Source of the DNA: a virus
DNA length: 64,000 nucleotides
Strand: one strand, 5' to 3'
Virus record (IMG/VR): IMGVR_UViG_3300027833_002114
Location: 1 to 64,000 of that record
Below, piece after piece: positions 1 through 64,000 of the stretch. Under the pieces are notes generated by a model, which was not told the origin of the DNA, made no database searches, and saw only the letters and a program-made list of their open reading frames with translations. Position numbers and translations under genes: made by a program. The first letter of the stretch is position 1, and each line of letters begins with the position of its first letter.

Positions 1-2
1 AT

Positions 3-152
3 TTAAGATATGAATATGAAAAATGGGATAATTCGGAAGAAATTAAAAAAGTTGAAAGAAAACTATTTTTAGAATCTAAAGATAAACAAAAGAGAGCACA
101 TAAACTCCTTTGGGATTTTATAGAACACAATATACAAAATTGGTGGGATTAA
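3..152 (+). CDS. C-terminal fragment of an unknown protein (cut by window edge)
   Basis: An open frame enters from the left edge and reads 49 codons to a TAA at 150-152, three bases before the next gene. The visible part is charged and rich in Lys, Glu and Trp, ending IQNWWD. No motif is recognisable. Its coding character is supported by the tight spacing to the polymerase gene downstream and by stops in the two other forward frames. Confidence 0.6.
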   Translation, partial: LRYEYEKWDNSEEIKKVERKLFLESKDKQKRAHKLLWDFIEHNIQNWWD

Positions 153-155
153 CAT

Positions 156-1412
156 ATGATTATAGTAGAAACTAATAAAGAGAAAGACCAATTCCTCGAA
201 TATTGGAATAACGAAGAATCTAAGATTATTCCGATTTGGGAAGATTTGGAAAGGCATCCTATGACAAATGGGTTGTCATTTTTGTATGTCCGATTCTCAA
301 ACTTAGATTTCATACTACCATTTAATCACAATGATTGTGAAAAGTTAGAAATAGATTTATCAACCTCGAATCAAACAAAGTGGATTTGGAATAAAAAAGG
401 CTTTTTACAAACCGATATTAAGGTAAATAACTTAAAAGATGTGCAAACTTCTTTATTCTTTGAAAACTTTAAGATATACCCTCTCGGTGATAAATTAGAG
501 GTTCTAACGAGTTTTTATACCCGAATGGGTATAAGGGATGGTTTGGGTAAATCTCTTCCTATAATGAAGTGGGGTGAGGTACTACGAGGTATTGTAGGTG
601 AATGGGATATAAAACATACAAATCTTTGGGTGGATGAAACGATGATTCCTATTCTTTCAGATATCGAGAGAAAAGGGATACAAGTCGATAGGGAAAAATT
701 TTTTGATAGATGGTCCGATAATAAGAAATCCTTATGGTTTTCACACACATTCACCGAGTACAATCCATACACGATTACATCAAGACCTTCAAACAGGCAT
801 TTAGGTATCAATTATGGTGCATTAAACAAATCCGATGGTAGTAGGGATGTATTCGTTCCAAAGAAAGGAAAGTTGTTCTTACAATTTGATTACGATGCAT
901 ATCATGTTCGAATTATTGGTAAGTTGATTAAATACAAATTACCCGATACTTCGGTTCACCAATGGTTAGCAGACCAATATGGTTGTGATTATGGGGAATC
1001 CAAAGGAAGAACGTTCCGTATCTTATATGGGGGAGTATCCGATGAAGATAGAAAGATACCATTCTTTGATAAGGTAGATACGTTCATTAGAAAGATGCAA
1101 AACGAAGCAGTGAGGAATGGGTATATACAAACTCCAAAAGGAAGAAAAATACCTTTAGGTTGGATTGAAAAACCCAACGCACAAAAGTTTTTTAATTATA
1201 TTCTTCAAGCGACTGAAACTGAATTCAACATTGAGGTACTGAATAAACTGAAGGAAAACGACTTACCTCTTCCTATATTATACACATATGATTCATTTCT
1301 ATTCCAGTTTGATGAATCTGAGGTTGATACTATTAAAAAAATTAAATCCGTTCTCGAAAGTTATGGATTTCCTGTCAAAGCAGATTGGGGAAGTGATTAT
1401 GGAAAAGTTTAA
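156..1412 (+). CDS. Family A (Pol I-like) DNA polymerase, degenerate
   Basis: This 418-residue protein has the Pol I polymerase core. A template-contact segment lies at about residues 208-219 (TSRPSNR). Motif A is FDYDAYHVR with catalytic Asp245. Motif B has Lys283, Phe287 and Tyr291 in Pol I spacing, and motif C is YTYDSF with Asp379. Family A normally has HDE in motif C and Glu in DYSQIELR; here these are YDS and His250. The first ~150 residues look like a shrunken 3'-5' exonuclease fold (NGLSFLYVRF, then FILPFNHND) without the catalytic DxE, and no 5' nuclease is attached. It is far shorter than bacterial Pol I (about 930). Because a complete family B replicase is also encoded, this enzyme probably has an accessory repair or lesion-bypass role. 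Catalytic activity is plausible because both metal-binding Asp residues remain. Confidence 0.85.
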   Translation: MIIVETNKEKDQFLEYWNNEESKIIPIWEDLERHPMTNGLSFLYVRFSNLDFILPFNHNDCEKLEIDLSTSNQTKWIWNKKGFLQTDIKVNNLKDVQTSLFFENFKIYPLGDKLEVLTSFYTRMGIRDGLGKSLPIMKWGEVLRGIVGEWDIKHTNLWVDETMIPILSDIERKGIQVDREKFFDRWSDNKKSLWFSHTFTEYNPYTITSRPSNRHLGINYGALNKSDGSRDVFVPKKGKLFLQFDYDAYHVRIIGKLIKYKLPDTSVHQWLADQYGCDYGESKGRTFRILYGGVSDEDRKIPFFDKVDTFIRKMQNEAVRNGYIQTPKGRKIPLGWIEKPNAQKFFNYILQATETEFNIEVLNKLKENDLPLPILYTYDSFLFQFDESEVDTIKKIKSVLESYGFPVKADWGSDYGKV

Positions 1413-1425
1413 TATTTATATATTG
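1413..1425 (+). promoter_or_regulatory. TATTTATATATTG motif, candidate second-class promoter
   Basis: An AT-only core directly follows the polymerase stop and lies 22 bases before the nuclease start. The same TATTTATA-type core precedes the genes at 2073, 4449, 7642, 41614 and 63894, none of which has the palindromic -7 promoter. A promoter role is inferred only from recurrence and position. Confidence 0.35.
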
Positions 1426-1447
1426 AACTAAACTTTTAATTAAAATT

Positions 1448-2059
1448 ATGAATTTATTAAAATCTATCTTCCTTACATTCCTCTTAGTTGGGTGTAGTCC
1501 GGAAGAAATCGTTGCTCAAGAACTAAGAAGTGAAGTAATTATTGAGAACGAAGTATTTAAAGTGTGGTATAGTGAAGTATTGGAACAACCAGTTAAACTT
1601 ATATACACATCAACTAACAGAGAAAAAAACGTAGACAGAGGTAACATGGATTTTCACAAACAAAATGGTGTCCATACTTCCGATAAACACGATTATTACT
1701 CTAACCCATGGGATAAAGGTCATCTTGCTCCAGCAGCAACATATTCCGATTCTTATAATAATCTTTATACGACATTTTCTTATCTAAATTGTACATTACA
1801 ACAACAAGATTTGAATAGAGGTGCGTGGAGATTGTTAGAACAAGAAGAGAGAGTATGGGATGATATCCAAAATCTAACAATAACAATCGAAAATATCTTT
1901 GAAGAAGGACATGAAGTTTTACCGACAGGTGGACATATTCCAACTACAATGATAAAAACAATTTACTTTGAACAAGATGGTACTTGTAGAAAATTTGTAT
2001 TTCCAAATCAAAAACCAACCAAACCTTGGATAGAATACGAGGTAACTTGTACGAATTAA
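1448..2059 (+). CDS. Secreted lipoprotein DNA/RNA non-specific endonuclease (NUC1/NucA family)
   Basis: The 203-residue protein starts with a lipoprotein signal (hydrophobic stretch, then lipobox LVGC with Cys16). The body carries the beta-beta-alpha-metal nuclease motif: DKGHLAPAAT holds the catalytic His of the family's DRGH signature, and LNRGAWRLLE supplies the metal-ligand Asn. Related enzymes (Serratia nuclease, NucA, EndoG) cut single- and double-stranded DNA and RNA using Mg2+. Its length is short but domain-complete. The signal predicts export and lipid anchoring in the envelope, so its substrate would be nucleic acid outside the cytoplasm. Degrading incoming DNA of rival phages, or nutrient scavenging, are both possible; neither is shown by the sequence. 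Confidence 0.9.
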   Translation: MNLLKSIFLTFLLVGCSPEEIVAQELRSEVIIENEVFKVWYSEVLEQPVKLIYTSTNREKNVDRGNMDFHKQNGVHTSDKHDYYSNPWDKGHLAPAATYSDSYNNLYTTFSYLNCTLQQQDLNRGAWRLLEQEERVWDDIQNLTITIENIFEEGHEVLPTGGHIPTTMIKTIYFEQDGTCRKFVFPNQKPTKPWIEYEVTCTN

Positions 2060-2070
2060 TATTTATAACT
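2060..2070 (+). promoter_or_regulatory. TATTTATA-type motif before the 753-residue gene
   Basis: The core ATATTTATAACTG sits between the nuclease stop and the ATG at 2073. It is so close to the start that, if it is a promoter, the transcript would be nearly leaderless. The evidence is only its similarity to the other motif copies. Confidence 0.25.
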
Positions 2071-2072
2071 GT

Positions 2073-4334
2073 ATGCATCACACTAAAATCATAGATAAAT
2101 TAGTAAGAGAACTCTCATATAGAGTAGGTATTCCCAATGTACATAACAAGGAACATCAATCAATCATGTCAGAAATTCTTTCTGAATGGGGTGAATATGA
2201 TGTAAAACAAAGAATTTTTGAATTTCTTACCGAAAAAGATGAAAAGAAGCCTGAAGATGATAAATACTACAATACAGGTGGTAAAGGATACATCAAAATG
2301 GCTGATAAGGCAAAATACGATTCACAAGGTAAAGATTTTGATGGTGAAACATTTACCAAAGAAGGACCTGGTGTTTATAAGGCAATGGAAAAGGGTGGAG
2401 ATGGTGATAAAACTAAAACTAATACAGATGCTGTAACGAAAACAATAGGTAAAGATTCAGATTACGGTAAAAAAGAAGCAGAACGTCAAGCAAGAGTAGC
2501 TGATAAAGAGAAAAACGCTGTAGGTTCAACTGATGGTAGTAAAGATGTAGAAATAGTATCTGATTTAAATAGAGATGTATTTGATACAAAAAAGAACAAG
2601 ACAAAAGTAGCTTACAAGGATAACCCAGATGGACCTACTCGTAACCAAATGCTCGATGGTTTAAATTCTGGTAGTTTAGATGTTCTATCGGAATTTCAAG
2701 ATGGAGTTTCAGCCAATAGGGAAAAGGGAATAGCTGGACCTGGTGGTGCAAAGGCAAGTGCAGGTGAATCAAAATATTGTGGTGGAGTAGATACTAATTT
2801 TGATAAATGGGATTCCGATAATGCAGAATTGGTATCGAAAAAAGAAGCTGAAGTAAAAAGTAGAAAAAGAAGTGCTGATGAATCCAGAACTGCAATTCAG
2901 TTAGGAATGAATGTAGATAGTCCAGAATTTAATACTTATCTTGCTAAAAGAGAAGTTTGGGCAGAACAGGAAATAGAAAAAGCCAAAGATACCATCACTT
3001 ACAAAAAAGCTTTTGGTGGAAATAAAATATCTACAACAAGTCCTTTAGGTCCATATACAGAATGGATGCACGCCGCATATGATGGTGCTATATCAACTCA
3101 AAGACATATTAAACAACTTGGTATATTTGATTCATCTAAACCAACTAAAACAATTCAATCTACTCCGGAAGCAGATGACGCTTTCCAAGCACATTTAGAA
3201 GATAATGTAACTAACTCAGAATCTGATGAAGATAGAGAATATGCTAAGAAACAACTTAAAAACTTTCGTAAATATAAGGGTTATCATGATACTTACACAG
3301 TAGGTTATGATGAAAAAGGTAGAACTACTTATTTGGGTATATCAAATAAAAAGGATGACCAACTTAGAGACCCTCAAAATAATAGTAATCCTTCGAAACG
3401 ATTTAAAGTTTTAAAAGAGAAGTTTGGTGAAGATGTTGCACAAGGTGTAACAAACTCATTAGAAAAAAATCTTAAACGAGTTGAGGAAGTTAAACAAACT
3501 ACTGTAAAAGCATCTAGTAATCTTGATATTACAGATGAGTATGCAAAAATTTGTGAAACAAAAGAGTTACAACCTTATGTAGAAAAACTAAGAGAGGTTG
3601 GTAAATTCAGAGATTATTTAAAAGCTAAAAACCTGGACCCTGATACAATTGGTACAAAGGAACTTTTAACTGAAATGCAGAACTCTACTAGAGAACAACT
3701 TGAAGCTGGGGGGAAACCTTCATATAAGGTATATGCTAAAATAGCCATTAAAGTTGGTGAAGAATCAATCAAAGCTAAATTCAAAAAAAGTAATCCAAAG
3801 ATAAATTTTGATGATAACGCTATTGTAGGAGCGGTTCAAATAAAAGAAACAGAAAAACAGACAGTTAAAGAATCACATTTATCTTTTGTATCTGATTTAG
3901 AAGAGGTAGATACACCAGATGGGTATTCGGAAAATAATCCTGAGGCAGATAATGGACCTCATCAACAAGGTTATGTTGGTGGTGTATTAGATGCACTTCA
4001 TATTGATTCATATATCGATAGTGATGATGATGATGGTATGTTGATTCAAATGGGAATTAATTCAGTAACACCATCAATGATTAAAAAATGTGTAGCAGAA
4101 CGAAGTGGATTTACAGAAGATACTACTACACCTGAAGGTAAAAAGGCACTTAAAGACCATTTAAGAAAAAGATGTAGAATTACACCAGGTGAATCATCTG
4201 TAAAAATCATGAATGGGAACAAAGAAGAAGAATTATTTGAAGATAGTTGGAGAACTGCTGGAGAAAGTCAAAAAATAGCAACTGGATTTGGAGAAGGTAT
4301 GAGAGATTGTTTAATAAAAAGGGCAGCAAATTAA
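2073..4334 (+). CDS. Large hydrophilic protein of unknown function
   Basis: This 753-residue protein has no signal peptide or membrane segment. The first 50 residues (IIDKLVRELSYRVG, then a segment ending EILSEWG) form a compact helical unit, the type of N-terminal segment I associate with several large-phage proteins of possible structural role. Residues ~55-190 are low-complexity, rich in Lys, Asp and Gly, and probably disordered. The remainder is charged and mostly helical, with an acidic patch SDDDDG near residue 650 and several Cys towards the C-terminus. No catalytic motif is visible. It is separated from the replication genes by an AT-rich gap and preceded by the second-class motif, so a late or virion role is possible but unproven. 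Confidence 0.75.
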   Translation: MHHTKIIDKLVRELSYRVGIPNVHNKEHQSIMSEILSEWGEYDVKQRIFEFLTEKDEKKPEDDKYYNTGGKGYIKMADKAKYDSQGKDFDGETFTKEGPGVYKAMEKGGDGDKTKTNTDAVTKTIGKDSDYGKKEAERQARVADKEKNAVGSTDGSKDVEIVSDLNRDVFDTKKNKTKVAYKDNPDGPTRNQMLDGLNSGSLDVLSEFQDGVSANREKGIAGPGGAKASAGESKYCGGVDTNFDKWDSDNAELVSKKEAEVKSRKRSADESRTAIQLGMNVDSPEFNTYLAKREVWAEQEIEKAKDTITYKKAFGGNKISTTSPLGPYTEWMHAAYDGAISTQRHIKQLGIFDSSKPTKTIQSTPEADDAFQAHLEDNVTNSESDEDREYAKKQLKNFRKYKGYHDTYTVGYDEKGRTTYLGISNKKDDQLRDPQNNSNPSKRFKVLKEKFGEDVAQGVTNSLEKNLKRVEEVKQTTVKASSNLDITDEYAKICETKELQPYVEKLREVGKFRDYLKAKNLDPDTIGTKELLTEMQNSTREQLEAGGKPSYKVYAKIAIKVGEESIKAKFKKSNPKINFDDNAIVGAVQIKETEKQTVKESHLSFVSDLEEVDTPDGYSENNPEADNGPHQQGYVGGVLDALHIDSYIDSDDDDGMLIQMGINSVTPSMIKKCVAERSGFTEDTTTPEGKKALKDHLRKRCRITPGESSVKIMNGNKEEELFEDSWRTAGESQKIATGFGEGMRDCLIKRAAN

Positions 4335-4411
4335 TTTAATCTCCACTATATACCTCTAATTCAAGGTACATTACGAATTGTTAAAATTTTAACGTTTCCA
4401 CTATTATTTTT

Positions 4412-4425
4412 TATATTTATATAGG
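4412..4425 (+). promoter_or_regulatory. TATATTTATATAGG motif, candidate second-class promoter
   Basis: This lies in the 114-base gap after the 753-residue gene, 23 bases before the next ATG. It is one of the clearest copies of the AT-only motif and has no -7 palindrome. Confidence 0.4.
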
Positions 4426-4448
4426 AATATTATGCGGGTAAAAATTTT

Positions 4449-4850
4449 ATGCAAACACAGTTATTATGTACATTCACGACAAAAGAAAAATTAAAGGATG
4501 TTCTCCAAGAAATAAGAGAAACTTATCACATTGTCTATAACTATATTTATGTTCTTCAAAATAAGGGTAATTTAGATGAGTTATTTATTACATATAATAT
4601 AGATACATCATTTAGACCAGAAAGACCATTAGGTGATACCATATTGGTTCATAGAAAGAAACAGTCTAATACTCTTTATACCATTAACGCTCTGAACGAA
4701 TTGGTAAAAGAAGAAAATGGTGGTGTATTGGATAAAAAATTCTCAATAGATTGGACAAAGTTCAAAAACTCAATTATCGTTACCAATGTAGAAGGAACAA
4801 AGAAAATTTCTACACGAATCTTCGAGGTAATAGAATTTAACAAGAAATAA
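4449..4850 (+). CDS. Hypothetical protein, 133 residues
   Basis: A small alpha/beta protein without signal peptide or membrane segment. The start is an ATG 23 bases after an AT-only promoter-like motif. Visible segments include TINALNELVKEENGG and a C-terminal strand-rich part ending STRIFEVIEFNKK. I recognise no family. It is single-standing: the next gene has its own promoter, so it may form its own transcription unit. Confidence 0.7.
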   Translation: MQTQLLCTFTTKEKLKDVLQEIRETYHIVYNYIYVLQNKGNLDELFITYNIDTSFRPERPLGDTILVHRKKQSNTLYTINALNELVKEENGGVLDKKFSIDWTKFKNSIIVTNVEGTKKISTRIFEVIEFNKK

Positions 4851-4868
4851 TTCACTTTTTATTAGGTT

Positions 4869-4903
4869 TTCTCATTTATTTTTCGTATATTTACATAGTA
4901 AAT
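4869..4903 (+). promoter_or_regulatory. Palindromic -7 promoter, GTAAAT form
   Basis: TATATTTA at 4887-4894 resembles the Bacteroidota -7 box TAnnTTTG and is fused to the palindrome ATTTACATAGTAAAT (4889-4903; 6-base arms, ATA centre). The upstream flank CTCATTTATTTTTCG is nearly identical to those at 5483 and 17021. It lies 43 bases before the gene at 4947. Confidence 0.75.
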
Positions 4904-4920
4904 GTGTGAGTGTTCACACA
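4903..4920 (+). other. Leader hairpin of the 164-residue gene
   Basis: TGTGTGA and TCACACA form a perfect 7-bp inverted repeat around GTGT. It begins where the promoter palindrome ends, so it would sit at the 5' end of the transcript and could protect the mRNA or control translation. Confidence 0.5.
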
Positions 4921-4946
4921 AAACTTAAAACTTAAAACGATAAAAT

Positions 4947-5441
4947 ATGAAAACAAAAAACCTATTTAAAGTAAATTTTAAAAGTGGAAAGACTTATTAT
5001 GGTCTTTCAAGTGTTAAATCAACAGAGAGTTTTGTTAAAACTCACACAAATCTGGCTAAGTTTCACTTAGAAAATCCACACATTCACACAATCACTAATT
5101 TCGAAACTCTTTTATTAAACGAAAACTTTGAATGTAGTTTTATCAAAGGAGGTAGTTTGGAAGAGATTGCCAAACTAAAAGATTCATTAGTTGAATCTGA
5201 TAAGATGAGTATAAACTACAAGAAGAGTGTGATTGAGAAAAAGAAGGCAGAGAAAAATCCTCTTACTCTAATCAAAAAAGAATTTATTAAGAATGTAAAA
5301 AATTCAAAAGGTGAGGTTCTTACTTTTATTGAGAAAACAACAGGAATTAAAAAAGGATTAAGTGAGGGAATGAAGTTCTCTCAAACTCACCCACTAAATC
5401 AAAACTTTTGTTTGATTACCCAAAGTGTTAGTGTAATTTAA
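4947..5441 (+). CDS. Hypothetical protein, 164 residues
   Basis: A basic, Lys-rich protein driven by its own palindromic promoter. The N-terminus (LFKVNFKSGKTYYGLSS) could form a short beta pair, and the middle (about 85-115) is a Lys/Glu helix. No catalytic motif is convincing; a GIY-YIG resemblance at GKTYYGLSS was considered but the conserved downstream residues are not seen. A small, early-expressed host-takeover protein is a reasonable guess from position only. Confidence 0.65.
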   Translation: MKTKNLFKVNFKSGKTYYGLSSVKSTESFVKTHTNLAKFHLENPHIHTITNFETLLLNENFECSFIKGGSLEEIAKLKDSLVESDKMSINYKKSVIEKKKAEKNPLTLIKKEFIKNVKNSKGEVLTFIEKTTGIKKGLSEGMKFSQTHPLNQNFCLITQSVSVI

Positions 5442-5480
5442 TTAAAAATAATTCTAAAATAAATGAGATTTCATTAGGAT

Positions 5481-5515
5481 TTCTCATTTATTTTTTGTAT
5501 ATTTACATAGTAAAT
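5481..5515 (+). promoter_or_regulatory. Palindromic -7 promoter, GTAAAT form
   Basis: ATTTACATAGTAAAT at 5501-5515 is preceded by TTCTCATTTA and a T-run, the same flank as the copy before 4947. It lies 9 bases before the ATG at 5525 and therefore overlaps any TTG start placed at 5495. Confidence 0.75.
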
Positions 5516-5524
5516 AAGAAAGAT

Positions 5525-5914
5525 ATGACCGAAAAACAAGTCCAAAAAATAATCAACGAAGTTTATCCAAAGATAGAGAAACATTATGGTTACTCTAAAT
5601 TTATACCAGAGTGTACTCCTTATGTAGAAACTCATTACAACATCTATGCTAGATATAGTGGTGAATCAGAAGCAGAAGGTGAACAAGATGATTGTCATGC
5701 TGAGTTTGATAGAACTGATAATAGTATTGTTATCTACTATCCTAACATGAAGAGCAGAGAACATATTATTCAAACCCTAGTTCATGAGTACCAACATTAC
5801 TTACAATCACCATCTTGGTTCAAACGATACTATGATATGGGATATCACTATGGTAATCATCCATATGAAGTTCAAGCGTATGGTGAGGAAAAGAATTGGA
5901 AATTATTTAATTGA
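5525..5914 (+). CDS. Putative zinc metallopeptidase (HExxH), 129 residues
   Basis: The motif LVHEYQHYLQ contains the HExxH zinc site (two His plus catalytic Glu). A downstream Glu in NHPYEVQAYGEE is a good candidate for the third ligand, as in gluzincin-type folds. The protein is small, soluble, and without a signal peptide, so it would act in the host cytoplasm. The ATG at 5525 is chosen because the longer frame from a TTG at 5495 would run through the promoter palindrome. Single-domain HExxH proteins occur in many large phages, but the substrate is unknown. Confidence 0.75.
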   Translation: MTEKQVQKIINEVYPKIEKHYGYSKFIPECTPYVETHYNIYARYSGESEAEGEQDDCHAEFDRTDNSIVIYYPNMKSREHIIQTLVHEYQHYLQSPSWFKRYYDMGYHYGNHPYEVQAYGEEKNWKLFN

Positions 5915-5950
5915 AAATAAATCAAAAAAAGCTTGTATAATCCAAATAAA

Positions 5951-5973
5951 TTTCGTATATTTACATAGTAAAT
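5951..5973 (+). promoter_or_regulatory. Palindromic -7 promoter, GTAAAT form
   Basis: TTTCG, TATATTTA and the palindrome ATTTACATAGTAAAT (5959-5973) lie 31 bases before the ATG at 6005. The upstream sequence CTTGTATAATCCAAATAAA is shared with the promoter at 51233, which carries the other palindrome form. Confidence 0.75.
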
Positions 5974-6004
5974 GAGTGATGATTAAACCCTTTAAACAAT
6001 TAAA

Positions 6005-6304
6005 ATGATAAACGAAACACACATAGGATTAGTAAGAATGAATGAAAGTGAAAATATATTGACTGGAGTTCAATATATGTTATCTAAGTGGGAGAGAAAC
6101 TTAGGTGATTCACTTAATATAGATGGAGTAAAGTGGAGAGTTGGTATCATCGGTGATACTAAAAATGATGTAATTTCTGCTCTTAATACGATAATCAAAA
6201 AACAAAATTCTATAATCAATAAGAAAAAATATCAAGAATCAAAGAAAGAGAAAATGATATTTAATCAAATTCTTAATGATATAATGAAAGATATAAACCT
6301 TTAA
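6005..6304 (+). CDS. Hypothetical protein, 99 residues
   Basis: First gene of a four-gene unit (6005-7074) behind a palindromic promoter. It is a soluble protein with a mixed N-terminal half (SKWERNLGDSLNIDGVKWRVG) and a Lys-rich helical C-terminal half. I do not recognise it. Tight spacing to the next gene (10 bases) suggests co-transcription. Confidence 0.6.
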   Translation: MINETHIGLVRMNESENILTGVQYMLSKWERNLGDSLNIDGVKWRVGIIGDTKNDVISALNTIIKKQNSIINKKKYQESKKEKMIFNQILNDIMKDINL

Positions 6305-6314
6305 AATATAAAAT

Positions 6315-6539
6315 ATGATAAATTTAAGTGTAAGTGACCCGATTGATGGGTTTGATAAGATTGGTGAGTTGAGGTCAGTAGTTGGTAAATACCACCAAGA
6401 TGGCGATATTGTAGAATTGATAAGTGTATCCGAAGATGGGGATAGATGTATTGTTCTTAAGAGAGATTACACCAACCGATGTGAACCTTATAAGGTATCA
6501 GAGCCTAGTTGGTTAACTTGGAACAGAATGTTCTTTTAA
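6315..6539 (+). CDS. Hypothetical protein, 74 residues
   Basis: A small acidic protein, probably a compact beta-barrel-like fold judging by alternating segments (GDIVELISVSEDGDRCIVLKR). No motif identifies it. It lies 10 bases after the previous gene and 11 bases before the next, within one unit. Confidence 0.55.
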   Translation: MINLSVSDPIDGFDKIGELRSVVGKYHQDGDIVELISVSEDGDRCIVLKRDYTNRCEPYKVSEPSWLTWNRMFF

Positions 6540-6550
6540 AATATAAAACA

Positions 6551-6844
6551 ATGGCAAAAATTATAATTGATACTCAGTATTACGAAAATTATGGATTTCA
6601 TGCGGGAACAACTCATTGGAAACCAAAAGGTGGACATAAGTTCACAATGGAAGTATCATCGGATGTGGCAACATGGACTGATGATATGGAGGGTAAACTA
6701 TCTAAGATAGTAGAAAAACAATCCAATAACTTGGAGAAGTTTGAATATATTGACCACGAGGTTATATTCCATAACCCAACCGAGTTATCATATGACTTGT
6801 TAATGAAGGAAATTGATATTAAAGATAGAGAATACGAGGTATGA
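6551..6844 (+). CDS. Conserved phage-type protein of unknown function (DTQYYENYG motif)
   Basis: The 97-residue protein begins with IIIDTQYYENYG followed by HWKPKGGHKF, a pattern I associate with uncharacterised small proteins in other large phages. The ATG at 6551 is preferred over a start at 6509, which would overlap the previous gene by 31 bases; this choice leaves a normal gap. The last codons overlap the next gene's ATG by four bases, implying coupled translation. Function is unknown. Confidence 0.65.
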   Translation: MAKIIIDTQYYENYGFHAGTTHWKPKGGHKFTMEVSSDVATWTDDMEGKLSKIVEKQSNNLEKFEYIDHEVIFHNPTELSYDLLMKEIDIKDREYEV

Positions 6845-7074
6845 GAATAGGATATAAAAAATTTAAAGAAATAAGAGAATGGTATGGTTCATCTGATTTT
6901 GAAATCGGATATGATAGAGAAAGCTTAACACTTAGATTTGGGTATTGGCAAAAAGTAGATTTCGAAGGATTACAAGAAATACTACCAGACTATTTTGAAG
7001 TTACAGAAAATCTAGTAGATGAAGATGATGATTGTGGAGCACTTTTCAATTACACAATTAAACAAGCATATTAA
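6841..7074 (+). CDS. Hypothetical protein, 77 residues
   Basis: The start overlaps the stop of the preceding gene (ATGA). The protein is acidic, with Asp/Glu clustering near its end (LVDEDDDCG). No family is recognised. It is the last member of the 6005-7074 unit. Confidence 0.6.
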   Translation: MRIGYKKFKEIREWYGSSDFEIGYDRESLTLRFGYWQKVDFEGLQEILPDYFEVTENLVDEDDDCGALFNYTIKQAY

Positions 7075-7110
7075 AATAAAATTAAAAAAGATTTGGATAT
7101 ATGAAAATAA

Positions 7111-7133
7111 TTTCGTATATTTGTATAACAAAT
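7111..7133 (+). promoter_or_regulatory. Palindromic -7 promoter, ACAAAT form
   Basis: TATATTTG at 7117-7124 matches the Bacteroidota -7 consensus exactly and is fused to ATTTGTATAACAAAT (7119-7133; arms ATTTGT/ACAAAT). A TTTGG about 22 bases upstream could serve as the -33 element. The ATG at 7143 follows after nine bases. Confidence 0.8.
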
Positions 7134-7142
7134 TAGAAAAGT

Positions 7143-7505
7143 ATGATAGAACAAACTACACAACCTACTGAAAATGCAGTAGAATTCTGTGAAAGAACTT
7201 ACCCACAAACTTGTGATGAGTTCAAAAAAATCTTAGATGAAATGTATGTAACATTTTGTAAGAAACAAAGAAACTATGGACCTGGTAATATTTCAGTTGG
7301 TTCTCAATTGGAAACTGATGATGATAAGAAAGTTGCTTTAACAGGTTTATGGTTCAGAAAAAATGATAAAATTCAAAGATTACTTCAATTAGTTGTTAAA
7401 GGACAACCTGATGAAGTAGGAGAAAATATTCAAGATACTTACGAAGATTTATCTGTTTATGGTATAATCTCACAACTTGTACAAAGAGATAAATGGGCTA
7501 AGTAA
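7143..7505 (+). CDS. DUF1599 / nucleotide-modification-associated domain 1 protein
   Basis: The 120-residue protein has the family's typical pattern: KKQRNYGPGNI near residue 40, then GLWFRKNDKIQRLLQL, then a Glu-containing helix and DTYEDLSVYGIISQLV, ending with KW. This matches the DUF1599 (Nmad1) domain, found in phages and proposed from gene neighbourhoods to take part in nucleotide or DNA-base modification. No biochemical activity is firmly established for the family as far as I know. It has its own promoter and lies directly before the gp32 transcription unit. Confidence 0.75.
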   Translation: MIEQTTQPTENAVEFCERTYPQTCDEFKKILDEMYVTFCKKQRNYGPGNISVGSQLETDDDKKVALTGLWFRKNDKIQRLLQLVVKGQPDEVGENIQDTYEDLSVYGIISQLVQRDKWAK

Positions 7506-7550
7506 ATTGTTAATAAGTAACCAAAAAAATTCGGTGTTTTTTGAGGTTTC

Positions 7551-7566
7551 TTTATATTTATATATA
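7551..7566 (+). promoter_or_regulatory. TTTATATTTATATATA motif, candidate promoter for gp32 operon
   Basis: This AT-only motif lies 75 bases before gp32, followed by a leader hairpin. It is the only promoter-like element between 7505 and 7642. It could drive gp32, uvsX, the 73-residue gene and the exonuclease. Confidence 0.4.
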
Positions 7567-7570
7567 CACC

Positions 7571-7592
7571 GAGTGTTACTAGTTTAGCACTC
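7571..7592 (+). other. Leader hairpin upstream of the ssDNA-binding protein gene
   Basis: GAGTGTTA and TAGCACTC can pair as an 8-bp RNA stem (one G-U) around a CTAGTT loop, right after the promoter-like motif and 49 bases before the ATG. T4 gene 32 is autoregulated through structure in its mRNA leader, so a similar role is conceivable here. Confidence 0.4.
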
Positions 7593-7641
7593 AAAACTTT
7601 AAACTTAAACAATTAATAATTAACACTAAAAGGTAAAAATC

Positions 7642-8442
7642 ATGGCTTTAGACATTAACGCAATCAGAGGTAGACTGAACAAACTACAAAACACACAACG
7701 TAAATCAGATTCATTATGGAAACCAACACCTGGTAAACACCAAGTGAGAATAGTTCCTTATCAATTCGAAAAGGATAATCCATTTATTGAACTGTACTTT
7801 CACTACAACATTAACAACAAAACTTATTTATCACCACAATCATTTGGTAGACCAGACCCTATTGTAGAGTTTGCGGATAAACTAAAAAGAATGGGAGATA
7901 AAGAAGATTGGAAAGCAGCGAAAGCTATGGAGCCAAAACTTCGTACTTTTGTACCTGTTGTTGTGAGAGGTGAAGAAGGTGAAGGAGTTCGTTTTTGGGG
8001 ATTCGGTAAAACAGTATATCAAGAAATTCTTGGATACATTGCTGACCCAGATTACGGAGATATCACAGACCCAACTAGTGGTAGAGATTTAACAATCGAG
8101 TACAAATCAGCAGAAGAAGCTGGAACTACTTATCCAACTACTACTATTAGAGTTAAACCAAATGCATCTGCAGTAACTGAAGATGAAGCGAAAGTAACTC
8201 AATTCTTGGAATCACAAACTGAAATTACAGATTTATATTCTGAATTATCTTATGATGAATTAAAATCAGTATTAGAAGGATGGTTAAATCCAAGTGGTGA
8301 GGGTGAGAAGGAAACTGTATCTCAAAGTACTTTATCTCAAAGTACTCCATCTCAACCAACACAAACTGCACCAACTACAACTGAATCAGCAAAGAAAACT
8401 GATGATGTAGCTGCGGCATTTGATGACTTATTTAACAACTAA
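7642..8442 (+). CDS. gp32: Single-stranded DNA-binding protein (gp32-like)
   Basis: This 266-residue protein matches the T4 gp32 plan. The N-terminus is basic and Gln/Asn-rich (RGRLNKLQNTQRK), a region used for cooperative filament formation in gp32. The core holds conserved segments such as WKPTPGKHQVRIVPY and LYFHYN, followed by a Ser/Thr/Gln-rich linker from about residue 222. The acidic tail DDVAAAFDDLFNN is the usual docking site for partner proteins. The CxH zinc cluster of T4 gp32 is not evident. It coats unwound DNA at the fork. It is the first gene of an operon with uvsX and the 5'-3' exonuclease, consistent with a replication-recombination module. Confidence 0.9.
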   Translation: MALDINAIRGRLNKLQNTQRKSDSLWKPTPGKHQVRIVPYQFEKDNPFIELYFHYNINNKTYLSPQSFGRPDPIVEFADKLKRMGDKEDWKAAKAMEPKLRTFVPVVVRGEEGEGVRFWGFGKTVYQEILGYIADPDYGDITDPTSGRDLTIEYKSAEEAGTTYPTTTIRVKPNASAVTEDEAKVTQFLESQTEITDLYSELSYDELKSVLEGWLNPSGEGEKETVSQSTLSQSTPSQPTQTAPTTTESAKKTDDVAAAFDDLFNN

Positions 8443-8453
8443 AAACCAATTTA

Positions 8454-9584
8454 ATGGCGAAAAAGAAAGCAGTAAAAGAGCTTGACCTGGCTGATATTCT
8501 AGCAGGTGAGTTGAACAAACAATCGAAAGATTCCAAAGTAGCATTTTTTCTTAATGATGATGAAGCTCCTACAAATGTAGATGGGTGGATATCAACCGGA
8601 TGTGCAATGTTGGATGTAGCTGTTTCCAATCGTCCTTATGGTGGTTTGCCTGTTGGTAGAATAACTGAAATCACAGGATTAGAACAATCAGGAAAATCAT
8701 TAGTATCAGCACACCTCCTTGCGGAAACACAGAAACAAGGTGGTGTTGCTGTTCTTATTGATACAGAAACTGCAGTAAGTAGAGAATTTTTAGAAGCAAT
8801 CGGTGTTGACGTTTCTAAACTTCTTTATGTAACCGCAGATTCGGTTGAACAAATCTTTGATTTCACAGAAACTATCATTGAGAAAGTTAGAGAAACTTCG
8901 AAAGATAAAATAGTAACAATAGTAGTAGATTCAGTTGCGGCTGCTTCTACAACTAATGAATTAGCATCCGATTATAAGAAAGATGGATATGCTACTGATA
9001 AAGCTATTATTATCTCGAAGGCGATGAGAAAGATTACCAATATGATTGGTAGACAGAAAATCTCATTAGTATTCACTAACCAATTAAGACAGAAGATGAA
9101 TGCTATGTTCGGAGACCCTTGGACTACAAGTGGTGGTAAAGCTCTTGCTTTTCACGCATCTGTAAGATTAAGGTTGAAGAATATGGGACAAATCAAGATG
9201 AAGGTAAATGGTAAGGATAAGACAGTGGGAATGAAAGTTCGTTGTCAAGTAGTAAAAAACAGAATGGGACCTCCTTTGAGAGCAGCCGATTTTGAAATCT
9301 ACTTTGACAGAGGGATTGATAACTATGGTTCATGGTTATCTGTTATGAAAGAAAACAAACTAGTAAAACAAGCAGGTGCATGGTATGCATACGTTGATAC
9401 TGAAACTGGTGAAGAATTCAAATTTCAATCAAAAGATTTTATTCCTTTGATGGGTACGAATACTGAACTCAGAGAACAAATTTATAAAAAGATATGTGAA
9501 GAAACAATCTTACAATATAAATCTGATACTTTAGATATTGATGCTATGGAAATAGATACGAAAGGACCTGGAATTAACGAGTAA
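8454..9584 (+). CDS. uvsX: RecA-like recombinase UvsX
   Basis: This 376-residue RecA-family strand-exchange ATPase carries Walker A at residues 75-82 (GLEQSGKS) followed by a hydrophobic helix. Walker B is KIVTIVVDSVAA. The L2-side segment includes FTNQLRQKM and the conserved TSGGKALAFHASVRLRL. It would form filaments on gp32-coated ssDNA for recombination-dependent replication and repair. The 11-base gap after gp32 suggests co-transcription. Length is close to T4 UvsX (about 390). Confidence 0.95.
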   Translation: MAKKKAVKELDLADILAGELNKQSKDSKVAFFLNDDEAPTNVDGWISTGCAMLDVAVSNRPYGGLPVGRITEITGLEQSGKSLVSAHLLAETQKQGGVAVLIDTETAVSREFLEAIGVDVSKLLYVTADSVEQIFDFTETIIEKVRETSKDKIVTIVVDSVAAASTTNELASDYKKDGYATDKAIIISKAMRKITNMIGRQKISLVFTNQLRQKMNAMFGDPWTTSGGKALAFHASVRLRLKNMGQIKMKVNGKDKTVGMKVRCQVVKNRMGPPLRAADFEIYFDRGIDNYGSWLSVMKENKLVKQAGAWYAYVDTETGEEFKFQSKDFIPLMGTNTELREQIYKKICEETILQYKSDTLDIDAMEIDTKGPGINE

Positions 9585-9598
9585 AAACAAAAATCAAT

Positions 9599-9820
9599 AT
9601 GAGTAAATTAGTTACAATGTTGAGATTAAGTGCTGAAGCTGATAAAGCTAAAGCACTTTTATCTCTTGACTTATTGGAAAATAAGGCAGTTGGAATTGGT
9701 GACCATTCTACTGAAGATTTCTACAAAAATGCAGAGGAAGCTCTGATTAAGTTAGTAGATGCTGATGATAGAATAGAAGCATTAGAAAAATACTTTCCTC
9801 CAACAAAAGAAGTTATATAA
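9599..9820 (+). CDS. Conserved small phage protein of unknown function
   Basis: This 73-residue, mostly helical protein contains ENKAVGIGDHSTEDFYKNAE and DADDRIEALEKYF. I recall similar small proteins in other large-phage replication regions, but know of no function. Its stop overlaps the next start (TAATG), so it is translationally coupled to the exonuclease gene and probably accessory to replication. Confidence 0.7.
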   Translation: MSKLVTMLRLSAEADKAKALLSLDLLENKAVGIGDHSTEDFYKNAEEALIKLVDADDRIEALEKYFPPTKEVI

Positions 9821-10875
9821 TGAAAGAACTCTACAAAAACATTTTAGATTCGGTTGAAACCGATAGAGAAACGAATATCAATAGACACAAGAATTCTCGT
9901 GTTTTAATTATTGATGGGTTAAATACATTTATCAGATGTTGGTCATCCATTCCTACAATGAATGAAGATGGTGACCATGTTGGTGGTGCAACTGGTGTTC
10001 TCAAATCGATTGGATATGCAATTAGACAAACTCAACCAACTCGTGTTGTTGTAGTGTTCGATGGGAAAGGTGGTTCTACACAAAGAAAGAAGAAATTTAG
10101 TGGATATAAAGCTCAAAGAGATTCTAACAAACTCAGAGTAAATCGTGCATATAAAGGTATGATGAATGATGAGGATGAAAGAGAATCTATGAAAAGACAA
10201 TACGTTTGGTTAAACGAAATGTTAGATGGGTTACCTCTTACAACTATGATATACGATGGTGTTGAAGCCGATGATATCATGGCTTATATATCCACTAAAA
10301 TTCTCAAGGAAGATGAACAAGCGGTAGTAATGTCAACAGATAAGGATTTCCTTCAACTGATTGATGATACAACTATCGTTTGGTCACCTACCAAAAAGAA
10401 AATGTATAATACCAAAATGGTAAAAGAAGAATATGGTATCGAATCCAAGAATCTTTTATTGTATAGAGTATTGGATGGTGATAAATCCGATAACATACCT
10501 GGTGTTTATGGGTGTGGGATTAAGACCGTAGTAAAAAGATTTCCTGAAATAACAGAAGATAAGAAATTATCAGTAGATGATTTATTAGAACTTGCTGAGA
10601 AAAAATCAGAGGAAACAAAAGGAAAAATAAAAATATACAATGATATTTTAAAATCCAAAAGACAAATCTTACTTAATGAAGATTTGATGCAACTACATGA
10701 TGTTGATATTAGTGGTACTATAAAGATGAAAACTTTAGATAGGTTTAACGAGCCAATCACTCCACTAAATAAAATGGATTTTATGAAAATTCTACTAAAA
10801 TACAAAGTAATCGGAAACTTTGGAGATATCAATGATTGGTTAAAAACCACTTTTGGTAATTTAATAACAGAATAA
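9820..10875 (+). CDS. rnh: 5'-3' exonuclease / RNase H (FEN family)
   Basis: The 351-residue protein shows the FEN-family acidic active site. LIIDGLNTFIR near residue 30 gives the first metal-binding Asp, VVVFDGKGGSTQRKKKF the second with the basic gateway, and GVEADDIMAY with STDKDFLQL the next group. VLDGDKSDNIPGVYGCGIKT completes the site and the helix-hairpin-helix DNA clamp. The arrangement matches T4 RNase H, which removes RNA primers and flaps during lagging-strand maturation. It begins at an ATG overlapping the previous stop. The C-terminal ~100 residues are variable, as is usual. Confidence 0.92.
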   Translation: MKELYKNILDSVETDRETNINRHKNSRVLIIDGLNTFIRCWSSIPTMNEDGDHVGGATGVLKSIGYAIRQTQPTRVVVVFDGKGGSTQRKKKFSGYKAQRDSNKLRVNRAYKGMMNDEDERESMKRQYVWLNEMLDGLPLTTMIYDGVEADDIMAYISTKILKEDEQAVVMSTDKDFLQLIDDTTIVWSPTKKKMYNTKMVKEEYGIESKNLLLYRVLDGDKSDNIPGVYGCGIKTVVKRFPEITEDKKLSVDDLLELAEKKSEETKGKIKIYNDILKSKRQILLNEDLMQLHDVDISGTIKMKTLDRFNEPITPLNKMDFMKILLKYKVIGNFGDINDWLKTTFGNLITE

Positions 10876-10895
10876 TTAGGATATTAAAAATAAAT

Positions 10896-10917
10896 TTCGT
10901 ATATTTGTATAAGTTTT
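10896..10917 (+). promoter_or_regulatory. -7 promoter with broken palindrome
   Basis: TTTCG followed by TATATTTG (10901-10908) is as good a -7 box as the others. The right palindrome arm is replaced (AAGTTTT instead of ACAAAT). It lies 12 bases before the helicase gene, so this unit may lack the control acting through the palindrome. Confidence 0.65.
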
Positions 10918-10928
10918 AAAAAGAGTCA

Positions 10929-12290
10929 ATGGCAGAACAAATAGATACATTATCAAAATTCGGACAATCATTTCAATCGAAGGTATTATCCGCATTATTG
11001 ACCGATGGTAAATTTCTTGATACAATTAGTGAAATAACAACTGCAAAGTTCTTTGAGAACGATGCAAATAAATGGATTGTATCTGAAATACTAAATTATC
11101 ATTCGGAGTATAAAAAACCACCAACATTAGATGTATTCAAAGCTCAACTATCAAAGGTTGATAATGAAATATTAAAGAAAACAACAGTAGAACAACTAAG
11201 ACACGTTTTTACAAATGTTGGTAATGTAGATTTAGATTATATAAAAGATGAATTCAAAAGCTTTTGTATTAATCAAAATTTAAAAGGAGTAATCTTACAA
11301 TCAGTTGATTTGTTACAAGCTGGTTCGTATGATAGAATAAAAGAATTAGTAGATTCGGCTATGAAAGTTGGTAATGAAACCAATTTAGGATTAAATTATA
11401 TCGAAGATTTTGATTTAAGAGCCGAGGAAATAAATAGAACAACAGTTCCAACTAAATGGGAGCCAATTAATGCACTGATGGATGGTGGATTAGGACCTGG
11501 TGAACTTGGAGTAGTTGTAGCACCTTCGGGTGTAGGAAAAACATGGATTCTCACCGCAATAGGTGCAGAAGCTGTTCGGAGAGGTTTGAGTGTAGTACAT
11601 TACACAATGGAATTATCAGAGCACTACGTTGGTGCTAGATATGATACTGTGTTTACTGGCATTCCTTCCACCGATTTGAAGGAAAAGAAAGATGAGGTCA
11701 AAGCAAAAATCACGAATCTTAATGGGAAATTATTGATAAAATATTTTCCTCCAAAGGGTGTTTCAGTAAAAAGGTTACAGCAACATATTGAGAAAATGGT
11801 TACGTTAGATAACAAACCCGATGTTATCATTGTGGATTATGCTGACCTCTTACTCTCCCACTCTAATAAGTCAGACTCTACTTATGCAGAGCAAGGAGGG
11901 GTATATATTGACCTTCGTGGAATGAGTGGCGAATTGGAAATACCAATTTGGACTGCATCTCAAACTAACCGTTCAGCAATTGATTCCGAAGTTATTGAAG
12001 CAGATAAGATTGCAGATTCTTATGCTAAAGTAATGAATGCCGATTTTATTATGAGTGTTAGTAGAAAATCAAAAGATAAATTGAATGATACTGCAAGAGC
12101 TCATATTATGAAAAACAGATTCGGACCAGATGGAATTACTTTCCCTATGAAAATGAATACAAACACAGGTTACATGGAAGTTTATGATGGAACATCACCT
12201 GATGGGGTAATTGCAACAAAACAATCTGCAAGTGGACAATTAGAAACTAAAAAACTCCTACATAAAAAGTATGTAGAAAATATGGGATAG
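10929..12290 (+). CDS. gp41: Replicative DNA helicase (DnaB/gp41-like)
   Basis: This 453-residue RecA-fold helicase has a helical N-terminal domain (~1-150) and a motor domain. Walker A is APSGVGKT at residues 198-205. Walker B is PDVIIVDYADLL, followed by ASQTNRSA with the sensor Gln, and the arginine-finger region is KNRFGPDG near the end. It would form a hexamer that unwinds the fork ahead of the replicase. Size equals that of DnaB and T4 gp41. No primase gene is recognised in this window. It shares a transcript with the fucosyltransferase-like gene, which follows after one base. Confidence 0.93.
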   Translation: MAEQIDTLSKFGQSFQSKVLSALLTDGKFLDTISEITTAKFFENDANKWIVSEILNYHSEYKKPPTLDVFKAQLSKVDNEILKKTTVEQLRHVFTNVGNVDLDYIKDEFKSFCINQNLKGVILQSVDLLQAGSYDRIKELVDSAMKVGNETNLGLNYIEDFDLRAEEINRTTVPTKWEPINALMDGGLGPGELGVVVAPSGVGKTWILTAIGAEAVRRGLSVVHYTMELSEHYVGARYDTVFTGIPSTDLKEKKDEVKAKITNLNGKLLIKYFPPKGVSVKRLQQHIEKMVTLDNKPDVIIVDYADLLLSHSNKSDSTYAEQGGVYIDLRGMSGELEIPIWTASQTNRSAIDSEVIEADKIADSYAKVMNADFIMSVSRKSKDKLNDTARAHIMKNRFGPDGITFPMKMNTNTGYMEVYDGTSPDGVIATKQSASGQLETKKLLHKKYVENMG

Positions 12291-12291
12291 T

Positions 12292-13260
12292 ATGGGAGTA
12301 TTAAAATGGAAAGACCCTTGGCAAAGAGATTATACAGAACTTAATGTTTTATATGATACTGGATTCTGTAATAGAATATTTCATTGGGAAATTGCAAGTC
12401 ATTTAAATCGTGAGTTCTATAATAATGAGTTTACCATAGCAGTTGAAGAATCTCAATGGCCAGAATTAGATGAACTAATTAATTTACCAAATACCATAGT
12501 AATACCAAAAGAAGAAGAAATCAGATATTTTAATAACTTAAATGATATACAAATTAAAGATTGGGAAACTTTAGGTAAGGCGTTTACAAATGATATACCA
12601 TTAGATTCAGAAAAAAATTATGTATCTAAATTTAGTTTTACTGATTTGGGATATTTCTTTGAACATAGAGGAGAACTAGTTGATTTAGAAATAAGACCAT
12701 TGCAGTATATTAAACTAAAAGATGAGAATATTCAGACAATAATTGAAGATTCGGTATCTGATTTAGTTGGTGTTCATATGAGAAGAGGCAGAGGAGTTAA
12801 GATTCCAGAAACTTTGTACACTAATAGTGAGTATTCTGATTATATTAAATTTAGAGAAGAACAAGGGGCAATTGAAAATTCAATATTTACATATCATAGA
12901 GATGAAGAATACTTTGAATTATTTGATTCTATTTTAGAAATTAATCCAAATCAAAAATTTTATCTATCATATGATGTACCAGAAAAGTATATGAAAAATG
13001 TTTTAGATAAGTACCGAGATGTTTTGGTTACGAAAGAGGATTTGAGAAAAAAATTAGATTTAACTGGCTTTAAAAAAAGTAAAAAAATGCATATTGATAA
13101 TATGATTGATTTATTTGGGTTATCGAATACTATGTATCTAATTGCATATCCTGTTTCCACTTGGAGTGTATTTTCACATGAATATAAAAATAAAAAAAGA
13201 AATTTTATACATGATGAGTTAGGGTGGATATTATCGAGATACGAGAGACTCTTAAAATAA
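12292..13260 (+). CDS. Fucosyltransferase-like glycosyltransferase (HxRR motif)
   Basis: The 322-residue protein has the segment VGVHMRRGRG (His162, Arg164, Arg165), matching the GDP-fucose-binding HxRRxD motif of alpha-1,2/1,6 fucosyltransferases and protein O-fucosyltransferases, and the N-terminal YDTGFCNRIF resembles their opening loop. A later part, FGLSNTMYLIAYPVSTWSVF, fits the family's second conserved block. The Asp of the motif appears as Arg167/Gly168, so activity is uncertain. It could modify host or virion glycans. It starts one base after the helicase stop. Confidence 0.7.
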   Translation: MGVLKWKDPWQRDYTELNVLYDTGFCNRIFHWEIASHLNREFYNNEFTIAVEESQWPELDELINLPNTIVIPKEEEIRYFNNLNDIQIKDWETLGKAFTNDIPLDSEKNYVSKFSFTDLGYFFEHRGELVDLEIRPLQYIKLKDENIQTIIEDSVSDLVGVHMRRGRGVKIPETLYTNSEYSDYIKFREEQGAIENSIFTYHRDEEYFELFDSILEINPNQKFYLSYDVPEKYMKNVLDKYRDVLVTKEDLRKKLDLTGFKKSKKMHIDNMIDLFGLSNTMYLIAYPVSTWSVFSHEYKNKKRNFIHDELGWILSRYERLLK

Positions 13261-13382
13261 ATAATGTATCAAAAAAATTATAACAGACAAATATAAAAAA
13301 ATAGTTATGTGTAATAATGGAAAATTTAAAAAATAATATTAAAATCATTTCGTTTTTCAATATATACTATAATTATAAACAC

Positions 13383-13398
13383 GACCAAATGATTGGTC
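13383..13398 (+). other. Inverted repeat in the leader of the Hc1-like gene
   Basis: GACCAA and TTGGTC form a perfect 6-bp inverted repeat with loop ATGA, 31 bases before the ATG at 13429. An AT-rich stretch TATATACTATAATTATAAAC just upstream (13361-13380) may hold a promoter. As with gp32 and the 4947 gene, a hairpin therefore sits in a leader after a promoter-like element. Confidence 0.4.
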
Positions 13399-13428
13399 AC
13401 TTCAAAACAATTAATAATTAAATATTTT

Positions 13429-13599
13429 ATGGCAAATTCACAAGAATTATTTGAACAGATTAAAGATTTATTCGTTCAATTCGAAACAGAACACAATGGT
13501 GGTTCTAAAGCAGCTAAATCAAGAGCAAGAAAAGCAATTGGTGAAGTTAAAAAATTAGTAACAGATTATAGAAAAGCTTCAGTAGAAGAATCAAAATAA
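13429..13599 (+). CDS. Histone H1-like DNA-binding protein (Hc1 family)
   Basis: The 56-residue basic helical protein contains GSKAAKSRARKAIGEVKKL followed by TDYRKASVEESK. This pattern is characteristic of the short Hc1-type histone-like proteins common in Bacteroidota and first described in Chlamydia, which bind and compact DNA. The ATG at 13429 is chosen over an in-frame TTG at 13393, which would overlap the leader inverted repeat. It lies 10 bases before nrdB. Possible roles are packaging or protecting phage DNA, or altering host nucleoid and transcription. Confidence 0.8.
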   Translation: MANSQELFEQIKDLFVQFETEHNGGSKAAKSRARKAIGEVKKLVTDYRKASVEESK

Positions 13600-13609
13600 T
13601 TAAATTACT

Positions 13610-14605
13610 ATGAGCAAACTATTTCAAGAAAGAATTCCATTCAAACCATTCGAATATCCAACTTACTATACAGAAGGTTGGTTGAAACAAGCACAAGCAT
13701 TTTGGTTACACACAGAAATCCCAATGCAAGGTGATGTTAAGGATTGGAATGAGAGATTAACTCCAGCTGAGAAAAACTTAGTTGGTAACATTCTTTTGGG
13801 GTTTGCTCAAACTGAATGTGCAGTTTCCGATTATTGGACTAATATGGTTACCGATTGGTTTCCTAAACATGAGATAAGACAGATGGCTATGATGTTTGGT
13901 TCACAAGAAACAATTCATGCAACTGCATATTCATACTTAAATGAAACATTAGGATTAGATGACTTCTCAGCGTTTCTGCACGAACCTGCAGTTGCTGAGA
14001 AGTTTGAACTCCTTACTGCAACATCCAATGAATGGAAACATACAGATTTGGCAACAAATCCACAAGCAAGAAAAGAAGTTGGTAGAAGTTTAGCAATCTT
14101 CTCTGCATTTAGTGAAGGGGTATCCCTATACTCTTCATTTGCAGTGTTGTACTCATTCCAAATGAGAAATATGCTAAAAGGGATTGGACAACAAATGAAA
14201 TGGAGTGTAAGAGATGAATCTCTACATTCTAAAATGGGTTGCCAATTGTTCAGAGATATGTGTAATGAATATCCTACGTTATTAGAAGAGTGTAAAGAAT
14301 CAATTGAAGAAGCTTCAAAATTAATTGTTCAGTTAGAAACAAACTTTATTGATATGATATTTGAACAAGGTGATTTAGAAAACCTTGAGAAAGAAGATTT
14401 GAAAGAGTTTATTAAAGCTAGAACAAATACAAAATTACAAGAATTAGGATATGACTCCATTCATGAATTCGATAAAACGAAGGCTGAAAAGTTAGAATGG
14501 TTCTATCACCTAACAGGTGGATTAACCCATACTGATTTCTTTGCCGTTAGACCTACTGATTATAGTAAGGCAAACGAAGGTGAAGATTGGGGAGATTTAT
14601 TTTAA
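13610..14605 (+). CDS. nrdB: Class I ribonucleotide reductase, beta (radical) subunit
   Basis: The 331-residue ferritin-like protein shows metal ligands Glu69, Glu100 and His103 (QETIH), Glu169 (AFSEG), Glu203 and His206 (DESLH). A Tyr at 107 lies four residues after His103, the position of the radical Tyr122 of E. coli. The first ligand is Glu where the E. coli enzyme has Asp84, a variation found in some NrdB groups. It generates the radical needed by NrdA to make deoxynucleotides. Together with mazG, nrdA and thioredoxin it forms a nucleotide-supply operon. Confidence 0.95.
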   Translation: MSKLFQERIPFKPFEYPTYYTEGWLKQAQAFWLHTEIPMQGDVKDWNERLTPAEKNLVGNILLGFAQTECAVSDYWTNMVTDWFPKHEIRQMAMMFGSQETIHATAYSYLNETLGLDDFSAFLHEPAVAEKFELLTATSNEWKHTDLATNPQARKEVGRSLAIFSAFSEGVSLYSSFAVLYSFQMRNMLKGIGQQMKWSVRDESLHSKMGCQLFRDMCNEYPTLLEECKESIEEASKLIVQLETNFIDMIFEQGDLENLEKEDLKEFIKARTNTKLQELGYDSIHEFDKTKAEKLEWFYHLTGGLTHTDFFAVRPTDYSKANEGEDWGDLF

Positions 14606-14616
14606 AATACAAATAT

Positions 14617-14928
14617 ATGAAAACATTTAACGAATTAGAAATAAGCGTAAGAAATTGGGCAATAGAAAAGGGTATAGATAAGCCAGAAAATGCACCAAAA
14701 CAAATGCTAAAAGTGATGGAAGAAGTAGGTGAAACTGCTGGGGCACTTTTAAAAAATAATGAAGCAGAATTAAAAGATGGGATAGGTGATTCATTTGTAA
14801 CTCTTATCATACTTTGTCAGCAATTAGGTTATTCCCCAACAGAATGTTTACAATTAGCATACAACGAAATAGAAAATAGAAAAGGTAAAACAGTTAACGG
14901 AGTGTTCGTTAAAGAAGAAAATTTATAA
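14617..14928 (+). CDS. mazG: MazG-like NTP pyrophosphohydrolase
   Basis: The 103-residue helical protein contains the all-alpha NTP-PPase signature: MEEVGET (the EExxE-type metal site) and LKDGIGDSFVTL (the ExxD-type second site). Phage MazG-like proteins hydrolyse (d)NTPs or related nucleotides and are thought to clean the pool or affect (p)ppGpp-linked signalling. The start at 14617 avoids overlapping the end of nrdB. It sits between nrdB and nrdA, which strongly suggests a link with dNTP supply. Confidence 0.85.
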   Translation: MKTFNELEISVRNWAIEKGIDKPENAPKQMLKVMEEVGETAGALLKNNEAELKDGIGDSFVTLIILCQQLGYSPTECLQLAYNEIENRKGKTVNGVFVKEENL

Positions 14929-14930
14929 AA

Positions 14931-16715
14931 ATGGCAAAAACAAATTACGGAGCAGATTTAGGTTGGGAACTTGATGTAGATTTCCCATCATGGGCAAATA
15001 CAGAGATATATGTTAAAACTATATCTAAAGGATATTTGTTAGAAGGTGAAAAACCAAAAGATGCTTATTGGAGAGTTGCAACACGAGTTGCTCAAAGATT
15101 AGATAAACCACAATTGGCAACTAAATTCTTCGATTATATTTGGAAAGGTTGGTTAAACTTAGCAACACCAGTTCTTTCAAATACTGGTACTGATAGAGGA
15201 TTACCTATATCTTGTTTTGGTATAGATGTTGCTGATTCCATATATGATATCGGAAATAAGAACTTAGAATTAATGTTACTTGCAAAACATGGTGGTGGTG
15301 TTGGTATTGGTATCAACCAAATCAGACCTGCAGGAGCTAAGATTACAGGTAATGGAACAAGTGATGGTGTAGTACCATTTGCTAAAATATACGATTCTAC
15401 AATCCTTGCCACAAACCAAGGTTCAGTACGAAGAGGAGCAGCATCTGTTAACCTTAATATTGACCACAAGGATTTCGATGAGTGGATTGAAATCAGAGAA
15501 CCAAAGGGAGATGTAAATAGACAATCACTAAATCTACACCAATGTGCAGTTGTAGGTGATAAGTTTATGAGAAAACTTCAAGATGGAGATGAAACTGCAA
15601 GAAGAAAGTGGGGAAAATTACTACAAAAAAGAAAAGCAACTGGTGAACCATACATCATGTACAAAGGAAATGTTAATAAAGCAAATCCTGAAATGTACAA
15701 AAAAAATGGATTAAAAGTTCATATGACAAACATATGTTCTGAGATTACATTACATACAGATGAGAACCATTCTTTTGTTTGTTGTTTATCATCAGTAAAT
15801 CTATCTAAATACAATGAGTGGAGAGATACTGATTTGGTTTATACTGCAACTTGGTTCTTAGATGGAGTACTTTCTGAATTTATCCAAAAGGCTAAAAACA
15901 TGAGAGGATTTGAAAATTCTGTTGCATCTGCTGAAAAAGGTAGAGCATTAGGATTGGGAGTTTTAGGATGGCACACTTACCTACAACAAAATGGTATTCC
16001 ATTTGAAGGTATGGAAGCTCAATTTGAAACTCGTAAGATTTTTTCTCAGTTAAAGATAGAATCAGAAAGAGCATCAAGAGATATGGCAACCGAATATGGT
16101 GAACCTCTATGGTGTAGAGAAAGTGGATTTAGAAATACTCACTTAAGAGCAGTTGCTCCAACAGTTAGTAACTCTAAATTAGCTGGAAATGTATCTGCTG
16201 GTATCGAACCTTGGGCTGCAAATGTATTCACCGAACAAACTGCAAAAGGAACGTTCATTAGAAAAAACAATGAGTTAGTAAAGGTTCTAAGAAAAGCAGG
16301 TATCAATAATAAAGATACTTGGGATAAGATTATGGAAGATGGTGGTTCGGTACAAGATATCAAAGAACTTGATAAGTGGTGTTACTTAGAAGGTAAAATG
16401 GTACTTTGTGAAGAAATTACTAACGGAGATAGAGATAAAGTTTATCCTGTCAAGGATGTGTTCAGAACATTCAAAGAAATAAATCAAATGGATTTGGTTA
16501 AACAAGCTGGTATTAGACAACAGTATATTGACCAAGGAGTTTCATTAAATTTAGCATTCCCTTCCATTGCATCACCGAAATGGATTAACCAAGTAACTAT
16601 GGAAGCTTGGAAACAAGGAATTAAAACGTTGTATTATATGAGAACTGAATCAGTTCTTAGAGGTGATATAGCAACAAGAGCGGTAGACCCTGATTGTGTT
16701 GCGTGTGATGGATAA
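14931..16715 (+). CDS. nrdA: Class I ribonucleotide reductase, alpha subunit, lacking ATP-cone
   Basis: The 594-residue catalytic subunit has active-site Cys95 (PISCFG), Asn267-Cys269-Glu271 (NICSE) and Cys284/285 (CCLSS), plus the C-terminal redox pair CVAC that thioredoxin reduces. It begins almost directly at the catalytic domain. E. coli NrdA (761) has an N-terminal ATP-cone for activity control that is missing here, so dATP shut-off is probably absent, as expected for a phage needing high dNTP output. It converts ribonucleoside diphosphates to deoxy forms using the radical from NrdB. Confidence 0.95.
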   Translation: MAKTNYGADLGWELDVDFPSWANTEIYVKTISKGYLLEGEKPKDAYWRVATRVAQRLDKPQLATKFFDYIWKGWLNLATPVLSNTGTDRGLPISCFGIDVADSIYDIGNKNLELMLLAKHGGGVGIGINQIRPAGAKITGNGTSDGVVPFAKIYDSTILATNQGSVRRGAASVNLNIDHKDFDEWIEIREPKGDVNRQSLNLHQCAVVGDKFMRKLQDGDETARRKWGKLLQKRKATGEPYIMYKGNVNKANPEMYKKNGLKVHMTNICSEITLHTDENHSFVCCLSSVNLSKYNEWRDTDLVYTATWFLDGVLSEFIQKAKNMRGFENSVASAEKGRALGLGVLGWHTYLQQNGIPFEGMEAQFETRKIFSQLKIESERASRDMATEYGEPLWCRESGFRNTHLRAVAPTVSNSKLAGNVSAGIEPWAANVFTEQTAKGTFIRKNNELVKVLRKAGINNKDTWDKIMEDGGSVQDIKELDKWCYLEGKMVLCEEITNGDRDKVYPVKDVFRTFKEINQMDLVKQAGIRQQYIDQGVSLNLAFPSIASPKWINQVTMEAWKQGIKTLYYMRTESVLRGDIATRAVDPDCVACDG

Positions 16716-16743
16716 TAATTAATTAATAATAGGAGAAATTAAA

Positions 16744-17007
16744 ATGGTAGAAGTAAAGAAATTTTATGCAGAATGGTGTGGACCTTGTAAGGTTCTAACA
16801 CCTTTAATGGAAAACGTTAAAACTAAATTTTCAGATGTTAACTTTGAAAATGTGGATATTGATTCACAATTCGAAATAGCTCAGAAGTATCATGTACGTT
16901 CTGTACCAACAGTAATTATTGAAAAAGATGGTGTTGAAGTACAAAGAATGGTAGGAGTTCAATCAGAATTAGCATATACAAACGCTTTAACTGAAAATTT
17001 ATCGTAA
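16744..17007 (+). CDS. trxA: Thioredoxin
   Basis: The 87-residue protein has the classic active site EWCGPCK near residues 10-16, and the cis-Pro loop VRSVPTV. It is slightly shorter than bacterial thioredoxins (about 105). Its gene follows nrdA by 28 bases with an AGGAG Shine-Dalgarno at 16731-16735, unusual for this genome and suggesting strong translation. The obvious role is reducing the C-terminal Cys pair of NrdA. Confidence 0.93.
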   Translation: MVEVKKFYAEWCGPCKVLTPLMENVKTKFSDVNFENVDIDSQFEIAQKYHVRSVPTVIIEKDGVEVQRMVGVQSELAYTNALTENLS

Positions 17008-17017
17008 AATATTTGGA

Positions 17018-17053
17018 TTTCTCATTTATTTTTCGTATATTTACATAGTAAAT
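17018..17053 (+). promoter_or_regulatory. Palindromic -7 promoter, GTAAAT form
   Basis: ATTTACATAGTAAAT at 17039-17053 is preceded by the same CTCATTTATTTTTCG flank as the copies at 4871 and 5483. It lies 16 bases before the ATG at 17070 and probably drives 17070-20148 (unknown, HTH, HD, asparagine synthetase, GNAT). Confidence 0.75.
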
Positions 17054-17069
17054 AATAAAAACATAATAT

Positions 17070-17306
17070 ATGGCAGGAATTAAATTTGTACATCACGAAG
17101 AAGAAGTAGTAAAATTAAAAGGAACACCTAAAGTTCCTTTTAGTAAAAGTAAAAAGTTAAGTAGTATGGATGGTGGTAATACGTTATACTATATTGATAC
17201 GGAGGTTGCGTTTAGAATGAAACTAGAGAATTTTGTAGATTTCACACAAAAACATCCACAAAACAGTAGCTATGCTGTAATTACCATTCCAATCGAAAGA
17301 GTTTAA
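17070..17306 (+). CDS. Hypothetical protein, 78 residues
   Basis: A soluble protein with a charged N-terminal part (VHHEEEVVKLKG) and a beta-rich second half. No family is recognised. It is the first gene behind a palindromic promoter and is followed after 17 bases by the HTH gene. Confidence 0.6.
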   Translation: MAGIKFVHHEEEVVKLKGTPKVPFSKSKKLSSMDGGNTLYYIDTEVAFRMKLENFVDFTQKHPQNSSYAVITIPIERV

Positions 17307-17323
17307 AAATAAAATAAAAAGTT

Positions 17324-17524
17324 ATGTCAAAAACCTTATGGTTTTTTAGTAATAGGTTACGAGGAGAATCTCACCCTAGGTCAAAATTAACAACAGAACA
17401 AGTAATACAAATTAGAGACCTTTACTCCAAGGGGTTTTCTACAAATGTCATTGCTCGTAACTATAAGGTATCTACTTGGAATGTAGAAGAAATAGTAAAA
17501 AGAAAAACTTGGACACACATTTAA
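17324..17524 (+). CDS. Small helix-turn-helix protein resembling the DNA-binding part of HNH homing endonucleases
   Basis: The 66-residue protein reads RGESHPRSKLTTEQVIQI, then RDLYSKGFSTNVIARNYKVS, then a recognition-helix-like segment and KRKTWTHI. This layout (N-x-H/AKLT-EQV, IA..Y.VS, W.HI) is what follows the nuclease domain in many phage HNH homing endonucleases, where it binds the target. Here no nuclease domain is present. It is either a free-standing regulator or the remnant of a homing gene. It overlaps nothing and is followed by the HD gene after 14 bases. Confidence 0.7.
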   Translation: MSKTLWFFSNRLRGESHPRSKLTTEQVIQIRDLYSKGFSTNVIARNYKVSTWNVEEIVKRKTWTHI

Positions 17525-17538
17525 AATTTAAAAGAATT

Positions 17539-18192
17539 ATGAATAAATACAATGAAAAACAACTCGAAGAGAATTATAATAAGTTTATCGAGGCACTTAA
17601 GAAATCTTTCGAAGGAGATAGATTAGAGAAATTACTACATATGTACTCAATGGATGAATTAGGACCAAACCTAATGTTATCACCAGCGAGTGGAAATGTT
17701 AATTATCACAATGCATATGAAGGTGGTTATATTGACCATGTTATGAATGTAGCTAGAAATTCACTCAGAATGATGAAACTCTACAAAGAAGCAGGTGGTA
17801 TCATTGATTTCACACAAGATGAATTATTATTTGCAGCATTCCATCACGATTTAGGAAAACTAGGAAGTAAAGGAAAAGTTCATTATGTAACAAATCCTTC
17901 TGATTGGCACGTAAAGAATCAAGGTAAGATATATGTTAGTAATTCAGACCTATCATATCTAACACATACTGATAGAACATTCTTCTTATTACAAGAATAT
18001 GGAATTAAATACAATGAAAACGAATATTTTGGAATCAAACTTACTGATGGTATGTATGATGAAGATAACGTAAAATATTTCAAAGTATTTGACCCAAAAA
18101 ACTACTTAAAATCAAATATACAATTTATACTTCATTGGGCTGACCATATGAGTACTTGTATAGAAAGAGATACACAAAACGCTCCGTTTTAA
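17539..18192 (+). CDS. HD-domain phosphohydrolase
   Basis: The 217-residue protein shows the HD metal-binding pattern: NYHNAYEGGYIDHV (His57, His67), then AFHHDLGKLG (His102-His103-Asp104), and a later Asp in HWADHMS. Enzymes of this superfamily cleave phosphate from nucleotides or cyclic/signalling nucleotides. The start at the ATG 17539 replaces a longer frame beginning inside the HTH gene. It lies between an HTH gene and asparagine synthetase in one unit. Nucleotide-pool or alarmone hydrolysis is a reasonable guess; the substrate cannot be read from the sequence. Confidence 0.8.
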   Translation: MNKYNEKQLEENYNKFIEALKKSFEGDRLEKLLHMYSMDELGPNLMLSPASGNVNYHNAYEGGYIDHVMNVARNSLRMMKLYKEAGGIIDFTQDELLFAAFHHDLGKLGSKGKVHYVTNPSDWHVKNQGKIYVSNSDLSYLTHTDRTFFLLQEYGIKYNENEYFGIKLTDGMYDEDNVKYFKVFDPKNYLKSNIQFILHWADHMSTCIERDTQNAPF

Positions 18193-18193
18193 T

Positions 18194-19633
18194 ATGTGTG
18201 GAATCATCGGAGGAAATAACTTTAACTCATCTTCTATAAAAGATGGGTTAGACAAGATACTACATAGAGGTAGAGATAATTCAACTATTGAACAAGTTGG
18301 AGATTTCTACTTTGCTCATAATAGATTATCAATACAAGATTTATCAGAATTTGCAAATCAACCACTTTGGAATGAAGATAAAACAGTTTGTATAGTTTAT
18401 AATGGTGAACTATGGGGAAGTAAACTTACCGATAAACTTAAGAGTAAAATAACAATACCATTCAGAACAACTTCTGATACTGAAATTATATTAAACTCTT
18501 ACTTAGAGTTCGGTGTAGATTCTTTCAAAGATTTAGATGGTATGTTTTCTTTTTGTATTATTGATACACGAAGTAAAACTGCATATTTAGTTAGAGATTA
18601 TATTGGTGAACTTCCTTTTTGGTATTCAATTGATAAATTAACTAATAAGTTAGCATTCTGTTCAGAGAAAAAAGGATTACCTCTATCAGATATTTACATG
18701 ACGAGTGTAAAGACAGTTTATCCGGGTACATATGTTGAATACAACTATGAAACACTATATCATAGTGTTAAAACTTACTATGAACTACCTAATGAAATAA
18801 TAGAACACGATAGAGATACTATTATTAAGAATATAAGAAGTTTATTAGGAGAAGCCGTTCAAGCAAAAATGATTTCGGATGTTCCTATTTGTACACTTCT
18901 AAGTGGGGGAATTGATTCTGTAATAACAACATATCTTTTATCTAAGTTATATCCTAAATTAGAAGCATTTGTAGTAACAACAGAGGGTGGTAGTGATATA
19001 AAGTTTGCAAGAATAGCAGCAAAAGAATTTGGTATCAAATTACATGAAATTCATATGACAAATGATGAAATCATGAATTCAATTGATACTACGTTATATG
19101 TAACTGAATTAACAAAATGGCAGAATATAGGTAGTGCACTTGCAACTATCAAACTAGGTGAAGAGATAAAGAAACATGGATTTAAGGTAGTGTTTTCTGG
19201 TGATTTATCTGATGAGATTTGGGGTAGTTATGGTCACATTCAAGCATTTCATTATACACCTGAAACTTATGATATAGCAAGAAGAAAATTAATAAAGGAT
19301 GTACATAAAGGAAACTTTCCATCACAAAATCAATCTATGATGTGGGGTGGTACTGTTGAAATTAGAACTCCTTACTCTTGGAGACCATTTGTAGAGTACT
19401 CTTTAAACATTCCTCCATTGTACCAAAATGAAAAGGGACATATGAAACCATTGTTAAGAGAAGCATTTAAAGGAGAAATATCAGATGAGTTATTGTGGAG
19501 AAAGAAAGTTTGGTTTGCACAAGGAGCAGGAACATCAGATGGTATAGAAAAAATAAAAGATACATTAAAAGACAGATTGAAAAATCAGTTTCAATATAAA
19601 GATGATTTAAATATAAAGAAGTTTTGGGATTAA
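18194..19633 (+). CDS. asnB: Asparagine synthetase, glutamine-hydrolysing (AsnB-like)
   Basis: The 479-residue protein combines two domains. The N-terminal class II glutamine amidotransferase starts MCGIIGG with nucleophile Cys2, followed by HNRLSI, YNGEL and SDTEI substrate loops. The C-terminal synthetase has the PP-loop LLSGGIDS and later SGDLSDEIWG and RTPY segments. It is somewhat shorter than E. coli AsnB (554). The typical reaction makes Asn from Asp, Gln and ATP, but family members also amidate peptides and sugars. Its stop lies next to a GNAT gene, so the pair may modify a shared substrate. Confidence 0.9.
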   Translation: MCGIIGGNNFNSSSIKDGLDKILHRGRDNSTIEQVGDFYFAHNRLSIQDLSEFANQPLWNEDKTVCIVYNGELWGSKLTDKLKSKITIPFRTTSDTEIILNSYLEFGVDSFKDLDGMFSFCIIDTRSKTAYLVRDYIGELPFWYSIDKLTNKLAFCSEKKGLPLSDIYMTSVKTVYPGTYVEYNYETLYHSVKTYYELPNEIIEHDRDTIIKNIRSLLGEAVQAKMISDVPICTLLSGGIDSVITTYLLSKLYPKLEAFVVTTEGGSDIKFARIAAKEFGIKLHEIHMTNDEIMNSIDTTLYVTELTKWQNIGSALATIKLGEEIKKHGFKVVFSGDLSDEIWGSYGHIQAFHYTPETYDIARRKLIKDVHKGNFPSQNQSMMWGGTVEIRTPYSWRPFVEYSLNIPPLYQNEKGHMKPLLREAFKGEISDELLWRKKVWFAQGAGTSDGIEKIKDTLKDRLKNQFQYKDDLNIKKFWD

Positions 19634-19665
19634 ATGTAGTTCATATAAAAGAAGAAGGTGAAGAG

Positions 19666-20148
19666 ATGGATAAGGTCATTGAAGATACAATGGCTATTAT
19701 TGATATGTATCCTGATATATTTCCTCATATGTACAAACAAGGATTCAAACTTGTTAAAAGAATCAAACGAGGTAATTTAGTTTTACAAGATGGTGTAATG
19801 ATTACATTTACACAATATACACATGGTGGTAAACTATCTCGAAATGCAACAACGATAAAGAAAACAAATGATTTTATTATTCATCAGATAGCATCAGACC
19901 AAACCCAAAAGGGTTCAACTAAAAAGGTATTAGATGAATTTGTAGAATATTGTAAATCAAAAAAAGCTGGTAATATATTATTAACTGTTCGAGCTTTCAA
20001 CGAAAGGGCTCGTAAATTCTATGAAAGATATGGATTCAAGTACGATTCAGATATACAATGGAATTCAAAAGAAACAGGTATAATACCAGGTGTAATTTAT
20101 AGGTTACAACTAGAAAAAATAAAAAGTGAAAAGTTTTTTCAGTTTTAG
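19666..20148 (+). CDS. GNAT-family N-acetyltransferase
   Basis: The 160-residue protein ends with the GNAT acetyl-CoA site pattern LLTVRAFNERARKFYERYGF, which is diagnostic for motif A/B of the fold. The ATG at 19666 is preferred; a longer frame from a TTG at 19624 would overlap the asparagine synthetase stop. It is the last gene of its unit, before the promoter at 20168. The acceptor (protein, antibiotic-like molecule or sugar) is unknown. Confidence 0.8.
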   Translation: MDKVIEDTMAIIDMYPDIFPHMYKQGFKLVKRIKRGNLVLQDGVMITFTQYTHGGKLSRNATTIKKTNDFIIHQIASDQTQKGSTKKVLDEFVEYCKSKKAGNILLTVRAFNERARKFYERYGFKYDSDIQWNSKETGIIPGVIYRLQLEKIKSEKFFQF

Positions 20149-20167
20149 CTTGTATAATTAAAAATAA

Positions 20168-20190
20168 TTTCGTATATTTGTATAACAAAT
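20168..20190 (+). promoter_or_regulatory. Palindromic -7 promoter, ACAAAT form
   Basis: TTTCG, TATATTTG (20174-20181) and ATTTGTATAACAAAT (20176-20190) lie 53 bases before the short gene at 20243. An upstream CTTGTATAATTAAAA resembles the flanks at 5930 and 51214. Confidence 0.8.
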
Positions 20191-20242
20191 TCATTATAAG
20201 TCATGAAATGGGTTTGAATAATTTTTAAAAAAAAGAAATATT

Positions 20243-20386
20243 ATGTCAAAGATTAAAACCAAATGGGTAAAAATACCTGTTGAAACAACTTCATCTTATT
20301 GGATGAACAACGTAGAAGATACTCAGTCAGATGTGTATTCGGAAGCGTATGCAAAAGCTTGGGAAAAATATTTTTGCTCAAGATAA
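20243..20386 (+). CDS. Small hypothetical protein, 47 residues
   Basis: An ATG with A-rich upstream sequence opens a 47-codon frame (MSKIKTKWVKIPVETT ... WEKYFCSR) behind the palindromic promoter. It is Trp/Tyr-rich and not recognisable. A second protein-like stretch in the -1 frame (LLKIIKQTLWDWIPYSKWK, to the stop at 20442) starts just before the end, so the gene may have been longer and been broken, or a second tiny gene overlaps. The remainder to 20509 holds only a hairpin and A-rich sequence. Confidence 0.5.
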   Translation: MSKIKTKWVKIPVETTSSYWMNNVEDTQSDVYSEAYAKAWEKYFCSR

Positions 20387-20456
20387 TTAAACAAACGCTG
20401 TGGGATTGGATACCTTACTCTAAATGGAAAGCGTTGAAATAGAAAAACATCCAAAC

Positions 20457-20480
20457 CCTCACTATAAAAATGAAGTGAGG
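20457..20480 (+). other. Hairpin before the ParB-like gene
   Basis: CCTCACT and AGTGAGG form a perfect 7-bp stem with loop ATAAAAATGA, 29 bases before the ATG at 20510. There is no U-run after it, so a leader or processing structure is more likely than a terminator. Confidence 0.4.
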
Positions 20481-20509
20481 TTATAACAAATATTAAATAA
20501 AAGAATATT

Positions 20510-22003
20510 ATGCATTACACAAAAAAGCAAGCTATATCATTAGCAAATTCCGCTTCCATTAAGAATAAAAATGGTAAAAATTGGGAAACAATCGTAGAAA
20601 CTACATTTAAAAAAAATGAAATTCTACCAGATATAAAGGATTTAAATAAATCCTTGTTTAAGACAAAAACTTATTGGTTTTATAGTGGCGGTAATCGTTT
20701 AAGAACCAAACTTATTGACCAGTGGTTACCAAAATTCAATCATATTATTGAAGATAAAAATTCAATAGGAGACGCTCAAATTGATGAATTTATAATAGCA
20801 ACTGATTCTTTAGCAATTGATTCTTCAAAAAAAGATTCACAATTTGGAGATAATTACAAATATATTGCTCTAATACGAGAAACACCTGATAAGAGACAAA
20901 CCGAAAGATTAGATAGTATCAAACAAAATTATCCTACTAATTTCGAATATTATATTGGAGAAAGAGGACTTGAAGAATATATGGATTCTCTTACGAATCC
21001 AGTTGAAAAAAAACAATTACCAGTTGGAAAAGTCGAGTGGACTGGCATTGATAAGTTACTTGATAATGAAGTCAATAGAGATTTAGATGATGTTCATGTT
21101 TATGAGTTAATGGATTCTTTATTAGCTGAAATGAGAAATGGAAGTGTGAGAGGATTGGTAAGACCTTTGATTGGTATTAAGGCAAATGGAAAAGATTATT
21201 TAGTCGATGCTCATCATTTAAAAAAGGCGATTATCTTAATAAATAAATTTACGCAGTGGAACATAACCGAAGTACCTGTTTATTACTTAACTCATTTAGA
21301 AGATTGTACTGAAGAAGAGCTTACAATGTTGATGAGTGTAATTAATGTACTAGTAAAAAAATGGAATCCATTCAATTATGTTGGGTTATGGGAAAAAACT
21401 TATGATAAATTAAATGAAGAGGATAGAAAATTTCCATATACTAAATTGAGAGAAGAAATGGAAAGATTAAATCCATCAGACCCTGCAAAATCACCAATTC
21501 TTCATGCATTTTGTATTTCTGATAGAGCAGAGGAAAAAGATTGGGGAAATAATACTAAGAAAGTTACTTTTGGCAAATTAATGTTTACAGAAGAGGATTA
21601 CACTAACAAATACAAACCAATTGTTGATTCCATAATAAAACTTAAAGAAAGAATAACTAAGACACGAGGTGTAATTGGTAAAGACTATATCAATAAAGAT
21701 ACAAAAGAAAAAGAGAAGTCACCAACAAACGTCAGCTCTGTTTTGAGAGCATTTGCTACTGAACTTTCTGTTCAAGGAACTGAGATATCAGATAAAGAAG
21801 TTTATTATCAAATATTACAAGAATTATCAAATGGATATTGGGATTCAAAAAATGGGGTATTGCCAATTTGGACAGATGAACAATCATATAACATAAAAAA
21901 TTGGAGAAGTATTAGTAATTTTCCAAGAAGAGCGAATGAAATGAAATTTCTTGTAAGAGATGAAATAATTCCTACACTAGAAGAAGATTTAACTTCAGAA
22001 TAG
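20510..22003 (+). CDS. ParB/sulfiredoxin-like domain protein, next to methyltransferase
   Basis: In the middle of this 497-residue protein, VEWTGIDKLLDNEVNRD leads to a helix and GLVRPLIGIKANGKDYLVDAHHLKKA. The last segment is the strand-turn-DGHHR pattern of the ParB N-terminal (ParB/Srx) fold, with DAHH in place of DGHH. The first ~170 residues form an unrecognised domain, possibly strand-rich (IDEFIIATDSLAID). The C-terminal ~200 residues are charged and helical. ParB-fold proteins act as CTPases, nucleases or kinases, and in phages often neighbour DNA-modification genes. The methyltransferase gene follows 11 bases later, so they probably work together. Confidence 0.6.
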   Translation: MHYTKKQAISLANSASIKNKNGKNWETIVETTFKKNEILPDIKDLNKSLFKTKTYWFYSGGNRLRTKLIDQWLPKFNHIIEDKNSIGDAQIDEFIIATDSLAIDSSKKDSQFGDNYKYIALIRETPDKRQTERLDSIKQNYPTNFEYYIGERGLEEYMDSLTNPVEKKQLPVGKVEWTGIDKLLDNEVNRDLDDVHVYELMDSLLAEMRNGSVRGLVRPLIGIKANGKDYLVDAHHLKKAIILINKFTQWNITEVPVYYLTHLEDCTEEELTMLMSVINVLVKKWNPFNYVGLWEKTYDKLNEEDRKFPYTKLREEMERLNPSDPAKSPILHAFCISDRAEEKDWGNNTKKVTFGKLMFTEEDYTNKYKPIVDSIIKLKERITKTRGVIGKDYINKDTKEKEKSPTNVSSVLRAFATELSVQGTEISDKEVYYQILQELSNGYWDSKNGVLPIWTDEQSYNIKNWRSISNFPRRANEMKFLVRDEIIPTLEEDLTSE

Positions 22004-22014
22004 TACAAAATTAA

Positions 22015-23241
22015 ATGATAGAAGATATACTAAATAAATACAAAAAGGGTACTTACGAAGGTGAGTACCCAACTGTATCTGAAGAAGATTTTACTTTACT
22101 CAAGAAAAACTTTGATAAAGATAAAGTAAAAGAAGCATTTGCAGAATTATTCATGGAGTATGAAATACCCTATGCAGAAATTAGTGAAAAAAATGCATAT
22201 GATGATTTCTTATCACTTAAGGGTTTCCGGTGGAGCCAGTATCTAAAGGAAGGACAATGGTTTCCACGAAAAGCAGCGGAATCTAAGTATCCACTAACAT
22301 ACGATGGAAAACAACAATACTTTTCTCGTATCAATACAGGTAACAGAGCATCTAATTACTTTCAACAACACAACAGATGGAGTGTAGATGGTTCAGTTTC
22401 ACCAGGTCCAAAAAGAACTTGGGAAACAAAAGCATTTATGGTATCATTAATGGGTGCAGCTTATTCTTTAAAATTACCACAAGTTGGTAAAAAAGAATTA
22501 AGAACAATGATTGGATTGAGAAAATACATATGTGCTCAGTTCAAACCAAATGTAGCGAAGATGTTCTATGATATGAACAATGCTAAAACTGTACTTGATT
22601 TCTCAATGGGATGGGGTGATAGATTAGCAGGTGCATTTTCAAGTGAAACAGTTGAACATTATGTAGGGTTAGACCCTCGTAAAGAAAATCATCCGTTCTA
22701 TGAACAACAAAGAGATTTTTATACTAAACATACATCTTTCTTTGAAACACCTACTAAAACAAACTTCTATGAATCACCAGCAGAAGATTTTGATTACTCT
22801 GAATATAACGAGTACTTTGATGTAGTATTTACATCACCTCCATATTTCTCAGTAGAAAGATATTCACATGATGATACTCAGAGTTGGGTAAGATATAAAA
22901 ACATAAACGATTGGAACAAGAACTTTTTACATACTACTTTAGGTAAGATTATACCAACAGTAAAGAAAGGTGGTATCATTGCAGTGAACATAGCGGATGT
23001 ATATGCTAGTTCCAAAGGTGATAAGGGATGGTTAGAGATTTGTAATCCAATGATTGATTATCTTACATCACAAGGATTAACTTACAAAGGTTGTATTGGT
23101 ATGGAAATGGCAAAGAGACCTAATAGTGGTGGAGCAGGAACTGCTAAAGATGATGGACAGTATTCAGAAGAAAGTTTAAAATTAGCAGAAGAAACAAAAA
23201 ATCAAACTTTTTGTGAACCTGTTTGGATATGTCAAAAATAA
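22015..23241 (+). CDS. SPPY-motif DNA methyltransferase-like protein (copy 1)
   Basis: The 408-residue protein has an AdoMet-binding motif I in an unusual form, VLDFSMGWGDRLAG (residues ~193-206), and the amino-methyltransferase catalytic motif IV FTSPPYF (272-278), diagnostic of N6-adenine/N4-cytosine methylation. After it comes ERYSHDDTQSW, also present in the proteins at 28663 and 30319 as QYSQDE.QSF. The N-terminal 190 residues have no known domain and may read the target. No restriction enzyme gene is nearby, so self-protection or base modification without cleavage is likely. Confidence 0.8.
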   Translation: MIEDILNKYKKGTYEGEYPTVSEEDFTLLKKNFDKDKVKEAFAELFMEYEIPYAEISEKNAYDDFLSLKGFRWSQYLKEGQWFPRKAAESKYPLTYDGKQQYFSRINTGNRASNYFQQHNRWSVDGSVSPGPKRTWETKAFMVSLMGAAYSLKLPQVGKKELRTMIGLRKYICAQFKPNVAKMFYDMNNAKTVLDFSMGWGDRLAGAFSSETVEHYVGLDPRKENHPFYEQQRDFYTKHTSFFETPTKTNFYESPAEDFDYSEYNEYFDVVFTSPPYFSVERYSHDDTQSWVRYKNINDWNKNFLHTTLGKIIPTVKKGGIIAVNIADVYASSKGDKGWLEICNPMIDYLTSQGLTYKGCIGMEMAKRPNSGGAGTAKDDGQYSEESLKLAEETKNQTFCEPVWICQK

Positions 23242-23263
23242 TTCGTATATTTGTATAAATAAA
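23242..23263 (+). promoter_or_regulatory. -7 promoter with degenerate palindrome, for polymerase B
   Basis: ATTCG and TATATTTG (23247-23254) directly follow the methyltransferase stop. The right arm reads AATAAAT instead of ACAAAT. The polymerase TTG start lies 15 bases after the element. Confidence 0.6.
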
Positions 23264-23277
23264 TAAAACAGAACAGA

Positions 23278-25794
23278 TTGTATCAAAACATTTATTACCA
23301 ACGAGAAAGAAATTTAATCCATCTTTGGGATGACCAAAGAGGATATTCTGCATTTCCATACACACGATATGCTTATGAACCTGCACAAAGAGGTGAGTAT
23401 AAATCTATTTATGGAGATAGTTTATCCAAAATTTATAAGTTTAAGAAAGATGACCCAAATTTATTTGAGTCAGATGTACCTGAAACTACACGAGCATTAG
23501 TAGATATGTATTCAGATAAAGATGATATATCAGACGGTCATGTTATCTTAACATATGATATTGAGTGTGAAATGATAAGTGGATTACCAGACCCACTAGA
23601 AGCTAAGAATGAATTAACTTCAATTGCACTTCACGATTCTGCAACAGACCAGTATTGGGTATTGGTTGTTGATAAGGAAGGTGGTATGAAAGAAAAGACT
23701 ACTGATAAGTGTATCGTATTCCCATTCCAAGATGAACGAGATATGTTAGCTAAGTATTTGGAGTTATATGAGATGATTAATCCCTCAATCGTTACCGGTT
23801 GGAATATTGATTTCTTTGATACACCAATGTTATATAATCGTATAAAACGATTAATGGGAGAAAAACAAGCAAATAGATTATCACCAATCGGACAATGTTT
23901 CTGGTCACCTTATCGTAAAAGATACTTTATGGCAGGTGTATCTTATTTAGATTACATTACACTTTATAAGAATTACAATTATGGTGAACTACCAAACTAT
24001 CGATTGGATAGTGTTGCACAAAAAGAATTGGGTAGAGGAAAGATTGAGTATGATGGAAACTTGGACCAATTATTTAGAGATGATATTGAAAAGTTTATCG
24101 AATATAACTTAGTAGATGTTGAGTTAGTAGTTGAGTTTGATAAAAAACTTCAGTTCATCGATTTGTGTAGAGGTATCTGTCATGCGGGACACGTTCCATA
24201 TGAAGATTTCGTTTACTCATCAAAGTATCTTGAAGGAGCAATGTTAACTTATCTTAGAAGAAAGGGATTGGTTGCACCAAACAAACCAGCAGATAGGCAA
24301 GAACGAATGCAAGAAATTCGTGATAATAATCAAGAGAAATTTATTGGAGCATATGTAAAAGCTCCAATTGTTGGAAAATATGATTGGATATATGATTTAG
24401 ATTTAACATCTCTATATCCTTCTATTATTATGACCCTCAACATTTCACCCGAATCAAAGATTGGTAAGATTCAAGATTGGGATGCAAATAAATTTGTTAA
24501 AGGGGAAGTTGATACTTATTATATCGGAGATAATACCATATCTAAAGAAAATTTAAGAAAGTATTTAGATGATTCCAAATTCTCAGTTGCATCGAATGGT
24601 GTACTTTACCGAACCGATACCGTTGGTTGTATACCTGGTATTCTTGACTTGTGGTTTCAAAAACGAGTTGAGTATAAAAATGAAATGAAAAAATATGGGA
24701 AAGCAGGAGATGATGAAAAATATGCCTTCTATCACAAACGTCAGTTGGTTCAGAAAATTTTACTTAACTCTTTATATGGTGTGCTTGGGCTTCCTGCCTT
24801 TCGGTTCTATGATGTTGATAATGCTACCGCTGTTACCACGACAGGACAGACAGTTATTAAATCAACTGCGGATATGGCTAACATCAAGTACAACAAGGAG
24901 CTTAATACTCCTGATTTGGATTCTAACATATACATCGATACTGATTCTGTATTCTTCTCAGCAGTTCCTTTAATGGATAAACGATTTCCTAATTGGAAAG
25001 ATGAAGAACAAGATACAATTGCTGGTTATGTAAATGATATTGCAGAAGAGATGCAAGATTACCTTAATGATTTCTATGATATACTTTCAACAAAGGTTTT
25101 AAATGTTGATAAAGATAAACACAGATTAGAGATTAAGAAGGAGTATGTTGCAAAAGCAGGATTGTGGGTAGCAAAGAAACGATATGCACAATGGATTATA
25201 TCAGATAATGGTGTACCAGTAGATAAGTTAGATGTAAAAGGATTAGATGTAAAACGTTCATCATTCCCAAAAGCATTCCAAGAATGTATGGGTACAGTTC
25301 TTATTGATATTCTAAAAGGTAAAACCGAAGAAGAGATTTCAGATTATGTTTTAGATTTCAAAAAGAATATGGTAAATAGACCTACATCCGAGATTGCAAA
25401 GAACTCAGCAGTAAAGAATCTTAAAAAATATATGCCGAAAGGTAAAAGAGAACGATTCTCTATGATGAAAGGAACACCTGCTCATGTTAAAGCAGCAATT
25501 CTATATAATGATTGTTTAAAACATTTCAATGCTCCTTTCAATTATGAACCATTAAAAAATGGTGATAAAGTTAAGTGGGTATATCTTAAAGATAATCCAT
25601 TGGGAATTGATGGTTTAGCATTCACAGGTTATAAAGACCCACCAGAGATTGAGAAGTTTTTAGCTACTTACATTGACCACAACAAAATCTTCGAAAGAGA
25701 ACTAGGACATAAACTACAAGTTTTCTTTGATGCAGTTGGTTGGGGTGAAGTAATAAGTGAACAAAGAACTGCTGAAAAATTCTTCAGTTTTTAG
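23278..25794 (+). CDS. gp43: Family B DNA polymerase (replicase)
   Basis: This 838-residue polymerase has an intact proofreading exonuclease: Exo I TYDIECEM, Exo II VTGWNIDFFD and Exo III YNLVDVELV. The polymerase motifs are A DLTSLYPSI, B KILLNSLYG and C YIDTDSVF, all with catalytic residues. Size and order are as in T4 gp43 (898), so it is the main replicase. No ATG occurs upstream or early in the frame, and the TTG at 23278 immediately after the promoter gives an N-terminus (YQNIYYQRERNLIHLW) that aligns with the start of related polymerases. A TTG start may lower expression. Confidence 0.95.
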   Translation: MYQNIYYQRERNLIHLWDDQRGYSAFPYTRYAYEPAQRGEYKSIYGDSLSKIYKFKKDDPNLFESDVPETTRALVDMYSDKDDISDGHVILTYDIECEMISGLPDPLEAKNELTSIALHDSATDQYWVLVVDKEGGMKEKTTDKCIVFPFQDERDMLAKYLELYEMINPSIVTGWNIDFFDTPMLYNRIKRLMGEKQANRLSPIGQCFWSPYRKRYFMAGVSYLDYITLYKNYNYGELPNYRLDSVAQKELGRGKIEYDGNLDQLFRDDIEKFIEYNLVDVELVVEFDKKLQFIDLCRGICHAGHVPYEDFVYSSKYLEGAMLTYLRRKGLVAPNKPADRQERMQEIRDNNQEKFIGAYVKAPIVGKYDWIYDLDLTSLYPSIIMTLNISPESKIGKIQDWDANKFVKGEVDTYYIGDNTISKENLRKYLDDSKFSVASNGVLYRTDTVGCIPGILDLWFQKRVEYKNEMKKYGKAGDDEKYAFYHKRQLVQKILLNSLYGVLGLPAFRFYDVDNATAVTTTGQTVIKSTADMANIKYNKELNTPDLDSNIYIDTDSVFFSAVPLMDKRFPNWKDEEQDTIAGYVNDIAEEMQDYLNDFYDILSTKVLNVDKDKHRLEIKKEYVAKAGLWVAKKRYAQWIISDNGVPVDKLDVKGLDVKRSSFPKAFQECMGTVLIDILKGKTEEEISDYVLDFKKNMVNRPTSEIAKNSAVKNLKKYMPKGKRERFSMMKGTPAHVKAAILYNDCLKHFNAPFNYEPLKNGDKVKWVYLKDNPLGIDGLAFTGYKDPPEIEKFLATYIDHNKIFERELGHKLQVFFDAVGWGEVISEQRTAEKFFSF

Positions 25795-25795
25795 T

Positions 25796-25816
25796 AACAT
25801 GACAATTTGTCATGTT
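25796..25816 (+). other. Perfect 21-bp palindrome after polymerase B
   Basis: AACATGACAA and TTGTCATGTT flank a single T, starting two bases after the polymerase stop. As RNA it gives an 8-bp stem with a 5-base loop but no strong U-run. As DNA it would suit a dimeric repressor. It could be a weak terminator, a processing site or an operator for the genes at 25866 and 26252. Confidence 0.45.
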
Positions 25817-25865
25817 TAAGTAAAATGGTATAATAAATGAACTATAATATAATAAATTAAAATAA

Positions 25866-27871
<2,006 letters not shown>

Positions 27872-27907
27872 AATAAATACGAAAAAGTTTGGTAGTATCA
27901 AATAAAT

Positions 27908-27926
27908 TTCGTATATTTGTACAAAT
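27908..27926 (+). promoter_or_regulatory. -7 promoter with compact palindrome
   Basis: TTTCG and TATATTTG (27913-27920) run into ATTTGTACAAAT (27915-27926). This is a perfect 12-base palindrome lacking the central ATA seen elsewhere. It lies 23 bases before the clamp gene. Confidence 0.7.
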
Positions 27927-27949
27927 AATAAATTATAATTAAGTAAACA

Positions 27950-28663
27950 ATGGAAAAACAATCATTAAGCAGGTTCGTATCAAAGTACAACCTATCAGGT
28001 CTAGTAGAATCTGTAAAGTGGGAATCAAAAGATGGTTCTCTAACTACTTCTTTCATCTCTGATGATAAATCAGTTTTAGGAAGTGTAAGTATGAAAGAGT
28101 TTGATAGTTCAGATGCATCATTTGGTGTATATGATACAACCAAACTAACAAAGATGTTATCGGTTCTCGGTAACGATGTAGATTTCTCAATGAATGATAT
28201 TGATGGGAAACCAGTATCTTTGAAATTCAAAGATAAATCAACATCTGTAAATTATATGTTAGCTGATTTATCAGTTATCCCTAATGTACCAGATTTGAAA
28301 CAATTACCAGATTTTAATGTAGAAATTAAATTGGATTCAAGTTTCATCTCTACGTTCATTAAAGCAAAGGGTGCATTGCAAGATGAGAACAATTTTACAT
28401 TTACTTGTAAAGAAGGTAATGGTCAGATTATCTTAGGATATTCTAATATTAACACAAACAGAATTAATATTGATGTTGATTGTGTATGTGAAGGTGATGT
28501 AGACCCAATTTCATTTTCTGCAACATACCTAAAAGAGATATTAGTTGCAAACAAAGAAGCAACTGATGCAACTTTAAAGATTTCTTCTCAAGGATTAGCC
28601 CACATTTCCTTTTCAATTGACAATTATGAATCAAATTACTTTCTTGTAGAAATTCAATCTTAA
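27950..28663 (+). CDS. gp45: Sliding clamp (gp45-like)
   Basis: The 237-residue protein is beta-rich with two repeats of the clamp fold, similar in size to T4 gp45 (228). The C-terminal half carries ISFSATYLKEILVANKEA, followed by LKISSQGLAHISF and the final strand YFLVEIQS, all typical for gp45/PCNA-like clamps. It would form a ring that tethers polymerase B and, in T4, also activates late transcription. Its stop overlaps the start of the methyltransferase-like gene (TAATG). Confidence 0.85.
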   Translation: MEKQSLSRFVSKYNLSGLVESVKWESKDGSLTTSFISDDKSVLGSVSMKEFDSSDASFGVYDTTKLTKMLSVLGNDVDFSMNDIDGKPVSLKFKDKSTSVNYMLADLSVIPNVPDLKQLPDFNVEIKLDSSFISTFIKAKGALQDENNFTFTCKEGNGQIILGYSNINTNRINIDVDCVCEGDVDPISFSATYLKEILVANKEATDATLKISSQGLAHISFSIDNYESNYFLVEIQS

Positions 28664-30315
28664 TGAGCACTAAATATTTTTACGAACAAAGTAAATTTTC
28701 TGAGTTCAAATCTAAAAAAACTTACCATGAGTTACTTGATATGACTGATGGTGAGTTTGAGGATTGGGCAAGGTTAATCCGTAAGGAGATTGTCGATGCG
28801 TGGGATATTGATGGGCAACCTCCTGTTAAAGGAAAAACAGAAGAACAAATTATCAGCCATTTTGGTAAATTGAAAAAAGATGAATGTAATTTCTTTATTA
28901 AAGATGATGAAGATAAAGAATCATTGGGGATTATAAAAAACTTTAATAAAAGTCAAAGTGTAGTAAATCAGTTTTTTCCAACAATGTTGAAAACTAGAAT
29001 TTCTATTGGTGAATCAGCTGATGGCGGAACATCAATTTATGATTATTTTGCAGAAGATAGTTTAGAAGGTGGTTTCATTAAAACAATGGCAAGAGCGGTT
29101 AAGAGAGATTCCATGTATGCATGGTGTCGTTCATTAACAACTGTTAAAGATGAGAATCCTTTTTGGAATGGACAAACACCATATAAGTTCGTAAAGGATG
29201 TATATGATGGTAAGATATTCAAAGGCAAGTGGGAAAACTATGATATTGTACTTCACAGAACAACTGAAGCTTCTATTAGAAAATACGGACCTTTAAATGA
29301 AACTAAACAAACGTATGGAACAATCCTATTCTTAACTGGTAAACAAGTAAGAAGATTAGTAAAAGAAGGATTTCTAAACAAACGTCAGATTTCAAATATT
29401 GGTGATATACCTAATTCAAAAACTTTAAAAAATGGTAAAGTTGTTAACTATGTTTACAATGTAAGGTGGTATGAAAAATCAGATGGTATTTTCCCTAAGA
29501 TTATACAAGCATTTAGATTAGGTTTAGGACAACCTGCTGTAAACTTTCCTGCATTAACTGCAAAATGGATTTACGAAAACTATACTAATCATATTGAACA
29601 AGAAGAACCATTACATATTTATGATTCATCGAGTGGTTGGGGTGGTAGAATTGCAGGAGCAATGAGTAGTAGAAAGAAAGTTCACTACGTTGGTACAGAC
29701 CCTAATCCAGATAACTTTATTGATGATTTGGGTATTTCTCGATATGAATACATGGCAAAGTTCTATAATGATAAAGTAGTTGATACTCATTCAGAAGCAA
29801 TGAGTAACTTCTTTACAGTAGAAAAGCAAGGTAACACCTATGAGTTATTTCAAGATGGTTCAGAGTTAATTAAAAACAATCCTGAGTTCCAAAAGTATAA
29901 AGGTAAATTAGATATTTCATTTACTTCACCTCCTTACTTTAATAGAGAACAATATTCACAAGATGAGAACCAATCGTTCAAAGCTTATGGTGAGTATGAT
30001 GATTGGAGAGATAACTTTTTAAGACCTACTCTTACAACAATCTATGAATATCTTAAAAACGATAGGTATATCCTATGGAATATTGCTGATATCAAAATTG
30101 GTAAATCAATTTACTTTCCACTAGAACAAGATTCGATTGATATTCTTCAATCACTTGGTGGTGAATATAAAGGTAAACTTAAGATGACAATGGCAGCAAT
30201 GATTGGTGCAAATGTAAACAAACGAGAATCAATTGAAACAGGTATGAAAAACTTAGTACAAGTTGGAACTACTTGGTACAAATATGAACCTATATTCGTA
30301 TTTCATAAAAAGTAA
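28663..30315 (+). CDS. SPPY-motif DNA methyltransferase-like protein (copy 2)
   Basis: The 550-residue protein has motif I as YDSSSGWGGRIAGAMSS (~320-336) and motif IV as SFTSPPYFNREQYS (~422-435). Thus it belongs with the proteins at 22015 and 30319. A long N-terminal region with EFEDWARLIRKE, VNQFFPTMLKT and ENPFWNGQ is shared only with the 30319 protein and could hold target recognition. Clamp-coupled translation (TAATG with gp45) suggests it acts at replicating DNA, for example modifying newly made phage DNA. Motif I has Ser residues where typical amino-methyltransferases have DPFxGxG. Confidence 0.75.
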   Translation: MSTKYFYEQSKFSEFKSKKTYHELLDMTDGEFEDWARLIRKEIVDAWDIDGQPPVKGKTEEQIISHFGKLKKDECNFFIKDDEDKESLGIIKNFNKSQSVVNQFFPTMLKTRISIGESADGGTSIYDYFAEDSLEGGFIKTMARAVKRDSMYAWCRSLTTVKDENPFWNGQTPYKFVKDVYDGKIFKGKWENYDIVLHRTTEASIRKYGPLNETKQTYGTILFLTGKQVRRLVKEGFLNKRQISNIGDIPNSKTLKNGKVVNYVYNVRWYEKSDGIFPKIIQAFRLGLGQPAVNFPALTAKWIYENYTNHIEQEEPLHIYDSSSGWGGRIAGAMSSRKKVHYVGTDPNPDNFIDDLGISRYEYMAKFYNDKVVDTHSEAMSNFFTVEKQGNTYELFQDGSELIKNNPEFQKYKGKLDISFTSPPYFNREQYSQDENQSFKAYGEYDDWRDNFLRPTLTTIYEYLKNDRYILWNIADIKIGKSIYFPLEQDSIDILQSLGGEYKGKLKMTMAAMIGANVNKRESIETGMKNLVQVGTTWYKYEPIFVFHKK

Positions 30316-30318
30316 TTA

Positions 30319-31947
30319 ATGCATTATTACCAACGAAATAAATTTGTAGATTTTAAATCAAATATTCTTTTCCATGAATTACTTGATACTAGTGATTCCG
30401 AATTCGAAGATTGGGCAAAGACTTTGCGTAAAGAAGTTACTGAACAATGGGATGAGTTCGGAAATCCACCTGTTATCGGAAAAAATCATGATAAGATTAT
30501 TACATCACTTGGTAAATTAAAATCAAATGATTGTGATTTTATTGAAAAAGATTTAAGTGGTGATGATGAATCATTAGGTATCATTAAAAACTTTAACAAA
30601 GATGCATCTGTTGTAAATCAGTTCTTTCCTACAATGTTGAAAACTAAAATATCAAGTGGAAAAACTGCTGAAGGTGGTTTATCTATTTATGATTATTTTG
30701 GTGACCCTACAATGGAAGAGCAGTTTATTAAGATAATGAAGAGAGCAGTACGAAGAGATTCTATGTATGTTTGGTCTCGCTCACTTGTTAATAAAAAAGA
30801 TGAGAATCCTTTTTGGAATGGTCAGAGTGGATACGAATTTATCAAAGATGTTAAAGATGGAAAAGTATTCACAGGTAAATGGGAAAACTACGATATCTAT
30901 TTAACGAAATCAAAAGATAGTACATTTGATAACTACGGAACATTTAATGATGAGTATGTTGGGTTTACAAACATATATCTAACATCAGATGAAGTAAATG
31001 AATTAGTAGATAATGATTACTTAAATTCAAGACAAGTTTCTAACATAAATAAAATAGAAGAATCTTCAACATCTAAAGTGGGGAAGGTAACGAAATATTC
31101 TTATATGGTTAGATGGTATGATAAAACTGAAGGATTATTTCCTAATATGTTAAGAGTAATACGTTTAAGTTGTGGACAAGCAGCTGTAAACTTTCCTTCA
31201 TTAACTGCAAAGTGGATTTATGAAAATTATACTAATCATATTGATTCAACTGAACCTATAACTGTTTATGATTCATCTAGTGGATGGGGTGGTAGAATTA
31301 TAGGTGCAATGAGTTCTCGTAAGAAAATTCATTATGTTGGTACAGACCCTAATCCTGATAACTTCTTAGATAATGAAGGAATTTCTCGTTATGAGTATGT
31401 AGCAGATTTTTACAACAAGAATTGTATAGATAATCATTCGGATAAACTTACATCATTCTTTGATGTTGAAACACAATCTAATACATATGAACTCTTTCAA
31501 GATGGTTCAGAGTTAATTAAAAACAATCCTGAGTTTCAGAAGTATAAAGGTAAAGTTGATATATCATTTACATCACCACCATATTTTAATAGAGAACAAT
31601 ATTCACAAGATGAAAAGCAGTCTTTCAAAGCATATTCTGAGTACGAAGATTGGAGAGATAATTTCTTAAAACCAACCTTAAAAACAATTTACGAATACTT
31701 AAATAAAGATAGATATATTTTGTGGAATATTGCAGATATTAAAATAGGTGAAAGTACTTACTATCCATTGGAACAAGATTCAATTGATATATTAAATCAA
31801 CTTGGGTGTGAGTATAAAGGAAAGCTTAAAATGTTAATGACACGAATGGTTGGATTAGACCCTTCCAAGAGTGGAATTAAAAACGCAGTAAAACATAATG
31901 GGAAATCATATAAATTTGAACCTATATTCGTATTCCATAAAAAATAA
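30319..31947 (+). CDS. SPPY-motif DNA methyltransferase-like protein (copy 3, tandem duplicate)
   Basis: This 542-residue protein is a clear duplicate of the preceding one, starting three bases after its stop. The N-terminal pattern EFEDWAKTLRKE, the block VNQFFPTMLKTKIS, motif I (YDSSSGWGGRIIGAM) and motif IV (SFTSPPYFNREQYSQ) all align. Some stretches are near identical, including at DNA level around the segment NTYELFQDGSELIKNNPEFQ. The central region (~195-260) differs most, as would be expected if the copies recognise different targets. Both copies retain all visible motifs, so neither looks decayed. Confidence 0.75.
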   Translation: MHYYQRNKFVDFKSNILFHELLDTSDSEFEDWAKTLRKEVTEQWDEFGNPPVIGKNHDKIITSLGKLKSNDCDFIEKDLSGDDESLGIIKNFNKDASVVNQFFPTMLKTKISSGKTAEGGLSIYDYFGDPTMEEQFIKIMKRAVRRDSMYVWSRSLVNKKDENPFWNGQSGYEFIKDVKDGKVFTGKWENYDIYLTKSKDSTFDNYGTFNDEYVGFTNIYLTSDEVNELVDNDYLNSRQVSNINKIEESSTSKVGKVTKYSYMVRWYDKTEGLFPNMLRVIRLSCGQAAVNFPSLTAKWIYENYTNHIDSTEPITVYDSSSGWGGRIIGAMSSRKKIHYVGTDPNPDNFLDNEGISRYEYVADFYNKNCIDNHSDKLTSFFDVETQSNTYELFQDGSELIKNNPEFQKYKGKVDISFTSPPYFNREQYSQDEKQSFKAYSEYEDWRDNFLKPTLKTIYEYLNKDRYILWNIADIKIGESTYYPLEQDSIDILNQLGCEYKGKLKMLMTRMVGLDPSKSGIKNAVKHNGKSYKFEPIFVFHKK

Positions 31948-31953
31948 CAAAAT

Positions 31954-32175
31954 ATGACTAAAGCAGAAATAGTACAGGAGTTACTAGATAAAGGACATAT
32001 TACCGCTGAAAAAGCAGTAGTATTGTTAACTAATGAAACTTCGAGGGGTGGTATTACTTATATACCATATCAACCAAATCCATATTGGCAAACCGAACCC
32101 AATATTCCAAATCAACCTTGGTACACAACAACAAATACATTTGAAAATAATATAAATAAAAAAGAAGATGAGTAA
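31954..32175 (+). CDS. Small protein of unknown function, 73 residues
   Basis: A short helical N-terminus (EIVQELLDKGHITAEKAVVLL) is followed by a Pro/Tyr/Trp-rich tail (YIPYQPNPYWQTEPNIPNQP). The final codons overlap the GroES start by 8 bases. No known family; the helical part recalls small regulatory proteins found in other phages, without a defined role. Confidence 0.6.
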   Translation: MTKAEIVQELLDKGHITAEKAVVLLTNETSRGGITYIPYQPNPYWQTEPNIPNQPWYTTTNTFENNINKKEDE

Positions 32176-32470
32176 TTTTAAACCATTAGGTGATAGAATT
32201 TTGGTAAGACCTGATTCTAAAAACGAAGAAAAGAAATCAAAAGGAGGATTAATCCTTACTGATTCCATCTCAAGGGGAACTAAAGTTTATGGAGAAGTAG
32301 TATCAGTTGGTACTGGTCTTTTCTCACAAACTGGAACTAAAATCCCAATAACAGTTAGTGTGGGTGATAAGGTATTATATACCAAACAAGAAGCTTCTAA
32401 TACTATAAAAGTAGATGGTGAAGAACTTCTTATTTTTCACGAACATGAACTTTTAGGTTTTATTCAATGA
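32168..32470 (+). CDS. groES: Co-chaperonin GroES
   Basis: The 100-residue protein matches bacterial GroES in size and sequence: FKPLGDRILVRPD at the start, the mobile-loop segment KSKGGLILTDSI, a VVSVGTG turn and the terminal EHELLGFIQ. The mobile loop IxL tripeptide (LIL) is kept, so it should dock onto GroEL. T4 uses the divergent gp31 instead; here a true GroES is present, 4.3 kb from groEL and in a different transcript. It overlaps both neighbours (31954 and 32467). Confidence 0.93.
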   Translation: MSNFKPLGDRILVRPDSKNEEKKSKGGLILTDSISRGTKVYGEVVSVGTGLFSQTGTKIPITVSVGDKVLYTKQEASNTIKVDGEELLIFHEHELLGFIQ

Positions 32471-33537
32471 GAAACTCTCTAACATACGATGATATTCAGT
32501 TAGTACCTCAGTACTCTACTGTTCCCTCTCGTACTCAAATTGACTTAAAAACACTTGTATCTCGTAGATATGGTATTTTAAATCCAATTGTAGCATCTCC
32601 GATGGATACAGTTTGTGGATTAGAAATGGCTTACAAGATATTTTTACTCGGTGGAGTGGGTTGTATCCACCGTTTCAATTCAATAGAAGAACAATCCAAA
32701 ATAATCAAAGAACTATATCACAGAATTTATTCCGATGAATGGGGAAATCAATTTGAATCATGGGGAGTCATGATTGATAATTGGCATTCAGAAATTCCTC
32801 ATGTTCCAATTATGGCATCCATTGGAGTAAGTGAAAGTGATAAAGATAGAGCAAAATCTTTAGTAGATAATGGTTGTAACATTATCGTTATTGATGTAGC
32901 TCATGGACACCACAAAAACGTTGAAACAATGTTGGGATGGTTGAAAAGTAACCTTGATGACAAAGTAGACATTATCGCTGGTAATATCGCAACCAAAGAA
33001 GCAGCTCAAGAATTAGAATCTTGGGGAGCAGATGGGTTGAGAGTCGGTATTGGTGGAGGTTCACTTTGTACAACAAGAGTTAAGACAGGATTCGGAGTAC
33101 CGAATGTAAGTTGTTTAGAAGATATAGTATCTGTTGCGAAAACACCCGTTATGGCTGATGGAGGTATTCGTTCAAGTGGTGATATATCAAAAGCTCTTGC
33201 AATTGGAGCGAGTTCTGTTATGTTGGGTTCTCTAATCGCTGGTACTGATGAAGCACCAGGTCAGATTGTTGAAACTCAAAAAGGTCTTTATAAGAGATAT
33301 AGAGGTTCTGCATCGTTAGAAACGAAAGTAACACATGGTCAAAAGGCTAGAAATGTAGAAGGTGAATCTACAACCATTCCCTACAAGGGCGGAGTTAAGT
33401 TCATAGTGAATGGGTTAATTGATGGAGTAAAATCGGCACTCTCTTATGGAGGTGCTCAAACATTAGAAGATTTTAATCCACCTTATGTACAGGTTACAAA
33501 TTCGGGTATTAATGAAGCAAAACCACATTTATTATAA
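32467..33537 (+). CDS. IMP dehydrogenase / GMP reductase family enzyme without CBS domains
   Basis: The 356-residue TIM barrel begins LTYDDIQLVPQYSTV and carries the nucleotide-binding loop GIGGGSLCTTR with catalytic Cys201, followed by KTGFGVP. The phosphate loop MADGGIRSSGD and the flap segment NVEGESTTIPYKGG follow. The CBS pair of bacterial IMPDH is absent, giving GMP-reductase size, and the TRVKTG pattern also leans to GMP reductase, while KRYRG is more IMPDH-like. It therefore either makes XMP from IMP or returns GMP to IMP. The ATG overlaps the GroES stop (ATGA). Confidence 0.85.
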   Translation: MRNSLTYDDIQLVPQYSTVPSRTQIDLKTLVSRRYGILNPIVASPMDTVCGLEMAYKIFLLGGVGCIHRFNSIEEQSKIIKELYHRIYSDEWGNQFESWGVMIDNWHSEIPHVPIMASIGVSESDKDRAKSLVDNGCNIIVIDVAHGHHKNVETMLGWLKSNLDDKVDIIAGNIATKEAAQELESWGADGLRVGIGGGSLCTTRVKTGFGVPNVSCLEDIVSVAKTPVMADGGIRSSGDISKALAIGASSVMLGSLIAGTDEAPGQIVETQKGLYKRYRGSASLETKVTHGQKARNVEGESTTIPYKGGVKFIVNGLIDGVKSALSYGGAQTLEDFNPPYVQVTNSGINEAKPHLL

Positions 33538-33578
33538 AGACAAGGTTATACAATTTAATTAAATTAAAAACAATTATT

Positions 33579-36293
33579 ATGAGAAAACTATTATTAGTTG
33601 GATTGATGCTCTTAACGAGTATCGTTACTTTTGCACAAGTTAGTGGGAAAGTATTAGACATCGAAACTAATGACCCTCTACCAGGAGCAACCATCATCGT
33701 TCAAGGAACGGCGGATGGAGTTGTAACTGGTTTTGATGGTACATTTGAAATCGATGTTAAAAACGGAGAAGAATTGATTATCTCCTATCTAGGGTATGAA
33801 ACTGCATTTGTTGTTTCTACTGTGGATGATTTTATGGAAATCTACTTAGAACCAGACCTAAATCAATTAGGTGAGGTTGTAGTAACTTCTGGTGTAATTG
33901 ATATTGCGAAGGTGAGAGAAACTCCTGTTGCTGTATCAACCATTTCACCATCAGAGATTGCGTTAAAAGTAGGTAACCAAGAGTTTCCTGAAATCATGAA
34001 TAAAACTCCTGGAGTTTACGCTACCAAACAAGGTGGTGGTTATGGTGATTCAAGAATCTCTTTAAGAGGATTTGACCAAAGAAACACTTCTTTCCTTATT
34101 AATGGGCAACCAGTTAATGATATGGAAAACGGATGGGTTTATTGGTCTAACTGGCAAGGTTTAACTGATGTTGCAAGTGGTATCCAATTACAGAGAGGAT
34201 TGGGAGCTTCAAGATTAGCAGTACCATCTGTTGGTGGAACTGTATCAATCTTTACAAAAGCTGCTGAAGCAAGAAAAGGTGCATCTGTACAACAATCAGT
34301 TGGTAATGATGGATACTTTAAAACTACTGCTTCTGTATCAACAGGATTATCTGATAATGGATGGGCTACATCTGTGTTACTTTCTAAGTGGCAAGGTGAT
34401 GGTTATATCTATAACACAAAAGGAGAGGGTTACACTTACTTCTTTGCGTTAGGATATGCACCTGAAGATTCAGACCATTCTGTTAACTTTTCTTTCTTAG
34501 GTGCTGGACAATGGCATCACCAAAGAGATGTTTGGGTTTCTATTAGAGATTACCAAAACTTCGGTAAAGAAGGAATTGATAGAAGATGGAATTCCAATGG
34601 TGGTGTTTTAAATGGTGAAGAATTCTCAATGAGAAGAAACTTCTATAACAAACCATTAGCAACATTAAATTGGGATTGGGAAATCAACGATAACCTTAAA
34701 TTAGCTACATCATTATATGGTTCAGCTGGTAGAGGTGGAGGAACTGGTCCAAGAGGAAACAATTACAGAAACGCTACATCTGATATCTTACCATTCAGAA
34801 AGGATTTAACTGAACACTACTTAGAAAATGGTAGAGGTGCAAGAACTCCTGAAGGATTTATAGATTTCGATGCAGTTGTTGCTAACAATCAAGATACAAC
34901 AGACCCATATAGTGGAGCTATTGGTGCATTTGAAGGTCAGTTAATTGGTTCTAATGGATTCAGAGATGATGGTGTTAATAGAGAAGTTCTTGTAAGAAGA
35001 GCATCTATGAACTCTCATGACTGGGTTGGAGCAATCTCTAACTTAGAATACGAAAGTGGAAATTGGAAATATTCAGTTGGTGTGGATTTAAGAAACTATA
35101 CTGGTTATCATTATAGAACTCTTAACCACTTAATGGGATTAGATGGATACTACTCAACGGGTAATAGAAACTCTAATGGTCAAATTATCAATACTTTAGT
35201 GGAGGCATCTCCATTTAAAGGTACTGGTTTAAAAGGACCGAAGATTGATTATTACAATGTTGGTAAAGTTGGATGGCAAGGATTCAATGGTTTAGTTGAA
35301 TATAAGAATGATAAGATTTCTGCAGTATTACAAGCAGGTACTTCTAATCAATCTTTCCAAAGACTTGATTATTTCGACCAACCAGATAATCCAGAATCAG
35401 ATACTAAGAATCAAGGTGGAGGTTATCTTAAAGGTGGTGCAAACTACAACATTGATGATAAACAAAACGTATTCTTTAATGCTGGTATGATTTCAAGACA
35501 ACCACAATTTGGAGCAGTATTCCCTAACTATGCAAATGATGTTAATCCAGATTTACAAAACGAAGAAATTAAATCATTCGAATTAGGATATGGTTTCATT
35601 GGTAGTAACTTTAAAGTTAATGTTAATGCATATTCAACAGTATGGGGTAATAGATTCGTTCAAAGAAGTTTATCTAATCAACAAGGTGTAGATGGTTCAG
35701 CTCAATTTAAAGATATCGATGTAGTACACAATGGTATCGAAGTTGAAACTTCTTATAACCCAACAGATAAGTTGAGATTAAAAGGTATGTTATCAATCGG
35801 TGATTGGAGATATACTAATGATTTCTCAGCAGAATTATTTGATGACCAACAACAATCAATCGGTACAGGTACATTATACCTAAAAGATGCTAAAGTAGGA
35901 GATGCGGCTCAGTTCACAACTTATGTTGAAGCAGATTACGAGATTATCCAAGGATTAAGAGTTGATTTAGGATATAGATTCGTTGATGGATTATATGCTG
36001 ATTATTCAATCACAGATTCAGAATTTACTCAACCAGATAACCAAGGAGCTTTAAAATTACCGTCTTATGGATTGGCTGATTTAGGAGCAACTTATGTGTT
36101 TGATTTATTCGGAACTGATGCATCGTTTAGAGTTAACGTAAATAACTTATTTGATACTTACTACATTGCAGAGTCTAACACTAACATCCACGCTGATGGT
36201 AGTTCACAGACATGGAATGGTGTAGATACGAGAAACTCAGTATGGTTCGGATTCGGACGTACTTTCAACACATCTCTAAAAGTAAGATTCTAA
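33579..36293 (+). CDS. TonB-dependent outer-membrane receptor (SusC-like)
   Basis: The 904-residue protein is complete. The signal peptide ends TFAQ (residue ~20). A carboxypeptidase-regulatory-like domain spans ~20-100 (VSGKVLDIETNDPLPGATI, FDGTFEIDV, ISYLGYE). The plug, about 110-225, contains PGVYATKQGGGYGDSRISLR, FLINGQPVND and a QLQRGLGASRLAV segment. A 22-strand-type barrel follows and ends in Phe (SLKVRF), the Bam signal. Such proteins import siderophores, glycans or vitamins using TonB. Finding a whole receptor in a phage is unusual; it could change nutrient uptake or mask the phage's own receptor. A terminator follows directly. Confidence 0.92.
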   Translation: MRKLLLVGLMLLTSIVTFAQVSGKVLDIETNDPLPGATIIVQGTADGVVTGFDGTFEIDVKNGEELIISYLGYETAFVVSTVDDFMEIYLEPDLNQLGEVVVTSGVIDIAKVRETPVAVSTISPSEIALKVGNQEFPEIMNKTPGVYATKQGGGYGDSRISLRGFDQRNTSFLINGQPVNDMENGWVYWSNWQGLTDVASGIQLQRGLGASRLAVPSVGGTVSIFTKAAEARKGASVQQSVGNDGYFKTTASVSTGLSDNGWATSVLLSKWQGDGYIYNTKGEGYTYFFALGYAPEDSDHSVNFSFLGAGQWHHQRDVWVSIRDYQNFGKEGIDRRWNSNGGVLNGEEFSMRRNFYNKPLATLNWDWEINDNLKLATSLYGSAGRGGGTGPRGNNYRNATSDILPFRKDLTEHYLENGRGARTPEGFIDFDAVVANNQDTTDPYSGAIGAFEGQLIGSNGFRDDGVNREVLVRRASMNSHDWVGAISNLEYESGNWKYSVGVDLRNYTGYHYRTLNHLMGLDGYYSTGNRNSNGQIINTLVEASPFKGTGLKGPKIDYYNVGKVGWQGFNGLVEYKNDKISAVLQAGTSNQSFQRLDYFDQPDNPESDTKNQGGGYLKGGANYNIDDKQNVFFNAGMISRQPQFGAVFPNYANDVNPDLQNEEIKSFELGYGFIGSNFKVNVNAYSTVWGNRFVQRSLSNQQGVDGSAQFKDIDVVHNGIEVETSYNPTDKLRLKGMLSIGDWRYTNDFSAELFDDQQQSIGTGTLYLKDAKVGDAAQFTTYVEADYEIIQGLRVDLGYRFVDGLYADYSITDSEFTQPDNQGALKLPSYGLADLGATYVFDLFGTDASFRVNVNNLFDTYYIAESNTNIHADGSSQTWNGVDTRNSVWFGFGRTFNTSLKVRF

Positions 36294-36305
36294 AACTTAT
36301 AAAAT

Positions 36306-36331
36306 AAGGGGGATTAATTTCCCCCTTTTTT
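36306..36331 (+). terminator. Intrinsic terminator after the TonB-dependent receptor
   Basis: AAGGGGGA (36306-36313) pairs with TTCCCCCTT-side bases (36320-36327) around a TTAATT loop and runs straight into a T-tract (36326-36331). It is the clearest Rho-independent terminator in the window, and it isolates the receptor gene from the next unit. Confidence 0.85.
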
Positions 36332-36334
36332 ATT

Positions 36335-36580
36335 ATGAAAAGCACAAAAAAAACTAATAGAATAGAGTTATTATATCAATATGGTGTAATATACTTCGGT
36401 ACAGCATTAATGATGCTTTCTCCATTCATTATCGATTCAATTTATGGAAAGATGGGAATGGTTGTGGGGTTAATCCTCATTACAGTACAAACACAAAGAA
36501 CAAAACAATATAATTTATCCTTACTTAATTTAGTAGGAATCACTGGTTACATATATTCACTTATAAAAACATGGTTATGA
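36335..36580 (+). CDS. Small membrane protein, 81 residues
   Basis: After a basic start (KSTKKTNR), two hydrophobic segments at about residues 18-33 and 40-48, plus a third weaker one near the C-terminus, predict an inner-membrane protein. It begins three bases after the terminator T-tract. Its stop overlaps the start of the secreted nuclease (ATGA), suggesting joint translation. Function is unknown. Confidence 0.6.
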   Translation: MKSTKKTNRIELLYQYGVIYFGTALMMLSPFIIDSIYGKMGMVVGLILITVQTQRTKQYNLSLLNLVGITGYIYSLIKTWL

Positions 36581-37359
36581 AAAAATTATTAATATTAGTT
36601 TTAATCTTATTTACCTTAACATCGTTTTCAACAACGATGTTTTGGGGTAAGATAGGACATAGAACAGTTGGTGAAATTGCACAAAGACAATTAACACTAA
36701 CAACAGAACAACGAGTTAATGAAATTTTAGATGGACAAACACTTGCAGTTGCAAGTACTTGGGCAGATGAGATGAGGAGTAATCCTGATTTTGATAAATT
36801 TTCAACTTGGCATTATGTTAATCTTCCAATTGATAAAAATTATGAGGAAGTAGAACATACACAAGAAAATGTAGTAAAAATGATTAATACTGCAATTCCT
36901 ATTTTACAATCACCATCTGCATCAAAAGAGATGAAAGCGTTTTGGTTAAAGTATTTGGTTCATATGGTAGGAGATTTGCACCAACCTTTACATACTGGAA
37001 GATTTGAAGATTATGGTGGTAGTAAAATCAAAGTAAACTTCAAAGGAAGAAAAGGAGCAGAGAATCAAACGAATCTTCATGTATTATGGGATACCGATAT
37101 GATTGATGATTACAAGATGAGTTATACTGAATATGCTGATAAATTACAAAACCAATTTAAAGATACAGTAGTGGAACAAGGAAATGCTATCAAGTGGGCA
37201 AATGAATCACATGAGTATGTATCTAAGATTTATGAAACAAAAGATGGTTCATATTTATCATATGATTATGTATATGAGAATCTACCAATCGTAGATGAGA
37301 GATTATATTTTGCTGGAATCAGATTGGGTAACCTTTTAAATGAGATATTTGGAGAATGA
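36577..37359 (+). CDS. Secreted S1/P1-type nuclease
   Basis: This protein of about 260 residues has a signal peptide ending near FSTTMF. The mature part starts WGKIGHRTVGEIA; in this family the new N-terminal Trp and the His of GH bind the zinc cluster. Other ligands are visible in STWADEMR, WHYVNLP, VHMVGDLHQPLH and NLHVLWD. S1/P1 enzymes cut single-stranded DNA and RNA and remove 3' phosphates, acting outside the cytoplasm. The ATG at 36577 (ATGA overlap) is preferred to one at 36571. It is the second exported nuclease in the window, of an unrelated fold. Confidence 0.9.
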   Translation: MKKLLILVLILFTLTSFSTTMFWGKIGHRTVGEIAQRQLTLTTEQRVNEILDGQTLAVASTWADEMRSNPDFDKFSTWHYVNLPIDKNYEEVEHTQENVVKMINTAIPILQSPSASKEMKAFWLKYLVHMVGDLHQPLHTGRFEDYGGSKIKVNFKGRKGAENQTNLHVLWDTDMIDDYKMSYTEYADKLQNQFKDTVVEQGNAIKWANESHEYVSKIYETKDGSYLSYDYVYENLPIVDERLYFAGIRLGNLLNEIFGE

Positions 37360-37901
37360 GTAAATTAATAAACCTCTTTGGTGGACCTGGTATTGGAAAA
37401 TCTTCAATAGCAAATGGAATCACCTATAAACTAAAAAAACAACACATTAGTTGTAACAACCCATATGAATTTCCCAAACGATTAGCTTGGGATAAAAATA
37501 TACCAGCAATATCAGACCAACTTTATGTATTTGCAAATCAACATAGAGGAATAGCAGAATGTTATGGTAAAGTAGATTATATAATAATCGATTCACCAAT
37601 TTTATTTTCTACAATTTACCACAGATATTATACAGAAGGATATCCTGCTGAATTTTATGGAGAACCTTTCCATAATTTAGTTATTGATTTACATAGAAAA
37701 TATGATAGTATCAATATCTTATTAAAACGAGGTGAAACTAAACACAATGATAATGAACGATTTCAAGATTTGAAACAATCACTTGAAATAGATGAGTTGT
37801 GTAAAAAAGTATTAGAAGAAAATAAAGTTCCTTACCATGAAATAGAGGTTGGACCAAAAACCGTAAAAAAAATTATGAAATTATTAGGAAAGTCCAAATA
37901 A
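37356..37901 (+). CDS. P-loop kinase-like NTPase (AAA_28 type)
   Basis: The 181-residue protein has Walker A GGPGIGKSS (residues 9-17) near the N-terminus and a Walker B-like strand KVDYIIIDSPILF. The size and the ANQHRGIAECYGKVDYI pattern fit the small P-loop kinases of phages related to nicotinamide riboside or deoxynucleoside kinases. A basic lid segment KRGETKHNDNERF could bind substrate phosphates. The start overlaps the nuclease stop (ATGA). The substrate cannot be assigned. Confidence 0.75.
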   Translation: MSKLINLFGGPGIGKSSIANGITYKLKKQHISCNNPYEFPKRLAWDKNIPAISDQLYVFANQHRGIAECYGKVDYIIIDSPILFSTIYHRYYTEGYPAEFYGEPFHNLVIDLHRKYDSINILLKRGETKHNDNERFQDLKQSLEIDELCKKVLEENKVPYHEIEVGPKTVKKIMKLLGKSK

Positions 37902-37902
37902 T

Positions 37903-37925
37903 TTTCGTATATTTGTATAACAAAT
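37903..37925 (+). promoter_or_regulatory. Palindromic -7 promoter, ACAAAT form
   Basis: TTTTCG, TATATTTG (37909-37916) and ATTTGTATAACAAAT (37911-37925) lie directly after the kinase stop and 13 bases before the ATG at 37939. It would drive the clamp-loader unit through 39527. Confidence 0.8.
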
Positions 37926-37938
37926 AATAATAGATAAA

Positions 37939-38163
37939 ATGGCAAACTTACAAGAAATAGCAAAAAAGTTTAGAGTATCAGATAATTTTCTGAACTCAAA
38001 AGAAGATGCGTTACTAATCGTAGCAACATCAATGGTAGATTTAATCGGTGAATTAAACAGAAATCAAAACAGAGGTATTGATGAAAATCAAAAACAATCA
38101 CTAATTACTAAATTAGAAAAGTTAGGAGAATTTTGTAAAGAAGTAAAAAACTCTACATTTTAA
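37939..38163 (+). CDS. Small helical protein upstream of the clamp loader, 74 residues
   Basis: The protein is helical, with AKKFRVSDNFLNSKEDALLI and a Lys-rich C-terminal helix. No known family. It is the first gene behind a palindromic promoter and ends one base before the clamp-loader gene, so a replication-linked role is plausible. Confidence 0.6.
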   Translation: MANLQEIAKKFRVSDNFLNSKEDALLIVATSMVDLIGELNRNQNRGIDENQKQSLITKLEKLGEFCKEVKNSTF

Positions 38164-38164
38164 T

Positions 38165-39118
38165 ATGGCATTTTTCGAAGATAATAACACACAACCAAAT
38201 AAGGTAGCAAATTCTCTATGGGTAGAGAAGTACAGACCTTCTAAACTAACAGAATACGTTGGTAATGAACATTTAAAGGATAAGGTAAAGGATTATCTTG
38301 AAAGTGGAGAAATCCCTCATCTTTTATTCTTCGGTAAAGCTGGTACAGGTAAAACAACATTAGCTAAGTTAATTGTAAATTCAATTGATTGTGACCATAT
38401 CATTATAAATGCATCTGATGAAAATAATGTAGATACCGTTCGTAATAAAGTAAAAGGATTTGCTTCAACTGTTGGTTTCAAAGATATGAAAATAATCATA
38501 CTTGATGAGTTTGATTATATGACACCAAATGCACAAGCACTTTTAAGAAACTTGATGGAAACGTTCTCAAAACATTGTAGATTCATTCTAACTTGTAATT
38601 ATGTTGAGAAAGTAATCTCACCAATTAGAAGTAGAACACAAGAGTTTCAGATTGTACCTCCAACTAAAAAAGATGTTGCAGTTCAAATATCACAGATTTT
38701 AGGTAGAGAATCTATTAGTTTCCAACCAGCAAACCTTGTACCTATCATTGATAGTTCATATCCTGATATTAGAAAGATTATCAATACTTGCCAGTTGAAT
38801 TCATCTAAGGGAGAATTAAAAGTTGATACAACCTCTGTAATTGATGCAGATATTAAATCAAAGGTAGTAGATATTCTTAAAGGTTCTGATGCAAAAGCCA
38901 ATAAATGGAAAAATATCAGACAAGCAGTTGCAGATGCGAGAGTACAAGATTTCACAGAACTTTATACGTTCTTATATGAAAAAGTAGAAGTTTATGGTGG
39001 TACAAATACCTCAAACATAATACTAATCTTATCAGAATCACAACACAAAGATGCATTGGTAGTAGATAAAGAAATTACCTTTATGAGTTGTATAATTCAA
39101 ATAGTTGGTATATTATGA
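38165..39118 (+). CDS. gp44: Clamp loader large subunit (gp44-like AAA+ ATPase)
   Basis: The 317-residue RFC-type ATPase starts LWVEKYRPSKLTEYVGNE. It has Walker A FFGKAGTGKTT, Walker B IIILDEFDYM, sensor 1 FILTCNYVEK and the arginine-finger SRC-like box PIRSRTQEF. Length matches T4 gp44 (319). In T4, four gp44 subunits and one gp62 open the gp45 ring and load it at primer ends; the gp62-like partner is at 40188. Its stop overlaps the start of a 33-residue gene. Confidence 0.94.
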   Translation: MAFFEDNNTQPNKVANSLWVEKYRPSKLTEYVGNEHLKDKVKDYLESGEIPHLLFFGKAGTGKTTLAKLIVNSIDCDHIIINASDENNVDTVRNKVKGFASTVGFKDMKIIILDEFDYMTPNAQALLRNLMETFSKHCRFILTCNYVEKVISPIRSRTQEFQIVPPTKKDVAVQISQILGRESISFQPANLVPIIDSSYPDIRKIINTCQLNSSKGELKVDTTSVIDADIKSKVVDILKGSDAKANKWKNIRQAVADARVQDFTELYTFLYEKVEVYGGTNTSNIILILSESQHKDALVVDKEITFMSCIIQIVGIL

Positions 39119-39216
39119 TAAACAAATTAAAAAAAGTTTGGAACTATCTAACTTGGTTAGAAGAACAACGAATGAAAGCCGCAATCAAATGTGGTAGTGC
39201 AGGACCTTTACTATGA
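39115..39216 (+). CDS. 33-residue peptide gene coupled to both neighbours
   Basis: A frame MINKLKKVWNYLTWLEEQRM ... GSAGPLL is locked between the clamp loader and a thioredoxin gene by an ATGA overlap at each end, which argues that it is translated. It is basic and amphipathic with two Trp in the first half. Function is unknown; it might bind the clamp loader or a host protein. Confidence 0.6.
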   Translation: MINKLKKVWNYLTWLEEQRMKAAIKCGSAGPLL

Positions 39217-39527
39217 TAAACTTAGAAACAGATTCACTTGATGTATTGATACGAACACAACCAAAGTTAATGGTTATGTTTGGAACTGATTGGTGTGGGA
39301 ATTGTGATGTTCTTAAACCATATTTTGAGAAAGTTTCTAATCAACAACAAAATAGACAAATTCCGTTTGTGTATGTTAATCCTGATAACTCACCAAATAG
39401 TAGAGAGTTAGTTGATTTAACAAACATACCAATGGTAGTTGCTTTTAAGAAAGGAAAGGTAATTGCAAATGAATATGGAAACAAAGAAGAGATAGTTGAT
39501 AAAGTTTTATCAATTTTATTAGGATAA
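39213..39527 (+). CDS. Thioredoxin-like protein (WCGNC)
   Basis: The 104-residue thioredoxin fold has active site DWCGNCDVLKP near residues 26-36 and the cis-Pro segment LTNIPMVVAF. The CGNC pair differs from the CGPC of the other thioredoxin at 16744, which implies a different redox potential or partner. It sits at the end of the clamp-loader unit, far from ribonucleotide reductase, so its target may be another phage or host protein. Confidence 0.85.
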   Translation: MINLETDSLDVLIRTQPKLMVMFGTDWCGNCDVLKPYFEKVSNQQQNRQIPFVYVNPDNSPNSRELVDLTNIPMVVAFKKGKVIANEYGNKEEIVDKVLSILLG

Positions 39528-39537
39528 ATAAAATATT

Positions 39538-39560
39538 TTTTGTATATTTGTATAACAAAT
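39538..39560 (+). promoter_or_regulatory. Palindromic -7 promoter, ACAAAT form
   Basis: TTTTTG, TATATTTG (39544-39551) and ATTTGTATAACAAAT (39546-39560) precede the ATG at 39573 by 12 bases. It lies in the short gap after the thioredoxin-like gene. Confidence 0.8.
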
Positions 39561-39572
39561 AAACTTTAAAAG

Positions 39573-39920
39573 ATGAAATACGACCACGAAAATCCATTAA
39601 ATGAAGCAGAGTTAGAAGCATTGGGTAATGAGAACTTTGATTCTTTTCTTGCATATCTCGATAGTAAAACAGAATATCTTAAACAATTCACTAAACCACT
39701 TAGTTCATATCATACCAAAAGATTTGCTTCATTAAGTTCAGCACAACAAGGTAAATCAATCACAGAAGAAGAACTTAAGAAAGCTAATGATATTGGTAGA
39801 AAGAATGAACTAGAAGCTATTGATAAGATTAAAAACAAAGAGTGGAAAGAGAAGGAAATCGAAATGTTAAAGAAAACAGTAAAAAATGTAAAAACAGACC
39901 GTTCACAATGGTTCGATTAA
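39573..39920 (+). CDS. Hypothetical helical protein, 115 residues
   Basis: A charged, nearly all-helical protein (LNEAELEALGNENFDSFLAY at the start; long Lys/Glu helix at ~75-105) likely to form a coiled coil. It is the first gene of a three-gene unit ending with the gp62-like subunit. No known motif. Confidence 0.6.
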   Translation: MKYDHENPLNEAELEALGNENFDSFLAYLDSKTEYLKQFTKPLSSYHTKRFASLSSAQQGKSITEEELKKANDIGRKNELEAIDKIKNKEWKEKEIEMLKKTVKNVKTDRSQWFD

Positions 39921-39931
39921 ATAAATAAATT

Positions 39932-40198
39932 ATGGCAAAGATTATAGGAATGAATAATGGTGGAAATACACCCCCACCTCAACAACCAAAGATAGATTTA
40001 TCTAAGGCAACAGAAATGAAATGTGAAGAATGTGGTGGTACTGTGTTTATACAAGGTACTAAGTTCTTGAAGATTTCAAAGATAGTAACAGGTACACCAC
40101 AAGATGCAATCATACCAGTAGAGTTATATCTATGTGGTGATTGTGGTGAAATAAACAAAGAGTTATTACCAAAAGAATTACAGAATAATGGCAACTAG
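39932..40198 (+). CDS. Zinc-ribbon protein, 88 residues
   Basis: Two CxxC knuckles, MKCEECGGTVF (about residues 29-39) and LYLCGDCGEIN (about 69-79), form a zinc ribbon. Between them is KFLKISKIVTGTPQDAIIPV, a pattern I associate with small conserved proteins of other large phages. Zinc ribbons bind nucleic acid or proteins; its link with the clamp-loader genes hints at replication or transcription. Its end overlaps the gp62-like gene by 11 bases. Confidence 0.75.
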   Translation: MAKIIGMNNGGNTPPPQQPKIDLSKATEMKCEECGGTVFIQGTKFLKISKIVTGTPQDAIIPVELYLCGDCGEINKELLPKELQNNGN

Positions 40199-40640
40199 AA
40201 CACTATTTGACCATATAACAAATATAACTTCAGTTCAAAATCCAAAGTATTGGGATAGTTTAGAAGATGCTGATAAGAAAACATGGAGTAACTATATGGT
40301 ACATCGTTTTCTTTCTATGAATCCTGATTGGATAGAAGTTCTTTCAGAGATACAACCATACACACAAGTTTTAGAACCGAAACAATTATATCTTGCTCTT
40401 ATCGGTATATTACCAAAAGGTAGAAGATATTTGAAATATACAAAAGGTAAGAAAGCAAACAAGTACGAATCTTGGTTAATTGATTTACTTATACAAGATT
40501 TTAATTGTTCAAGTATAGAAGCAGAAGATTATTGTGAAATACTTTATGCAACTAAAGAAGGTAGAGAAAATATAAAGTTCATTTGTGAAAAGTATGGTAT
40601 TGATAAGAAACAAATAACTAAATTAAAGTTGAAACTTTAG
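40188..40640 (+). CDS. gp62: Clamp loader small subunit (gp62-like)
   Basis: The 150-residue helical protein resembles T4 gp62 (187) in several places: SNYMVHRFLSMNPDWIE aligns with the SKFMVENALSQFPE region, and ALIGILPKGRRYLKYTK with its AAVPRGKRYGKWAK segment, followed by a helix ending LLIQDFNCSSIEAEDYCEIL. gp62 is the non-ATPase fifth subunit of the loader. The genes for gp44 and gp62, adjacent in T4, are separated here by about 1.1 kb and a promoter. Assignment rests on these patches, not on full alignment. Confidence 0.75.
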   Translation: MATRTLFDHITNITSVQNPKYWDSLEDADKKTWSNYMVHRFLSMNPDWIEVLSEIQPYTQVLEPKQLYLALIGILPKGRRYLKYTKGKKANKYESWLIDLLIQDFNCSSIEAEDYCEILYATKEGRENIKFICEKYGIDKKQITKLKLKL

Positions 40641-40668
40641 TAGAAAAAATTAGGATATATCAAATATT

Positions 40669-40691
40669 TTTCGTATATTTACATAGTAAAT
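40669..40691 (+). promoter_or_regulatory. Palindromic -7 promoter, GTAAAT form
   Basis: TTTCG, TATATTTA (40675-40682) and ATTTACATAGTAAAT (40677-40691) lie 13 bases before the ATG at 40705. This copy has a GGATATATCAAA flank instead of the CTCATTTATT flank. Confidence 0.75.
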
Positions 40692-40704
40692 AAAACATAA
40701 AAGT

Positions 40705-41562
40705 ATGGCAAGAGTAAGTTATTCTCAGTATGGTATGTATAGTTCATGCCAACAACAGTACAAATTAAATTATATTGATAAGTTAGGTATTAGTAATGCT
40801 AATATCCATCTTATATTTGGTAGTGCAATGCACGAAGTTATTCAACATTTCTTAGATGTGATGTATAATGTAACTAAAAAACAAGCATTAACACTTCCAC
40901 TTGAATCAATGTTACAAGATAAACTTGTAGAACACTTTACTAAGTATAAAGAAAAGATGGGTGAAGATGACCCATGTACTAAGAAAGAACTTCAAGAGTT
41001 CTTTGAGGATGGTAAGGCTATCCTAAAATACTTCACAAGTAAATTAGATAAGTTATACACTAAGAGTGGATTCGAACTTATTGCAATTGAACAAAGATTA
41101 AATGCTGAGATTAAACCTGGTGTTAACTTCATCGGTTTTATTGATGTACTCCTAAAGGATAAAACTACTCAAGATTATATTATCATTGATTTAAAAACAT
41201 CTACACGAGGTTGGAACAAATATCAGAAAGCTGATAAAGTAAAAACTTCTCAGATGTTACTATATAAGAAATTCTATTCTGAAAAATACGATATACCATT
41301 AGATAAGATTAAAGTAGAATATCAAATACTCAAACGAAAACTTTGGGAAGGTGCTGATTTTGTACAACCAAGGATATCTAAGTTTGTTCCTGCAAATGGT
41401 AAACCCTCAATGAATATGGCATGGAAAAATTTCATGTTCTTTGTTGATTCAGTATTTGGTGAAAATGGTGAGATAATTCAAACTGAGTTTCCAACTAATA
41501 AAGGTAAACCTTGTGATTGGTGTGAATTCAAACAACGAGGATTATGTTCTGCATGGAATTAG
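40705..41562 (+). CDS. Cas4/RecB-like PD-(D/E)XK nuclease with iron-sulfur cysteines
   Basis: The 285-residue protein has the nuclease core GFIDVLLKDK, then YIIIDLKTSTRGW (the DxK pair), and a conserved QMLLYKKFY helix. Four Cys fit the Cas4/AddB iron-sulfur pattern: Cys15 near the N-terminus and Cys270, Cys273 and Cys281 at the C-terminus (CDWCEFKQRGLC). It would be a metal-dependent exonuclease for DNA end processing in recombination or host DNA breakdown. No CRISPR array or other cas gene is present. It has its own promoter. Confidence 0.85.
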   Translation: MARVSYSQYGMYSSCQQQYKLNYIDKLGISNANIHLIFGSAMHEVIQHFLDVMYNVTKKQALTLPLESMLQDKLVEHFTKYKEKMGEDDPCTKKELQEFFEDGKAILKYFTSKLDKLYTKSGFELIAIEQRLNAEIKPGVNFIGFIDVLLKDKTTQDYIIIDLKTSTRGWNKYQKADKVKTSQMLLYKKFYSEKYDIPLDKIKVEYQILKRKLWEGADFVQPRISKFVPANGKPSMNMAWKNFMFFVDSVFGENGEIIQTEFPTNKGKPCDWCEFKQRGLCSAWN

Positions 41563-41582
41563 TAACGTTTTTATAATTTATA

Positions 41583-41597
41583 TATATTTATATAAAA
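41583..41597 (+). promoter_or_regulatory. TATATTTATATAAAA motif, candidate second-class promoter
   Basis: This AT-only motif is 16 bases before the ribbon-helix-helix gene. No palindromic -7 promoter is seen from here until 51233, so it may drive the 41.6-51.2 kb glycan genes. Confidence 0.45.
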
Positions 41598-41613
41598 CAA
41601 TAAAAGGATAGTT

Positions 41614-41808
41614 ATGGCAGAAACAAAACTTACAACAGTAAAAATAATTAAAGATATTTATTCTAAATTCAAAAAAATATCATTTGACTCAAATATAACC
41701 CTACAAAAACTGGTTAACAGGTCTGTAAACAAATATATTGAAGATGAAGATTTTAGATTGGATATTAATAAATATGATAATCTACATGAGAGCGGTTCTC
41801 AATTTTAA
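41614..41808 (+). CDS. Ribbon-helix-helix (Arc/CopG-like) DNA-binding protein
   Basis: The 64-residue protein has the RHH layout: beta strand LTTVKIIKDIY, helix SKFKKISFDSN, turn ITLQ, and helix KLVNRSVNKYIED. RHH dimers insert the strand into the DNA major groove and usually repress. Lying at the head of the glycan operon behind an AT-only motif, it could regulate this region or the palindromic promoters. A palindromic operator with a 3-base centre would suit a dimeric binder, but no link is shown. Confidence 0.7.
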   Translation: MAETKLTTVKIIKDIYSKFKKISFDSNITLQKLVNRSVNKYIEDEDFRLDINKYDNLHESGSQF

Positions 41809-41826
41809 TAAGAAAGTAAAAAAACA

Positions 41827-41967
41827 ATGAGTACAACAAGTAGTAACTCCGGACCTCAATTAAACACACTTAGGTCTACCTACAATGAATTAGTTTCTAA
41901 GAAGTTATTCTTAGGTAAAAGTAAAAAAGTACAATGGGAATCTAAGAGAAGATTCGGAAACATTTAA
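41827..41967 (+). CDS. Small basic protein, 46 residues
   Basis: An ATG opens a 46-codon frame with a Ser/Thr-rich start (MSTTSSNSGPQL) and a Lys/Arg-rich end (KKVQWESKRRFGNI). The frame fills the space between the RHH gene and the first glycosyltransferase, consistent with the dense packing. No family is recognised. Confidence 0.5.
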   Translation: MSTTSSNSGPQLNTLRSTYNELVSKKLFLGKSKKVQWESKRRFGNI

Positions 41968-41988
41968 AAAATTATTAATAAAGGTTAT

Positions 41989-43392
41989 ATGAGTAAAAAG
42001 AAGAAAATTTTATTACTATCTGATGACTTACGAATGTCATCGGGTATAGCAACAGTTTCTAAAGAATTGGTTTTTGGTACTCTTGATAAATACGACTGGG
42101 TTCAATTAGGAGCAGCAGTTAATCATCCAGAAAAGGGTAAGGAAATAGATTTAGGAGATGATGCGAAAAAAAGAAGTGGAATAGAAGATGCTTCTCTTAA
42201 AATTATTCCATGGACAGGTTATGGAGATGCAAACATTCTTCGTGAATTAATTATGAGACATCAACCTGATGCAATTCTACACTTTACAGACCCAAGATAT
42301 TGGAGATGGTTATATGAGATGGAAGCGGAGGTAAGACAAAATCTTCCTATTTTATTTTACCACATTTGGGATGATTTACCAGACCCGGATTACAATAGAA
42401 ACTACTATGAATCATGTGATTGGTTGGGATGTATCTCAAGACAAACTTATGGTATTGTAAGTAGAGTAGGTAATATAGATTCAGAAACAATCAAACCATT
42501 AGAAGATTGGCAAGTATCTTATGTACCACATGGTATCAATTCAGAAACCTACAAACCAACTATTGTAAATGAGGATTTCAAAAAACAATTACTAGGTGAT
42601 AAGGATTATAAGTTTGTATTATTTTGGATGAACCGAAATATCAAACGTAAACAACCATCAGATGTTATTTGGGCATTCAGTAAATTTGTGAATGGGTTAC
42701 CTAAAGAAGATAGGGATAAGGTGTGTTTAATTATGCATACAAATCCGATTGACCAGAATGGAACTGATTTAGTATCTGTATCTGAGAAAATCGCACCTGG
42801 ATGTGATATAAAATTCTCAACCGATAGAATTACACAAGAACAACTAAATCAGTTATATAACATAGCAGATTGTACAATCAATATTGCGGGTAATGAAGGA
42901 TTTGGGTTAACAACTGCAGAATCTGTTATGGCAGGAACACCATCTATTATAAACGTTACAGGTGGATTACAAGACCAATGTGGATTCAAATGGATTTCTG
43001 ATGATAAAAAAGTAGATGGAAAATACCTAACTGCTGAAGATTATAAAGAAATTGGTTCACTTCACAATTACAGAGATTGGGAAGATAAAGTAACACATGG
43101 GGAATGGGTAAAGCCAGTTTGGCCAAGAGTTCAAACTATGGTTGGTTCAGTTCCAACTCCTTATATCATTGATGATAAGGTTGATGTAAATGAAGTTGCA
43201 GATGCAATTAGATATTGGTATGATATTCATCCAGAAGATAGAAGAGAACGAGGATTAAAGGGTAGAGATGAATTTTTAGGTGAAATGGGATTGAATTCTA
43301 AAAATATGTGTAAAACACTTGTTGATGGAATTGAAACTACATTTGAAAATTGGAAACCAAAAGATAAATTTAACGTTTATAAAATTAGGTAA
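41989..43392 (+). CDS. GT4-type glycosyltransferase
   Basis: The 467-residue GT-B protein begins ILLLSDDLRMSSGIATVS and ends with the GT4 donor site NEGFGLTTAESVMAGTP (E-x7-E). The middle DWQVSYVPHGINSETY is the typical domain-joining segment. It transfers a sugar from a nucleotide donor, retaining configuration. It overlaps the next gene (TAATG). As the first glycosyltransferase of a 13-kb run, it probably builds part of a surface or virion glycan. Confidence 0.85.
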   Translation: MSKKKKILLLSDDLRMSSGIATVSKELVFGTLDKYDWVQLGAAVNHPEKGKEIDLGDDAKKRSGIEDASLKIIPWTGYGDANILRELIMRHQPDAILHFTDPRYWRWLYEMEAEVRQNLPILFYHIWDDLPDPDYNRNYYESCDWLGCISRQTYGIVSRVGNIDSETIKPLEDWQVSYVPHGINSETYKPTIVNEDFKKQLLGDKDYKFVLFWMNRNIKRKQPSDVIWAFSKFVNGLPKEDRDKVCLIMHTNPIDQNGTDLVSVSEKIAPGCDIKFSTDRITQEQLNQLYNIADCTINIAGNEGFGLTTAESVMAGTPSIINVTGGLQDQCGFKWISDDKKVDGKYLTAEDYKEIGSLHNYRDWEDKVTHGEWVKPVWPRVQTMVGSVPTPYIIDDKVDVNEVADAIRYWYDIHPEDRRERGLKGRDEFLGEMGLNSKNMCKTLVDGIETTFENWKPKDKFNVYKIR

Positions 43393-43670
43393 TGAGTAAG
43401 CCAATCTTCATAGTTAGATTACCAGGTTACTGGAATCCTAAACAATTTGATATATCAAGAAAAGCAATTTACGATAGAAAAGAACTATCAAATGAGTATC
43501 ATGTATTAGTATTATCTGATAATGAAGTTGAAACTATACGATTTGAGTGTTATAACTCACCACATGAACCAGAAAAGTTAGAAGAAATAACAAAACTAAC
43601 TCAGATATCAATAGAAAGATGTTTGAGAAACGAAGAAGAAAACCGATTAAGAGAATTAGAAGATGAATAA
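43392..43670 (+). CDS. Hypothetical protein, 92 residues
   Basis: A small alpha/beta protein (IFIVRLPGYWNPKQFD, YHVLVLSDNEVE) with a charged C-terminal helix. It overlaps both glycosyltransferase genes that flank it, so it is co-translated with them. No family is recognised. An accessory role in the same pathway is possible. Confidence 0.6.
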   Translation: MSKPIFIVRLPGYWNPKQFDISRKAIYDRKELSNEYHVLVLSDNEVETIRFECYNSPHEPEKLEEITKLTQISIERCLRNEEENRLRELEDE

Positions 43671-44922
43671 ACCTTTATTAGTATATCAGGCACCAATAGC
43701 AACTAGAAGTGGTTATGGTGACCATTCAAGAGATATCTTGAAATCATTATTTGAATTAGATAAGTACGATGTTAAAATTGTACCAACACGATGGGGAAAT
43801 ACTCCACAAGACCAAATCAATCCACAAACTGAGTTTGGACAAAAGGTTATACAAAATATAACAACTCAAGTTGATAGAAAACCAGATATTTTTATACAAG
43901 TATCGGTTGCAAATGAATTTAAAAGAGTTGGTGAGTATAATATTGGGATTACTGCTGGAGTAGAATCTACGGTTGCACCTCAAGAATTTTTACAAGGTGG
44001 TAATCAGATGGATTTAATCATAACACCATCAGAGTTTACAAAAGAAGTTTTGGTTAAAACAACATATACTCAAGTTGATAAAACAACTAAAAAAGAAATA
44101 GGGCAAGTCAAATTAGATAGACCTGTTGAAGTTTTATTTGAAGGAGTTGATACTTCTATATTTAATGGAAAATCAAAAAAATCGGTTTTAGATTCAGTTG
44201 ATACTGATTTTAACTTCCTTTTTGTAGGACATTGGTTAGCAGGTGGATTGGGACATGATAGAAAGGATGTAGGAATGATGATTAAAACATTTTGTACTGT
44301 TTTTAAATCATTACCAAAAGATAAACAACCAGGTTTTATTCTAAAAACATCTCATGCAGGTTTCTCAGTAGGTGATAGAGAAAAGATAGCAATTAATATA
44401 AAAAATATAACTGAAGAATTTGGTGATAAGTGTCCTCCTATTCATTTAGTATTTGGGGATTTATCCGAATCAGAATTAAATGATTTGTATAATGATGATA
44501 AAGTAAAAGCAATGGTATCATTTACCAAGGGAGAAGGATATGGTAGACCACTTGCAGAATTTGCTACAACGGGTAAACCAATCATTGTTTCTAATTGGAG
44601 TGGATTCACAGATTTCTTACCAAAAGAACATACACTCTACTTGGATGGTGAGCTACAAAACATTGATGAATCAGCTTCTAATAAATTTTTATTAAAAGAA
44701 GCTAAGTGGTTTTATGTAAATTATTCTAAAGCAGCTCAAGTATTGTATAAAACTTATGATAAATACACAGATGCACTAAAACAAAGTGCAGGATTGAAAG
44801 TTAATATAAACAAGAATTTCACACTAAATAAAATGACAAGTAAATTGGGTGAAATACTTGATAAATATGTTAAGGTAACACAAAAAATAGAAATGAAATT
44901 ACCAACTATTAATAAACTTTAA
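43663..44922 (+). CDS. GT4-like glycosyltransferase
   Basis: The 419-residue GT-B protein has PSEFTKEVLVK and VLFEGVDTSIFNG at the domain junction, NFLFVGHW at the start of the C-terminal domain, and the donor motif SFTKGEGYGRPLAEFATTGKP (E-x7-E type). It differs considerably from the gene at 41989, so it is not a recent duplicate. The stop overlaps the next start (TAATG). Confidence 0.8.
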   Translation: MNKPLLVYQAPIATRSGYGDHSRDILKSLFELDKYDVKIVPTRWGNTPQDQINPQTEFGQKVIQNITTQVDRKPDIFIQVSVANEFKRVGEYNIGITAGVESTVAPQEFLQGGNQMDLIITPSEFTKEVLVKTTYTQVDKTTKKEIGQVKLDRPVEVLFEGVDTSIFNGKSKKSVLDSVDTDFNFLFVGHWLAGGLGHDRKDVGMMIKTFCTVFKSLPKDKQPGFILKTSHAGFSVGDREKIAINIKNITEEFGDKCPPIHLVFGDLSESELNDLYNDDKVKAMVSFTKGEGYGRPLAEFATTGKPIIVSNWSGFTDFLPKEHTLYLDGELQNIDESASNKFLLKEAKWFYVNYSKAAQVLYKTYDKYTDALKQSAGLKVNINKNFTLNKMTSKLGEILDKYVKVTQKIEMKLPTINKL

Positions 44923-45458
44923 TGGCATATACAAGACAATATCAGGCATTTCTAAAACCGGAAAGAAGAGTTGGTAAAGCATTAATCAGACCACGAAACA
45001 TTTATAGAATCACAACTTATAAAGGAGGAGAACCTGCAACTAGAAGTGGTGAAGATGCAAGATATGTATTTGTTATTGGTATTGTGGATAAAATGGTTCA
45101 TTGTATTAAACTTAATCCAATAAAACCTATTGATTTTACAACATTAATAGCTAAACTTAGAGATAAAAGAATACCAATAGGTTCAGACCAATCATTGGAA
45201 TTATTGTTGAAGAAATTTAGTAAAGATGGTAATAATTTATTTTCATCTTTTATAAAAAATAATAGTAAATTATATTCTCGTTCATTATCAAATTATAGAA
45301 CATATAAATTAAATAATATAACAAACATTTACGAAATTAGATTTGAACAAGAGTTCTTACAAGAACTATTCAAAGAAGGTTCAAATAAATCAACAAGAAG
45401 ACAAGTTATTACAGAAGAAGTAGCAGAAGACAAACAAGATATAGCAGATAATGAATAA
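44922..45458 (+). CDS. Hypothetical protein, 178 residues
   Basis: The N-terminal half is beta-rich (RPRNIYRITTYKGGEP, ARYVFVIGIVDKMVHCIKL) and the C-terminal half basic and helical with an acidic tail. I associate this N-terminal pattern with uncharacterised proteins of other large phages. Not obviously an enzyme. It overlaps both neighbours in the glycan operon. Confidence 0.65.
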   Translation: MAYTRQYQAFLKPERRVGKALIRPRNIYRITTYKGGEPATRSGEDARYVFVIGIVDKMVHCIKLNPIKPIDFTTLIAKLRDKRIPIGSDQSLELLLKKFSKDGNNLFSSFIKNNSKLYSRSLSNYRTYKLNNITNIYEIRFEQEFLQELFKEGSNKSTRRQVITEEVAEDKQDIADNE

Positions 45459-46449
45459 AATATTAATCACAGGAGTAGCAGGTTTACTTGGAAGTAGATT
45501 GGCAGATTGGATTATAGAAAATAAACCAAATGTAGAAGTTTGGGGATTAGATGATTTATCAGGTGGGTATAAAGAAAACGTAAATAGTAAAGTAAAATTT
45601 ATAAAAGTAAATTTGGTTACTGATGCACCATTAGTATCTCATGTTTTCGAAGCTGAAAAGTTTGATTATGTATTTCACTTTGCCGCTTATGCAGCTGAAG
45701 GATTATCACCATTTATTAGAACATATAACTATGATAACAATCTTAGAGCAACTGCTCTTATTGTAAACGAATGTATTAAACATGATGTTACTAGATTGGT
45801 GTTCACTTCAACATTAGCTGTATATGGATATGGTTATGGTGGTATCTTTGATGAAACACAAGTACCAAACCCAATAGACCCTTATGGTGTTGCAAAATAT
45901 GGATGTGAAATGGATATACAAATTGCGGGTGAACAACATGGATTAGATTGGTGTATTATCAGACCACATAATGTATATGGTATTAAACAAAACATATGGG
46001 ATAAATACAGAAATGTATTAGGAATATGGATGTATCAACATTTAAATGGTGAGGATATGACAATATTTGGTGATGGTACACAAACAAGAGCATTTAGTTT
46101 CATTGATGATTCATTAGAACCATTATGGAATTCTGCAGTTAGAAAAGAAGCATCAAAAGAAATTATTAACTTAGGTGGTGTTGAAGAAATATCAATTAAG
46201 GATGCATCAACTATTGTTAGAGAAGTTATTGGTGAGGGTAAAGTAGTTCACTTAGAACCAAGACATGAAGTTAAACATTCAATACCAACATTTCAGAAAT
46301 CAATTGATTTGTTAGGATTCGAACATAAAACTTCCATGAAAGATGGATTAACACAAATGTGGAAATGGGTTAAAGAACAACCGATGAGAGAAAGATTTGT
46401 TTGGTCAGAGTATGAATTAGATAAAGGAATATATAGTTTTTGGAAATGA
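45451..46449 (+). CDS. NAD-dependent sugar epimerase/dehydratase (extended SDR)
   Basis: The 332-residue protein has the NAD-binding GVAGLLG near residue 8, DDLSGG after the second strand, and the catalytic triad parts FTSTLAVYG and YGVAK. The C-terminal substrate domain includes TRAFSFIDD. It resembles UDP-glucose 4-epimerase-type enzymes that change or dehydrate nucleotide sugars. A second, different epimerase-like gene lies at 47066. Confidence 0.88.
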   Translation: MNKILITGVAGLLGSRLADWIIENKPNVEVWGLDDLSGGYKENVNSKVKFIKVNLVTDAPLVSHVFEAEKFDYVFHFAAYAAEGLSPFIRTYNYDNNLRATALIVNECIKHDVTRLVFTSTLAVYGYGYGGIFDETQVPNPIDPYGVAKYGCEMDIQIAGEQHGLDWCIIRPHNVYGIKQNIWDKYRNVLGIWMYQHLNGEDMTIFGDGTQTRAFSFIDDSLEPLWNSAVRKEASKEIINLGGVEEISIKDASTIVREVIGEGKVVHLEPRHEVKHSIPTFQKSIDLLGFEHKTSMKDGLTQMWKWVKEQPMRERFVWSEYELDKGIYSFWK

Positions 46450-47069
46450 AAATAAGTTATGCAATTACGGTTTGTAATGAGTTAGATGAAATAACTAAGT
46501 TATTAAACTTTTTACAATTAAATATTAGAAAAGAAGATGAAATTGTAATACAATACGATGAATCATCTGTTACATCTGAAGTAAAAGAATATATTTCTTT
46601 AATGGATATGATGCATGAAAATCATAATGTTATTGGATTTCCTCTTAATAAAGATTTTGCATCATTTAAAAATAATCTTAAATCAAATTGTAGTGGTGAT
46701 TATATTTTTCAAATAGATGCAGATGAAATACCACACGCTGCTTTAATAGAGTATTTACCTGAAGTATTAACTACCAATCCTGTTGATATTGTATTTGTAC
46801 CACGAGTAAATACAGTAGAAGGGTTAACACAAGAACACATTGATAAATGGGGTTGGAATGTTAACGAAAAAGGTTGGGTTAATTGGCCTGATTATCAAAC
46901 TCGTATTTACAAAAATACAGAAGATGTAACTTGGATGAATAAAGTACATGAAAAAATAACAGGATATAATAACTTTTCTAATTTTCCAATGGAAGAACAT
47001 TGGAGTTTATATCATCCAAAGAAAATAGATAGACAAGAAAAGCAAAACGAATTTTACGAAACAATATGA
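46446..47069 (+). CDS. GT2-like glycosyltransferase
   Basis: This GT-A protein of 207 residues begins ISYAITVCNELDEITKLL, the usual donor-binding start of family 2, and has the metal-binding DxD in FQIDADEIPH. The start at 46446 (ATGA overlap) replaces an earlier TTG in the same frame. It is short compared with most GT2 enzymes (about 300), with a C-terminal HEKITGYNNF segment typical for the group that acts on short acceptors. Confidence 0.8.
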   Translation: MKISYAITVCNELDEITKLLNFLQLNIRKEDEIVIQYDESSVTSEVKEYISLMDMMHENHNVIGFPLNKDFASFKNNLKSNCSGDYIFQIDADEIPHAALIEYLPEVLTTNPVDIVFVPRVNTVEGLTQEHIDKWGWNVNEKGWVNWPDYQTRIYKNTEDVTWMNKVHEKITGYNNFSNFPMEEHWSLYHPKKIDRQEKQNEFYETI

Positions 47070-47914
47070 AAACACTAGTAACAGGTGGTGCAGGTTTTAT
47101 TGGAAGTAATCTTATTAAGAGATTAAAAGATGATGGACATCATGTTGTAGTATTGGATGATTATTCAACTGGTGATAGAAAAAATCACATAGAAGGTGTA
47201 AAATATATAAACGCAGATATTGAACAAATAGAATACATTAAAGGAAAGGATGTTGATTTATGTTTTCATCTAGGTGCGGTATCAAGAGTACAACCATCAT
47301 TTGATGACCCAACAGAATGTTTACGAGTTAATGTAAATGGAACTGAAAAGGTAATGGAATGGGCAGATAATTGGGATATACGAGTTGTATATGCTGGTTC
47401 ATCTTCTAAACACCATGACCCTACCGATTCACCATATGCTATGTACAAATATCTTGGAGAAGAAGTTTGTAAGTTATACAAAAATAGTTTTGATGTTGAT
47501 GTTAGAATTGCTAGATTCTATAATGTATATGGACCAGGTGAATCATTGGATGAAAAATATGGTAATGTAATTGGTATTTGGAGAACCAAGAGTTTCAATT
47601 GTGAAAAACTACCAATTGTAGGTGATGGTGAACAAAGAAGAGATTTTACTCATGTAGATGATATAGTAGATGGTTTGATTAAAATATCAGAAACAGATGA
47701 TATACACGAAGATGCATGGGAACTTGGGTGTGGTGTAAACTACTCAGTAAATCAGTTGGCAGGATTCTTTAATGAAAGATTCGAAACTGAAACAACTTAC
47801 ATACCAGAACAAAAAGGAAATTATAGAGAAACTCTTAATACCAATACAGATGCTATTGATAGATTAGGATGGAAACCACAAGATAGATTAGAAGATTATA
47901 TAAAAAGTTTATAA
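47066..47914 (+). CDS. NAD-dependent sugar epimerase (UDP-glucose 4-epimerase-like)
   Basis: The 282-residue extended SDR begins TLVTGGAGFIGSNL, with DDYSTGDR after the second strand, FHLGAVSRVQPSF, and catalytic YAMYK with Ser in YAGSSSK. The later NVYGPGE and RRDFTHVDD segments are the standard substrate-binding blocks. It is shorter than GalE (338). Its products would feed the glycosyltransferases nearby. It overlaps the neighbours at both ends. Confidence 0.9.
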   Translation: MKTLVTGGAGFIGSNLIKRLKDDGHHVVVLDDYSTGDRKNHIEGVKYINADIEQIEYIKGKDVDLCFHLGAVSRVQPSFDDPTECLRVNVNGTEKVMEWADNWDIRVVYAGSSSKHHDPTDSPYAMYKYLGEEVCKLYKNSFDVDVRIARFYNVYGPGESLDEKYGNVIGIWRTKSFNCEKLPIVGDGEQRRDFTHVDDIVDGLIKISETDDIHEDAWELGCGVNYSVNQLAGFFNERFETETTYIPEQKGNYRETLNTNTDAIDRLGWKPQDRLEDYIKSL

Positions 47915-48747
47915 TGATAGGAATCATAGGGCAAGGTTTCGTAGGAAATGCAGTTTACCAAAAGTTTAAAAACTATTATGATGTACTTACATATGATTTA
48001 GATGAAACAAAATCTAATTCTAATGTAAATGAAATAATTTGTAAATGTACAAATATATTCATATGTTTACCAACACCAATGAATAAAGATGGGAGTTGTA
48101 ATATCAGTATAGTAGAACAAGTTTTAACTGGAATTGATTTAACAACTGATAACTTAGAAACCCAAAGAAACATTATAATCAAATCCACAATACCACCAGG
48201 TACAACTGCAAAATGGAATCATAGATTTGAATCACTTAATATCGTATTTAATCCAGAGTTCTTAACAGAGGCAAATGCCGTATCTGATTATGAGAACCAA
48301 GATAGAATTATATTAGGTGGTGTAAGACCTGCAACTACTGAATTGAAAACTATATTTTCAAAAGTATTCCCAAAGGCACATATAATCAAAACAGATTCAA
48401 CTCATGCTGAGATGGTGAAGTATTTAACTAATACATTTTTAGCTACTAAAGTATCATTCGCAAACGAAATGTATTCATTGTGTAATGAACTCAATGTTGA
48501 TTATGATAAAGTTGTAGAATATGCAACGTTAGATGATAGGTTAGGAAAATCTCATTGGAATGTACCAGGACCAGATGGAGATTTTGGATTCGGTGGACAT
48601 TGTTTTCCGAAAGATTTAGCAGCAATACTTCATTTAAGTGAGGAATTAAATACAATGAATAATGTACTATGTGCAGTTCAAGAAACTAACAATAACGTTA
48701 GAAAGAATAGAGATTGGGAACAAATGAAAGGAAGAGCAGTATCATGA
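47914..48747 (+). CDS. UDP-sugar 6-dehydrogenase-like protein (short)
   Basis: The 277-residue protein has the NAD site IGIIGQGFVGNAV, the substrate segment FNPEFLTEANAV, and the catalytic Cys in FGFGGHCFPKDL, which is the diagnostic GGxCxPKD of UDP-glucose/GDP-mannose dehydrogenases. The full C-terminal domain of this family (400+ residues) is missing; it stops soon after the central helix. Such enzymes oxidise a sugar to its uronic acid, giving acidic glycans. Confidence 0.85.
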   Translation: MIGIIGQGFVGNAVYQKFKNYYDVLTYDLDETKSNSNVNEIICKCTNIFICLPTPMNKDGSCNISIVEQVLTGIDLTTDNLETQRNIIIKSTIPPGTTAKWNHRFESLNIVFNPEFLTEANAVSDYENQDRIILGGVRPATTELKTIFSKVFPKAHIIKTDSTHAEMVKYLTNTFLATKVSFANEMYSLCNELNVDYDKVVEYATLDDRLGKSHWNVPGPDGDFGFGGHCFPKDLAAILHLSEELNTMNNVLCAVQETNNNVRKNRDWEQMKGRAVS

Positions 48748-49628
48748 AAGTAACATTTATATATGCATATGAAAACGAAGAATGGTCAACACCAATGGCT
48801 CTTGCAAATGAATTTGAATCAAGAGATTGGGAAGTTGATTTTGTTTCTATTGGTTCAAATAGAACAGGACAATATTCTGATGAACAACTTCAACTTTGGA
48901 TTCAACAAGATTTAGAATGTGATATTGCATTGTTTATGGATTGGGGTAGGTTTGATTCTAAGTGGTTGGATAAGAATTTAAAATCAGACACATTTTGGGT
49001 ACAAGAAAGTGGAGATGACCCACAGAACTTTGAAAGAAACTTTCCCAAATCAGATAGATTTGATATGACTCTTTCACCCGATAGTGATGCAACTAACGAA
49101 TATAAAAATAGAGGAATTGCTTCATATTGGTGGACACATTTTGCAGATACACGAGTTCAGTTTCCCATGGATATAGAACCTGAATATGTTGGAGTAACTA
49201 CCAGAGGAACTGGTAATTCAGAATTTTTAGATACACTAACTCAACATGGTGGGGGAACTATTGGAAATAAAAATGGACTTGATGCAAAAGAACATACAGA
49301 ATTTCTTAATAAAGGATTAATGGTAATTCAAAATTCAAGATGGGGTGAAGTAACCCGTAGAATATTTGAAGGAATGGCTTGTGGTAAATTAGTGTTATGT
49401 GATAGATTACATGAAAATAAGAAATTACATGAATTGTTTATAGATGGTGAAGATATCGTTTACTATGATGATATGATAGATTGTATCACTAAAATGAATA
49501 GATATTCTGAAGATAATATTGAAAGAGAGCGTATCGCAAAAAATGGTTATAATAAAGTTCTAAAAAACCATACACAGAAACAACGAGTAGATTTCATACT
49601 CAAAAAATATAAAGAGTGGAAGAATTAA
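48744..49628 (+). CDS. CgeB-like glycosyltransferase
   Basis: The 294-residue protein contains NSRWGEVTRRIFEGMACGKL followed by LHELFIDGEDIVYYDD, the donor-side pattern of the CgeB/DUF3880-type glycosyltransferases, with a preceding ESGDDPQNF segment. The start at 48744 overlaps the dehydrogenase stop (ATGA); a start at 48714 would overlap by 34 bases. Acceptor unknown. Confidence 0.7.
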   Translation: MKVTFIYAYENEEWSTPMALANEFESRDWEVDFVSIGSNRTGQYSDEQLQLWIQQDLECDIALFMDWGRFDSKWLDKNLKSDTFWVQESGDDPQNFERNFPKSDRFDMTLSPDSDATNEYKNRGIASYWWTHFADTRVQFPMDIEPEYVGVTTRGTGNSEFLDTLTQHGGGTIGNKNGLDAKEHTEFLNKGLMVIQNSRWGEVTRRIFEGMACGKLVLCDRLHENKKLHELFIDGEDIVYYDDMIDCITKMNRYSEDNIERERIAKNGYNKVLKNHTQKQRVDFILKKYKEWKN

Positions 49629-51208
49629 AACCATATTCTAAAAAAGATTTACTAGTAGGATGTATTACTAAATACTCCAAATCAGACATTGAACCGTGGG
49701 TAGAATCAATTCAAAGAAGTGGTTATACTGGTGGTAAGATGATGTTGGTATATGATGTATCTCAAGATGTAATCAATTACTTAAAATTAAATCATTTTGA
49801 TGTTTATCAATCACAACTAAATCAACACATTATATTACAAAGATTTTTAGATTTAAACCATCTTTTAAAAGATATTGATTGTGATAGAATTATTTGGACT
49901 GATGTTAAGGATGTTATATTTCAAACCAATCCATCTCATTGGTTAAACAAAAACAAAAATAAACCAATCATTGCTTGTTCAGAGTGTATTACATTTAAAG
50001 ATGATGAATGGGCAGTTACAAATGCAGGAACATCTTTCCCTATGGAATGGGAATGGTTACAAAATAAAACATCACATTGTGCAGGAACTATTGCTGGTGA
50101 TAAAGAATACATCAGAGATTTATTTATAAACATTTACCGATGGAGTTTAACAAGTTCGAATCCAGACCAGTTATCAGACCAAGCAGCATATAATGTTTTA
50201 ATTAACCAAACTCAATATAAAGATATTGTACAATTCACACCACAAGAAGATGGATTTGCAACTCAACTTGGAACTGTTCTAATTAAGAAAGACCACTTCG
50301 GTGATAAATTATTAGAACCTACTCCAATCGTAGATGATTTAATCAGAAATCAAAAAGGAGAACCATTTGTAATCGTTCATCAGTATGATAGAAATCCTCA
50401 ACTAAAACAATCTATTCATAATATGTACAAAGATAAAATTTATACAGAACCTTCAAAAGATAATGCATTAGGATTTAGTTATGAAAATTGGTTATCTATA
50501 AGAAGTAAGGGAAAATATGATACCCAATACAATGATTTACTTAAAGATAAAAGAGTTATAATTGTAGGACCATCTCCATCACTCGTAGGAAGTGGTAAGG
50601 GAAAAGAAATAGATGATTATGATATTGTTATCAGAATTAACAAGGGATTTCCAATCGAAGAAGGAATGGAATCTGATTTGGGTTCACGCACAGATATTCA
50701 TTATCATTGTCTACACACACATCCAGCGTGTGGTGGTAAGATTTTTTATGAAGAAATGAAAGATAAAAACGTTTTAGTTTCTTGTCCTTATCCAAAGTAT
50801 GTTGGACCATTTCATGGTGATGTAACTTCATTTGAAAGTGAAAACAAAAAATGGAATCTACCATTTCATTGTGCTGATACTGATTATTATATTGGTGTTG
50901 CAAAAATGTTAGGTACAAGACCTAATGCAGGTACAATGACAATAATGGATTTACTTTGTTATGATTTAAAAGAATTACATATTACAGGTTTTACTTGGTT
51001 TAGAGATGGTTGGAGAAAAACATATAAAGACCATTGTGAACTATTTGGTGAAGAGGAAGGTAAACGAAAAAGAGAAAAAGAATTAAGTGGTGAGTTCGGT
51101 GGAAATCATCTTCAAAAACCACAAGAAGATTTAGTAAGAGAAATATATTTGAATGATGACAGAGTTTTTATTGATGATATAATGAAACAAATACTTGAAG
51201 TAAAGTAG
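49616..51208 (+). CDS. Fusion of GT-A glycosyltransferase and GT29 sialyltransferase-like domain
   Basis: The 530-residue protein joins two domains. Residues 1-290 resemble a nucleotide-sugar GT-A enzyme with the metal motif RIIWTDVKDVIF (~91-102). Residues ~310-530 resemble GT29 sialyltransferases: VIIVGPSPSLVGSGKGKEID and YDIVIRIN with DLGSRTDIH match sialylmotif L, and PNAGTMTIMDLLCYDLKELH with ITGF matches motif S. It begins with GTG inside the previous gene's end, since no ATG is available. With the CMP-sialate synthetase-like gene at 52348 it would add a nonulosonic acid-type sugar. Confidence 0.7.
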   Translation: MEELKPYSKKDLLVGCITKYSKSDIEPWVESIQRSGYTGGKMMLVYDVSQDVINYLKLNHFDVYQSQLNQHIILQRFLDLNHLLKDIDCDRIIWTDVKDVIFQTNPSHWLNKNKNKPIIACSECITFKDDEWAVTNAGTSFPMEWEWLQNKTSHCAGTIAGDKEYIRDLFINIYRWSLTSSNPDQLSDQAAYNVLINQTQYKDIVQFTPQEDGFATQLGTVLIKKDHFGDKLLEPTPIVDDLIRNQKGEPFVIVHQYDRNPQLKQSIHNMYKDKIYTEPSKDNALGFSYENWLSIRSKGKYDTQYNDLLKDKRVIIVGPSPSLVGSGKGKEIDDYDIVIRINKGFPIEEGMESDLGSRTDIHYHCLHTHPACGGKIFYEEMKDKNVLVSCPYPKYVGPFHGDVTSFESENKKWNLPFHCADTDYYIGVAKMLGTRPNAGTMTIMDLLCYDLKELHITGFTWFRDGWRKTYKDHCELFGEEEGKRKREKELSGEFGGNHLQKPQEDLVREIYLNDDRVFIDDIMKQILEVK

Positions 51209-51232
51209 AAAAAACTTGTATAATCCAAATAA

Positions 51233-51256
51233 ATTTCGTATATTTGTATAACAAAC
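51233..51256 (+). promoter_or_regulatory. Palindromic -7 promoter, ACAAAT form with one mismatch
   Basis: TTTCG, TATATTTG (51239-51246) and ATTTGTATAACAAAC (51242-51256) lie 8 bases before the cupin ATG. The upstream CTTGTATAATCCAAATAAA block (51214-51232) is shared with the promoter at 5951. Confidence 0.75.
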
Positions 51257-51264
51257 ACCTTAGT

Positions 51265-51690
51265 ATGAAACAAGATAGTAATGTAAAACGAGTATTAAAA
51301 GATGATGGAGTAACTAATTCCTTATTAGTTGCTGGTCATGAGTTCGAAAATCCAAAAACAATAAACATTCCAACACTAGAAAAAGAATTAGGTTATAAAG
51401 ATTCTTGGGCAGTTCGAGTAGTTTATAATGATAGATTTGGTGGAGTTATAATCAAACAGAATCCTGGTGAGGGAAATAGATTACATTATCATCCTGATGC
51501 TGATGAATGTTGGGTTGTTCTTGAAGGTGAATATGAGTGGCAAATCGAAGAAGAAGTTAGTAGAGTTAAACAAGGTGATATCATTGTTGTAAAAGCTAAC
51601 ACATGGCATAAGATTACTGCAGTTGGTGATAAACCAGCCGCAAGATTAGCAATTACAAAACCAGATGTAGAACACATATATGAAGATTAA
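51265..51690 (+). CDS. Cupin-fold protein
   Basis: The 141-residue beta-barrel has cupin motif 1, GEGNRLHYHPDADECWVVLE (two His and a Glu for metal), and motif 2, VKQGDIIVVKANTWHK. It resembles small cupins of sugar metabolism (isomerases, epimerases). The start at 51265 avoids translating the promoter. It overlaps the SDR gene by 11 bases, so both likely work on the same sugar intermediate. Confidence 0.8.
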   Translation: MKQDSNVKRVLKDDGVTNSLLVAGHEFENPKTINIPTLEKELGYKDSWAVRVVYNDRFGGVIIKQNPGEGNRLHYHPDADECWVVLEGEYEWQIEEEVSRVKQGDIIVVKANTWHKITAVGDKPAARLAITKPDVEHIYED

Positions 51691-52351
51691 CTTTAAAAAT
51701 AAAACAGCAGTAGTTGTTGGTTCTTCTAAAGGAATAGGATTGGGAGTAGCAGATAAGTTTGAAGAACTTGGTGCAAAAGTAATCCGAGTTTCGAGAACAG
51801 AGGGAGTTGATATATCTGATAAAAACAGTATAGATTCCTTTTTCGAATCAATTACAGATATTGATTTTTTAATCAATGTTGCTGGTATTAATTTTTGTAA
51901 GAAAATAGAAGATATAGAAATAGATGAGTGGGATTCTGTAATTGATACAAACCTTCGTTCCTTTTATTATCTAATTAAAAAATCCATACCACTTATGAAA
52001 AGTGGAGGTAGAATAGTAAACGTATCTTCAATTGCAGGTAGAAATAAAAGTATTGTAAGTGGGGTTCATTATACTTCAAGTAAGGCAGGTATTATTGGAT
52101 TAACAAGACAACTTGCACATGAACTAGGACCAAGAGGTATTCGTGTAAATTGTACTTGTCCATCTCAAACACTAACTCCCATGTTAGAAGAATCAATGAC
52201 AAAAGAAGAACAAGATAAACTATGTGAGAATATTCCATTGAGAAGATTAGGTACAATAGATGACCAAGTTGGACCAATTGTATTCTTATGTTCAGAACTT
52301 TCAAACTATTTAAATGGTTCTGTAATTGATGTAAACGGAGGGCAGTTATGA
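51680..52351 (+). CDS. Short-chain dehydrogenase/reductase
   Basis: The 223-residue classical SDR has AVVVGSSKGIGLGV for NAD(P), LINVAGIN, the catalytic NVSSIAG Ser and YTSSK Tyr/Lys, and the C-terminal DVNGGQL. Such enzymes reduce or oxidise hydroxyl groups. Its position between cupin and cytidylyltransferase genes fits a step in nonulosonic or other unusual sugar synthesis. Confidence 0.88.
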   Translation: MKINFKNKTAVVVGSSKGIGLGVADKFEELGAKVIRVSRTEGVDISDKNSIDSFFESITDIDFLINVAGINFCKKIEDIEIDEWDSVIDTNLRSFYYLIKKSIPLMKSGGRIVNVSSIAGRNKSIVSGVHYTSSKAGIIGLTRQLAHELGPRGIRVNCTCPSQTLTPMLEESMTKEEQDKLCENIPLRRLGTIDDQVGPIVFLCSELSNYLNGSVIDVNGGQL

Positions 52352-53010
52352 AAAAAGGAAAAGTTACAGCAGTAGTTGCAGTTCGTAAAGGTTCTCAAAG
52401 AGTACCTAATAAAAATATTAAACCATTTGGTGATACTACCTTATTGGATTTAAAATTACAAACTTTATTAAAGGTTAGTAATATAGATGAAATCATAGTC
52501 AATAGTGATTGTGATGAAATGATTGAAATAGGAAAATCATATGGTGTAAAAACAAAGAAAAGAGAAGAGTACTTTGCAAGTAGTGAAGCTTCTAATTCTG
52601 AGTTTCATGGTCATATTGGTAAAACAACTGATACTGATTATATATTTCTGGCACCTGTATGTTCTCCTTTCATAAGTTCCGAAAAACACGAGGAAGCTAT
52701 AAATAAATTTATGAATTCTGAATGTGATAGTTTAACCTCAACATCTTTGGTAAAAGGACACTTGTGGTTAGATGGTAAACCAATAAATTATGATTTAGAT
52801 AATGTACCAAACTCACAGGATTTACCTGATATCGAAATGATAAATTATGGTATAACTATTGTAGATAAAAATACAATGAAAATCAAATCAAGAGTGATTG
52901 GTGATACTCCAGATTTCATTATACTTAATGAATACGAGGGAGTTGATATTAATACTCCTTTTGAATTCCAAACAGCAGAAATAATATACAAATTACAAAA
53001 AAATAAATAA
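52348..53010 (+). CDS. CMP-sialate synthetase-like cytidylyltransferase (NeuA family)
   Basis: The 220-residue protein opens with VAVRKGSQRVPNKNIKPFGD, the nucleotide-binding signature of acylneuraminate cytidylyltransferases. Further family features are VNSDCDEMIEIGKSYG and FLAPVCSPF. Enzymes of this family activate Neu5Ac, Kdo, legionaminic or pseudaminic acid as CMP-sugars. No NeuB-type synthase is visible in the window, so the acid may be taken from the host or made by genes outside. The start overlaps the SDR stop. Confidence 0.8.
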   Translation: MKKGKVTAVVAVRKGSQRVPNKNIKPFGDTTLLDLKLQTLLKVSNIDEIIVNSDCDEMIEIGKSYGVKTKKREEYFASSEASNSEFHGHIGKTTDTDYIFLAPVCSPFISSEKHEEAINKFMNSECDSLTSTSLVKGHLWLDGKPINYDLDNVPNSQDLPDIEMINYGITIVDKNTMKIKSRVIGDTPDFIILNEYEGVDINTPFEFQTAEIIYKLQKNK

Positions 53011-53012
53011 TT

Positions 53013-53993
53013 ATGGCAGGATTAAATTTCGAAAACATTGGTGATAAATTCTTAGAAGTCATCAATACAAAAGAGTGGAATGATATACAAGAAAAATTCA
53101 ACGATTGTGTGGATATTTTTGTATTAGGACATGGTGGTAACTTAGGAGTTGCAGACCATGCAGCAACAGATATCTCAAGGTTATCAAATGGAACAAAGAA
53201 TGCACAAGCACCTGGTAGTGCCATTGTAGCAACCTCTCTAATCAACGATTCTTCGTTTGATGATTGGATGGTTCATTGGGTAAGACAGAGAACTGTATCT
53301 CAAACACCAGAACAATTAAAGAAAACTTTAATTCTTGGTATTTCATCAAGTGGTAAATCAGTTGATATTATGAAAGCATTAGAAGATGGTGAATCACGAG
53401 GAATGCAAATTGCAATGATTACATCAGCTCCAATACCAGAAAAAATTAACAACTTATCAGAAGTTGTATTAGGTGCTGAATATTATCACACATCAGAAGT
53501 ACTTACATTATTACTTACTTATCAACTTACACATGGTAGTGGTAAAGTTTGTCCTCCAATATTCCAAAACAAACCAGAAGATTTAGAATTACTAAATAGA
53601 CAAGGTGGTGCATCTGCAACAAGAGAACATTCTTATCCTGATGAATTAGTAAACATTGGTGTAGATTTCGATGGTGTTATTCATAAGAACTCAAAAGGAT
53701 ACCACGATGGAACTGTTTATGATGAACCAGTAGAAGGTGCAAGAGAAGCATTACAAAAACTATCTGAGAAATATGTTGTAATTGTATATTCTGCAAAAGC
53801 AAGGAAAGATAGAGGTTTAGTAAATGGACAAAGTGGTACACAATTGATTTGGGAATGGTTAAAGAAACATGATTTAAATCAGTATGTATCTAAAGTAACT
53901 TCACAAAAACCAAGAGCAGTTGCTTACATAGATGATAAAGGAATTAAGTTTGATAATTGGGATTCAGTATTATCACAAGTAGATTTATCATAA
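53013..53993 (+). CDS. SIS-domain isomerase fused to HAD-like phosphatase (GmhA-GmhB-like)
   Basis: The 326-residue protein has an SIS domain (~1-190) with FVLGHGGNLGVADH and LGISSSGKSVDIMKAL, as in phosphoheptose isomerase, joined to an HAD domain beginning NIGVDFDGVIHKN with the catalytic DxD (~215) and ending with KPRAVAYIDDKGIKF. In bacteria these steps of heptose synthesis are usually separate proteins. The fusion suggests sequential conversion and dephosphorylation of a sugar phosphate. It follows the cytidylyltransferase by 2 bases. Confidence 0.8.
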   Translation: MAGLNFENIGDKFLEVINTKEWNDIQEKFNDCVDIFVLGHGGNLGVADHAATDISRLSNGTKNAQAPGSAIVATSLINDSSFDDWMVHWVRQRTVSQTPEQLKKTLILGISSSGKSVDIMKALEDGESRGMQIAMITSAPIPEKINNLSEVVLGAEYYHTSEVLTLLLTYQLTHGSGKVCPPIFQNKPEDLELLNRQGGASATREHSYPDELVNIGVDFDGVIHKNSKGYHDGTVYDEPVEGAREALQKLSEKYVVIVYSAKARKDRGLVNGQSGTQLIWEWLKKHDLNQYVSKVTSQKPRAVAYIDDKGIKFDNWDSVLSQVDLS

Positions 53994-53994
53994 A

Positions 53995-54888
53995 TTGAAA
54001 ATAGTAATATCCATATTTTGTTTGCCTTACGAGATTGATGAACTAGAGAATACTCTAACTCAACTTCGTAGGGCATCATATTACTTATCTGATACTAATG
54101 AGTGGGAACTTGATGTAACAATTGGGTTATCAGATACGTTAGTAAATTGGAGCAATTCTCGTATCCCAAAAGAATACTTTTCTGATAGGATTACAAGTCT
54201 TGCAAAATCAGTTGATTGGTGTAAAGGTAATTTCTATATATCAGGTGATGATATAAATGGGTGTGTATCTCAAAGAAGACATTCATTAAACACACATAAT
54301 GATGCAGATTACTTCTTATGGTTGGATACTGATATTATATTTGATGAAAGAACTCTTTCTTATATAGAGAATACAATATCAGCAACAAAAGATATAACAC
54401 CATATTCAATAATTACACCAGAAATTGTTAGAGTTTGGGATGACACATGGGATTGTATTGTAAATGAACAATTCTTAGATAAACCACTCGAATATCAAAA
54501 AACAAATGACCCATATAAAGATAGTGGTGTAATCGGAGATATTAGTATTGAATCCGTAAACAACTATAAATCACCACAATCACAATTTAAATTTGCAGGA
54601 GGTTGGATGACTTGTTTAAGTGGTGAACTTCTTCGTAAAATTGGTATACCCGATGGATTGGGACACTATGGATTAGAGGATACCTTTATAATGGTAGCAT
54701 CTACTGTACTCCAACAAAAATACAATACTAACATCCAACAATTTAAAATAAAAAACCTAGTAATTTGTGAAAATTACAAATATAGAGATAACTCATTTTA
54801 TAAATCATTTTTATCTGTAAATGATATGAGAGAAACTTATCTTGCATTTGCAGAAGAGAATGCACAGATGGAATTACAAAAAATTTAG
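53995..54888 (+). CDS. GT-A-type glycosyltransferase
   Basis: The 297-residue protein has a nucleotide-binding start (IVISIFCLPYEIDELENTL), the metal-binding FLWLDTDIIFDE (DxD), and acceptor-side segments FAGGWMTCLSGELL and HYGLEDTFI, which recall galactosyltransferase-type folds. It starts with TTG one base after the previous stop; no ATG lies near. It is the last gene of the glycan run. Confidence 0.7.
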   Translation: MKIVISIFCLPYEIDELENTLTQLRRASYYLSDTNEWELDVTIGLSDTLVNWSNSRIPKEYFSDRITSLAKSVDWCKGNFYISGDDINGCVSQRRHSLNTHNDADYFLWLDTDIIFDERTLSYIENTISATKDITPYSIITPEIVRVWDDTWDCIVNEQFLDKPLEYQKTNDPYKDSGVIGDISIESVNNYKSPQSQFKFAGGWMTCLSGELLRKIGIPDGLGHYGLEDTFIMVASTVLQQKYNTNIQQFKIKNLVICENYKYRDNSFYKSFLSVNDMRETYLAFAEENAQMELQKI

Positions 54889-55073
54889 TATAAAATACTT
54901 ACTTTTTTACACCTACCCATATATTTATTATCAGAAACGCACAACAAGTGCACGTTATACACAAAAAAAGTTCTACTTAACAATCCCCTCAGAGGGCAGT
55001 TCTACAAATAAAAGTAGTTTTATCAATCGTTTTTTTAATTAGTTACAGTAATCTATTAATATAGGAGATTACT
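54889..55073 (+). other. Intergenic region between glycan and surface modules
   Basis: This 185-base gap separates two modules. It holds an ATATATTTATTA motif (54919-54930), a CCCTCAGAGGG palindrome (about 54995-55005) and a GTGCAC site, and ends with the AGGAG Shine-Dalgarno at 55063-55067. It is less AT-biased in its middle part than other gaps. A promoter for the surface module is likely here, but I cannot place it with certainty. Confidence 0.5.
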
Positions 55074-55583
55074 TTGAAGTACGCTACATTAAATGTATTT
55101 AAAATATTCATTTTATGTATCTTTGTTTTATTACCGACAGGTTCTAATGAGATGCATAAAGATGACGATAACCTCATTAAAGTCGGTGAAGTAACCAACG
55201 AAATCCGAATGGGACAGTTTGCAGGTAACCGAAACCTAGCAGTTGGTGTCAAGAATATCCTCGAAGAATTATTAATGGATTTAGATTATGATTTATCAGA
55301 CCAAGCTTCTGCGCAAATAAACGTAAAATTGGTCTTTTTTGATATAAAAAATATTGGAACATCCGTTGCGGTGTTTCATAAAGATGTTTCACTAACTCAA
55401 ATTATTGCGATTGGTGAATTAGAAGTCAATGGTAAGGTTAAAAAACGTACTACTCAAAGAGGAACGAGTAAAACGATTTCTACTAGTACCCTTGTAGTTG
55501 CACAAGACGGAACATTTAATCAACAAACAGCTAGCATAGCACTGAAAAAGGTATGCGAACAAATTATTAAGGATTTATTATGA
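55074..55583 (+). CDS. Exported protein of unknown function, 169 residues
   Basis: The protein starts with TTG six bases after an AGGAG Shine-Dalgarno. A hydrophobic N-terminal segment (VFKIFILCIFVLL) predicts export. The mature part is alpha/beta: NLAVGVKNILEELLMDLDYDL, INVKLVFFDIKN and a C-terminal helix KKVCEQIIKDLL. The pattern recalls small periplasmic assembly factors that work with CsgG-like proteins, but I do not recognise a specific family. It overlaps the next gene by four bases, marking the start of the surface module. Confidence 0.65.
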   Translation: MKYATLNVFKIFILCIFVLLPTGSNEMHKDDDNLIKVGEVTNEIRMGQFAGNRNLAVGVKNILEELLMDLDYDLSDQASAQINVKLVFFDIKNIGTSVAVFHKDVSLTQIIAIGELEVNGKVKKRTTQRGTSKTISTSTLVVAQDGTFNQQTASIALKKVCEQIIKDLL

Positions 55584-57217
55584 AAAAAATTTTAGTATTA
55601 TTAGTTAGTGTACTTTTTACACTAAGTTCATTTGGACAATCATCTATTGATTATACTCCGGTGAATACAGTAACTCAAGTAGGGGACACTTTAATTATGA
55701 AGTTTCAATACTTTAAAGGAGATGGAGCTAATTTGACTTTAGGTCAATTAGATTTCGAGTATAACAATAAATTGTTATCGTATATCTCACATGAATCACA
55801 AGCACCAAGTGGTGCATCATTTGCTAGAAATGCTTGGACAGGATACAAATATGTACCTAAAGCAAATTCCGATGAAGATGATATGGATGTACAATATATC
55901 TATTGGAGAGATGAAGCAGGTGGTAATTCATATTCAACTTCTGCTGATTGGAGTATTGAAAGAATTACTGTACAATCTGCATCAGCATTGGAAAATGGAC
56001 AAGAATTTGTTAAGTACGAATTTAAGGTAAAAGATAAGTTCAATAGTGGATATTCTAATTATAATGATATCATTAAAGTGAATTGGGCAAACTACCAAGA
56101 ATCAGATGGTACACAAATTCAAACTACTCGTTCTAAAGATGGACAAGATTTAAGTGGTATAGAGGGTGGTAATGCTGGTGCATTCGTAATTAACCTTAAA
56201 ACTGCAAATTCAGCTAAAACAGATTACTCTTATACTATTAAGAATGGTGCAGGTGAATCAGTTGCAACTGGTAATTTTGATGAAAGTGGACAAGCATCAA
56301 TAAGTGGTTTAGAAAACAACGTAACTTATACTGCAGAAGCAAACTTATCTGAAAATGCAAGTTACTTAGACCAAGTGGTAACCGTATCTGATTTAGCATT
56401 AGTATTCGCTGAAGCAATCGGAGCAGGTTCTGGTCCAAGTGGTGGTTCAACTACATTTGATTATTACATTCAAGATGTGATGGGTGATGTTGTTGGTGAT
56501 TTTGATGGTGTAAATTTCCAAGATTCATACGAAATACTTGCTTACTTACAAGGTGTAACAAGTGGTAATTCAAATTATATTACACAAGATGGACAAACAC
56601 AAGATGCTAGTGGTATAGAATCTACATATGGTGCACTTGTAGATAATGTAGTAACCTTCGCTAAATCATTCACACCAATTGATTCAGATGTTACTTCTAA
56701 AACAATTGATTTAGCTCATGGTTTAGTTGGTGATGTAAACTTCTCTCACTCATGGGAGCCAACTGTATCTAGTGGTGAAAAAGCAACATCAGCACAATCA
56801 TCAGCTAGAATGAGTATGAGTGTAGGTTCTAAATTTAATAATCCTGAAAATGCTAATATTGATTTGATATCTGAAATAAATTCAGAAGGACAAGTAGTAT
56901 TCTCAATCAACTCAGATGTTGAGGGAATGGTTGGTTCTCAGTTTAACATCGTATATGACCCTAACGTAATTCAATTAGAGAATGTTATATTCGATACTGG
57001 TAATACAATGACTAACTTCTCAAACGTAATCCAAGATGGATATGTTAGACTCGGTTCATTTGACCAAGAATTTGAATCAACAGTTAAACAAGGAACACCA
57101 TACAAACTAATATTCACACCATTAGAAACAATAGATAATACATCGGGATTGATATCATTTAGAGTTAAAGAAGGCGTAAAAGCTGATGGAACACAAATTA
57201 ATTTTATAATACAATAA
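55580..57217 (+). CDS. Exported cohesin/dockerin-like surface protein 1
   Basis: The 545-residue protein has a signal peptide ending SFGQ (residue ~20). The N-terminal part (VGDTLIMKFQYFKG, LGQLDFEYNNKLLSY) and the C-terminal part (VVFSINSDVEGMVGSQFNI, YVRLGSFDQEF) each look like a cohesin-type beta-sandwich. Between them, VSDLALVFAEAIG, GDFDGVNFQDSYEILAYLQG and GLVGDVNFSHSW resemble dockerin-like helical repeats. The C-terminal 160 residues align with those of the protein at 61484. A small lipoprotein gene follows. It is probably displayed on the host surface; a virion location is unlikely given the signal. Confidence 0.75.
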   Translation: MKKILVLLVSVLFTLSSFGQSSIDYTPVNTVTQVGDTLIMKFQYFKGDGANLTLGQLDFEYNNKLLSYISHESQAPSGASFARNAWTGYKYVPKANSDEDDMDVQYIYWRDEAGGNSYSTSADWSIERITVQSASALENGQEFVKYEFKVKDKFNSGYSNYNDIIKVNWANYQESDGTQIQTTRSKDGQDLSGIEGGNAGAFVINLKTANSAKTDYSYTIKNGAGESVATGNFDESGQASISGLENNVTYTAEANLSENASYLDQVVTVSDLALVFAEAIGAGSGPSGGSTTFDYYIQDVMGDVVGDFDGVNFQDSYEILAYLQGVTSGNSNYITQDGQTQDASGIESTYGALVDNVVTFAKSFTPIDSDVTSKTIDLAHGLVGDVNFSHSWEPTVSSGEKATSAQSSARMSMSVGSKFNNPENANIDLISEINSEGQVVFSINSDVEGMVGSQFNIVYDPNVIQLENVIFDTGNTMTNFSNVIQDGYVRLGSFDQEFESTVKQGTPYKLIFTPLETIDNTSGLISFRVKEGVKADGTQINFIIQ

Positions 57218-57235
57218 TAAAAAGGAAACAGAAAA

Positions 57236-57613
57236 ATGAAAAAAATATTAACATTACTTAGTTTAATTTTAGTGATGGGTTGTTACCAAGATGATGATTT
57301 AGTAACACTTTATCCAGACCAGGAAGTACCACAATCTTTACAGATTAAAGAATTGATTGGTATTAAATTAGAAAACACTATTGTAACTGATAGAGTTGCT
57401 ATGAATGTAAAATTACCACTAGATGGTAAATACAGAATAAAGATTAGACAAGGAATTACTAATGAATTAATTTCACAAGAAATGATAACTGCGGGTGAGG
57501 GTGATAACCTTCTTAAAGTATATGTTGCATCTTTAGAGAAAAGTGGATATATGATTCAATTAACTGATGAATTTCATAATGTGTTAGGTAATGAGTCTTT
57601 TGTAGTAAATTAA
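57236..57613 (+). CDS. Small lipoprotein, 125 residues
   Basis: The signal ends at lipobox LVMGC (Cys16), followed by acidic residues (YQDDD). The body is beta-rich (VAMNVKLPLDGKYRIKIRQG). It lies 18 bases after surface protein 1 with an AAGGAAA ribosome site. The lipoprotein at 63541 has the same place after surface protein 2, so each pair probably forms a unit. Function may be anchoring. Confidence 0.75.
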   Translation: MKKILTLLSLILVMGCYQDDDLVTLYPDQEVPQSLQIKELIGIKLENTIVTDRVAMNVKLPLDGKYRIKIRQGITNELISQEMITAGEGDNLLKVYVASLEKSGYMIQLTDEFHNVLGNESFVVN

Positions 57614-57614
57614 A

Positions 57615-57749
57615 ATGATAACTAATATAATCTTAGTGTGTTTTGGTGTGTTCTGTATGTGGTTAATTAGAACAACTAATATTACTGAATGTAAACATAC
57701 ACAATGTGATTGTAGAGAGTGTAGACAAAAACGGAGAAATAAATTATGA
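57615..57749 (+). CDS. Small cysteine-rich membrane peptide, 44 residues
   Basis: A membrane segment (IILVCFGVFCMWLI) is followed by a short Cys-rich basic tail (CKHTQCDCRECRQKRRNK). The four Cys of the tail could bind zinc. The stop overlaps the next ATG, and the start follows the lipoprotein stop by one base, so translation is likely coupled. Confidence 0.6.
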   Translation: MITNIILVCFGVFCMWLIRTTNITECKHTQCDCRECRQKRRNKL

Positions 57750-58048
57750 GTGATAAAAAAGAAGGATTCTTCGCACAAATAAAGAATCAAGTAATAGCTG
57801 GGGTTGGTATAGTACTAACTACATTGGGTGGTGTTTTTATAGATGAGGTAAAATCATTTGTAGGAATAGAAGATGATTCAGAACCACAAACTGAGGTTGT
57901 ACAAGAAAACAACCAATCAGTAAATGTAGAAGGACCTACCATAGTAGTAAACATACCAGAACAACAGGTAAAAGAAAAAGTAATTATCAAGGAAGTTAAA
58001 GTTCCTGTTGAGAAGAAAAAAGAAAAAGAACAAGAAATTGATTGGTAA
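57746..58048 (+). CDS. Small membrane-anchored protein with charged tail, 100 residues
   Basis: One hydrophobic segment at ~18-32 (VIAGVGIVLTTLGGVFI) is followed by an acidic stretch, a Val-rich beta part (VNVEGPTIVVNIPEQQ) and a Lys/Glu tail. It probably sits in the inner membrane with the tail in the periplasm or cytoplasm. No family is recognised. Confidence 0.65.
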   Translation: MSDKKEGFFAQIKNQVIAGVGIVLTTLGGVFIDEVKSFVGIEDDSEPQTEVVQENNQSVNVEGPTIVVNIPEQQVKEKVIIKEVKVPVEKKKEKEQEIDW

Positions 58049-58065
58049 AATAAAAAAGGAGAAAA

Positions 58066-58293
58066 ATGAGTAGTTTCAAAAAGTGGTGGAAATTGAATGG
58101 ACAGGGTATCGGATTTATAGTCGGTATTGTGTTCTTAAATGCGTACTTTTTACTTTTAGGTGATTTAATGAACAAACACGAATGGTTAGCTGGTGTTTGG
58201 TTATTATGTTTCTTTGGATTTGCAGGATGGTATTCTTGGCAAATGAAGATTCATGGGTGGAGATTACCTAAGAATATAAAAGATACCCACTAA
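58066..58293 (+). CDS. Small membrane protein, 75 residues
   Basis: Two membrane segments (GIGFIVGIVFLNAYFLLLG and WLAGVWLLCFFGFAGWY) with short loops. It has an AAGGAG ribosome site four bases before the ATG. No relationship to holins can be proven, though a two-segment small protein of this kind would suit one. Confidence 0.65.
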   Translation: MSSFKKWWKLNGQGIGFIVGIVFLNAYFLLLGDLMNKHEWLAGVWLLCFFGFAGWYSWQMKIHGWRLPKNIKDTH

Positions 58294-58328
58294 TGTCTAA
58301 CGTAATACATGGAGAACAATGATAAACA

Positions 58329-58517
58329 ATGTTAAAACAAATTTTCACAGAAAAAATGTCAGACTATAAGATAGTTGATATTATACTGAAAATATGGGTT
58401 GCGGGTTTATTATCTATGGCGGTACTTGGTTTAATTGGTGTGATTACTCACATCATTATGAACCCTTCAGCTATTGATAACGCAACATTTGGTGTATTTG
58501 ATACACTAGGGAATTAA
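58329..58517 (+). CDS. Small membrane protein, 62 residues
   Basis: A single long hydrophobic segment (IWVAGLLSMAVLGLIGVITHI) follows a short charged N-terminus. It lies between other small membrane genes. Function is unknown. Confidence 0.55.
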   Translation: MLKQIFTEKMSDYKIVDIILKIWVAGLLSMAVLGLIGVITHIIMNPSAIDNATFGVFDTLGN

Positions 58518-58519
58518 AT

Positions 58520-58624
58520 ATGAAAAAAATTATAGAAATAATAATCAAGATAGATGCTTGGTTAATGAAGATGGGATATGAAATGTATCCAAACTTAACT
58601 AAGCATCAGAAAGATAAAAAATGA
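58520..58624 (+). CDS. Small peptide gene, 34 residues
   Basis: A frame MKKIIEIIIKIDAWLMKMGY ... KHQKDKK begins two bases after the previous stop and overlaps the CsgG-like gene start (ATGA). It is amphipathic and basic. The double linkage supports translation; the role is unknown. Confidence 0.5.
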   Translation: MKKIIEIIIKIDAWLMKMGYEMYPNLTKHQKDKK

Positions 58625-59340
58625 AGAATATATTTATTTTAATTTTATGTGGGTTATTTGCACAAAATACTATTGGGCAAACTATTGGTAAAATAAAAGC
58701 AGAAACATATCAAGCTGAATTCGAAAAACGAAAATCAATTGATGATGTATCTGATTACGATGGGGAATATATTCCTATTGCTTTACTTAATATATCAGCT
58801 AGTGATGGGGTTTATGAGATGTGGCCTGATTTAAAGGATGCTAGAGTAGGTTTAGGTGTAACAAATATGGTAATTGAGTACTTGGACTGGACAAACAGAT
58901 TCGAGTTCGTAGAAGAGAAATCTGAAATTAAGAATAGAATGAAATCACAATGGGTTGCATCTCGTAAAGGTGTATCCGAAAACCAAGTTTATGGTATGGG
59001 TAAGATTAAACTTGCTGAATACTTTGTAACAATAGAGATATATGATTTCTCAGTATCTGAGGATGAAACATTATCTTTAAAGGATGGTTCTAAACAAACT
59101 CAAACAACTCGTTTGGGATTACAAGTTCGTTTTACTAATGCAACAAATGGTACTTACTTTGTAGGTTCAGGTCTCGGTGAGGCTAATACCGTTAAAACAC
59201 AAGAAGGTTTGTTGGGTTTAGATTTGGAGGAAATAAACTTCAGACAATCAGCAATTGGAGTAACTACCAGAAAAGCATTAGAAACGGCTTCGGCAAGAAT
59301 AGTAGCAAGAATGATTAGAAAAAAAATATTTGAAAACTAA
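58621..59340 (+). CDS. CsgG-like exported protein
   Basis: The 239-residue protein has a signal peptide ending NTIGQ (~20). The body shows the CsgG/HfaB layout: ARVGLGVTNMVIEYLDW, RFEFVEEKSEIKNRM, then beta-hairpins rich in Thr (TTRLGLQVRFTNATNGTYF) and the terminal helix KALETASARIVARMIRKK. CsgG forms an outer-membrane secretion channel for curli. Here the Cys of the usual lipoprotein form is missing. It may export or assemble the surface proteins of the module. Family assignment rests on pattern, not on a strict motif. Confidence 0.55.
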   Translation: MKNIFILILCGLFAQNTIGQTIGKIKAETYQAEFEKRKSIDDVSDYDGEYIPIALLNISASDGVYEMWPDLKDARVGLGVTNMVIEYLDWTNRFEFVEEKSEIKNRMKSQWVASRKGVSENQVYGMGKIKLAEYFVTIEIYDFSVSEDETLSLKDGSKQTQTTRLGLQVRFTNATNGTYFVGSGLGEANTVKTQEGLLGLDLEEINFRQSAIGVTTRKALETASARIVARMIRKKIFEN

Positions 59341-59343
59341 TGA

Positions 59344-60936
59344 ATGAGAAAACTACTATCGATACTTGCATTTTGGTTCATAACTAATCTTAGTTATGGA
59401 CAAACCTTCACACAGACATTTGTAGATAGATGTACTGGTGAAGTACAAGTTGTTACCGCTGATTTTACAAGTGGTTCAGCTATCGTTGCATTCTACAACG
59501 AAGCCAAATTATTCACATACGCACAATATACTAATGGTGAACTCCAACAATGGTTAGTTCAGAAATATGCTTGGTGGGCAGCACTTTCACCTTGTTCATC
59601 TGCTAGTAACGCAACCAACAACGCCAACAATACTGCAAACAACGCAACCAATAACACTAATAACACCAACTCAGGTTCGAGTGGTTCAAGTGGGTCTGAT
59701 TCAAGTGGAAGTGGTTCTAGTGGAGGAGGAGATTCAGGAGGTGGTTCTGGAGATAGTGGTGGTGGAAGTGGAGACTCTGGTGGCGGTGGAGATTCTGGTG
59801 GAGATAGTGGTGGAGATAGTGGTGGCTCTGATTCCGATGGCGGAGGAGGAGACTCTGATGGTGGGGGTGGTGATTCCGATGGCGATGGCGGAGGAGATTC
59901 TGATGGAGATTCTGATTCCGATGGCGGAGGAGATTCGGATGGTGATTCCGATGGAGATGGTGATGGGGATTCTGATTCTGATGGAGATGGAGATGGTGGC
60001 GATGATGACTCTGATTCCGATGGTGATGATGAAGGTGGCGATGATGAAGGTGGTGATGATGATAAAGAGGAAGAGGAAACTAAAGAGGAAGAAGAAAAAG
60101 AAGAAGAATCCGAGGAAGAAGAAAAAGAAGAGGAAGAAGAAAAGGATGAAGAAGATGAAGAGGAAGAAAAAGAAGAAGAAGAGGAAGATGAAGAGGAAGA
60201 AGAGGAAGAAGAAGAAAAAGATGAGGAAGAAGATGAGGAAGAGGAAGAAGAAAAGAAAAAGAAATTTATGCCAATAGTATTGAAGGCAGATATAATGTCA
60301 ATGCAAGCTCTAACAAGAGATTACAATCAAGTACTTGCAATTGGAGCATCTCAAGCATCAATTTATGGTGATATATCAAATACAGCAAACTTACAAATAT
60401 ACGATAATCTAAAACAAGTTGGATTATCTTTGGGTAGAAGTAAAGTAAGTTTAAATGAAAATTATCAAGTAACTTGGGTAGATGCAGTAAATGTATCTTA
60501 CATGAGAAACTACAAAATGAATTCAACAACATTATCTGTAAGTAGAATGAAACCAATGGGTAAATGGGGAACGGTTGGAGTGGGAATTAATTACTCATAT
60601 ATGTTTGGTAAAGATGCACTTGGAGAAACTCTACCAAAAATGGGTTCTTTAGGATACAATGTATTATACACAAATATGGTAAAAATAAACGATAGAATAA
60701 TGTACACACCTGCATTAATAGGAGCACAGAACCCATACTCTTATACACAAAAAACAGATAAGTTTGATGCATTTGGTACAGTAAGTAACGATTTTATAGG
60801 GATTCTTGCAAATTCCTTCACAATACAATTAACAAAAAGTTTTTCGTTCAATGCAGGGTGGACGATAATTTATAGTAGTAATGAGTTTGTACCAATAATG
60901 AATTCGTTTATGATAGGTGCTAAATTACCATTTTAA
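59344..60936 (+). CDS. Outer-membrane barrel protein with very long acidic low-complexity linker
   Basis: The 530-residue protein has a signal peptide ending LSYGQ (residue 20), a small N-terminal domain (21-84) with two Cys, then a linker of ~220 residues: Asn/Thr (88-109), Gly/Ser, Asp/Ser/Gly and a Glu/Lys stretch to ~307. A C-terminal region of ~220 residues with alternating hydrophobic strands ends in Phe (GAKLPF), as in a beta-barrel. The N-terminal domain would stand away from the membrane on a charged, probably Ca2+-binding stalk. No relative is known to me. Confidence 0.7.
   Translation: MRKLLSILAFWFITNLSYGQTFTQTFVDRCTGEVQVVTADFTSGSAIVAFYNEAKLFTYAQYTNGELQQWLVQKYAWWAALSPCSSASNATNNANNTANNATNNTNNTNSGSSGSSGSDSSGSGSSGGGDSGGGSGDSGGGSGDSGGGGDSGGDSGGDSGGSDSDGGGGDSDGGGGDSDGDGGGDSDGDSDSDGGGDSDGDSDGDGDGDSDSDGDGDGGDDDSDSDGDDEGGDDEGGDDDKEEEETKEEEEKEEESEEEEKEEEEEKDEEDEEEEKEEEEEDEEEEEEEEEKDEEEDEEEEEEKKKKFMPIVLKADIMSMQALTRDYNQVLAIGASQASIYGDISNTANLQIYDNLKQVGLSLGRSKVSLNENYQVTWVDAVNVSYMRNYKMNSTTLSVSRMKPMGKWGTVGVGINYSYMFGKDALGETLPKMGSLGYNVLYTNMVKINDRIMYTPALIGAQNPYSYTQKTDKFDAFGTVSNDFIGILANSFTIQLTKSFSFNAGWTIIYSSNEFVPIMNSFMIGAKLPF
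59605..60266 (+). repeat. Low-complexity repeats coding for Asn/Thr, Gly/Ser/Asp and Glu/Lys tracts
   Basis: Short imperfect DNA repeats (AAC/ACC at first, then GATTCTGGTGGA-like and GATTCCGATGGC-like, then GAAGAAGAG-like). The base composition of the Gly/Asp part is clearly richer in G than its surroundings. Such tracts expand and shrink easily, so its length may vary between isolates. Confidence 0.85.
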
Positions 60937-60945
60937 GGAGGAAAT

Positions 60946-61473
60946 ATGAAAAAAATAGATTGGAAATTAGGAGTAATAGGAGTATTGGTAGGATTATCAA
61001 TATGGTTATCAGTAAATCCAAAAATACAGGAAGTAGAAAAAATTACCGAAATAAAAGTACTTCAGAAAATCATAGATACATTTTACGTTGATAAAATTGT
61101 AGAAAAGAAAATATTTGTACCAAAGTATATCTATAAAACAAAAGTAAAATTAGATACTATAATAAAAGAAGTAATAGTAGATAGACCTGTTGAAAAAATA
61201 AAAACTATATATAAGGATAGAGAACGTATCCAATATGTAGATGTTCCTAGACCTGAAGTAAATAAATGGTATGCTGGATTTGCGTATCAATATGATTTAG
61301 AAAACTACTTTAGTGGAGCAAATGTTCAAGTTCTACATAAATTCAAAAATGATAAGATGTTCAGTTTGGATTTGGGATTCAGAAACGATAGATTAGATAA
61401 AGAAACTGGTGTAAGTAAATTAAGACCTTATGTTGGTGGTACAATATATTTTAGATTGGATAACAAAAAGTAA
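60946..61473 (+). CDS. Membrane-anchored protein with a terminal beta part, 175 residues
   Basis: One N-terminal membrane segment (LGVIGVLVGLSIWLSV) is followed by a Lys/Val-rich charged stretch (e.g. EVEKITEIKVLQKIIDTFYV) predicted to be extended or coiled. The C-terminal 70 residues (WYAGFAYQYDL, SLDLGFRNDRL, LRPYVGGTIYFRL) look like beta-hairpins. A strong AAGGAGG ribosome site at 60935-60941 precedes it. It might bridge the inner and outer membranes for the barrel protein just upstream. Confidence 0.65.
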   Translation: MKKIDWKLGVIGVLVGLSIWLSVNPKIQEVEKITEIKVLQKIIDTFYVDKIVEKKIFVPKYIYKTKVKLDTIIKEVIVDRPVEKIKTIYKDRERIQYVDVPRPEVNKWYAGFAYQYDLENYFSGANVQVLHKFKNDKMFSLDLGFRNDRLDKETGVSKLRPYVGGTIYFRLDNKK

Positions 61474-61483
61474 TTTTTAAGAT

Positions 61484-63544
61484 ATGAAAAACTGGTTATT
61501 TTTAATATTATTATTACCAACATTAGTGTTTGGTCAAAGTGGTGAAGGATATATAAATTATAAATCCTACAAAACTCACTATGGTACTGGTTCATCTTCA
61601 ACTTTAAATAGTGTAACATATAATGGAGGTGCAAATTCAACTGCTGAGTTTGATGCAATGGTTGATACAAACCAACCAGGTACAACACTAACTCATACTG
61701 GAGAAGTATCACCATATGGTTCAACTGGATTAAGTGGAGGACACCCACCACGATATGGAAGTTCATATTTTGCAATAGTTTATTCAGGTTGGTTCAAGCC
61801 AAATAAAACAGGAACTTATAATATTAGAACTCTAGCAGATGATTCATCAGAAACTCGATATAGAGAAGTGGGAACTACTACTTGGCAAACAATGACATTT
61901 CATTGGGGATGTTGTTCTAATCGATATGGAACTGCAACTTTAGATAATACTAAATGGTATGAGTTTGAATTTAGATACCAAGAATATGGTGGAGGGGATT
62001 ATTACTACTTCTCATATTCAATACCATCAAATTCTTCATCTCCTATTTACAATCAACTAGGTGGTAACAATGGTTCTTCACATCTATTTGGAACTTGGAC
62101 AAATATAGACCCAAGTGGTGGAACTACTACAACAGACCCTGAAGTTGATTTAGATTTAGAATTCCATTCTCAGTTGGCACCAGAGCAATATAGATTCGGT
62201 GTATATTATGATGCATCAAATGAACAAGATGGTTCAACATATTTCAATACTTCTACTATGAATTCAAAATATTATTTAGATGATGATGGTAGTAAAGATA
62301 TAACTGATTATCTAAATTTAGTTAAGATGGCAGATGGTAAGAAAGCAACTACAACTGGTGGTAATGTAGAATGGTGTGTGGTATATGATTATGATAACAC
62401 AAATAAAAGATATAGAGTTGGTATAGATAAAAGAGAATTTCCAAGTGGTGTTAGTTCTTCTGATGTAAAACAACTTCAACTATTTGATGTATGGGATGGG
62501 GATGTAACTTTCAAATCTGATGATGGAACATGGGGAGAGTATTACATTTATACCGATACTCAATTGGATTTTACAAACTCCACTTCTTCAGGATTTATCA
62601 GAGATGCGAATGGATTTTATGGAATGAAGGCAGAGTTCTCATTTGAAGATGTTGAAATATACAAAGGACATAAAATATCTTTTATGAACCCATCTAATAA
62701 TATAGAACAATGGACAGCGGAAGAATTTATGGATAATTACATTACAGTTGCAGATGTAGTTGCGGGATTTAATGAATTAACTGGTGGTGGAATATTTGGT
62801 GGATATAAAGGAGATTTAAGTGGAGTTCAATTACAAAACTCAGATGTAAATCAAGATGGTGAATTTGATTTCCAAGATAGTCAAATAGGATTAGCTTTCT
62901 TAAATGGTGGTGATACTCCTTTCAATGGTTATCTGTCTGAAATAATGAGAATAGTCCCTAAATCAGAATACGATAATACTACAACTACTAATTGGAAAAC
63001 ACAAACAAACAAATCACCATCAACATCATTTACGTTTAGTGTTATAGATACGATACAAACTTTAGAATATAAGGTTTCCTTTATAGGTGATGTAAACCTT
63101 TCACATTCTGCACCACAATCAACAAGTTCAAATAGTACACAATCAACATCGGCGAGAAAATCATCTTCTCAAAAATCAAATGAGTTCGAAATATTATTAG
63201 ATATCAGTAAGGAAGAAGATAAATTTGTGGTAACATTAGATGTACCACAAAACAATCATAACATTGTAGGTTCTGAATTTAGAATAGGATATGATAACAC
63301 TAGAGTAGAGTTTGATAGAATAGAAACTACTTCTAACTTACAATCATTCTCAGCTGAAAGAACAAACTACATAAAGTTAGGTTCTATATCTACCGATGGT
63401 TCTCAAAATCTAAATGGTGGTGTACAATATAAGATTTACTTTTCACCACAACAAACTTTTGAATCTACACTAGGATTACTATCAGTTTTAAAATCAGAAT
63501 TAGTAAAACAAAATGGGGGTGGAATAGACCATAAAATAAAATGA
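61484..63544 (+). CDS. Exported PA14 / dockerin- and cohesin-like surface protein 2
   Basis: The 686-residue protein has a signal peptide ending LVFGQ (~18). Next comes a PA14-like domain (~30-200; GWFKPNKTGTYNIRTLADDS), a family known for carbohydrate binding. The middle (~225-420) is unknown. A dockerin-like unit (DVNQDGEFDFQDSQIGLAFL) carries the classic Ca-loop DxNxDGxxxxxD. The C-terminal cohesin-like region, beginning with GDVNLSHS at ~535, aligns with surface protein 1. A lipoprotein gene overlaps its stop, repeating the arrangement at 55580-57613. Confidence 0.8.
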   Translation: MKNWLFLILLLPTLVFGQSGEGYINYKSYKTHYGTGSSSTLNSVTYNGGANSTAEFDAMVDTNQPGTTLTHTGEVSPYGSTGLSGGHPPRYGSSYFAIVYSGWFKPNKTGTYNIRTLADDSSETRYREVGTTTWQTMTFHWGCCSNRYGTATLDNTKWYEFEFRYQEYGGGDYYYFSYSIPSNSSSPIYNQLGGNNGSSHLFGTWTNIDPSGGTTTTDPEVDLDLEFHSQLAPEQYRFGVYYDASNEQDGSTYFNTSTMNSKYYLDDDGSKDITDYLNLVKMADGKKATTTGGNVEWCVVYDYDNTNKRYRVGIDKREFPSGVSSSDVKQLQLFDVWDGDVTFKSDDGTWGEYYIYTDTQLDFTNSTSSGFIRDANGFYGMKAEFSFEDVEIYKGHKISFMNPSNNIEQWTAEEFMDNYITVADVVAGFNELTGGGIFGGYKGDLSGVQLQNSDVNQDGEFDFQDSQIGLAFLNGGDTPFNGYLSEIMRIVPKSEYDNTTTTNWKTQTNKSPSTSFTFSVIDTIQTLEYKVSFIGDVNLSHSAPQSTSSNSTQSTSARKSSSQKSNEFEILLDISKEEDKFVVTLDVPQNNHNIVGSEFRIGYDNTRVEFDRIETTSNLQSFSAERTNYIKLGSISTDGSQNLNGGVQYKIYFSPQQTFESTLGLLSVLKSELVKQNGGGIDHKIK

Positions 63545-63879
63545 GAAAGTATATAGTATTAATATTGTTTGTTATATTATCTTGTCAACCAGAAGATTTG
63601 ATGATTGTAGAACCACTACCACAATACGAAATGATATTTGAAGAAACTGAATCATCAGTAACAGATGGACAAGAATTTTCTTTTGAAATAATATCAGAAG
63701 AAGAACATCATTTAGTGATATCAAAAGATGGTTCTGTTATTGCAAAAGAATCATTTTTACCTACACTTGAATTGAATACAAGAAAGATTTATACTAAATC
63801 ACTTCCTAAAGATTTGTTACAATTGGAACTAATTAATTCCAATGGTGTTATAAAAAACACTTTTATACAAATATACTAA
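63541..63879 (+). CDS. Small lipoprotein, 112 residues
   Basis: The signal ends with lipobox VILSC (Cys15). The body is acidic and beta-rich (QEFSFEIISEEEHHLVIS). It overlaps the stop of surface protein 2 (ATGA). It corresponds in position to the lipoprotein at 57236 but the sequences share little beyond the overall shape. Confidence 0.75.
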   Translation: MRKYIVLILFVILSCQPEDLMIVEPLPQYEMIFEETESSVTDGQEFSFEIISEEEHHLVISKDGSVIAKESFLPTLELNTRKIYTKSLPKDLLQLELINSNGVIKNTFIQIY

Positions 63880-63890
63880 TATTTATATAT
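63880..63890 (+). promoter_or_regulatory. TATTTATATAT motif, weak promoter candidate
   Basis: The AT-only core lies directly after the lipoprotein stop and three bases before the ATG at 63894, similar in arrangement to the motif before 2073. Confidence 0.25.
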
Positions 63891-63893
63891 AAA

Positions 63894-63986
63894 ATGGAAA
63901 ACCTCATACTTCTGTTCAAGTGTGTTATCATATTGGTAATTTTTTATATTGGAATGAACAGATTTTTTAAGTGGTTAGATAAATAG
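63894..63986 (+). CDS. Small membrane peptide, 30 residues
   Basis: A frame MENLILLFKCVIILVIFYIG ... RFFKWLDK with a single hydrophobic helix. It follows the lipoprotein closely and lies two bases before another start. No family is recognised. Confidence 0.5.
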   Translation: MENLILLFKCVIILVIFYIGMNRFFKWLDK

Positions 63987-63988
63987 AA

Positions 63989-64000
63989 ATGTCAGCAAAA
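63989..64000 (+). CDS. Start of a gene cut by the window edge
   Basis: ATG followed by three codons (MSAK) two bases after a stop, consistent with the packing of this genome. Nothing more can be said. Confidence 0.35.

Follow-up and report, generated by a model that had tools for sequence, protein, structure and literature searches.

Does a phage that already encodes a full family B DNA polymerase carry a second, Pol I-type polymerase gene as a decaying relic, or as an enzyme with a distinct and maintained design? The window analysed here (64,000 nt, bases 1–64000 of a 68,542-base IMG/VR record) raises this question near its left end, where an intact open reading frame (ORF) with an ATG start encodes a protein of 418 aa (Table 1). 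A preliminary description, made from the sequence, had called its product a degenerate Pol I-type polymerase lying beside a full family B replicase.

The Pol I-type fold is borne out by several comparisons. The protein matches phrog_17 (DNA polymerase) with an E-value of 5e-13, and Pfam DNA_pol_A (PF00476) with an E-value of 2e-5, which is under the curated cut-off. An HMM–HMM alignment of a family profile (214 rows) with a five-sequence Pol A profile, using Klenow as master, gives an E-value of 6.6e-14 across residues 194–416. Structure prediction and active-site alignment had been proposed as checks, and the AlphaFold2 (AF2) model (mean pLDDT 91.2) has a Klenow-type fold that superimposes on the Bst Pol I large fragment (VIA Z 25.9, rmsd 3.6, 389 aligned residues), with the Pol I alignment spanning residues 1–418. 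A single-sequence search of the PDB returned one match, DpoZ of vibriophage phiVC8 (7pbk). Using tblastn, we found homology along nearly the whole length to the divPolA1 protein of Flavobacterium phage immuto (27% identity, 91% coverage, E = 2e-27). The product almost certainly belongs to divPolA1, a family of family A polymerases found in phages.

Table 1. Coordinates of divPolA1, its motifs and associated genes in the window
Feature	Position	Strand	Basis or remark
divPolA1, exo-dead thumb-truncated family A polymerase, 418 aa	156..1412	+	Pfam, PHROG, HMM–HMM, AF2; matches divPolA1 of PMC11348598
Motif A, DYDAYHVR	888..911	+	His codon (E710 position) 903–905; Tyr codon (I709 position) 900–902
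Motif B, KGRTFRILYG	1002..1031	+	K758, F762 and Y766 equivalents
Motif C, YDS	1287..1295	+	H881Y, D882 retained, E883S
133-aa protein, downstream of divPolA1 almost always	4449..4850	+	Co-occurrence; AF2 pLDDT 91.8; no family or clear fold match
Single-strand DNA-binding protein (SSB)	7642..8442	+	phrog_1192, E 6.5e-21
UvsX-like recombinase	8454..9584	+	phrog_97, E 8.4e-75
5′-3′ exonuclease (FEN-type), separate from polymerase	9820..10875	+	PF02739, E 1.3e-32
DnaB/gp41-like replicative helicase	10929..12290	+	phrog_19, E 1.5e-78
Full family B DNA polymerase (PolB), probable replicase	23278..25794	+	phrog_262, E 2.4e-184; PF00136, E 9.6e-33
GroEL-like chaperonin adjoining PolB	26186..27871	+	phrog_5725, E 5.1e-175
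Clamp loader subunit (gp44-like)	38165..39118	+	phrog_168, E 1e-82
Clamp loader subunit (gp62-like)	40188..40640	+	phrog_225, E 5e-15

The active site was compared residue by residue with Klenow. In motif A (FDYDAYHVR), D245 aligns with D705, Y249 with I709 and H250 with E710, confirming the earlier observation that His occupies the position of the motif A Glu. The motif B residues K283, F287 and Y291 correspond to K758, F762 and Y766, and the motif C residues Y378, D379 and S380 to H881, D882 and E883. Further equivalents are R210 (R668), H268 (H734), N347 (N845) and Q351 (Q849), while R754 has no aligned partner. Consequently, most metal-, triphosphate- and primer-contacting residues are retained, and several of the changes sit at positions of sugar and base selection. 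The replacement of HDE by YDS is present as described earlier, but its Ser is not unusual by itself, because the active phage enzymes DpoZ (PMC8599892) and Tt72 pol (PMC9324360) also carry Ser at the E883 position.

In Pol I, E710 is the ribonucleotide (steric) gate, with help from F762 (PMC13228545), and the Klenow I709F variant is a mutator with normal synthesis activity (PMC7708058). As divPolA1 replaces E710 and has Tyr or Phe at the I709 position, altered nucleotide selection is a reasonable expectation. Loss of the Glu could let in ribonucleotides. Alternatively, the imidazole of the His could serve as the gate itself, so that sugar selection stays strict, or the Tyr/His pair could make a different, ring-type gate. 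A ring-type gate is that of the family B and Y polymerases.

The most drastic change, which the preliminary description did not mention, is the near-total loss of the thumb. The segment joining the exonuclease-like domain to the palm is 29 aa in divPolA1 and 116 aa in Klenow; the fingers interval is 30 aa compared to 46 aa. Overall, the protein is about 185 aa shorter than the E. coli or Bst Pol I large fragment. The exonuclease fold itself remains, and we found no conserved DEDD acid columns across the family, in agreement with the earlier claim that the acidic residues are lost. The corresponding family columns are mostly Asn or Lys, although the window copy has D30, E32 and D128 at some MAFFT-aligned DEDD positions in an uncertain register. 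Because H34 and K81 are almost invariant within this inactive domain, it may have taken on a new function.

We then have a protein that keeps the Klenow-type fold without the gate Glu (His250 in its place) and without a thumb subdomain. Shared with the E. coli and Bst enzymes are the catalytic Asp residues and the equivalents of K758, F762, Y766, R668, N845 and Q849; different are E710H, I709Y, H881Y, E883S, the unaligned R754 and the non-conserved exonuclease acids. DpoZ has the same Asp-Ser in motif C, but it retains the gate Glu, the thumb and an active exonuclease, and it works with 2-aminoadenine DNA. The divPolA2 proteins (barbaviruses, Vibrio phage 1.063.O AUR84708) are likewise thumbless, exonuclease-less extra Pol A proteins beside a regular polymerase. 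They are not the same solution, however, because their apparent motif A (DFKAFE) retains the Glu and their motif C reads FDE. According to PMC11348598, divPolA2 also has an unrelated N-terminal domain and a variable gene context; the window model has no such domain and aligns to Pol I throughout.

A search for the same variant in other phages, also suggested at the outset, yielded 211 unique homologues from viral contigs, which form three well-sampled clades and one deep branch. The window copy (36–97% identical to its IMG/VR relatives) belongs to a clade distinct from that of immuto and its relatives. A search with LR756508 as query found no viral relatives. Large phages carry the gene in many cases, and several of these phages have links to Bacteroidota hosts. 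D245, H250, K283, F287, Y291 and D379 show no variation among the unique homologues that cover each position. The R668 equivalent is nearly invariant and the N845 and Q849 equivalents are retained, while position 380 is Ser or Ala, and Gly once. The comparison of His at the E710 position with other Pol A families covered four reference enzymes.

Since some search patterns included motif A, we examined less biased subsets. His occupies the E710 position in all 162 homologues retrievable without a motif A pattern and in 48 of the 48 fetched via the neighbouring gene. In the latter set, the D705, K758, F762, Y766 and D882 equivalents also hold; position 247 is variable (D, N, Q, E, V), and only Tyr or Phe occurs at position 249. 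On Bacteroidota MAG contigs, two divergent members have a motif A that reads DISAYH.

A sequencing error or a decaying pseudogene would be a ready explanation if the altered motifs stood within one sequence. The same motifs in 211 unique homologues, a dN/dS of 0.13–0.21 (purifying selection) and the intact ORF refute this explanation, and its probability is negligible. On sequence grounds, divPolA1 is a conserved design with no decay, and the label 'degenerate' is misleading because the motifs are fixed family-wide and under purifying selection.

The divPolA1 family was named by Yutin et al. in 2024 from 14 phages, including immuto (PMC11348598). That paper describes a dead exonuclease, a truncated thumb, retained palm residues and a replication-gene context; divPolA1 coexists there with PolA, PolB or PolC genes that adjoin chaperonins, and the authors inferred an involvement in replication only. 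The window copy has the same features: non-conserved exonuclease acids, a truncated thumb and the palm Asp residues, together with a position upstream of replication genes and the status of an extra polymerase, the regular one being near GroEL. A full-text literature search on divPolA1 found only this paper and its preprint, and the papers found contain no report of DNA polymerase activity for any member. The fixed Tyr/Phe-His of motif A and the 133-aa neighbour are absent from the text of PMC11348598. As far as that literature extends, two features are new here: an aromatic-His pair that does not vary (Tyr/Phe for I709, His for E710) and the 133-aa companion downstream of divPolA1.

The genome contains a T4-like replisome, and NrdB and NrdA are among its genes. 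The gene order divPolA1, 133-aa protein, SSB, UvsX, FEN, helicase is kept in the clades of the window copy, LR756508 and Mel-JY01. The operon order recurs in the immuto clade, where most members show no detected UvsX match. This regional synteny supports a role in replication or recombination generally and does not single out bypass. The PolB gene is in the same record as divPolA1, as the preliminary description had said, but about 22 kb away and not adjacent. A regular polymerase is present in 25 of 27 large divPolA1 records (PolB in 18, full-length PolA in 7), and the two records without one (130 and 114 kb) are possibly incomplete. A DnaG-type primase occurs in 13/13 related records longer than 150 kb; the window record (68.5 kb), itself probably a fragment, gave no match to one. 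The data therefore argue against divPolA1 as the replicase, a role we reject, and, for the records longer than 150 kb, against divPolA1 as the only primase; priming is disfavoured as its purpose.

Other features of these genomes were recorded alongside. A PolC-type alpha subunit was detected in LR756508 only. A search for the T4 gp59 helicase loader gave no match, and its control gave no match anywhere either; a promoter and terminator scan gave counts not above shuffles. Right after divPolA1, the window encodes a predicted DNA/RNA non-specific endonuclease (1448–2059; PF01223, E = 8e-17) whose N-terminus resembles that of a lipoprotein; the gene is found in part of the clade. Three ORFs around PolB (22015–23241, 28663–30315 and 30319–31947) all match phrog_12517 and, weakly, DNA methyltransferases; they are possibly paralogous methyltransferases. 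An S1/P1-type nuclease, unexpected in a phage, lies at 36571–37359 (PF02265, E = 1.7e-62). Besides divPolA1, a full PolA and DnaG, the immuto genome (L085–L093) has a 7-deazaguanine pathway and DpdA.

The 133-aa protein follows divPolA1 closely. In the phage collection, the six records that contain it are precisely those in which divPolA1 is present over most of its length, and loci found via the 133-aa protein have divPolA1 upstream in all 48 cases with enough sequence. It is present in 26 of the 27 large divPolA1 records. The exception (G004; locus L128, 8000–17284) is a 130-kb record, also without a PolB match, that carries divPolA1 and a NucA-like nuclease with no detectable partner within 8 kb downstream. 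The small protein is more conserved than divPolA1 itself (51, 42 and 38% identity to LR756508, immuto and Mel-JY01, compared to 31, 27 and 26%), and purifying selection on it is strong wherever it could be measured. C7, N50, H68, K70, N74, YTIN (77–80) and W102 are invariant. Pfam gave no family (best E = 0.0024, a weak match that is not consistent between members), a PDB sequence search gave no relative, and a fold search with the model gave no clear match (Foldseek best E = 0.23, VIA Z about 6). We infer a functional link between the two proteins.

Our leading explanation, held tentatively and at somewhat less than an even chance, is that divPolA1 is an active, distributive and error-prone auxiliary polymerase whose nucleotide selection is altered and which works alongside the PolB replicase. 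Retention of both catalytic Asp residues suggests activity, the missing thumb suggests low processivity, the non-conserved exonuclease acids suggest that proofreading is absent, and Tyr/Phe in place of I709 together with His in place of E710 suggest low fidelity and altered selection. Possibly assisted by the 133-aa partner, such an enzyme would serve in gap filling, lesion bypass or the extension (D-loop synthesis) of recombination intermediates that the downstream SSB, UvsX, FEN and helicase would generate. Counting against activity, a thumbless polymerase may hold DNA poorly, and by alignment R754 and H881 are lost. A more elaborate proposal, which we consider rather improbable, is a two-part polymerase in which the 133-aa subunit would replace the thumb or load the enzyme on UvsX/SSB intermediates. 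Its Glu gate would be rebuilt as an aromatic-His pair like the ring-type gate of families B and Y, making it a dedicated bypass or D-loop polymerase.

Three other mechanisms would give divPolA1 a different task. It could be one half of a split Pol I that replaces Okazaki RNA primers together with the FEN-type exonuclease, its selectivity little altered. Both exonuclease domains are present in the window FEN, and a FEN lies in the divPolA1 operon at nearly all sufficiently long immuto and Mel-JY01 clade loci. Ordinary gap filling, however, needs neither the loss of the thumb nor fixed changes at I709 and E710. Moreover, FEN is a commonplace part of T4-type replisomes, and T4 does without Pol I. 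We regard this mechanism as unlikely, though worth serious consideration.

Alternatively, the protein could be a catalytically dead Pol A fold with a structural or regulatory role in the replisome, such as binding DNA ends or primer termini. The missing thumb and exonuclease, the altered H881, E883 and R754, and a pseudo-exonuclease domain with its own almost invariant residues are all consistent with this reading. Yet both catalytic Asp residues and most dNTP- and primer-contacting residues are invariant, and a dead enzyme would need neither, which makes it quite improbable. A primase-like or RNA polymerase-like derivative that polymerizes ribonucleotides is a still more doubtful prospect, even though the steric-gate Glu is replaced in every homologue and single-subunit RNA polymerases have a motif C similar to Asp-Ser. 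PMC11348598 also discusses the thumbless divPolA2 as a possible RNA polymerase, but divPolA2 is a different solution. The F762 equivalent remains Phe in divPolA1, the His or Tyr at its gate could exclude rNTPs itself, and a DnaG-type primase is already encoded in each of the longest records.

Pol A enzymes strongly conserve the steric-gate Glu, and throughout the large natural family divPolA1 this position is always His. Its thumb is gone, yet its catalytic residues are kept under selection. The family offers a convenient system for testing how a Pol A enzyme can rebuild its selection of sugar and base, and the 133-aa companion is a concrete handle on it. The finding raises the question of why phages that already have a full replicase and a primase retain another polymerase in the recombination operon.
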